Shown here piece after piece: positions 1-27,210 of a stretch of 27,210 nucleotides of DNA. The notes under the pieces were generated by a model that ran no database searches, was not told the origin of the DNA, and worked only from the letters and a program-made list of their open reading frames with translations. This DNA comes from a virus. The position numbers were made by a program, and so were the translations under genes. Where the stretch lies: the IMG/VR virus record IMGVR_UViG_3300048929_000435, positions 1 to 27,210 of that record; one strand, given 5' to 3'. Every line of letters begins with the position of its first letter. Position 1 is the stretch's first letter.

Positions 1-1140
1 GAGCACGCCGAGGTGGCCGAGATCCGTCGCGCCGTGCGCGCCCCGAAGGCCTGGCTCACCATCGAGGGCATCACAGCGCACAACCTCACCGACGTCGACG
101 TCGCCGTCCCCGTGGGCGCTTTCGTCGCCGTCACGGGGGTCTCGGGGTCGGGCAAGTCGACGCTCGTGAGCCGGGTGCTCCGCGATGTCGTGCGCGATCA
201 TCTGCGTGCGGACGGCGACGGCTTCACCGAGGACACTGACGAGGATGCGACGTCGACCGCTGTTCCCGGAGACGGCGCGGGAATCGCCGAGGCGACGATC
301 GCCGATACCGGCGCTGACGCGCTCTTCTTCCGACGTGCGACGGGTCTGGAACACGTCGATCGGCTGGTGCGCGTCGACCAGAAGCCCATCGGACGCACAC
401 CGCGCTCGAACCTCGCGACCTACACGGGCATGTTCGACGCGGTCCGCGCGGAGTTCGCCCGCACCGACCTCGCCAAGGAGCGCGGCTACACGGCAGGACG
501 GTTCTCATTCAACGTCGCCGGCGGACGCTGCGAGACCTGCCTGGGTGAGGGGTTCGTGTCGGTGGAGCTGCTGTTCCTCCCCGGCAGCTACGGACGTTGC
601 CCCACCTGCCGCGGCGCACGGTACAACGCGGAGACGCTCGAGATCAGGGTCGAGGGCAAGACGATCGCCGACGTCCTCGCGTTGACGGTCGAGCAGGCGT
701 CGGAGTTCCTCGCCGGCGTTCCCGCGGCAGCGCGCAGCCTGCGCGCTCTCCTCGACGTCGGACTCGGCTATCTGCGCCTCGGCCAGCCGGCGACGGAGCT
801 GTCGGGCGGCGAGGCGCAACGGATCAAACTGGCGACCGAGCTGCAGCGGATGCAGCGCGGTCACACGCTCTATCTGCTGGATGAGCCGACGACAGGTCTG
901 CATCCCGCCGACGTGCGTCTGCTGCTCGCACAGCTGCAGTCGCTCGTCGATGCCGGCAACACGGTCGTGGTCGTCGAGCATGAGATGGATGTCGTCGCGG
1001 CCGCCGACTGGGTGATCGACCTCGGCCCTTCCGGGGGAGATGCAGGAGGACGCATCGTCGCCGCGGGGACTCCGGACGCGATCGCGAGTGATCCCGCCAG
1101 CCGTACCGGTCCGTATCTGGCCGCGCGACTCCCGCGGTGA
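1..1140 (+). CDS. UvrA-like ABC ATPase, C-terminal half (partial, host)
   Basis: The reading frame is open from the first base, so the true start lies left of the window and only the second ATPase half is seen. Walker A (GVSGSGKST) is encoded near 136-165, a CxxC...CxxC zinc module (CETC and CPTC) near 530-610, the ABC signature LSGGEAQR near 799-822 and Walker B ([12 protein letters not shown]) near 868-903. The stretch around [12 protein letters not shown] and GRFSFNV is diagnostic of the UvrA family, which recognises damaged DNA in nucleotide excision repair. The C-terminus stops soon after the GTP-type motif and lacks the longer tail of many canonical UvrA proteins. It may therefore be one of the shorter UvrA-like paralogues sometimes linked to drug tolerance; this cannot be settled without the N-terminal half. 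It is followed by a strong terminator and is host DNA outside the prophage. Confidence 0.93.
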
Positions 1141-1154
1141 CGACGCCCCGGATG

Positions 1155-1190
1155 TGAAGAAGGACCGTCCTCACGGACGGTCCTTCTTCA
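1155..1190. terminator. Hairpin terminator between uvrA-like gene and tRNA
   Basis: Perfect 16-bp inverted repeat (arms 1155-1170 and 1175-1190) with a TCAC loop. The arms are GC-rich in the middle and end in TTCTTCA, so the hairpin can stop transcription from both directions. It begins 14 nt after the uvrA-like stop codon and ends 6 nt before the tRNA 3' end. It probably serves both the plus-strand gene and the minus-strand tRNA. Confidence 0.85.
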
Positions 1191-1196
1191 TGAGTG

Positions 1197-1234
1197 TGCC
1201 CCCGACAGGAGTCGAACCTGCGACCTACGGTACC
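1197..1234 (-). other. attL: 3' part of a tRNA (probably tRNA-Arg CCG) split by prophage insertion
   Basis: On the minus strand this stretch has the 3' half of a tRNA: anticodon-stem 3' strand ACCGT, variable loop AGGTC, T-arm GCAGG-TTCGACT-CCTGT, acceptor 3' strand CGGGGGC and discriminator A. No matching 5' half (D-arm and GCCCCCG acceptor strand) follows to the right. The tRNA similarity ends at G36/G37 in the anticodon loop, where integrase crossover sites in tRNA genes often lie. The tyrosine integrase gene starts about 400 nt away and points inward. G36 and G37 together with a GCCCCCG-type acceptor fit an Arg tRNA reading CGG. The amino-acid identity is inferred, because anticodon bases 34 and 35 are not from the tRNA here. 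Confidence 0.8.
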
Positions 1235-1323
1235 AATGTCCGCAGGTTGATCCCACGAGTGCCGGCCCGACTCATTCCGAATCGGGAGCGCGTGGCGCCG
1301 GTGACCTCGCTCAGGGATGCATC

Positions 1324-1503
1324 GTGACTGAGCTGTGCGAGAACAGCGACCACGACGGCGCTGAGGTGCCAGCAGTCGCGCGGATCAGCGACCCGTGGAC
1401 CACGACGCTGAGGTGCACATACTGCGCCGAAGGGTGGATGACCGCGCTCGTCCGCAAGGGCATCCCCTTCACCGTGACCCCTATCGGGGGTCAGCTCACC
1501 TGA
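1324..1503 (+). CDS. Possible 59-aa small protein with CxxC motif
   Basis: GTG start with an AGGGA ribosome site about 7 nt upstream, and a 59-codon frame ending in TGA. The C-terminal half reads RCTYCAEGWMTALVRKGIPF, which recalls the CxxC helix and following strand of NrdH/glutaredoxin-like thiol proteins. It is far too short to be a complete thioredoxin fold, and the N-terminal half resembles nothing I know. A 19-nt direct repeat overlaps the frame in two different phases, so this DNA may serve as integrase arm sites rather than as a gene. Treat it as a tentative call. Confidence 0.35.
   Translation: MTELCENSDHDGAEVPAVARISDPWTTTLRCTYCAEGWMTALVRKGIPFTVTPIGGQLT
1348..1369 (+). repeat. Direct repeat copy 1 (candidate integrase arm-type site)
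   Basis: Copy 1 carries GACCACGACG, then GCG, then CTGAGGTGC. Copy 2 (1398-1416) is identical apart from lacking those 3 nt. The copies start 50 nt apart, lie between attL and the integrase gene, and point the same way. Confidence 0.6.
1398..1416 (+). repeat. Direct repeat copy 2 (candidate integrase arm-type site)
   Basis: Nineteen bases matching copy 1 at 1348-1369 except for a 3-nt gap. The two copies fall in different reading phases of the small frame at 1324-1503, which argues for a DNA-level role such as binding the integrase N-terminal domain. Confidence 0.6.
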
Positions 1504-1603
1504 GCTATCTAGCGCTCTCGCGCGCGAATATGCCATGAACGACATGCACCACATCAGGCGCCCGGATCTGGGCGTGGCGGTCGTCGCGGCGCTGTTTCGC
1601 TCT

Positions 1604-1624
1604 TCCCTACCTTCGGGATAGGGA
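1604..1624 (+). promoter_or_regulatory. UUCG hairpin in the integrase leader
   Basis: TCCCTACC and GGATAGGGA can pair as an 8-bp stem with one bulged A, closed by a TTCG tetraloop (1612-1615). It lies 26 nt upstream of the integrase ATG and just before its ribosome site (GAGGGG, 1638-1643). It could be an mRNA-stabilising leader structure or a protein-binding site. The 1504-1650 stretch shows nothing else that I can support. Confidence 0.5.
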
Positions 1625-1650
1625 GAGACCCGATCCTGAGGGGGATTCAC

Positions 1651-2529
1651 ATGCACACCGACAAGAACAGCGACGTCCTCGAGTACTTCGCCGACTATCA
1701 GCGTTCCGGCAACCGCGCGAAACGGACCATCGACACAAGGGCGTCGATCCTGCGGAGCTTCTCCACGCGGCAGGAGGTGGAGCTGATCAACGCCACTGTC
1801 TTCCACCTGCGGCGCGACGTCGGCCGAGAGAACATCGCCCCGTCGACGAGGGTGACAACGAGGGGCACTTTCCTCGCGTTCTACACCTTCCTCGAGTCGG
1901 AGGGACTGCGCTCCGACAACCCCGCCTTGCGACTTCCCGTGGTGAAGGTGCCTCGTCATCGCCCCAGGCCCTACTCGCAGGAGCAGATCGACCGGCTCCT
2001 CTCAACAGGGGCCTACCGACGGACGCGGGCGATGATTCTCCTGGCGGCCTATCAGGGTCTTCGGGCATCGGAAGTCGCAGCCGTGCACAGCGACGACGTC
2101 GACCTGGTCGCCGGGACTTTGAAGGTACTCGGCAAAGGCGACCGCACAGACTATCTGCCGTTGCATGACACGATCCGCGAGCTCGCGGCCACGATGGGCG
2201 ACGGCTGGTGGTTCCCAGCCCGAGGCGGCAGACAGGGGCACATCAAAGGGCAGTCGGTTAGCGACCTCCTCACCGACGCGCGGGACCGCGCCGGCATCGC
2301 CGACAAGAGGCTCACCGGGCACTCGCTGCGCCACTCGTTCGGCACCGAGCTCGTCCGCGGGAAGGCGAACATCCGTGCGGTGCAGGAACTGATGCGCCAC
2401 GCATCGCTGAACTACACGCAGCGCTATACCGAGGTGCTCGATGAAGACGAGCGCGAGGCGTTGGCCGTACTTCCCCCGCGGCCGATCCTCCTGCGGTCGG
2501 GCCGCGGGACGTTCGACAGCGCGGCCTGA
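1651..2529 (+). CDS. int: Tyrosine recombinase (prophage integrase)
   Basis: This 292-residue enzyme integrates and excises the prophage by strand exchange at att sites. The N-terminal part (about 8-90) is the SAM-like core-binding domain. The catalytic domain (about 105-270) carries the full set of expected residues: R138 in YQGLRASE, K162 in the LGKGDR hairpin, H224 and R227 in HSLRHSF, H250 in LMRHASL, and the nucleophile Y259 in QRYTEV. The ATG has a GAGGGG ribosome site 7 nt upstream. The protein is short for a phage integrase and has little room for a separate arm-binding domain, which makes the arm-site idea for the upstream repeat less certain. It lies next to attL, reads inward and is followed by a 12-bp terminator. 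Nothing suggests it is broken. Confidence 0.95.
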   Translation: MHTDKNSDVLEYFADYQRSGNRAKRTIDTRASILRSFSTRQEVELINATVFHLRRDVGRENIAPSTRVTTRGTFLAFYTFLESEGLRSDNPALRLPVVKVPRHRPRPYSQEQIDRLLSTGAYRRTRAMILLAAYQGLRASEVAAVHSDDVDLVAGTLKVLGKGDRTDYLPLHDTIRELAATMGDGWWFPARGGRQGHIKGQSVSDLLTDARDRAGIADKRLTGHSLRHSFGTELVRGKANIRAVQELMRHASLNYTQRYTEVLDEDEREALAVLPPRPILLRSGRGTFDSAA

Positions 2530-2533
2530 CCTG

Positions 2534-2569
2534 GCGGCACGGCCCTCGCCCCGTCGTGGGCCGTGCCGC
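2534..2569 (+). terminator. Terminator after the integrase gene
   Basis: Perfect 12-bp inverted repeat (arms 2534-2545 and 2558-2569), starting 4 nt after the integrase stop, with a 12-nt loop. There is no T-run; the next bases are the TAGACT -10 box of the following gene. Confidence 0.75.
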
Positions 2570-2575
2570 TAGACT
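2570..2575 (+). promoter_or_regulatory. TAGACT -10 box for the 76-aa membrane protein gene
   Basis: TAGACT matches the actinobacterial TANNNT -10 pattern and starts on the base after the integrase terminator arm. It is 39 nt before the ATG at 2615, leaving a short leader that contains AGAAGG. I see no good -35 box; the terminator hairpin occupies that space. Confidence 0.5.
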
Positions 2576-2614
2576 CCGGAGCACTCATCCCTCAGACAGA
2601 AGGTGCGTGCGCCG

Positions 2615-2845
2615 ATGGCGACCAAGACCCGCAAGTTCTTCGTGATCTTCACCATGGCCGTGCACATGCTGTTCGCCGTGCTCGCAGCCCTCGGCGCCGT
2701 CGGTGGGATCGCGTTGCTCTTCTTCGCCCCGCCGCTGGGCTTGGGCGTGCTCATCGCGGCACTCGTGCTGGGGATCTTCTCGTGGCAGGTGAAGAAGACC
2801 TTCGACAGTCTCACTGAGGGTGCGGGGGAGCGTGCGGCCTCGTAG
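2615..2845 (+). CDS. Small membrane protein, 76 aa
   Basis: Unrecognised protein with two likely membrane segments: about residues 9-29 (IFTMAVHMLFAVLAALGAVG) and 33-55 (LLFFAPPLGLGVLIAALVLG). Both ends are charged, with a basic MATKTRK N-terminus and a QVKKTFDSL tail. ATG 2615 is preferred over GTG 2603 because AGAAGG (2597-2602) is correctly placed only for the ATG. It is transcribed alone from the TAGACT box just after the integrase. Small membrane proteins in early or lysogenic regions can act in superinfection exclusion or be expressed from the prophage, but nothing in the sequence decides its function. Confidence 0.75.
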   Translation: MATKTRKFFVIFTMAVHMLFAVLAALGAVGGIALLFFAPPLGLGVLIAALVLGIFSWQVKKTFDSLTEGAGERAAS

Positions 2846-2849
2846 GTCG

Positions 2850-2855
2850 TAGACT
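2850..2855 (+). promoter_or_regulatory. TAGACT -10 box for the 100-aa protein gene
   Basis: A second TAGACT, 5 nt after the previous stop codon and 33 nt before the ATG at 2888. No clear -35 box is seen. The repeated use of the same hexamer between these small genes supports independent promoters. Confidence 0.5.
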
Positions 2856-2864
2856 CTTCTTCTC

Positions 2865-2887
2865 GGCCGGAGGAAGGACATCCGGCC
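2865..2887 (+). promoter_or_regulatory. Hairpin that holds the ribosome site in its loop, abutting the ATG
   Basis: GGCCGGA (2865-2871) pairs perfectly with TCCGGCC (2881-2887). The 9-nt loop is GGAAGGACA, which is the Shine-Dalgarno region itself, and the ATG begins on the base after the stem. The geometry would present or occlude the ribosome site, or form a small palindromic operator. Confidence 0.55.
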
Positions 2888-3190
2888 ATGCCCTCAGAGG
2901 GTCTCACCCCAGAGACGAAGCTCAGCATCGCGCTCGACGCGATCTGCGCACGCCACCGCTACACGGCGGATCCTGCAGCTGCCCTCGCGGAGTTGCGGGC
3001 CGCAGCCGGCGCCCGCGTCGACGTGCTCAGCGAGGCCGTCGGCACGTGGATCGGCTACTTCGAGGACGACTACACGCGGACGCTCACCACAGCGCTCCGC
3101 GAGCTCCCCGGCCTCGACGCCTGGATCGCGGTCGGCCAGGACCGCCGCCGCATCGGCCACAGCACCGCCGGGTTCGGGAAGCCTCACTGA
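2888..3190 (+). CDS. Hypothetical protein, 100 aa
   Basis: Unrecognised, mostly helical and acidic. It starts MPSEGLTPETKLSIALDAIC, includes an alanine-rich helix around residues 28-40 and ends in a basic segment (QDRRRIGHSTAGFGKPH). The ATG follows AGGAAGG at 10 nt, with the ribosome site in a hairpin loop. It is followed after 2 nt by the next gene, so the two are probably co-transcribed from the TAGACT box at 2850. No enzyme motif or membrane segment is visible. Confidence 0.7.
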   Translation: MPSEGLTPETKLSIALDAICARHRYTADPAAALAELRAAAGARVDVLSEAVGTWIGYFEDDYTRTLTTALRELPGLDAWIAVGQDRRRIGHSTAGFGKPH

Positions 3191-3192
3191 CG

Positions 3193-3507
3193 ATGGGCAC
3201 CAGCAAGCGCCTCGCCGCGCTCTACGACCGCTACGCCGAGGACGGAGTGATCCTCGACGCCGCGAAGCGAGGGCCCCTGCAGTCGCTCACCGACCGCGAG
3301 CTCGACCGTGGCGAGCAGCCGATGACGCACTACCCGCGGCCGAAGAAAGTCCGGGCGTGGGTGCGCTTCGGGCCAGAAGCGGTGCGAGTCCAGGCGCTCC
3401 TGATCCGCTCCACGCCCACCGCCGCCGGAATCGAGTTCCGCGCCGGCGAGGAGAGATTCCGCTGTTGGGTGTGGGGCAACGCCGTGGTGCTCGCCGACGA
3501 CGAGTGA
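3193..3507 (+). CDS. Hypothetical protein, 104 aa
   Basis: Unrecognised. The frame is open upstream, but the ATG at 3193 sits 2 nt after the previous stop and gives the natural start MGTSKRLAALYDRYAEDG. The N-terminal half is helical and charged. The C-terminal half looks like a small beta domain (KVRAWVRFG, VRVQALLIRST, GIEFRAGEERFRCWVWGNAV). Similar short paired proteins are common in actinophage early regions, and no function can be assigned. It is the second gene of a likely two-gene operon. Confidence 0.7.
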   Translation: MGTSKRLAALYDRYAEDGVILDAAKRGPLQSLTDRELDRGEQPMTHYPRPKKVRAWVRFGPEAVRVQALLIRSTPTAAGIEFRAGEERFRCWVWGNAVVLADDE

Positions 3508-3512
3508 GCGCG

Positions 3513-3518
3513 TAGGAT
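3513..3518 (+). promoter_or_regulatory. Leaderless promoter -10 box (TAGGAT)
   Basis: TAGGAT is exactly 6 nt (CACCGC) before the ATG at 3525. RNA polymerase would then start at or next to the ATG, giving a leaderless mRNA, which is common in Actinobacteria. The ATG has no Shine-Dalgarno upstream, as expected. Confidence 0.65.
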
Positions 3519-3524
3519 CACCGC

Positions 3525-3686
3525 ATGGATGAGCTGGACGGCACCCAACCGCACTGCCCCGAGGACGACGTCGTGATGCGCGACATCCCCGGCGGCTGGG
3601 AATGCCCAGAGTGCGGCCATGTGCAGCAGGCCCAGGACGTCGAGATGCCGCCCCCGTTCGACGGCCCGGACATCCACGATCGCTGA
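3525..3686 (+). CDS. Small zinc-ribbon-like protein, 53 aa
   Basis: A short frame with ATG at 3525 and TGA at 3684-3686. It contains H10 and C11 followed by WECPECGH (C27, C30, H32), the spacing of a small zinc ribbon or zinc knuckle. The tail is acidic and proline-rich (MPPPFDGPD). It is probably translated from a leaderless message started by the TAGGAT box. Short zinc-finger proteins like this are frequent in actinophage genomes and may bind nucleic acid or a host protein, but the target is unknown. Confidence 0.65.
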   Translation: MDELDGTQPHCPEDDVVMRDIPGGWECPECGHVQQAQDVEMPPPFDGPDIHDR

Positions 3687-3696
3687 CGTCCACGCC

Positions 3697-3702
3697 TAGG
3701 CT
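3697..3702 (+). promoter_or_regulatory. Leaderless promoter -10 box (TAGGCT)
   Basis: TAGGCT lies exactly 6 nt (GGTGGC) before the ATG at 3709, the same geometry as the TAGGAT box at 3513. No -35 box is apparent. Confidence 0.65.
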
Positions 3703-3708
3703 GGTGGC

Positions 3709-3981
3709 ATGCTCGTTGCCCTGATCCGTCCCATCGAGAAGCACACCGCCACCGCCGAGGGGACAGAAATCCCCGAGCTGCGGGCGCAGCTCATCGCCGA
3801 AGCGCCCGAGGGGTGGGACATGGTCTCTGCGCACGTCGAGATGAAGCCTGGCGGGATCCGGATCGTGACCGGCAAGTTCGAGGGCAGGCACGAGCCGCGT
3901 GAGATCGAGGCCGACGACATGGATGCGCTGCACGCGAAGGTGCCCGAGGGATGGCAGATGCTCTCCGTGCGCCGCGTGTAG
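3709..3981 (+). CDS. Hypothetical protein with duplicated PEGW motif, 90 aa
   Basis: Unrecognised. Two halves carry matching stretches: EAPEGWDMVSAHVE at about residues 35-48 and KVPEGWQMLSVRRV at the C-terminus (77-90). Each PEGW follows a helix containing an L-x-A pattern, so the protein may be a tandem repeat of a short alpha-beta unit. It is expressed from its own leaderless promoter and is the last plus-strand gene before the convergent terminator. There is no catalytic signature or membrane segment. Confidence 0.7.
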   Translation: MLVALIRPIEKHTATAEGTEIPELRAQLIAEAPEGWDMVSAHVEMKPGGIRIVTGKFEGRHEPREIEADDMDALHAKVPEGWQMLSVRRV

Positions 3982-4005
3982 GTCCAGCAGCCCCAGAAAC
4001 GACGA

Positions 4006-4046
4006 AAAGTCCCCCACCGACCCGAGAGGGGCCGGTGGGGGACTTT
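4006..4046. terminator. Bidirectional terminator between early and late transcription units
   Basis: Perfect 14-bp inverted repeat (4006-4019 and 4033-4046) with a 13-nt loop. On the minus strand the stem ends in ACTTTTCG, and on the plus strand in GACTTTCG, so it can stop both directions. It sits between the last plus-strand gene (stop at 3981) and the last late gene on the minus strand (stop at 4065). Confidence 0.88.
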
Positions 4047-4064
4047 CGTGCGGGAGCGCGGCTC

Positions 4065-4469
4065 TCAGGCTGCGAGAGCGTACTGTGCGCGGTTGTTCAG
4101 AACGGCGATGAATGCCGAGAGGGCGGTGAGCCCGGTCGACACCGCGGTCAGGGTCGTCGCGGTCTGAGCGTCCGTCGCGATGCCGAAGGCGACGGCCACG
4201 GGCGCCGCGGCGGCCGCGGCGGCATAGATGAGGCCACGGCCGACGGTGCCGAGCCAGACCCATGCTTCCGATGGTCGGAGGTAGGCGAGGGCGAGGGTGG
4301 CCTGGACGAGCTGCAGCGCGGCGCCGGCGAGGACGAGGACGAGCCCGTTCTGCTCCTCCGAGATGTATCCGAGCTGGACGGCGAGGACACCGAGGGTTGC
4401 CAGGAACGCCTGCAGGGCGACGCGACGGTCGTCAGAGAGCCACGTGCTGATCTTCTTGATGATCTTCAT
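4065..4469 (-). CDS. Putative holin, 134 aa
   Basis: Short membrane protein with a basic N-terminus (MKIIKKISTWLSDDRR) and four likely membrane segments: about residues 19-38 (QAFLATLGVLAVQLGYI), 44-66 (LVLVLAGAALQLVQATLAL), 78-96 (IYAAAAAAAPVAVAFGI) and 106-126 (AVSTGLTALSAFIAVLN). The ATG at 4469 has a strong GAGGAGG site 5 nt upstream, and the longer open frame has no such support. It is the last gene of the lysis cassette, after the endolysin and two other membrane proteins. Holins form lesions in the cytoplasmic membrane at a set time. The two neighbouring membrane proteins could share this role, so holin identity is likely but not certain. Confidence 0.75.
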   Translation of the reverse strand: MKIIKKISTWLSDDRRVALQAFLATLGVLAVQLGYISEEQNGLVLVLAGAALQLVQATLALAYLRPSEAWVWLGTVGRGLIYAAAAAAAPVAVAFGIATDAQTATTLTAVSTGLTALSAFIAVLNNRAQYALAA

Positions 4470-4471
4470 GA

Positions 4472-4783
4472 TCACCTCCTCATGGGGGGTCGAGGCCGCG
4501 CCGGGTAGGCGGGCAGCGCGGTTTCGGGTACGCCGTGATTCATCGCGACGATCCGGGTGGCGGAGAGCGCCTCCTGGAGGATGCGGCGCCAGGTGGATTC
4601 GGTGTCGAGCTCGTCTCGGGCCGCGTCTCGCTCCGCGATCAGTCGGTCGTGTTCGGCGCGGGCGCGGCGTGCGCCGCCGGTTAGCGCTCCCCAGACACGC
4701 CTCGCTGCTTTCGGCCCGAGGTGGCCCAGGCCGAGCAGCGTTGCGATCGAGATGATGGTCGCTGGCGCGGTCCATTCGTTCAT
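4472..4783 (-). CDS. Membrane-anchored coiled-coil protein, 103 aa (lysis cassette)
   Basis: One N-terminal membrane segment (about residues 7-24, PATIISIATLLGLGHLG) is followed by a basic stretch and a charged helix (about 40-75, ARAEHDRLIAERDAARDELD) that should form a coiled coil. The C-terminus is proline-rich and basic. The ATG at 4783 overlaps the previous stop as ATGA, indicating coupled translation. Similar one-membrane-pass proteins stand next to endolysin genes in many actinophages, where they may be spanin-like or regulate the holin. No specific activity is shown by the sequence. Confidence 0.75.
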   Translation of the reverse strand: MNEWTAPATIISIATLLGLGHLGPKAARRVWGALTGGARRARAEHDRLIAERDAARDELDTESTWRRILQEALSATRIVAMNHGVPETALPAYPARPRPPMRR

Positions 4784-5199
4784 GTAATCCGTGCCCCCCG
4801 TGGTGCCCATTCCTTGTCCCAGTTCGACACCGCACGGATCATCAGCATCACGAAACCGATGGTGAAGCCCGCGAGTTGCAGCGCCCGGGAGCCCGTCGAC
4901 GTGGCGTGCATGAAGATCAGCGCGATCATGTAGCCGCCGAGGCCGATGGCGATGAAGCCGAGGCCTACGCGCTCGAGCGAATAGTCGCCGGGGAGCGTGG
5001 CCGCGGCCGCGAGCACTGCGCCGATCAGGATCATCGCGCCGATGCCCGTTGTGACGACCGGGCCGATCTCGCCGAGCAGGGTGAGCGGCGGCTCGGTAAG
5101 TGCCCACAACGCCATGGCGGCGATCGCTACGTATCCGACGAAGCAGGCCACGGTGACGTGCTTGGGCTCGCGGATGCGAGCCCAGAACCGCCCGAGCAC
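4780..5199 (-). CDS. Four-pass membrane protein in the lysis cassette, 139 aa
   Basis: Four hydrophobic segments are seen: about residues 16-35 (VACFVGYVAIAAMALWALT), 45-69 (GPVVTTGIGAMILIGAVLAA), 78-97 (GLGFIAIGLGGYMIALIFM) and 105-122 (ALQLAGFTIGFVMLMIRAV). The GTG start at 5199 is 1 nt after the endolysin stop, with GGGGAAG upstream. It ends in an ATGA overlap with the next gene. Its place directly after the endolysin suggests a holin or holin partner, and its size and four passes fit that idea as well as the 134-aa protein does. Confidence 0.78.
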   Translation of the reverse strand: MLGRFWARIREPKHVTVACFVGYVAIAAMALWALTEPPLTLLGEIGPVVTTGIGAMILIGAVLAAAATLPGDYSLERVGLGFIAIGLGGYMIALIFMHATSTGSRALQLAGFTIGFVMLMIRAVSNWDKEWAPRGARIT

Positions 5200-5200
5200 G

Positions 5201-5521
5201 CTACTTCCCCAGCGCCTTGCGCAGGGATGCGAGCTCGGCGAGGATCTCCCGACGCCGGCTCCAGGTGCCGTTCGCCTCGAACTTGCCGGATTGTGGGTTC
5301 TTCACGCGGCCCTGGTTGTCGAGCACGTCGGCGGGGATGCCCATGCCGTTGAGCAGGTCGCTGAACTTCGTCAGCGCGGCGGCGCCGGTTCCGAGGTTGT
5401 GGAGCTCGTCGGTGGCGCTGGTCACCTGGCGGGTGATCTTCGCCTGGCCGGTGGTGCCGTAGTGGGTGATGAACTCGGTGTCGATGCCGTATTCGTTGCC
5501 GTTGATCCTGATGCTCTGCAT
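5201..5521 (-). CDS. Possible internal-start product: endolysin C-terminal domain alone, 106 aa
   Basis: The in-frame ATG (5521-5519) follows AAGGAGG (5536-5530) with an 8-nt spacer, a better ribosome site than the gene's own start. The product would begin MQSIRINGNEYGID and end with the endolysin, containing only the putative wall-binding region. Known endolysins such as Lys170 make such a fragment, which assembles with the full-length chain. The site falls exactly at the linker between domains (after APNVSKEDGT), as expected for a functional internal start. Not proven. Confidence 0.5.
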   Translation of the reverse strand: MQSIRINGNEYGIDTEFITHYGTTGQAKITRQVTSATDELHNLGTGAAALTKFSDLLNGMGIPADVLDNQGRVKNPQSGKFEANGTWSRRREILAELASLRKALGK

Positions 5522-6013
5522 GGTGCCGTCCTCCTTGGAGACGTTCGGGGCGACCGCGCCGCCGGCCGGGGCGGGGTCGTGGCGGTGGTTGTCGCGGGAT
5601 GCGTCGTACTCGAGGTGCCAGCGTTCGACGAGCGTCCACTTCCCGTTGATCCAGCGGTAGACGGTCCAGAACCATCCGTGGTCGTTCCAGATGCGCATGT
5701 GCGCGTCGGAGGTGTCGTCAGTGTCGACGGCGTAGCCGCGGCAGTGGATCGAGTCCTTCGCCGCGTATCCGATCGGCGCCCATGGCACCTTCGGCCCTCG
5801 GCCCGCCTGGTAGGCGAGCCAGGCCTGGTACGCGCGGAAGTTCTTGTCCGCCTGCTCCGGGGACCGCCAGGCCTCGTTGATGTCCGCAGCGCGGCCGAAC
5901 GCGGACCGGAAGTCCACGTCGACACGGGCGAGGGACGCGGCGGCGGGGGCGGCGAGGCGTCCGCGGCCGCCGCCGATGTCGATCGCGTCTTCGTATGCGA
6001 GGATCCCGCTCAT
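5201..6013 (-). CDS. Endolysin, M15 D,D-/L,D-type peptidase, 270 aa
   Basis: The N-terminal domain (about residues 25-140) has the M15 peptidase signature: DSIHCRGYAVD supplies H90 and D97, and ERWHLEY supplies E130 and H133, giving the SxHxxGxAxD and ExWH motifs of the zinc site. It should cleave peptide bonds in host peptidoglycan at lysis. Residues about 165-270 form a second region, probably for cell-wall binding. Start ATG 6013 is preceded by GAGAGAGG at a slightly long distance, and the upstream part of the frame is spurious. A perfect AAGGAGG site inside the gene precedes an in-frame ATG (M165 at 5521), so the C-terminal part may also be made separately. It lies at the head of the lysis cassette. 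Confidence 0.92.
   Translation of the reverse strand: MSGILAYEDAIDIGGGRGRLAAPAAASLARVDVDFRSAFGRAADINEAWRSPEQADKNFRAYQAWLAYQAGRGPKVPWAPIGYAAKDSIHCRGYAVDTDDTSDAHMRIWNDHGWFWTVYRWINGKWTLVERWHLEYDASRDNHRHDPAPAGGAVAPNVSKEDGTMQSIRINGNEYGIDTEFITHYGTTGQAKITRQVTSATDELHNLGTGAAALTKFSDLLNGMGIPADVLDNQGRVKNPQSGKFEANGTWSRRREILAELASLRKALGK
5519..5536 (-). promoter_or_regulatory. Internal Shine-Dalgarno and start codon in the endolysin gene
   Basis: Perfect AAGGAGG (5536-5530), 8-nt spacer, ATG (5521-5519), in frame with the endolysin and at the domain boundary. Confidence 0.55.
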
Positions 6014-6084
6014 GGGGATACCGCCTCTCTCGTCGTTCGCCGGTGCCGGCGGCGCGGTGGTGCGCGCCGCCGGCGGTGTGTTCG

Positions 6085-8349
6085 TCAGGCCCAGGACACC
6101 GCGGGAATCGCCGAGACGCCGGACACCTGGAGGATGTCGGCGCCGCGGCCGAGCGCGGTCGCTGCCTGTTCGGGGGTGGCGATGATGTGGCCGATGACCT
6201 TCTTGCCGTAGCTCTTCGCTGCGGTCCACGCGGCCGGCGAGGCGTTCCACTCCATGCCGAGGATCGACCAGTGAGACTGCGCGGCCGCGAGGTCGCCGCT
6301 GGCGACGTTCGCCTCGTAGAAGTACCCCCATGTTCGGTACCCGCGAGCCGTCGCAGCGTCGGCGAGCGCGATGGATCCGGATCCGACGCCGAAGTACTTC
6401 ACGATGATCCGGTTGGGGCCGCCGTGCGCGTCGAGGATGTTCAGGAACTCGGTGGTGCTCCCGAGCTGGTTCTTCGGGTCCACCATGAGGATGTTGTCCG
6501 TCGAGTACCGGTTCAGGAAGTCGATGAGTCCGAGGTACGGCCGCGGCGTCGCCGACGAGTTGAGCACGTTCATGAACGAGCTCCCGATCTCCGTCTGCGT
6601 GTAGAAGGAGGGCGGGAGGGACCCCGATACGCCGCTGGTGCGATCGAAGTTGTTGTCGTGCATGCCGAACCACCAGCCGTCTTTCGACCGCTGGGCAGAG
6701 AACTCGAGCAACCGGTAGCCGGCGGCGCGGGACTGGTCGAACGCGAATTGCGACATCTCCGGCCAGTCGATCGAACCGCCACGGTGCGCCATGGTGAGCC
6801 CGTGGATGCCGAGGACCTCGTCGACGTCGGGGTAGGTGCCGACATGACCTCGCAGGGAGGCCGGGACGAGGGGGACCCCTCCGCGGACGATCCAGGCGGT
6901 CGCGGTGCGGCCGTCTCCGAGGGTGATCGGGTAGCCCGGAGCGGGGGGCGGAGCGATCTTGCCGGCGAGGGCGAGCGCGCTGTTGCCGTTACCGGAGTTG
7001 ACGCCCCAGCCGAGCACGATGTCGCCGGACATGCCGGCGCTTTCGATCGGGCGGGTGCCGATCCAGAGGCTGGTCCGCGTGCCGACAAGCGAGGCCGGAT
7101 CTGCGAGCTGGTTCTGGACCACCTGGGTCGTGAAGCCTGGCGGGATTACCGCCGGCGTCGACGGGTGGCCGGCTGTCTCCTCGTTCGCGAACATCGCGAT
7201 CAGGAGCGCCGGGGCGTCGAGGATCGGGAACTCGCGGATCGTCATCGTGGTGCCGGACGTCGTCCACAGGGACGATTCGCCGACGACCAGGTTGTCGAGG
7301 TCCGCGTCACGGATGATCATCATCGCGGCCACCGTGCGGGTGTCGGAGATCGTCTTCGTGAAGGTGTAGAACGCGGGTTCTTCCGAGGCCTTCGTCACTG
7401 GGTGCAGCTGCAGCCCGGAGACGCGCTGCTCGGCGCTGTACTCAACGAAGGGCGTGCCGTAGCGGTCGAACGCGTCGTTCGTGTAGTCCGTCGGGCTGTT
7501 GGTGCCGTTGGTCCGGTACCCGAACGCGAGGACATCGCCGGCGCGCACGCCGGCGGGAACACTGATGGCGAAAGAGGACGCGCCGCCGGCGATCGTCACG
7601 TACGTCGGCGTTCCGACGACGCGCGGTGTGAGGTAGGTGTCGTCGCCGCCTCCGCCGTCTCCGATGCCGCGAAGGGTGATCCCCATGGCGGCGGGAGCGG
7701 AGGGCGTGGTCCACGCGATCGAGACGTTGTCGGCGATTGGACCGGTGGAGATCTTTCGTCCCAGGTAGCCATACGTGCGTCCGGCGGCCAGGTCGCCGGA
7801 CACCGGCCGAGTTGTCTGCGCGATCGCCGTGAAGCCGTCAGGAAAGGCGATCGGGACGTGGGTGTTGCCTGCGCCGAACTCGCTGCCGGCGAAGAAGAGG
7901 TCCAACGCCTGGTCGGCGGAGTTGAATCCTGCCCGGGAGAGGACTCCGGCAGCGAGCACACCGAGGGCGCTGGTGACACCGACGATCGGGTCGCTGAGGT
8001 CGACGCCAGTGATGCGGACGGCGATGACCACGCAGCGGGCACCAGAGTGCACGCCTGGCTGCGTGAGGTTGACCGTCGCGCCTGGGATGTCGCCGCTCGA
8101 AGTGATCTTCTTGACGAAGATCGCCTGGTAGCGATTGGTGGGGGAGCCGAGGGCGCCAGAGGCGTGGCGGTCGAAGCCAGCAAGGCTCGCTTCGGCGTTG
8201 TAGGACGAGTCCTGGCAGCGGAAGAACACGGCCACGAAGTCGCCGACTGCCGTGCCGGCAGGCATGGTCACCGCGTCCACTGAGCCCGCTGCAAGCGGCG
8301 TAAACGTGGTGACCGCCGACGTGGCGACGACAGGGGCGATGATGGCCAT
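6085..8349 (-). CDS. Tail fibre/tip protein with C-terminal GDPD-like domain, 754 aa
   Basis: The start ATG (8349-8347) lies 2 nt after the previous stop and gives MAIIAPVVATSAVTTF. Residues about 1-450 hold two similar beta-rich units, with matching strands such as VTMPAGTAVGDFVAVFF near the start and ISVPAGVRAGDVLAFGY in the second. From about 518 a glycerophosphodiester phosphodiesterase fold begins: AHRGG (H522, R523), WPE (E531), LLEFS (E549), FGMHDNNFDRTSG (H564, D565), MVDPK (D624, K626) and a TIM-barrel-like end. GDPD enzymes cleave glycerophosphodiesters. On a phage tail the likely target is teichoic acid or a related wall polymer. The usual E-x-D metal pair reads E-F-S here, so activity is uncertain. 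It is the last tail gene before lysis. Confidence 0.88.
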   Translation of the reverse strand: MAIIAPVVATSAVTTFTPLAAGSVDAVTMPAGTAVGDFVAVFFRCQDSSYNAEASLAGFDRHASGALGSPTNRYQAIFVKKITSSGDIPGATVNLTQPGVHSGARCVVIAVRITGVDLSDPIVGVTSALGVLAAGVLSRAGFNSADQALDLFFAGSEFGAGNTHVPIAFPDGFTAIAQTTRPVSGDLAAGRTYGYLGRKISTGPIADNVSIAWTTPSAPAAMGITLRGIGDGGGGDDTYLTPRVVGTPTYVTIAGGASSFAISVPAGVRAGDVLAFGYRTNGTNSPTDYTNDAFDRYGTPFVEYSAEQRVSGLQLHPVTKASEEPAFYTFTKTISDTRTVAAMMIIRDADLDNLVVGESSLWTTSGTTMTIREFPILDAPALLIAMFANEETAGHPSTPAVIPPGFTTQVVQNQLADPASLVGTRTSLWIGTRPIESAGMSGDIVLGWGVNSGNGNSALALAGKIAPPPAPGYPITLGDGRTATAWIVRGGVPLVPASLRGHVGTYPDVDEVLGIHGLTMAHRGGSIDWPEMSQFAFDQSRAAGYRLLEFSAQRSKDGWWFGMHDNNFDRTSGVSGSLPPSFYTQTEIGSSFMNVLNSSATPRPYLGLIDFLNRYSTDNILMVDPKNQLGSTTEFLNILDAHGGPNRIIVKYFGVGSGSIALADAATARGYRTWGYFYEANVASGDLAAAQSHWSILGMEWNASPAAWTAAKSYGKKVIGHIIATPEQAATALGRGADILQVSGVSAIPAVSWA

Positions 8350-8351
8350 GG

Positions 8352-8849
8352 TTAGTCCTCCGGCAGCTCGATGACGAGGGTGTAGTCCGGCGTCCCCGCG
8401 GGGATGCTGCCCCCGTAGGGGATGAACACGGCACGACCGATCCCGAGCGTGTTGAGGCCCGCCCAGTCGCCGCCGGCGCCTCCTCCGCCGCCACCGGTGG
8501 CGTCGGCGATCGCCCATTCGTCTCCGACGACGGTGAGGACCTGGCCGTCTTCACCTGTCGCGGCGTCGGGTACGACGTTCAGCACCGCACCGAGCCGTGA
8601 GGTGATCGGAGTGGTCACCTCTCCGGCCTTCGCGATGACCTGCGTGTGCCCCGGGCACTTGAAGGCGGGGTAGATCCCCGTGGGAGACGCCACAAGGTTC
8701 GGAAGTGGCGCGTCGGTGATGTCCGTGATCGCCAGCGGGATCGCGAACGCTGTGTCGGTCACGGCATAGATCGTCGCGACCGCGCCGGGGAAGATCGTGC
8801 CGGTCAGATCGTTGAGTGCGAGCTTCTGCTCGAAGTAGTCGACAGCCAT
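8352..8849 (-). CDS. Minor tail protein, 165 aa
   Basis: Start ATG (8849-8847) with GAGAGGA 9 nt upstream gives MAVDYFEQKLALNDLTG. The N-terminal 110 residues look like a beta-sandwich tail-tip domain (GAVATIYAVTD, PLAITDITDAPLPN, YPAFKCPGHTQVIAKAGE). A glycine linker (GGGGGG near residue 122) leads to a short C-terminal strand region rich in aromatic and hydrophobic residues (GRAVFIPYGG, YTLVIELPED). The stop is 2 nt from the next tail gene. It may link the GDPD-carrying fibre to the tail tip; this is inferred from position and domain style. Confidence 0.75.
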   Translation of the reverse strand: MAVDYFEQKLALNDLTGTIFPGAVATIYAVTDTAFAIPLAITDITDAPLPNLVASPTGIYPAFKCPGHTQVIAKAGEVTTPITSRLGAVLNVVPDAATGEDGQVLTVVGDEWAIADATGGGGGGAGGDWAGLNTLGIGRAVFIPYGGSIPAGTPDYTLVIELPED

Positions 8850-8863
8850 CAGTGCACGTCCTC

Positions 8864-9748
8864 TCAGCTCACCGGGTAAGAGCCATGCAGGGTCACGCTG
8901 GTGGCCCCGTTGGAGGGACCGGAAGCGAGGACCTGCCCGGTCGTTGTGATGCGGAACTCGGTCTTCCCTGCGTTGTGGGAGGAGACGACGAACCAGTCGA
9001 GGTCCGGGCGAATGCTGGCGGGGATGCCGGACGCCAGTTGGTTGGTCGCGGACCAGCCGATGGTCCGCGTCGCTCCACCGATCCGGAAGAACACGACCTT
9101 GCCGATCCGGCGCACCTGCGCAAAGCCCCACGACCAGCCGCTGTTCTTGGTGATGTTCACCCAGCCGGTGTCGGTCATGTCGTCCGAGATCCACACGGCC
9201 GACCCGTTCCCGTCGGTCATGCGGTACCAGTTGATCTTGTCGATCCGGAGCGAGGTGCCGATGTACGTCAGGTAGGAACGTGCGAGGTCGTCCCAGGCCA
9301 TCAGCCCGTTGTTGTTGGCGGCGCAGCGCAGATCCACGATCTCCTGGATCGAGGTCGATCCTGCGGCGAGCCGCACCAGCGCGAGGGGCTGGTCGTCGAG
9401 CGTGCCGGGCGTGACGTTACGACCCGGAAGGGCCTTCGCGGACCCTCCCTGCACGACGGCGATCGTCGTCTCCTTCGTCGCCCAGTTCCGGCGAAGGACG
9501 ATCATGTCCCAGCGCGTCCCGGAGGGAACCGAGGCCAGGGTGAGCGGCTGGGCGCTGTCAGAGGTTGCGTAGACACCCCATCCCGATGCGCTACCCGCTG
9601 CGACCTGCACTGCCCGAGTGCCCGCGGCCGCAGTGACGCGGAACGAGGTGTAGTTGTTGACGGAGTAGGTGGCTCCGAGCCGCGGCATCATCTCCGCCCA
9701 CTGGGCGTCGCCGACGGTGCCGGCGTAGCCCACGCTGGTGATGGACAT
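8864..9748 (-). CDS. Minor tail protein, receptor-binding candidate, 294 aa
   Basis: Start ATG (9748-9746) is 2 nt after the previous stop (TAGCGATG) with GAAGG upstream; the rest of the long open frame to 10597 is an artefact. The N-terminal half (MSITSVGYAGTVGDAQWAEM, then RWDMIVLRRNWATKETTIAV) resembles the baseplate-attached part of actinophage tail proteins. The C-terminal half (about 190-294) is beta-rich with repeated glycine-aromatic turns (GWVNITKNSGWSWGFAQVRR, VVFFRIGG) typical of a trimeric tip domain. It follows the gp37-like gene, where receptor-binding and minor tail proteins are found. Confidence 0.8.
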   Translation of the reverse strand: MSITSVGYAGTVGDAQWAEMMPRLGATYSVNNYTSFRVTAAAGTRAVQVAAGSASGWGVYATSDSAQPLTLASVPSGTRWDMIVLRRNWATKETTIAVVQGGSAKALPGRNVTPGTLDDQPLALVRLAAGSTSIQEIVDLRCAANNNGLMAWDDLARSYLTYIGTSLRIDKINWYRMTDGNGSAVWISDDMTDTGWVNITKNSGWSWGFAQVRRIGKVVFFRIGGATRTIGWSATNQLASGIPASIRPDLDWFVVSSHNAGKTEFRITTTGQVLASGPSNGATSVTLHGSYPVS

Positions 9749-9750
9749 CG

Positions 9751-10851
9751 CTACCTTCTTCCCTGGGTGCGTACGTTCGCCTGCAAACGGGCGAGTTGTC
9801 GTGTGAGGAGGTGGATCTCGTTGCGGACGAGATCCCCGATCGAGGGGGTGATCGTGATGCCGGACTTCGGGTCGTCCTTGATCAGCACACGCTGGATGAC
9901 TTCGGTGGACGAGACAGCGCCGAGGCGCACGGGCAGCAGGTCGCCGAGCTCGTAGTGCTCCCGGTAGCGGAAGCTCTTCTGCTCGGTGAGCTCCATGGCG
10001 ATCGACGTTGTCGCGGCACCGGCGTCCAGCGCCGACCGCCCATCGGGCTTGAGGTCGTCTGTGGCTTCGCGGCGGGCGGAGTTGACGAAGACCTCGGTGA
10101 TGTCGTCCCAGAGCGCCTCGCGGGCCGCGTCGACGACGACGTCGAACTTCCTGGCTGCGCCTTCGCCGGGGCCGCCGATCGTGGCGCGGGTCGCCGTCGG
10201 AGCGCGCCGAGAGTAGTCGACGGTGTCGACGCGTCCCGAGGAGGCATCCAGGATGCCGCCGACGGTCTCGGGGGTACGCAGATCCAGCGTGGGGACGTTG
10301 CCGGGGTAGGAGAGCACGAGGCCGTAGATCGTGTCCCGCAGCGGTGGCCAGAGGAGGTCCCCGAGGAAGTCCATGCGGAAGTCGATCGGTTTGGATCCGG
10401 GGGCTCGCCCTTGATCTGCCGCCATGACCCAGTTGCGGCCGAGGCGTGCGACGTTCTCGGCGACGGCGGTCTTGATGATCGTCTCGAGAGAGCCGGTGTA
10501 GCGCCGGAACTCGACGTTCTGCCCGGTGTGCGACGCGGCAGGTTTCGGCCATCCCTGCCACTCGTCGAGCTTGCGTCGGAAGTCGGTGACGTAGCACGTG
10601 ACGTGTCCGATGGGGCCCGCGCCCGGGGTGGCCGTGACACGGCCGCGGAACTCTTCCTCGCCCCGGAACCGCACGATGACTTTCGCGCCGGGCTCGACGA
10701 TCGCCGGGACCGCAGGGTGGTCGTCGTCGAGGACGAAGAATGCGGTGGAGGCGTTGTTCCAGAGGAGGTCGGCCTCAGCTCCGCGGTGCTCGACCACATT
10801 GCGCTCGAAACTGTTCGTGCGGTCGCGGATCTCGAAGCTGAGACCTTCCAT
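9751..10851 (-). CDS. Tail-associated protein, ReqiPepy6 gp37-like, 366 aa
   Basis: Matches the pattern of the siphovirus gp37-like minor tail family. An N-terminal region sets up a frame reference (FEIRDRTNSFERNVVEH, VIVRFRGEEEFRGRV), the middle has the hub-type GSLETIIKTAVAENVARLGR segment, and the C-terminal part ends in the domain RYREHYELGDLLPVRLG. These proteins form the tail tip hub and help puncture the cell surface. The start ATG 10851 is 9 nt after the distal tail gene stop. Its place between the distal tail protein and the fibre genes is the standard order. Confidence 0.85.
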   Translation of the reverse strand: MEGLSFEIRDRTNSFERNVVEHRGAEADLLWNNASTAFFVLDDDHPAVPAIVEPGAKVIVRFRGEEEFRGRVTATPGAGPIGHVTCYVTDFRRKLDEWQGWPKPAASHTGQNVEFRRYTGSLETIIKTAVAENVARLGRNWVMAADQGRAPGSKPIDFRMDFLGDLLWPPLRDTIYGLVLSYPGNVPTLDLRTPETVGGILDASSGRVDTVDYSRRAPTATRATIGGPGEGAARKFDVVVDAAREALWDDITEVFVNSARREATDDLKPDGRSALDAGAATTSIAMELTEQKSFRYREHYELGDLLPVRLGAVSSTEVIQRVLIKDDPKSGITITPSIGDLVRNEIHLLTRQLARLQANVRTQGRR

Positions 10852-10860
10852 CTGGCCCTC

Positions 10861-11781
10861 CTACATGGCGCGGAAATACAGCGGGGTGAGCGTCGCGGAG
10901 ATCTCTCCGTTGCCGCCGGCCTCGACGTGCACCTCGACGTCTGATCCGGGTGGGATCGAGCCGTACGGCAGCAGCCCGAGCGGCTTGGTGACGTCGACGC
11001 CGTTGAGCGTTCCGCTCTGGTTCCGCGGATCGGTGTCGATGATGAGCTCTTCGCCGGCGGCGAGATCGAACGGGATCGACGCGACTGCGTCACCGATACC
11101 GATCTCGATGTCACTCAGCGGGCCGACCGCCTTCCACACCAGCCACGCGTCGACGTCGCCAGGGTTCGCGATGTACGCGCGCCCGATCTCGGCCGAGGAT
11201 GAGATGAAGAAGTCCGGCGAGCCGCCCGGAGCGAAGAACGGACCGGTCTCAGGCTGCCGCCAGGGCCCGAGCTCGAGCGGCTCGCCTTCCCAGTAGGGCT
11301 GGTGAGCTTCGAGCGCGACAGGGAACTTCTCCCAGCCGAGGATGAGCGGATCATGTTGGAGCGCGTGCCCGTCCGTATAGACACCAGTGAGCTGAAGCTC
11401 GCGAACCTCGCCGTCGTGCCCGATCCGCCAGGTTCCCGGGTTCTCCGGGTGGATCGATGCGAAGAACGCCCGGTATCGGGCCTTCCACTCGGCCGAGCTC
11501 TCGTGCGAGTACACCAGGATCGGCCAGAAGACCTCGCGTGGTTCCGTGCGCCAACCTCGGGGGCGATCGCCCGGTACCACTCGCGACTTCGAGGAGAACT
11601 TCGTGATCACCGGGTCATGGAGACCCTCGGTGCCGCTGCGCTGCAGCACAGCGCCGCCCAGACCGGTCCCGAGATCCCACACGGACCCGTCGGCGCCCAG
11701 CCAGACGGACGTCACGCCGGCCCACTGGTCGATCGGGACCGGTGGGCCGACGGGCGGACGGGAAAGAATGACCGGCGACAT
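10861..11781 (-). CDS. Distal tail protein (Dit-like minor tail protein), 306 aa
   Basis: The protein starts MSPVILSRPPVGPPVPIDQW and has the layout of phage tail proteins that cap the tail tube. An N-terminal beta domain holds VWLGADGSVWDLGTG and WRTEPREVFWPILVY. A C-terminal galectin-like beta region (about 175-300) includes AYIANPGDVDAWLVWKAVGP and LIIDTDPRNQSGTLNGVDVT, the latter common in siphovirus tail domains. It overlaps the tape measure stop by one base (TGATG), so translation is coupled. It precedes the gp37-like hub protein, as in other long-tailed actinophages. Confidence 0.87.
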   Translation of the reverse strand: MSPVILSRPPVGPPVPIDQWAGVTSVWLGADGSVWDLGTGLGGAVLQRSGTEGLHDPVITKFSSKSRVVPGDRPRGWRTEPREVFWPILVYSHESSAEWKARYRAFFASIHPENPGTWRIGHDGEVRELQLTGVYTDGHALQHDPLILGWEKFPVALEAHQPYWEGEPLELGPWRQPETGPFFAPGGSPDFFISSSAEIGRAYIANPGDVDAWLVWKAVGPLSDIEIGIGDAVASIPFDLAAGEELIIDTDPRNQSGTLNGVDVTKPLGLLPYGSIPPGSDVEVHVEAGGNGEISATLTPLYFRAM

Positions 11782-14627
11782 CAGTCACTCACCCCCTCGT
11801 TGATTCCGCTCATGGCCATTGCGCGCCTGACCTCCTTGTTGAGCTCGCCGACGATCTGCGCCGGGTCGAGACCGTAGATGTCGCCGAACTGGTACGAGTT
11901 GCCAGCGCTTGCACGCTGCGGGGCAGCGGCGGCGGCGTACGACGGCGGCGCGGGCTGCCACGCCCCGAGCCGTTGGCCGGTTTCTGCCCAGATATCGAGC
12001 GAGCGGTCCCGGTACGCCGGGTTCATCGTGATGATCGACTCATCCCAGCCCGCTTCGGCGTACTTGAGGAGTCCGCCGGGCGTAGCGCGAGCGATGTGCG
12101 ACGTGGTTCCCCCGGCGGCGAAGGCTGTGACCTTCTTGCCCTTGCTGTACAGGTTGCCCGTGGCGTTCTGGGGCGGGGTGTACCCGATGCCGGCAATACC
12201 GGCGAGCTCGGCGTCGCTCGCTCCGCGATTGATCGCGAGATCGATGCGGATCTTGCGGCCGTTGTAGTCGTTGATCAGCCCGTCGATCGCTGAACGTGCG
12301 CCAGCGGTCGCCGCGATGATCGTGACCGTCCTCTCCGGCGGCAGCTGGAAGATGCGATCAGCGAGAGCATGGACCTCATCCGCGTTGTAGCCTGCCGCTA
12401 CGGCGGAGTCGATGAAGGCCTGCCGCTGCGCCACCAGGGTGTCGTAGTACTTCTGCGCTGCGTCCTCGGCCGACATCGTGGTGCGGTCGACCTCGAACTG
12501 AGCCGCAGCGGCCTCCTGCGCCGACCGAGCGACGCCGCTGAGCGCATCCGCGTTCGCGGATCCGGCCACGGTGTTCTCATCGAGGGAGGCGCCCATCTTC
12601 TCGACCTGGTCAGTCAGCCCGGCGAGCGCCGCTTGATAGTCGGCGTTCGCCGAGATGGCATCCTGGTTGACGCCGTTCGCGGCGTTGATCTGGTTGATGA
12701 GCTCGGTCACCTGAGCGTTGAGTTCCTCAACGGCCTCGGCCTGCTCGCTGTAGGCCTCCGCTGCCGAGACCGCGCCGGTCTCCGACTTGCCCATTGCGAG
12801 AGCGAGAAACTCGGCGCTGTCCTTTGCGATGCCCTGTTTGTCGGCTACGCCGAGGAGTGCGTCGCGATACGCCGGCATCTCCTCGAGGAGTCGCCGCGTC
12901 TGAGCCTCGTTCAGCTCATACTCTTCGCTCAGCTCACGGAATGCCTTCTGGGCGTTGGGGAGATCCGAGCCTGCCATTTCCCCGAGAGCGTCTCCGTACC
13001 GCTTGATGGAGTCGTACGCGCCCTGCTGTCCGAACGAGGTCGACAGTGCATCGGCCCAGTTCGACTGCGCGGCGGTCGCGTGATCGAGAAGGCCCGGGAG
13101 GTCCTTGAGCTCGTTCGCATAGTCACCTGCGAAGAACGTCTCGAGTGATCCACGGGAGAACGCCGCCGTGAATCCTTCTGCTGCAGACGTGGAGGTCTTG
13201 ATCGCGTTGAGGATCTCCGCTTGGGCGGGAACCCCGTCTTCGATCTGCTTGTTGAACAGCCCCACCGCGGTGGCGGCCGCGAACATCGCGATGCCCCACG
13301 GGCCTCCGAGGAACGACGCGACTCGGCCAAGGCCTGCGCGGGTGCTTGCTGCCGTGATGCCAAGGGTCTGCATGCCGACCTGGAACGCGGCGATCTTTGG
13401 GACTGCGAGCAGTGCGGTTCCGCCGGCGAGGGCGACCCCCGCCGTGACGAGCCCGACCCACATCACGGCCTGCTGGGCGCCGTCGGGGAGGTCGTTGAAT
13501 CCGTCGACGAGACCGGTCAGGCCCTGCACGAGTCCGCGGAGGGGGCCGTCTGTTCCGGCGCCCATGGTGATGAAGGCGGTGTCGAGGGCGCCGGTGAAGG
13601 CCTCCCAGTCGCCGACGAGGTTGTCGAGTCGCATCGCGGCCGTCTCGGCTGCGTATCCCTGGTCGTCGACGGCGTCGATCCAGTCGCGGATCCCCGCTTC
13701 GCCCTCGTCGTACAGCACGGTTGCGGCGCGGACGGCGTCCGACCCGAAGATCGTGGCCATGGCGGAGTTGCGCTGCTCGGGGGTGAGAGACTTCAGAGCG
13801 CCCTGCAGGTTGCCGGCGAACTCGGCGAGGCCGATGAAGTTGCCGGAGGCGTCGTAGGCGCTGACGCCGAGCTCCTCCATCTTCTTCGCTGCCTCGTTCG
13901 ACTGCGGCGTGAGGCGCTGCAGCATGCTCTTGAACGACGTGCCCGCGTCCGAGCCGAGGAGGCCCTGCGACGCGAAGGCGGCCAGGCCGGCGGTGGTCTC
14001 CTCGATCGAGAGCCCGGTCTGCTTCGCGACCTGCCCGCCCTGCGAGAGAGCCTGGGACAGCTGCGAGACGTCGCCCATGGCCTTCCCCGCGCCGGCGGCG
14101 AGGAGGTCGGCCACGTGGGACATGTCCTGCCCCTGCAGGTTGAAGGTCTTGAGTGCGACTGCAGCGATACCCGCTGCGTCGGCCACCTCCAGGCCGCCTG
14201 CAGCGGCGAGGTCGAGAGCAGCGTCCAGTCCGCCGGAGAGGATGTCCTCCGTGGCGACGCCGGCGCGAGCGAGCTCCTCGATCGCGCCGGCCGCCTCGGT
14301 GGCGCTGTAGACGGTGCGGGCGCCAGCCTCGAGCGCTGCCTCCTTGAGGAGGTGCATGTTGGCTGCGGTCTCGTGCGTGGCAGCCTGCACGTACGACATC
14401 TGCTGGTCGAACTCGGCCCATTTGCTGATCGCGACGCCGACGCCGAGCGCCATGGTGGCGCCGAGGCCGACCGCGGCGCGGCCGAGGCTCTCGAAGCCCT
14501 GCTTCTTGGCGGCGAGCTGCTCCGCCTTCGATCCGAAGTCGTCGGTGGCCTTGCCGACTTCCCGCATGCCCTGCATGTAGCCCTGGGCCTGCAGGAGCAG
14601 TGAGACCTTGACTGTCCGATCGCCCAC
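11781..14627 (-). CDS. Tape measure protein, 948 aa
   Basis: Largest gene of the window. The N-terminal third is a TP901-type tape measure core (MGDRTVKVSLLLQAQGYMQG, then helices with EFDQQMSYVQAATHETAANM and ELARAGVATEDILSGGLDAA). Hydrophobic segments lie near residues 45-65 (GLGATMALGVGVAISKW), 385-410 (VMWVGLVTAGVALAGGTALL) and 440-460 (WGIAMFAAATAVGLF). The C-terminal half is helical. Tape measures set tail length at about 1.5 angstrom per residue, here near 140 nm, and help deliver DNA. Start GTG 14627 is preferred to GTG 14633 because TGGAGG is 4-6 nt away only for the former. It follows the frameshifted chaperones, as expected. Confidence 0.95.
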   Translation of the reverse strand: MGDRTVKVSLLLQAQGYMQGMREVGKATDDFGSKAEQLAAKKQGFESLGRAAVGLGATMALGVGVAISKWAEFDQQMSYVQAATHETAANMHLLKEAALEAGARTVYSATEAAGAIEELARAGVATEDILSGGLDAALDLAAAGGLEVADAAGIAAVALKTFNLQGQDMSHVADLLAAGAGKAMGDVSQLSQALSQGGQVAKQTGLSIEETTAGLAAFASQGLLGSDAGTSFKSMLQRLTPQSNEAAKKMEELGVSAYDASGNFIGLAEFAGNLQGALKSLTPEQRNSAMATIFGSDAVRAATVLYDEGEAGIRDWIDAVDDQGYAAETAAMRLDNLVGDWEAFTGALDTAFITMGAGTDGPLRGLVQGLTGLVDGFNDLPDGAQQAVMWVGLVTAGVALAGGTALLAVPKIAAFQVGMQTLGITAASTRAGLGRVASFLGGPWGIAMFAAATAVGLFNKQIEDGVPAQAEILNAIKTSTSAAEGFTAAFSRGSLETFFAGDYANELKDLPGLLDHATAAQSNWADALSTSFGQQGAYDSIKRYGDALGEMAGSDLPNAQKAFRELSEEYELNEAQTRRLLEEMPAYRDALLGVADKQGIAKDSAEFLALAMGKSETGAVSAAEAYSEQAEAVEELNAQVTELINQINAANGVNQDAISANADYQAALAGLTDQVEKMGASLDENTVAGSANADALSGVARSAQEAAAAQFEVDRTTMSAEDAAQKYYDTLVAQRQAFIDSAVAAGYNADEVHALADRIFQLPPERTVTIIAATAGARSAIDGLINDYNGRKIRIDLAINRGASDAELAGIAGIGYTPPQNATGNLYSKGKKVTAFAAGGTTSHIARATPGGLLKYAEAGWDESIITMNPAYRDRSLDIWAETGQRLGAWQPAPPSYAAAAAPQRASAGNSYQFGDIYGLDPAQIVGELNKEVRRAMAMSGINEGVSD

Positions 14628-14660
14628 GGGCACCTCCAGGTGTCGGCGCCCGTTCGGGCG

Positions 14661-15595
14661 TCAGCGCTCGATGCGGACCGCGGCGAACACTCGGGCGGTC
14701 GAGTAGTTCTCCGCCCAGTTCGCGCGTTCTTTCTCGATCGCGTCGTCGTACCAATCGCGTCTCGCGGTGGCGTGATAGAAATGCGTGCCGTCCGGGTTGT
14801 CCGGGTCAGCGAGCGGCGACATGGTCTCCTCGAGCGGGAGCCCGTGATGACCCAGCCCGGCCTCGTATGCCGCAAGCGCGGACAGGAGGTTGTACTGCTC
14901 CTGGTCGAACTCGGGTTCTCGGGTGACGGTGTAGTGGGTGAGCGCGCCGGCGTCGTCGGTGACTGGAGTGATGGTCTCGGTGGGCGCCCAGCCCCAGAGG
15001 GTGCGGGGCGCCCGACCGAGGTCCCGAGCTAGGCGGAGGTCTCTGAGGAGTCGGGGGTCGTCTCGGAGCCGTTCACGAAAAAACTGGGGTCCTGCGCTCC
15101 CACCGCACGGTTGACCTTGATGACGGCCTCGGCGATGCGGTCGTGCTCGCCGTCGCTGAGCTTCTTGTCGATCGACTCCCATTCGTCGGGGGTGATCTCG
15201 TGGGTCTCGCCGGTCGAGTCGACGTAGGTGCCGGTCTTCCGCGCGACGTGCATGAAGAACTTCGACCCGTCGAACGCCTCGGACTTGCCGCGGCGCGGCG
15301 GGTTCGCGAGGACGAAGCGGTGGTACGTGAGGCGGTCGACGCCGGTGATGCGCAGCGTGATCGACGCGGCCTGGATCTTGTCGTTGAGCGCTTTGGCCTC
15401 GGCGACTGCTTCGGCGAGCGCCTGGGAGACGGCGGGGTCAACCATGCGGTTGTCCTCGACGCGGGTTTTGGACTTCGCGGAGGCGATTCGGCTCATGATC
15501 GCGTCACGCTCGTCGAGCAGCGCGGGCTTGAGGCAGATGCGGACGTCTTCGGTGGGGAACTCGTGCTCTTCGAGGCGGTCGAGAAGGTCGGACAT
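14661..15595 (-). CDS. Tail assembly chaperone, long frameshifted form (gpG-GT type), 311 aa
   Basis: The first 173 residues are those of the short chaperone. At TTTTTTC (15083-15077) the ribosome can slip back one base on two Phe codons and continue as RERLRDDPRLLRDLRLARDL, ending at 14661 (138 further residues with GWAPTETITPV and ENYSTARVFAAVRIER). The second reading frame has no start of its own near its true beginning, and the RLLRDLRLARDLGRAPR segment is typical of the T extension in actinophages. Such paired chaperones bind the tape measure and guide tail tube assembly. The gene lies between major tail and tape measure, where this frameshift is conserved across siphoviruses. Confidence 0.88.
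15029..15595 (-). CDS. Tail assembly chaperone, short form (gpG type), 188 aa
   Basis: Start ATG 15595 (MSDLLDRLEEHEFPTED) has AAAGGAG about 10 nt upstream; the longer frame to 15622 begins upstream of that ribosome site. The protein is helical and charged, with a central segment (LITLRITGVDRLTYHRF-like, about residues 82-100) typical of actinophage tail assembly chaperones, and an acidic C-terminus (SETTPDSSETSA). Most ribosomes should stop here; a minority slip at TTTTTTC to make the long form. It is separated from the major tail gene by a hairpin, which may lower its expression relative to structural proteins. Confidence 0.9.
   Translation of the reverse strand: MSDLLDRLEEHEFPTEDVRICLKPALLDERDAIMSRIASAKSKTRVEDNRMVDPAVSQALAEAVAEAKALNDKIQAASITLRITGVDRLTYHRFVLANPPRRGKSEAFDGSKFFMHVARKTGTYVDSTGETHEITPDEWESIDKKLSDGEHDRIAEAVIKVNRAVGAQDPSFFVNGSETTPDSSETSA
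15077..15083 (-). promoter_or_regulatory. -1 programmed frameshift slippery site TTTTTTC
   Basis: In frame 0 the bases read AGT TTT TTC. A slip of one base backward re-pairs both Phe tRNAs (X XXY YYZ = T TTT TTC). The site lies 15 codons before the frame-0 stop and connects directly to the open second frame. Confidence 0.88.
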
Positions 15596-15658
15596 GAGGA
15601 GTTGCTCCTTTGGGGTGTCCACCGTTGCGGTGGTCGGGTCACGGGGTTCACGGGGATG

Positions 15659-15695
15659 CCTGGGGGCCCTGTCCCCGTGAAACAGGGCCCCCAGG
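15659..15695 (-). terminator. Hairpin (possible attenuator) after the major tail gene
   Basis: Perfect 14-bp stem (15659-15672 with 15682-15695), starting 2 nt after the major tail stop on the minus strand. The 9-nt loop TTCACGGGG is fully complementary to bases 15647-15655 just downstream, and mostly to 15639-15646 as well. There is no T-run. It could cap a high-level head and tail transcript and reduce expression of the chaperones and tape measure, or form a pseudoknot. Confidence 0.7.
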
Positions 15696-15697
15696 GG

Positions 15698-16207
15698 TCA
15701 GGCGCCGGCGACGAGCTGGGTGAGCTCGGTCCACTCGCCGGTGATGAAGGCTCGCTGCGAGATCCGGTCGACGGCGTTGTCCTCGACCTGGACGACGTTC
15801 TGCATGCCCATGCGGACGGGGACGGCCTCGTACCAGTCGCCGGTGTCGAAGCCGGGGTCGCCGTCGTCCTTCTGGAGGAAGTGGGCGAGGATGCCGACGG
15901 TGCCCTCCTTGAGGGTGAGGCGGGCCTCGTCGGCGGTGGGCTCGCCGAGGTTGAACGTGTACTGCAGGTTCAGCTGGCGGGTCTTCGTGCCGGGGAGCTC
16001 GAAGTCCTGGGAGGAGCAGTAGCGGCTGTCGGCGATGACCGCCTGGTCGCCGGTGGGCGCCCAGCCGTTGGAGCGGGTGAGGTAGCAGCTGAGGTTCTCG
16101 GCTGCGGTGGCCTCGATCTTCGTGATGGCGAGGATGTCGGCGACGGTCGGCAGGAACAGGACGCGCCGGGTTCCCATGCTGGGGACGGCTGCGGGAAGGG
16201 TGAGCAT
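15698..16207 (-). CDS. Major tail protein (tail tube), 169 aa
   Basis: The start MLTLPAAVPSMGTRRV follows AAGGAG at 8 nt. The protein is beta-rich with an all-beta tube fold pattern: KIEATAAENLSCYLTR, QLNLQYTFNLGEPTADEARL and AVPVRMGMQNVVQVEDNAV. These segments resemble major tail proteins of actinophages, which polymerise into the tube. A strong hairpin follows the stop, as expected for a highly expressed gene. It lies after the connector genes and before the chaperones, the standard place. Confidence 0.9.
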   Translation of the reverse strand: MLTLPAAVPSMGTRRVLFLPTVADILAITKIEATAAENLSCYLTRSNGWAPTGDQAVIADSRYCSSQDFELPGTKTRQLNLQYTFNLGEPTADEARLTLKEGTVGILAHFLQKDDGDPGFDTGDWYEAVPVRMGMQNVVQVEDNAVDRISQRAFITGEWTELTQLVAGA

Positions 16208-16243
16208 GTGTGTTTCTCCTTCAGAGGTCCACGGGAGGGGCGG

Positions 16244-16561
16244 TTACTGGTCGCTCGTCGGCGCCGCGGCGAGCGCGTCGACGATCTGCTGGTTGGTGGT
16301 GGCGGAGTCGACGGGGAGCCCGGCGGCTTCCGCTGCGGCCTCGAGCTTCTTGCGAGAGCTGCGGGCGGTGAGCGGCTTGTCGCGGTCGCCTCGCGTGGTG
16401 CTCCCGCCGCCCTTGCTGATGAGCGGCTTGGCGGGGCGGGGGCGGCTGGAGGTGCCGTGACGCTCGAGGACGTCGACCTTCTCGAGGTCGACCTGGTCCT
16501 CGCGCTGGTCGTATTCGTGGCCGGTGACCTTGTGCTTCACGCGCACGTAGCGGATGGGCAT
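16244..16561 (-). CDS. Hypothetical tail-region protein, 105 aa
   Basis: Not recognised. ATG 16561 follows TAAGGAG, which overlaps the previous stop. The first 35 residues look like a small beta domain (PIRYVRVKHKVTGHEY, DQVDLEKVDVLE). The middle is a basic, low-complexity linker (STTRGDRDKPLTARSSRKK). The end (EAAAEAAGLPVDSATTNQQI) recalls the helix-extended-loop-helix or SAP/LEM-like modules common at the C-termini of actinophage connector proteins. It sits between the tail terminator and the major tail gene, and a role in the neck or tail completion is possible. Confidence 0.7.
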   Translation of the reverse strand: MPIRYVRVKHKVTGHEYDQREDQVDLEKVDVLERHGTSSRPRPAKPLISKGGGSTTRGDRDKPLTARSSRKKLEAAAEAAGLPVDSATTNQQIVDALAAAPTSDQ

Positions 16562-16573
16562 GGGTGGATCTCC

Positions 16574-16993
16574 TTACGCGGGAGTGGATTTGAGGAAGTA
16601 GCGGTCGATCGCGAGGAACCGGACGGGGGTGGCCGTCTCGTCTTTCGCGATCGGGGGACCGGGCTGGTGCTCGATGCGCCAGCATCGGCGGCCGTCGATC
16701 TGCGGCGTGACGCCGAGGACTCGTGCGAGTACTCGGCCGGCGCCCCACTGGGCTTGCCAGCGGTCGAGGCCGACGTTGTGGACGGTGAACGTCACCGTCA
16801 CGTCGACGAGCTCGTTGCCGAGGGTGTGCCCCTCGAAGAAGCCCGGCGTGTGGAAGACGTTCGTGTAGCGCTCAGGGTTGCCGTTGACGTCGCCCTCGAA
16901 CGTGAACTGTTGGAACTCCTCGTCGACCTTGATGAGCGCGAGGAACGCCTGGACGTGGTTCTCGACGAGGTCCTCGTAGTCGGCGCCGTTCAC
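16574..16993 (-). CDS. Tail terminator protein, 139 aa
   Basis: GTG start overlapping the previous stop (GTGA). The pattern MNGADYEDLVENHVQAFLALI, with strands TNVFHTPGFFEGHT and DVTVTFTVHNVG and a C-terminal RCWRIEHQPGPP segment, fits the small alpha-beta terminator proteins (gpU or gp17-like) that cap the tail tube and join it to the head. Size and place after the gp10-like protein support this. Identity is family-level inference; no single motif is diagnostic. Confidence 0.75.
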   Translation of the reverse strand: MNGADYEDLVENHVQAFLALIKVDEEFQQFTFEGDVNGNPERYTNVFHTPGFFEGHTLGNELVDVTVTFTVHNVGLDRWQAQWGAGRVLARVLGVTPQIDGRRCWRIEHQPGPPIAKDETATPVRFLAIDRYFLKSTPA

Positions 16994-17406
16994 AGGCCGG
17001 CCTGCTTCAACGCATCGGCGATCGCCAGGTTGACGCCGCGCTCGAAGTCCGCCTCGTTCGCCTGCAGGGCGCCGTGCATGATGCCCTGCGGAGGGTTGTT
17101 GACGGATCCGAACTCGATCAGGTTGCCGAGAGCGCCCTGAGGGCGGTTCTTGTCGGGGCCGATCTCTGCGGTCAGGTTCGACCCGGTGGCGCGAGTGCCG
17201 CTGCCTTCGACGTCGTACGTGATCGAGTGAGGGAAGGCCGGGGCGTGGGCCATGCCGGTCGCGTTCTCGCGAGCCGTGTCGCGCACGTTGCGTGCGGTGA
17301 CCTCGATGGCCTTGCGAAGGTTCTTCCCGGACGCCTCGGGCACTTCGCCGAGGTCCGCGGCGAGCTTGTTGAGCTCGGAGAAGTCGAAGGTGATCCCGTC
17401 AGGCAT
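16990..17406 (-). CDS. HK97 gp10-like tail completion protein, 138 aa
   Basis: The N-terminus FDFSELNKLAADLGEVPEAS, the helix KNLRKAIEVTARNVRDTA, and the later NLIEFGSVNNPPQGIMHGAL, with the conserved E-F-G-x-x-x-x-P-P pattern, are typical of the HK97 gp10-like family, which completes the tail and neck. It overlaps the upstream gene by 8 nt (ATGCCTGA) and the downstream one by 4 nt (GTGA), showing tight translational coupling. Confidence 0.88.
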   Translation of the reverse strand: MPDGITFDFSELNKLAADLGEVPEASGKNLRKAIEVTARNVRDTARENATGMAHAPAFPHSITYDVEGSGTRATGSNLTAEIGPDKNRPQGALGNLIEFGSVNNPPQGIMHGALQANEADFERGVNLAIADALKQAGL

Positions 17407-17818
17407 GAGAGAGCACCTCCACGGGCAGGCGGCGGGAGGTCGCGTTGGACTTCCCGAAGATCCCGGTCACACGGAACGTGATGCCGACGGATCCAGGGTC
17501 GTACTCGGATGCGGTGACCTCGCCGGCGTCGTCCTTGCGGACGTTCGCCGCGGCCGCGGCCTCCGGGCCGTCGAGCGGCAGCTTGATGAGTGGCTGCTGT
17601 TCGGCGAACCGCTGCCCGGCCGCGTCGATGTCCCGGGCGTTGTTGTCTCGGAAGAGCAGCTCCGCAGGGCCGGTGTAGATGACCTCGCGGATGGGGGTCA
17701 GCTTGCCTGTCGCGGGGTCCTTGGTGGTGCCGACCTGGCGGCGGATGATGACCGTTGCGGTCATCTGTGTCCGTCCGAACCTGCGGCCGAAGCCGAGCAT
17801 GCCTCCGACGATGCTCAT
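17399..17818 (-). CDS. Head-tail stopper (DUF6093-like), 139 aa
   Basis: The correct start is ATG 17818, overlapping the previous stop as ATGA; the longer frame to 17926 is spurious. The N-terminal part MSIVGGMLGFGRRFGRTQMT and the strand set ATVIIRRQVG, PATGKLTPIREVIYTGPAEL look like the DUF6093 actinophage family, which acts as a stopper that plugs the portal and binds the tail. The end has a beta strand (GSVGITFRVTGIFGKSN). It lies between the adaptor and the gp10-like gene, in the typical order. Confidence 0.8.
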   Translation of the reverse strand: MSIVGGMLGFGRRFGRTQMTATVIIRRQVGTTKDPATGKLTPIREVIYTGPAELLFRDNNARDIDAAGQRFAEQQPLIKLPLDGPEAAAAANVRKDDAGEVTASEYDPGSVGITFRVTGIFGKSNATSRRLPVEVLSHA

Positions 17819-18381
17819 CCGTTCGTCTCCACGACGTGCACGTCGCCCCGGCCGAACTGGCGGCGCAGGGAGTCGAGCAGACGCGGCGGGATCTCCATGC
17901 CGGACTGTTCGCCAGCGTTTGCCCACGCGAGACGGAACTCGTCGATCTGCGCCGAGGAGAGGCCACCAGCGGTGAGGCCGAGCTGCGCCTCGAGCGTGAT
18001 CAGCGTGGAGGACACGAGCACGCAGGCGACGCGGGTGAGCTCGCGCGGTGCGTTTTCGTAGCCCCAGGTGAACGTGATGTCACACGGGTCGTCCCCATCC
18101 ACCAGGACCCGGCCGGGCCGGGTGGTGAAGGGGACGTCGTGACCGTCACGGGTGACTCCCGTGACGGCCACGACGGGGACCTGGGGAAGGTCTTCCCGGC
18201 CGTTCGTCGGGTACGCGGTGTACGTCGACGTCGTGCGCGGGAAGACCTTCTGCCCGATCTCGCCCCGGATGTGCTCTGACGCGTCCTCGAGCAGCTCGGT
18301 GATCCAGTCCGACTCGTCGCCCTCCTGAAAGGTGCGCCTGAGGCGGTTGCCGAGATCCTCGGCGGTCGCGAACGCGGTCAT
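17815..18381 (-). CDS. Head-tail adaptor (gp6-like connector), 188 aa
   Basis: Starts MTAFATAEDLGNRLRRTFQE with GGAGG 5 nt upstream. The helical N-terminus (SDWITELLEDASEHIRGEIG) followed by short strands (STYTAYPTNGREDL, RVLVDGDDPCDITFTWGYEN) and a C-terminal helix (IPPRLLDSLRRQFGRG) is the usual form of the gp6/gp15-type adaptor that sits below the portal. The coding sequence contains a perfect 10-bp inverted repeat at 18143-18167. It ends in an ATGA overlap with the stopper. Confidence 0.85.
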   Translation of the reverse strand: MTAFATAEDLGNRLRRTFQEGDESDWITELLEDASEHIRGEIGQKVFPRTTSTYTAYPTNGREDLPQVPVVAVTGVTRDGHDVPFTTRPGRVLVDGDDPCDITFTWGYENAPRELTRVACVLVSSTLITLEAQLGLTAGGLSSAQIDEFRLAWANAGEQSGMEIPPRLLDSLRRQFGRGDVHVVETNG

Positions 18382-18390
18382 CGAGTCCTC

Positions 18391-18795
18391 CTAGCTGGCT
18401 GCTGCTGCCTTCGCCTCGTGGGCCTCGACGGCGTCACGGATGCCGCTGCGATCGAGGCCATCGGGGTCGATGCCAAGGTGTCGGGCGTACTCGGCCCAGA
18501 CCTCGGCGGTGCCGGCGGGCCAGACGGGCTTCACCGGAGTGGTGCTGCCGGTGGCGACAGCGGGCGTACTGCCCCCGTCGTCGCCGCTCGCATCGGGAGC
18601 AGAGGCCTTCTTGCCGGACTTCTTGCCGACCTTCTTGCCTGCCTCGTCGACGAGCTCGTAGTCGCCCTTGCTGCGCAGCAGCATCTCGGCGGTCTCCTGG
18701 GGGACCTTGATGACGGTGTCGCCGTCCGTAGCGCGGATGAAGACGAGCTCAGGGCTCTCCTTCGCTCGGGACGGCGTGTTGGGCTTGAGTGCCAC
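18391..18795 (-). CDS. Head-region protein with C-terminal HeH/LEM-like module, 134 aa
   Basis: GTG start with AAGGAG overlapping the capsid stop and a 5-nt spacer. The N-terminal 50 residues form a small strand-rich region (PELVFIRATDGDTVIKV, then LLRSKGDYELV). The middle is lysine-rich (KKVGKKSGKKA) and then Gly/Ser/Thr-rich. The C-terminus (EVWAEYARHLGIDPDGLDRS) resembles a HeH/LEM-like module of actinophage head-tail connector proteins. Its place after the capsid gene fits a decoration or connector role. The exact function is unknown. Confidence 0.75.
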   Translation of the reverse strand: MALKPNTPSRAKESPELVFIRATDGDTVIKVPQETAEMLLRSKGDYELVDEAGKKVGKKSGKKASAPDASGDDGGSTPAVATGSTTPVKPVWPAGTAEVWAEYARHLGIDPDGLDRSGIRDAVEAHEAKAAAAS

Positions 18796-18804
18796 GGGAT
18801 CTCC

Positions 18805-19641
18805 TTAGATGGTGACGTCGAGCGCGGCGAGCGCGTCCGGGACGATGACCTTCGAGCCGTACAGGTGCAGGCCCTTCACGCCGTCGGCGAAGCGCTTCTC
18901 GAGGCGGAATCCCTCGGTCTTGGCGATCTGCTCGGCGTAGGTCGTGGCGATCGGGGTGCCGGCGATGACGAAGCGGCCGGTCGTGGCACCCGCGGGGGCG
19001 TTGTTGGACACCTTGACGATGAAGCCGCCGGCCTCGCCGACGACGCCGTTGATGCGTGCCGCTGCGGCCTGCGGGTCGCCGGTCGCGATGAACCGGTCGT
19101 CCTTCTTGATCAGGCCGTGGAAGTTCGGCGGCACGACGACGAAGCGGCCCTCGCTGGGGACGTCGACCTCGTCGAGGGCGGTGCCGAGGTCCACGATCGC
19201 GTCGTAGGCGTTGGCGGGGGAGGTGACCGCGAGGGTGTCGGAGAAGTTCGCTCCGGTGGCCATGAGGCTGGCGACGTAGCGGTCGGCGACGTCGCGGAGC
19301 TTGTAGGCCGCCTTGCGGGCCTGCTCGGTGAGCACGGCTCCGCCGTTGCGGGCCTGGCGCTTCTCGATGTCGTCCACCTCGAATGCGAAGTACTTCGACT
19401 GGTTGATCAGCAGCTGCTGAGCGGCGTCGTCGACGTCCTCGATCGTGATGTCGTTGTGGGCGGTGTAGGTGCCGATCGTCGGGTCGGCGAGGGTCGTGAT
19501 GTGGACGGTGTCGCCGAAGTCGCTGATCTCGCCTTCGTAGTTCCGGTTCACGCTGCCGGGGCCGGCGTACACCAGGGACTTCTCGAGCTCGACGAGCAGC
19601 TCGGCTGCCCACACCTTCGGCTTGAATGCTGCGATGGCCAT
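18805..19641 (-). CDS. Major capsid protein (P22-like coat, HK97 fold), 278 aa
   Basis: The start at ATG 19641 (MAIAAFKPKVWAAELLVELE) has GAGGAG 6 nt upstream; the ATG six bases earlier abuts the ribosome site and is less likely. The N-terminal helix, the strand set DFGDTVHITTLADPTIGTYT, NQSKYFAFEVDDIEKRQARN and the C-terminal EGFRLEKRFADGVKGLHLYG are typical of the P22-type coat family common in actinophages. It forms the icosahedral shell on the scaffold made from the gene upstream. The residue count is shorter than HK97 coat because it lacks a protease delta domain, as expected with a separate scaffold. Confidence 0.93.
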   Translation of the reverse strand: MAIAAFKPKVWAAELLVELEKSLVYAGPGSVNRNYEGEISDFGDTVHITTLADPTIGTYTAHNDITIEDVDDAAQQLLINQSKYFAFEVDDIEKRQARNGGAVLTEQARKAAYKLRDVADRYVASLMATGANFSDTLAVTSPANAYDAIVDLGTALDEVDVPSEGRFVVVPPNFHGLIKKDDRFIATGDPQAAAARINGVVGEAGGFIVKVSNNAPAGATTGRFVIAGTPIATTYAEQIAKTEGFRLEKRFADGVKGLHLYGSKVIVPDALAALDVTI

Positions 19642-19670
19642 AGCCATCTCCTCTCAGGGGTTGGTTGCGC

Positions 19671-20354
19671 TTAGGAGTTGAGGTAGTCGTCCAGGCGTCC
19701 CTCTGCCTTCGCTTTCACGATTTCGGAGGGGGAGAGACGATCGACGTCTGCCTCGGTGAGCTGGGGAGGCTTGAGGGCCGCTTGGCGTGCGCCACCATCC
19801 CCTGTGCCCTGGAACCGGGAACCGCCTTGCGCAGCCAGGTAGGGCTTCTTCGTGAGGAGGTCGTCGAGCGCCGCGGTGATCGCGGCGGTGTCGACGTTCC
19901 CCTCGTCATCGATCTCGATCTCGTCGAGGTTGATGAACGTCTGGGCGTCGGACGGGTCCGACAGCTTGCCGGCGGCGAGTGCTCGCAGCTCGGCCTTCTT
20001 GATGCGGAGGTTGGCCGTGGCGAGTGCCTCGTCCTTGATCCGCTGGCGCTCGAGCTCCTGCTGGTGCTCGGCGTCCTTGCCTGCGATCTGCGCCTGCAGC
20101 GCGGCGAGCTCGGCGCGGGCCTCGCGCTCTGCCTCGCGGGCAGCGTTGCGGTCCGCCTTCATGGTGTTCAGAGCGCGCTTCCCCGGGTCGCCGAGGGCGT
20201 CGGCGCCGTCGGGATCGTCGTCCGGTGCGGGCGCCGGTGGGGCCGGAGGCGTGTCACCGCCGCCGAGGTCCGGCGTGGTGATGTAGCGGAACCAGGGGCG
20301 GTGCCAGGCGGGCATGAAACCGGGGCCGAAGGCGCGGGTACGGGGTTCGGGCAT
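19671..20354 (-). CDS. Scaffolding protein, 227 aa
   Basis: The start is ATG 20354 (MPEPRTRAFGPGFMPAWHRP) with AAGGAG 9 nt upstream; the ATG at 20372 overlaps that ribosome site. The N-terminus is Pro/Asp-rich (PPAPPAPAPDDDPDG). The centre is a long charged helix (about residues 65-130; RNAAREAEREARAELAALQA and HQQELERQRIKDEALATA) that should form a coiled coil. The C-terminus ends SEIVKAKAEGRLDDYLNS, a typical capsid-binding tail with basic and acidic residues. It lies directly before the coat gene and follows the tRNA-Tyr. Confidence 0.88.
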   Translation of the reverse strand: MPEPRTRAFGPGFMPAWHRPWFRYITTPDLGGGDTPPAPPAPAPDDDPDGADALGDPGKRALNTMKADRNAAREAEREARAELAALQAQIAGKDAEHQQELERQRIKDEALATANLRIKKAELRALAAGKLSDPSDAQTFINLDEIEIDDEGNVDTAAITAALDDLLTKKPYLAAQGGSRFQGTGDGGARQAALKPPQLTEADVDRLSPSEIVKAKAEGRLDDYLNS

Positions 20355-20400
20355 GAGGAAGTGCTCCTTCATTGGTGAGGTGCCGTTGCGGCTGGGTGGG

Positions 20401-20480
20401 TGGGGCGTGGAGGAGTCGAACCTCCGGTGTCAGATGACGGCGGCTTTACAGGCCGCTTCCGGGACCGCCCGGTACGCCCC
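20401..20480 (-). tRNA. tRNA-Tyr (GTA), phage-encoded, type II with shortened D-arm
   Basis: On the minus strand from 20480 to 20401: acceptor GGGGCGT pairs with ACGCCCC, discriminator A. The anticodon arm GCGGC-CTGTAAA-GCCGC gives anticodon GTA. The long variable arm has a GTC-ATCT-GAC hairpin, as usual for bacterial Tyr tRNA, and the T-arm is GGAGG-TTCGACT-CCTCC. CCA is not encoded (CCC follows). The D-arm (CCGG-GCGGTC-CCGG) is short and lacks the usual U8, A14 and A21, so stability or charging may be unusual. It lies within the late operon, between the MuF and scaffold genes. Confidence 0.88.
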
Positions 20481-20505
20481 GAGGGTGAAGTGGTACCCTG
20501 TGGGT

Positions 20506-20572
20506 GGAGACGCCTACCCCGGCCCAGGCTTGAGATAAGAGCCCGTTTGAACGGCCGGGCCGGGGCGTCTCC
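20506..20572 (-). ncRNA. Structured RNA element upstream of tRNA-Tyr
   Basis: A 67-nt inverted-repeat element starts 6 nt after the MuF stop codon on the minus strand. The outer arms GGAGACG/CGTCTCC (7 bp) and CCCCGGCCC/GGGCCGGGG (9 bp) pair perfectly, with one 4-nt bulge on one side. The 31-nt apical region can form two small hairpins (GGCT/AGCC and CCGT-TTGA-ACGG). It is followed after 25 nt by the tRNA. It may be a processing signal, a terminator of the upstream head genes, or a regulatory RNA. I do not recognise a known family. The rest of the 20355-20578 stretch is short spacer. Confidence 0.6.
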
Positions 20573-20578
20573 GTCGTT

Positions 20579-22462
20579 TCAGAGCAGGTCGATCTCGGTG
20601 AGTGCGGATCCGTCCCACCAGAACAGGCGGCGGATGGGCGCCGCGCGGTTCTGGTTGTACGTGCGCAGCTGCTCGAGGAAGGCCCGCGAGGGCGGATACT
20701 GGCGCGAGTAGACGACGAAGTGATCCTTGATGACGCCGTGGTTGTCGCGGGCAGCGACCACGGATCGTTCGATGGCGTCGAAGACTTCACCGCGGCGCGG
20801 CTTGCGGAACGACTTCGCTTCGATCTCGGCCGCGAGGGTCCGCGAGTAGAAGTCGTTCGACGAGGGCCGGCGCCCGTCCACCCCACGCGGTGGGCGAGGG
20901 ATGAAGGCGAAGTCGTGACCGGAGGCCGCGAGCTGCTCGTAGAACACGATCTCGTGCCGCTGCAGGAGCTCGCCAGGGGTGCCGGCGCCGATCGCGTCCT
21001 GCCGCTGCTGCCAGTAGCGGCGGTACGCGTCCTGATCGCCTTCGTCGGGCTCATCGTCGGCGCGGCCGAAGCCACGCGGTCGGCGCGGCGGCTCGCTCCC
21101 GCCAGTCCCTCCGGCTGCCGCCCGGGGCGCCGCGGCGCCGGTGATGCGGTCGAAGGTCGCGGCTGCCGCGGCCTCGTCGCCCAAGTTGAGTGCGAGGTAG
21201 ACGCGGTGCGTCGACGACCCGGGCGTGATGCGTGCGATCTGCCGGGCGAGGTCTGCCTCGAGCTGGTCGATCCAGTCGGCGGTCGCGGTGATGCCTCGGG
21301 CGCCCGATGCGACGTCGGCCGAGTTGAGCCCGACGGAGCGGGGGATCACACCGTTCCGTCGGGCGTACTGCAGTCGGTAACTGGCGTCGTACAGGCGTCG
21401 CTCGGCGCTCGTCATCGTGGCCCTGTTGAGCGGGTCGCGGACACCGCTGACGGCTGCGTCGAACCTGGACGCGCGAGCGGTGGTGACCGTGCGTCCGCCG
21501 AGGGTGACGGTGCCGCGGCCGCGACCGCCAGCGATCACCTGAGCGTCGGTGCGCACCCCGGGGGCGAAGCGCACGGCGACCTGTCCGCGGGGGAGGATGT
21601 AGCCCTCCTCCTCGAGCATGCGGATCGCACGGGATCGGGTTCCGGCGGTGCGGTAGATGTCGTCGACGGTGAGGCGTGAGGGTGTCCCGTACCGAAGCGC
21701 AGCCTTCGGGGTGGCGAGGCCGCGCATACGGACGTTGCCGACGCGGTAGATGTCGGCGCCTTCCCGGATGGCGCGGGCGCCCGACCGGCCGAAGAGGCGG
21801 TCTTGGCGCTGCGGGGTGAGGCTGTTGAAGTACTCGACCGGGTCGGTGGCGAGATCTCCGGCGAGGTCCTCGGATGCGGGAATGTGCTGGCAGTCGCACC
21901 GCGGGTGGCGGAGGAATCCTTCGTTCCACCGGAACCACTTCCCGGCGAGCAGCACGCAGCGTTCGCACGAGGGCGGGTTGAGCATGCGCACGTAGCCGGT
22001 GAGAGCGGGGCGTTGGATGATGTCGGCGCCGTAGACGGATCGGCGGGTGTCGGCGAGGACGGTCAGCGTCAGTGCGGTGAGCGTGCTTGCGGTGCGAGCG
22101 AGCGCAGCGTCAACGCTGAGGCCTTCCTTGATCGCGGTCTTCGTCCACACGATCGGTTCGTCGTAGAGCGTCTCGATCGAGCGGCCATCCGGCGCCGTCT
22201 GCAGGAACGCGGTGGGCGAGACGGTGCTCACCGCCGGCGCGTTCTGGCCGGTCTCGGCGAGCACGCCGTCGATGTAACCGGCGGAGGTGCTCGCGGCGGC
22301 CGAGCGGCCGGTCGCGAGCACCTCGAGGACCTGGGGGCGGACGCCGCCCCACTCGGAGGTGAAGTCAGGCCCCAGCCTCTTCCAGAGCCGGCTGATCGCC
22401 GCGGTCGTCGTTGCCGCGATCGCCTGCTGCTTCTGGAGCTGTGTCTGCGCTGTTCTCAGCAT
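20579..22462 (-). CDS. MuF-like minor capsid protein with toxin-like C-terminal domain, 627 aa
   Basis: The N-terminal part (about residues 15-200) is the MuF head morphogenesis domain: helices around LWKRLGPDFTSEWGGVRPQV and a metal-site-like segment, C166 and C169 in PPSCERC, and C189, C191 and H193 in HPRCDCQH. The middle (about 200-440) is variable. A Gly/Pro/Arg-rich linker (about 440-480) leads to a C-terminal domain (about 495-627) not needed for a capsid role. It includes DFAFIPRPP, SNDF (D537), EIEAKS (E546, E548, K550), NHGVIKDHF (H575, K579, H581) and IRRLFWWDG. This arrangement resembles contact-dependent nuclease toxins. The start ATG 22462 overlaps the portal gene by 98 nt and has only a weak ribosome site. 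Confidence 0.85.
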   Translation of the reverse strand: MLRTAQTQLQKQQAIAATTTAAISRLWKRLGPDFTSEWGGVRPQVLEVLATGRSAAASTSAGYIDGVLAETGQNAPAVSTVSPTAFLQTAPDGRSIETLYDEPIVWTKTAIKEGLSVDAALARTASTLTALTLTVLADTRRSVYGADIIQRPALTGYVRMLNPPSCERCVLLAGKWFRWNEGFLRHPRCDCQHIPASEDLAGDLATDPVEYFNSLTPQRQDRLFGRSGARAIREGADIYRVGNVRMRGLATPKAALRYGTPSRLTVDDIYRTAGTRSRAIRMLEEEGYILPRGQVAVRFAPGVRTDAQVIAGGRGRGTVTLGGRTVTTARASRFDAAVSGVRDPLNRATMTSAERRLYDASYRLQYARRNGVIPRSVGLNSADVASGARGITATADWIDQLEADLARQIARITPGSSTHRVYLALNLGDEAAAAATFDRITGAAAPRAAAGGTGGSEPPRRPRGFGRADDEPDEGDQDAYRRYWQQRQDAIGAGTPGELLQRHEIVFYEQLAASGHDFAFIPRPPRGVDGRRPSSNDFYSRTLAAEIEAKSFRKPRRGEVFDAIERSVVAARDNHGVIKDHFVVYSRQYPPSRAFLEQLRTYNQNRAAPIRRLFWWDGSALTEIDLL

Positions 22463-23954
22463 CCTCGAGCCCCCTCATCGCTGCTTCGAGCTGCGCATCG
22501 CGCATCTCTTGCTCGCGCATCGCGAGGATGCGGTCGGCGTCGACGGGACCGATGCCGTCGAGCTCCATGAGGTACTCGAACGGGTAGCCGATCGTCTTCT
22601 TCTTGACGAGCATGTCGCCCAGCTGTGACTCGCTGCGGATCTCCGGGTTCGCCCAGCGGATCGTGGCGAGCCGTGCGGCTCGTGCGAGCTTCTGGTCCCC
22701 CTTCACCAGCGCGATGAGCCTGTACACCTCGCGCAGGGCCGGGGCGATGAACCGGTGGAACTCGATCGTCTTGCGCACGAGCCCTGTCTCGGAGGCCTTG
22801 AGCCCCTCGGCGTTCACGTTGGACATGCCGACCTTGGTGATCAGGTAGGTCGGGGGAGTGCGGGTCTGCGACGCGATGTGTCCGACGGCGACCTCGATCA
22901 CCTCGAGGAAGCCGGAGAGATCCGCTTTCGGGAACCCTTGCGCCTTGACATCCTTGCCCTCGAAGAACGCGATGCGCTTCTCATAGAGCTCGCGCATGTC
23001 GACGAGCTTGGATCCGATCGGCTGCCCATCGAGACCGAGCAGCGGCACCTTGGGCGGGGCGGTGCCGGTGATGATCCGGGCGTCCATTGATGCATAGTCG
23101 GCGGCGAGGAACGTGTACGCCCAGACGAGGTTGATCGCGTCCTGCATGGACACGGCGCCGGCGATCTCCGAGATCGGGTCGCGCCCCAGAATCGGCCGGT
23201 TCGGCATCTCGACCATCGGGACCTCGCCCATGGGGTTCGGCAGCGGCCACGCCTCCCCACGGACATCGCGCGGCATCCATCCGCCCTCGATGCCGTTGTC
23301 GACTCGGCCCTGGTCTGCCTGAGACTCACGCTGGTCGCGCTGCTGAGGATTCCCGCGCTGGAACTTCCAGAGGTGGGTCCTGGTGTAGAGGTTGGCGTAC
23401 TCGTGGTCCTCGTCAGCCCACGTCTTGATCGCGGCCGTCCGCTTGAGCGGGTTGTACCAGTCGTACTCGATCTCGGCACTCTCGCCGGTCTCCCACGTGA
23501 TCTCAGGCTCATCCGTCGCGGTATCGCCCCAGACCAGCACGAAGGTGCGGGAGGTGACGAGGGTGGAGAGGAAGCCCTGGCTGGACTGCATCTCCATCTC
23601 GTTGAGGAGCCAGTGCTCCCACAGCTCCTTGGCTGCGTCTCCGTACTGCGACTCGTCGAGCTTGATGCCGGTGTGGTTGATGCGCTCGGCCTCGGCCGCG
23701 GCGACCGGGCCACACCAGTTGTCGGAGAAACCGGTGTACCGCTCGGCGTTGGCCTTGCGCCACTCGTCAGTCGCGAAGTTCAGCGGCTGCTCGCCCATCG
23801 AGTACTTCGTGTACCGATCGAACGCCGGTCGCCGCTTCACGAGCCGTGCGTACAGGCGGTCGACCATCTGGCGGGCGTCGCGGGACGCTTCCAGCGCGGC
23901 GGCCGTCTGCTCGTCGAACACCGCGAGCTCGGCGGATCCTGTCGTGGTGTCCAC
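22365..23954 (-). CDS. Portal protein (SPP1 gp6-like), 529 aa
   Basis: Phage portal proteins form the dodecameric ring through which DNA enters the capsid. This one shows the portal pattern YTKYSMGEQPLNFATDEWRK, NWCGPVAAAEAERI, the stem-like EYDWYNPLKRTAAIKTW, NRPILGRDPISEIAGAVSMQ and QTRTPPTYLITKVGMSNVNA. The C-terminus is acidic and helical (AMRGLEDAENSADTA). GTG 23954 follows AGGAGG by 5 nt, and the terminase stop is at 23964. The 3' end overlaps the MuF gene by 98 nt. Confidence 0.94.
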   Translation of the reverse strand: MDTTTGSAELAVFDEQTAAALEASRDARQMVDRLYARLVKRRPAFDRYTKYSMGEQPLNFATDEWRKANAERYTGFSDNWCGPVAAAEAERINHTGIKLDESQYGDAAKELWEHWLLNEMEMQSSQGFLSTLVTSRTFVLVWGDTATDEPEITWETGESAEIEYDWYNPLKRTAAIKTWADEDHEYANLYTRTHLWKFQRGNPQQRDQRESQADQGRVDNGIEGGWMPRDVRGEAWPLPNPMGEVPMVEMPNRPILGRDPISEIAGAVSMQDAINLVWAYTFLAADYASMDARIITGTAPPKVPLLGLDGQPIGSKLVDMRELYEKRIAFFEGKDVKAQGFPKADLSGFLEVIEVAVGHIASQTRTPPTYLITKVGMSNVNAEGLKASETGLVRKTIEFHRFIAPALREVYRLIALVKGDQKLARAARLATIRWANPEIRSESQLGDMLVKKKTIGYPFEYLMELDGIGPVDADRILAMREQEMRDAQLEAAMRGLEDAENSADTAPEAAGDRGNDDRGDQPALEEAGA

Positions 23955-23963
23955 ACGGGCCTC

Positions 23964-25640
23964 CTAGAAGTAGACGAAGCCGTTGTTGGTCTCCGTCGTG
24001 AACTGGCCGGCGGCGATCGCGTCGTTCGCGGCCTCGTGGGCGAGCACGTCAGACATCAGGAAGTCGATCTTCTGGTGTCCGCGGCCATCGGGCTTGGCGA
24101 GGATGTACTGGCGCTTTCGCGTCAGCGGGTCGATCGCGCGGGTGCGCATGATCGCGTTCTTCGCGTGCTCGGTGACGTCCCGGTCCCCGTCGTGCATGAG
24201 CCCTTCACCTTCGGGGGCAGCGAGGTCCGTGCGGTATCGCTCGAGAGCTCCCCACATGCGGCCGATCGTGTAGGTCGGCCATTTGATGAAGATCTCTTCC
24301 CCGTACCGTTCGGCGAGAGCATCGATCTCTGACCCCCAGTAGGGCGGGTCGAGGTAGGCCCGCACGACCGTGAACTCGTTCATGATCGAGTGGAACGCTT
24401 GCCGGACTTCGCTGCGATCGATCCGCAGGGGGTCGCCGGTCGGGCGCCACTGGGTGGGGCGCTCGTCGGCGCCGTAGCGCGGCGTGAAGTGATACAGCTC
24501 CCGGGTGCACAGGCGGATACCTGTCCAGTCCTCGTTGTCGGAGCCGTCGAAGCCGAGTGCGACCTTGGTGCGCGGCTTCACGATGACCCCGGGGACGTGC
24601 TTCTTCTCGAACAGTCCCTGCTTGAGCCAGGTTCCGGATCCGGCGACGTCGCGGTTCCCGAAGAACCTCTCGGCCTGGGCGGGATCCTCGGCGAAGAGCT
24701 CCTCGGCCTCCGCGCCGATCGACTTGATGTCGACCCAGGGCGACCCGAAGTAGACGTACTTGTGGATCTTCTGCCGATCGCGGCGGTTGGCGTAGCTCAG
24801 GTCGGCGGGAGGCCGACGCCAGTACCGGAAGATGTCCTTCGCGGTGCTGTTCCAGGTGCGTTGCGCAACGCTGTTCTCCGACGGATCGAACGCGTTCGTC
24901 GTCTCCATCGTCCGGCCGCCCATGCCGGCAGCGCCGCGCCGCTGAGTCTCGTAGACGTCGACCATCTTGTTCTGCTTGGTCGCCTTGCCCGACTCGTCCT
25001 GGAGCGCGAATGAGATTGGGTTTCCGAGGCGGCTGCTGCCGCTCGAGGTGACCATGTCGATGCGGTCGAGCTCGGGGTCGTCGAACACACCGAGGATCTT
25101 GATGTGATCGCCGCGCACGATGAGCAGATCCGAGAGCGGTCCGAGCTGGATCATCGCGCGAAGCGGGCGGAACACGTTCTTCGCCTGGTCCTGCGAGACG
25201 GCGGTGACCTGGATCAGCGGGGACGGCTGGCGGATGCCCATCGGCTCGCCGGGCAGGTACTCGTACTCCCATCCGCACCCGCAACCGAAGTCGCTGCAGG
25301 CGTAGCCATCGTCCTTGCCCGCCCACCCGCCGAAGATCGTCGGGCCCACGGCTTCGAGGGCGATGATGCCGGCCGCCCATGGACCCTTGCCGAGCTTCTG
25401 GGGGCCCACGATTTGCGATCGCCGGTAGGTGAACGCCTGGTTCAGCAGAGGGCGATCGGGGATCCACTGTGCATCCTCGCGGACGCGGTAGTGGTTGGCG
25501 GTGCACCAGAACTGCCAGTTCGCCTGGGTGAAGGGCTTGCCGCGGTCGAAGCTGTCAGGGACGCGGGCGTGCTGAGTGATCCACGCGTCGCCGACGTCGC
25601 CGAGGGTGGGGAAGTCGACAACCCACTCGGCGTCAGACAC
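23964..25640 (-). CDS. terL: Terminase large subunit, 558 aa
   Basis: The ATPase domain has a Walker A variant GPQKLGKG (residues 79-86) and Walker B FALQDE (D215, E216). The nuclease domain has D365 in GFDGSDNEDWTG, D431 in AYLDPPYWG and D531 in FLMSDVLAHEAAND, the usual acidic triad of RNase H-like terminases. A cysteine-rich insertion (C115, C120 and C122 in CSDFGCGCGW) is unusual and may bind a metal. The enzyme translocates DNA into the capsid and cuts it. GTG 25640 overlaps the small subunit stop (GTGTCTGA). Confidence 0.95.
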   Translation of the reverse strand: MSDAEWVVDFPTLGDVGDAWITQHARVPDSFDRGKPFTQANWQFWCTANHYRVREDAQWIPDRPLLNQAFTYRRSQIVGPQKLGKGPWAAGIIALEAVGPTIFGGWAGKDDGYACSDFGCGCGWEYEYLPGEPMGIRQPSPLIQVTAVSQDQAKNVFRPLRAMIQLGPLSDLLIVRGDHIKILGVFDDPELDRIDMVTSSGSSRLGNPISFALQDESGKATKQNKMVDVYETQRRGAAGMGGRTMETTNAFDPSENSVAQRTWNSTAKDIFRYWRRPPADLSYANRRDRQKIHKYVYFGSPWVDIKSIGAEAEELFAEDPAQAERFFGNRDVAGSGTWLKQGLFEKKHVPGVIVKPRTKVALGFDGSDNEDWTGIRLCTRELYHFTPRYGADERPTQWRPTGDPLRIDRSEVRQAFHSIMNEFTVVRAYLDPPYWGSEIDALAERYGEEIFIKWPTYTIGRMWGALERYRTDLAAPEGEGLMHDGDRDVTEHAKNAIMRTRAIDPLTRKRQYILAKPDGRGHQKIDFLMSDVLAHEAANDAIAAGQFTTETNNGFVYF

Positions 25641-26121
25641 TCACAGCTCGCAGTCGTCGGGTGGGCTCGGTCTTCGCCGGCTTCGCCTCAGACCGCGACG
25701 GCTCCTCGTCGACGGTGGTTGTTGTTCGCTTCTCGGCGAGCTCGTCGCTCGCCAGTCGCCAGCCGTTCTCCTTGAGGCCGGCCGGCGTCAGGCCGAGCTG
25801 GTCGCCGTAGCGGTGCAGCTGGTTGAAGAGTGCGGCCGGGGCAGCCGCGTCTTCACAGCGGACCGAGAGACGGGTGTAGTTGGCGACCGAACGGAGGCGG
25901 AAGTGACGCTCGGCCCACCACATCGCGGCCTGCGGCGTCTTCCACAGTTCGCGCCAGACGACCTTCTCGCGCTCGGTCTGGTCGGGCAGCGGGAAAGCGG
26001 GTGCGCGGCGCTTGAAACCTTCTCTCGGGAGCAGCTTGTAGGTGATTCCGCGCTGCTGGCTGCGCTCCGAGTTGGGGTCGGCGGCGGGTCCGGATCGATT
26101 CCGGGATCCTCCTGATGACAT
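25633..26121 (-). CDS. terS: Terminase small subunit, 162 aa
   Basis: ATG 26121 (MSSGGSRNRSGPAADPN) with GAGGAG 10 nt upstream is preferred to GTG 26130, which is 1 nt from that site. The conserved centre REKVVWRELWKTPQAAMWWA followed by RLRSVANYTRLSVRC and LNQLHRYGDQLGLTPAGLKE is typical of actinophage small terminases; the last is a helix-turn-helix-like DNA-recognition segment. The C-terminus is charged. It precedes the large subunit with an 8-nt overlap and should bind packaging sites, possibly in the non-coding stretch just upstream. Confidence 0.88.
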   Translation of the reverse strand: MSSGGSRNRSGPAADPNSERSQQRGITYKLLPREGFKRRAPAFPLPDQTEREKVVWRELWKTPQAAMWWAERHFRLRSVANYTRLSVRCEDAAAPAALFNQLHRYGDQLGLTPAGLKENGWRLASDELAEKRTTTTVDEEPSRSEAKPAKTEPTRRLRAVSV

Positions 26122-26167
26122 GGCGATCACGCTCCTCGACGGCGTTGCGCCGCAGCGAAGTTCCGAT

Positions 26168-26185
26168 GGGCTGTGCGCCCTCCGG
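26168..26185 (+). repeat. GC-rich direct repeat copy 1 near terS
   Basis: GGGCTGTGCGCCCTCCGG, related with small gaps to 26210-26227; the copies start 42 nt apart. Confidence 0.4.
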
Positions 26186-26209
26186 CGAAATGTTTGAACC
26201 CTCGACGTT

Positions 26210-26227
26210 GGGCAGCGCCCTCCCCGG
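26210..26227 (+). repeat. GC-rich direct repeat copy 2 near terS
   Basis: GGGCAGCGCCCTCCCCGG, related to 26168-26185. It is a candidate small terminase binding site. Confidence 0.4.
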
Positions 26228-26268
26228 CGGTACGGGGCGCGCGGCGCGTCGGGGGGCTCCCCCCACCC

Positions 26269-26490
26269 CTAGGGGGCGGCGGGGGCCTGCTCGGCCAGTG
26301 CGTCGACTGCTGCCCGCACCGCTGCGTCCTTGCTCTCGAGGAGCTTGCGCAGCGCGACGGTGCGCTCAGGAGTGCGAGGAAGCTCGGTGCAGAGCTGGGT
26401 GGCCAGCTCGGAGAAGAGCTTCGAGGTGGCCCGGAGGCGGGTGTCGCGCAGGTGGTCGTAGGTGAAGAAGCGCAGCATCGGCTCGTCCAT
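26269..26490 (-). CDS. Small helical protein, Acb2/Tad1-hairpin-like, 73 aa
   Basis: The start ATG 26490 (MDEPMLRFFTYDHLRDTRLR) is 7 nt after the HNH gene stop; the longer frame is spurious. Two helices are evident: about residues 21-36 (ATSKLFSELATQLCTELP) and about 40-66 (PERTVALRKLLESKDAAVRA). The pattern F-x-x-L-A...P...E-x-x-x-A-L-x-K-L-x-E-x-K recalls the small hairpin family to which the anti-CBASS protein Acb2 and the anti-Thoeris protein Tad1 belong. Those proteins bind and sequester cyclic nucleotide signals. The similarity is my recollection of the pattern, not a search result. It sits between HNH and terminase genes, so packaging-related function is an alternative. Confidence 0.7.
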   Translation of the reverse strand: MDEPMLRFFTYDHLRDTRLRATSKLFSELATQLCTELPRTPERTVALRKLLESKDAAVRAAVDALAEQAPAAP

Positions 26491-26497
26491 CGTGGTC

Positions 26498-26845
26498 CTA
26501 TCTGTCGTTCCATCCGCCGGGCTGGTGCACTGCCGTCTCCTGGGAGTGGCAGGGGGTACACAGGCCGCGGCCGTACTGAGGGTCATCGGGGTTGAGGCCG
26601 GCTTCGATCAGCTGCCGCCGCGAGTAGGGGAAGTGGTCGGCGACCGTGCTGAATCTCTTGTCGCACAGCACGCACACCGGGTCGCGGTCGAGCACCGCCT
26701 CGCGGAAGGCGAGGTGCCCGGCGCTCGTGTAGCCCCGCTCAGCGGCAGTGCCACGTGCGCGGTCGGCGGTGCGGCTGTGGGACGGGCAGCGGCTCTGCCT
26801 CCCCTCGTACAGCACGGGGCAGCCGGTGACGCTGCAGACCCGCAT
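26498..26845 (-). CDS. HNH endonuclease, 115 aa
   Basis: ATG 26845 is the start, 2 nt after the upstream stop (TGATCATG); the longer frame is not supported. The nuclease core contains C58 and C61 in CVLC, D70 and H71 in VADHFPY, N85, and C96, C99 and H100 in LCTPCHSQ: an HNH fold with a zinc-stabilised site. An additional N-terminal cysteine set (C4, C9, C20, H23) may bind a second zinc. HNH proteins next to the terminase are needed for packaging in HK97-like phages by assisting the terminase nuclease, and this one has the right position. Confidence 0.92.
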   Translation of the reverse strand: MRVCSVTGCPVLYEGRQSRCPSHSRTADRARGTAAERGYTSAGHLAFREAVLDRDPVCVLCDKRFSTVADHFPYSRRQLIEAGLNPDDPQYGRGLCTPCHSQETAVHQPGGWNDR

Positions 26846-26847
26846 GA

Positions 26848-27204
26848 TCAGTCGACGAGGTAAGCCACCAGGTCGGGGTTGTCGCGGAGGACAGCCAAGG
26901 TGGGATGTTCCCATCTCAGTACGACCCGTTCTTCTGCTTCGCGGGCGTCCTCTGAGAGCCCCTGCCAGGATGGGCTGCCCATCACCGTTTCGTGCAGCGC
27001 ATGCAGGACCTCGTGCCAGAGAGTGAGCCGGGTCTGCTCGAGGGCGGTCTCAGGGCTGAGGTAGATCGTCGCGGCCTTCGGGTCAGTGTGGCCGTAGTAG
27101 CCCTTCTTCTGAGTGGCATGCTCGATTTGCATCCAGTCATCGCGATCGGAGGTGACCTTGAAGGTGACCGTTCCGATGCGGACCGAGGTGGGGTGGGGCA
27201 GCAT
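26848..27204 (-). CDS. Zincin-like protein with HExxH, 118 aa (5' end near window edge)
   Basis: Contains LWHEVLHALHE (H64, E65, H68, E72), the metal-binding helix of metallopeptidases. The preceding strands TIYLSPETALEQTRLTLWHE place the substrate-side edge strand as in small zincins. The rest is charged and has no signal peptide. Phage proteins of this size near the head module are often annotated simply as metallopeptidase-domain proteins; I cannot tell whether it is an active protease. ATG 27204 is the only visible start, but the ribosome site would be outside the window, so a longer N-terminus is possible. It is separated by 2 nt from the HNH gene. Confidence 0.78.
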   Translation of the reverse strand: MLPHPTSVRIGTVTFKVTSDRDDWMQIEHATQKKGYYGHTDPKAATIYLSPETALEQTRLTLWHEVLHALHETVMGSPSWQGLSEDAREAEERVVLRWEHPTLAVLRDNPDLVAYLVD

Positions 27205-27210
27205 GGAAGC

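Follow-up and report, generated by a model that had tools for sequence, protein, structure and literature searches.

Lysis cassette and organization of the endolysin gene

The analyzed window (the whole 27,210-nt stretch of the IMG/VR virus record IMGVR_UViG_3300048929_000435) carries on its minus strand a siphovirus-like set of genes (portal, protease, major head protein, tape measure and minor tail). The tail genes are followed by a lysis cassette, comprised of the endolysin gene (6013-5201) and, beyond it (4065-5199), a membrane protein gene (4780-5199), a small ORF (4472-4783) and a gene for a holin-like protein (4065-4469), all on the minus strand. The gene preceding the endolysin gene (6085-8349, minus strand) matches a phosphodiesterase family (phrog_17803, 2e-81) as well as a tail-fibre family, and may possibly encode a virion-borne enzyme.

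The endolysin gene encodes a protein of 270 aa and 29.7 kDa, in which an M15-like catalytic domain is joined by a linker to a C-terminal domain; the catalytic module and linker occupy positions 6013-5540 of the minus strand. Searches with Pfam and M15/VanY models yielded no match to either the catalytic half or the C-terminus. The catalytic half resembles the "L-Ala-D-Glu peptidase domain" of Hendrix and belongs to a Hendrix-like sort of enzymes. VanY was matched by 5 of the 12 rows of an alignment of catalytic relatives (A6), whose profile matches D-Ala-D-Ala carboxypeptidase structures (5hnm at 5.8e-5). The zinc ligands of M15 peptidases follow the pattern His-x6-Asp ... His, and His90, Asp97 and His133, invariant in a second alignment (A7, 10 sequences), fit this pattern. 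Since the AF2 model of the full-length endolysin was poor (pLDDT 49.8) and unusable, the catalytic fold is assigned from the sequence.

At positions 5536-5519 the minus strand reads AAGGAGG-ACGGCACC-ATG, i.e. a Shine-Dalgarno (SD) sequence (5536-5530), an 8-nt spacer (5529-5522) and an in-frame ATG (5521-5519), which is codon 165 of the 270. This site lies more than 20 codons from both ends of the gene, and its predicted duplex energy (-11.2 kcal/mol) is better than that of the endolysin's own start (-8.8 kcal/mol). The 106 codons from the internal ATG to the stop shared with the full-length endolysin (5521-5201, minus strand) would specify a second product of 11.5 kDa with a pI of 9.2 and Met-Gln-Ser at its N-terminus. 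Among the ORFs of the minus strand, the strand of the recognised genes of the window, which were scanned for paired SD sequences and starts, the endolysin gene alone has two strong pairs: that of its own start and another far within the ORF. Two copies of the pattern AAGGAGG-N4-12-ATG are present in the window, compared with 0.15 expected from shuffles; the other copy (11837-11817, minus strand) lies in the reading frame of the tape-measure gene, roughly 12 codons short of its end. The possibility that the short ORF is the sole true gene, with a misannotated start, was rejected, given that the catalytic half upstream shows conservation of both its frame and its M15-type residues.

The C-terminal 106 residues are predicted to fold on their own (AF2, 11 sequences; pLDDT 91.5, pTM 0.81). 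The predicted domain begins at the internal Met, with its first strand starting at residue 2. When a 1001-base DNA query was used, 81 records were matched by blastn, and in 18 of the 20 Microbacterium phage matches listed the match began at query base 559-565; base 563 corresponds to window position 5538, two bases ahead of the SD. By these match starts, the conserved DNA starts at the predicted ribosome-binding site, and neither in the linker nor in the catalytic domain. The first-pass annotation of this DNA had proposed an SD, 8-nt spacer and in-frame ATG placed at the domain boundary. Its positions (5201-5521) proved exact, and both the predicted fold and the DNA similarity (from 5538) place the internal start between the domains rather than within one.

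Conservation of the junction start and exchange of its partners

The C-terminal 106 aa gave matches in 97 of 50,697 phage records (tblastn, E <= 1e-3), all of them from Microbacterium phages, and the underlying gene was annotated as endolysin or lysin A in all 60 of the matches listed. A search for relatives in bacterial genomes with the C-terminal profile confirmed none. A search with the catalytic profile revealed six Microbacterium loci, of which five were used and one, L066, was dropped; in this locus, from Microbacterium sp. C5A9, the copy of the enzyme gene (2480-2896) is broken.

Counts were made on 49 loci (the window, L002, L004-L015, L018-L035, L037-L039, L047-L050 and L056-L065), picked by protein similarity of either half and not by the presence of an SD; for loci not belonging to the C-terminal family, the SD itself or inspection by eye served in part to locate the boundary start. 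Repeat fetches (L003, L016, L017, L040-L046, L051, L052, L054 and L055) were excluded, together with L036 (no boundary start), L053 (phage Min1; split) and the broken L066. The first-pass annotation had proposed comparing the SD among relatives: an AGGAG core is kept 4-10 nt upstream of the boundary start in 42 of these 49 relatives, whose C-terminal domains are small, while none of the 443 remaining in-frame start codons inside these genes has one; the 49 loci are related, and the counts are descriptive rather than a tally of independent events. A duplex energy of -8.2 or better was likewise found at 42 of the 49 boundary starts, and the site is weak or missing in L021, L056, L058, L061, L062 and L063. 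At a threshold of -8.6, strong internal sites are present in 31 of 32 endolysin genes vs 11 of 109 neighbouring genes (14 of 546 starts). By duplex energy the boundary start outranks all other internal starts in 41 of 44 endolysins, and in these 44 its codon is ATG (41) or GTG (3). A chance match was thus rejected on the basis of the shuffles, the control genes and the 42/49 vs 0/443 comparison. By these sequence comparisons, the site in the endolysin gene is real and conserved.

In two of the relatives (L010 and L012), the lysis-cassette genes that start at 1935/1932 and 2309/2306 contain SD-like internal starts at codons 21-22, which could represent either a dual start or a wrong start annotation.

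The distance from the SD to the start is 5-9 nt throughout, despite varied linkers. This bears on the idea that the internal SD serves to pause translation and so aids co-translational folding at the domain junction, with which the site indeed coincides. A pause needs no start codon, yet a start stands at 5-9 nt in 44 endolysins with linkers of various lengths, and we consider this explanation extremely unlikely.

The C-terminal domain is found behind at least two sorts of M15-type enzymes, Appa-like (whose VanY matches are close to the cut-off) and Hendrix-like, and also behind an M23 peptidase (L002; PF01551, 1e-10); by the look of its sequence, L038 is a second M23 enzyme carrying this domain. 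The M23 fusions keep the SD and start with different linker peptides (QEAGN and EESP). Conversely, Hendrix-like enzymes occur with other C-termini (L050 and L061-L065). A third enzyme family, related to Min1 orf59 and annotated as lysin A or endolysin, is combined with unrelated C-termini (L056-L060); Pfam gave no match to it, and we read it as CHAP-like. The SD is kept in three of its five loci (L057, L059 and L060), and in L060 it is spelled by the glycine codons GGA GGA GGA GGG of a Gly4-Asp2 linker. In L050 and L064 the SD accompanies the linkers KRSRH and VRRDI, where it is spelled by arginine and serine or aspartate codons in a codon phase unlike that of the Lys-Glu linkers. As judged from these sequences, the junction SD and start are present in most combinations of enzyme and C-terminus.

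Among the 29 annotated stretches with a fused endolysin that were inspected, the boundary start is present in 28, and in none is the second product annotated as a CDS. The exception is Zooman (L036; 1432-3273), in which the same M15-type enzyme is followed by a long tail that looks repetitive. No internal SD was found in this gene (best energy -3.5); although a single case, Zooman is a natural negative control for the internal start.

In phage Min1 (L053, EF579802), as deposited, the two parts are separate, differently framed ORFs (orf59 and orf60, 35913-36694). A structure search of BFVD with the predicted C-terminal domain matched the Min1 protein A6N218 (111 aa, E 7e-5). Its length, position and similarity, rather than an accession match, indicate that this is the product of orf60 (36359-36694, 111 codons), a lysis-region gene similar to the C-terminal domain of L039 (blastp 3e-7). 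The start signal of orf60 is GAGGAGG-acgac-ATG, and the stop of orf59, which encodes the enzyme, lies 17 nt upstream in a different frame. Since the codons preceding orf60, read in its frame, still resemble the usual linker, a recent frameshift or an error in the older sequencing is possible, besides a true split of the gene.

The separate genes of Min1 would also suit the view that the internal site is a relic of gene fusion, i.e. a ribosome site retained from a once-separate C-terminal gene and no longer of any consequence. We regard this as very unlikely, as the site survives large divergence and module swaps, and the split in Min1 could itself have arisen recently by frameshift, or reflect an error in the old sequence.

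Selection on the linker: RNA or protein

A more serious alternative holds that a conserved acidic linker (K-E-D-D/G), selected at the protein level, produces the SD incidentally, as a by-product, in the absence of internal initiation. Most linkers are of the type (K/E/Q)-E-(D/S/N), and such a peptide written in GC-rich codons will contain AGGAG in any case; an SD is forced in this way by the peptide (K/E/Q-E or similar, NAG GAG codons) in 39 of the 49 loci. The support from synonymous codons is therefore modest, because the usual K-E-D linker spells an SD near-automatically. Synonymous resampling of the window's own site was null (P 0.76), and resampling with the core anti-SD gave P 0.3-0.8 for most of 32 loci. 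Moreover, L056 (2427) and L058 (2406) run against the trend, as they retain a poly-Glu linker, written mostly in GAA codons, despite a weak SD.

Part of the codon data points towards the RNA. The linker Glu codon is GAG in 33 of 33 loci (a separate set of 39 from which five near-duplicates and L050 had been dropped), compared with 69 of 80 codons for Glu residues in three conserved columns of the domain (Fisher 0.018, uncorrected for relatedness). For the ten loci lacking an SD-forcing peptide, the P values were 0.79, 0.010, 0.98, 0.97, 0.094, 0.009, 0.033, 0.46, 0.71 and 0.013 (combined Fisher 0.003, Stouffer 0.06), and the five low values support RNA-level selection in part of this set; L056 and L058, which belong to the ten, have codons that weaken the SD and speak against it. 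A four-locus combination (Fisher 0.0026) omitted L056 and L058 and was set aside in favour of the full ten-locus set. As a proof of selection, synonymous codons were uninformative with K/E/Q-E linkers and gave mixed results with other linkers.

The rare Ser codon AGT is used in all ten KES linkers (L004-L009, L013, L015, L022 and L032), as opposed to 25 of 659 elsewhere. It lifts the pairing with a longer 16S tail from -8.7 to -13.1, by an extension via one bulged A (AAGGAG-A-GTGA); P is about 0.02-0.04 for each of the ten loci, which are related. The first-pass annotation had named synonymous loss of the SD in close relatives as an observation that would speak against an internal start. None of the close relatives has lost it in this way (linker GAG in 33/33); the weak SDs with GAA-rich poly-Glu linkers do occur, in the distant L056 and L058, which belong to another catalytic family. 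Taken as a whole, the codon data provide good, not conclusive, support for selection on RNA.

The by-product explanation must also accommodate the SDs that persist with Gly4-Asp2 (L060), Lys-Arg-Ser-Arg (L050), Val-Arg-Arg-Asp (L064) and Gln-Glu-Ala-Gly (L002), the ATG or GTG at the proper distance, the use of the same site by the stand-alone gene of Min1, and the rare AGT that strengthens anti-SD pairing in all ten KES linkers. We consider it unlikely.

A predicted two-polypeptide endolysin

Based on the sequence anatomy, its conservation, the module boundary and the confidently predicted fold, we infer that both products are made, and consider it very likely that one gene gives rise to two polypeptides via an internal translation start. 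Initiation at 6013 would yield the 270-aa endolysin, comprised of the M15-type peptidase and the C-terminal domain, whereas ribosomes binding at AAGGAGG (5536-5530) and starting at the ATG at 5521 would produce the free 106-aa C-terminal domain. The mRNA around the boundary start is weakly structured (mean -8.8 vs -15.2 elsewhere), with all 39 of the values exceeding the control median. In addition, pairing at the internal site is stronger than at the gene's own start in 27 of 44 endolysins, and in the gene of the window the internal site also lies in the less structured mRNA of the two. It is therefore plausible that the free domain is made in excess. By analogy with CTP1L, Lys170 and LysP7951, the free domain and the full-length chain probably assemble, which would result in an endolysin with several binding domains.

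No clear match to the predicted domain was found in the PDB; the best Foldseek hit had an E value of 1.4, and the best VIA-align hit (EccB1, Z 3.4) was too weak to be meaningful. The novelty of the modelled fold does not follow from this result. BFVD contains similar structures in an unnamed 377-aa protein (E 1e-11) and in the M15 endolysin of PineapplePizza (E 1e-4). That the domain binds the Microbacterium wall is suggested by its position, by the published precedents and by the fact that, at E <= 1e-3, all phage records matching it are from Microbacterium phages. As for the extra wall-binding subunit proposed in the first-pass annotation, the internal start is supported by most relatives, by the swapped enzymes and by the separate gene in Min1, whereas wall binding by a C-terminus that matches no domain family is deduced from the context described above.

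Such an arrangement had also been described there as known for a few endolysins, which is outdated: Pinto 2022 (PMC9430671) predicted internal starts in 312 of 635 non-redundant endolysins, both groups together, i.e. about half of the endolysins of phages of Gram-positive bacteria. The endolysin of the window resembles Lys170 and LysP7951 of the second group of that study in having a single catalytic and a C-terminal domain with an in-frame start between them. It shares with CTP1L, CD27L and CS74L of clostridial phages (PMC4777826) one catalytic and one C-terminal domain and a junction ribosome site giving a free C-terminal domain. For those three proteins the short product with its Met, as well as the complex, has been demonstrated, while the short product described here is predicted from sequence; the present endolysin also differs in the M15-type enzyme, the presumably actinobacterial host and a C-terminal domain that lacks a family match. 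LysA of phage Ms6 (Lysin384/Lysin241; PMC3111421) is, like the present gene, an endolysin of an actinobacterial phage with an embedded in-frame gene and a consensus ribosome site. Its short product is a peptidoglycan hydrolase, in contrast to the one predicted here, which has no catalytic domain; Ms6 phages making a single form are viable, but their lysis is abnormal. The short isoform of Ply2638A (PMC12203907) is produced during infection, heterodimerizes with the full-length form and leads to quicker phage release; it contains amidase and SH3b, compared with the C-terminal domain alone in our case.

Our literature search found no published account of two-polypeptide endolysins of Microbacterium phages. 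The words Microbacterium and M15 are absent from the main text of Pinto 2022 (PMC9430671), whose supplementary tables may list such genes, and the accessible text of PMC7302621 does not mention an internal start in Microbacterium phage endolysins. Our predictions would add to a published kind of endolysin a host genus and types of enzyme for which we found no treatment in print. If they are correct, scores of deposited Microbacterium phage genomes contain an unannotated second lysis protein, and a purified endolysin of this kind may turn out to be a mixture or a complex. These phages also offer a natural comparative set for the purpose of the internal start, with three enzyme families, several types of C-terminus, one split case and a few losses.

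Taken jointly, the data allow a broader reading, which we put forward tentatively, as possible rather than probable: the C-terminal domain may be a mobile, ribosome-site-tagged subunit gene of Microbacterium phages. Small domains lacking a clear structural match would move together with their own start signal, dock behind M15 or M23 enzymes or, in Min1 as deposited, stand apart behind a CHAP-like one, and supply the free subunit in excess; a tail that already looks repetitive, such as that of Zooman, would dispense with the internal start. If this reading is true, internal initiation would be a general rule of endolysin design in Microbacterium phages.
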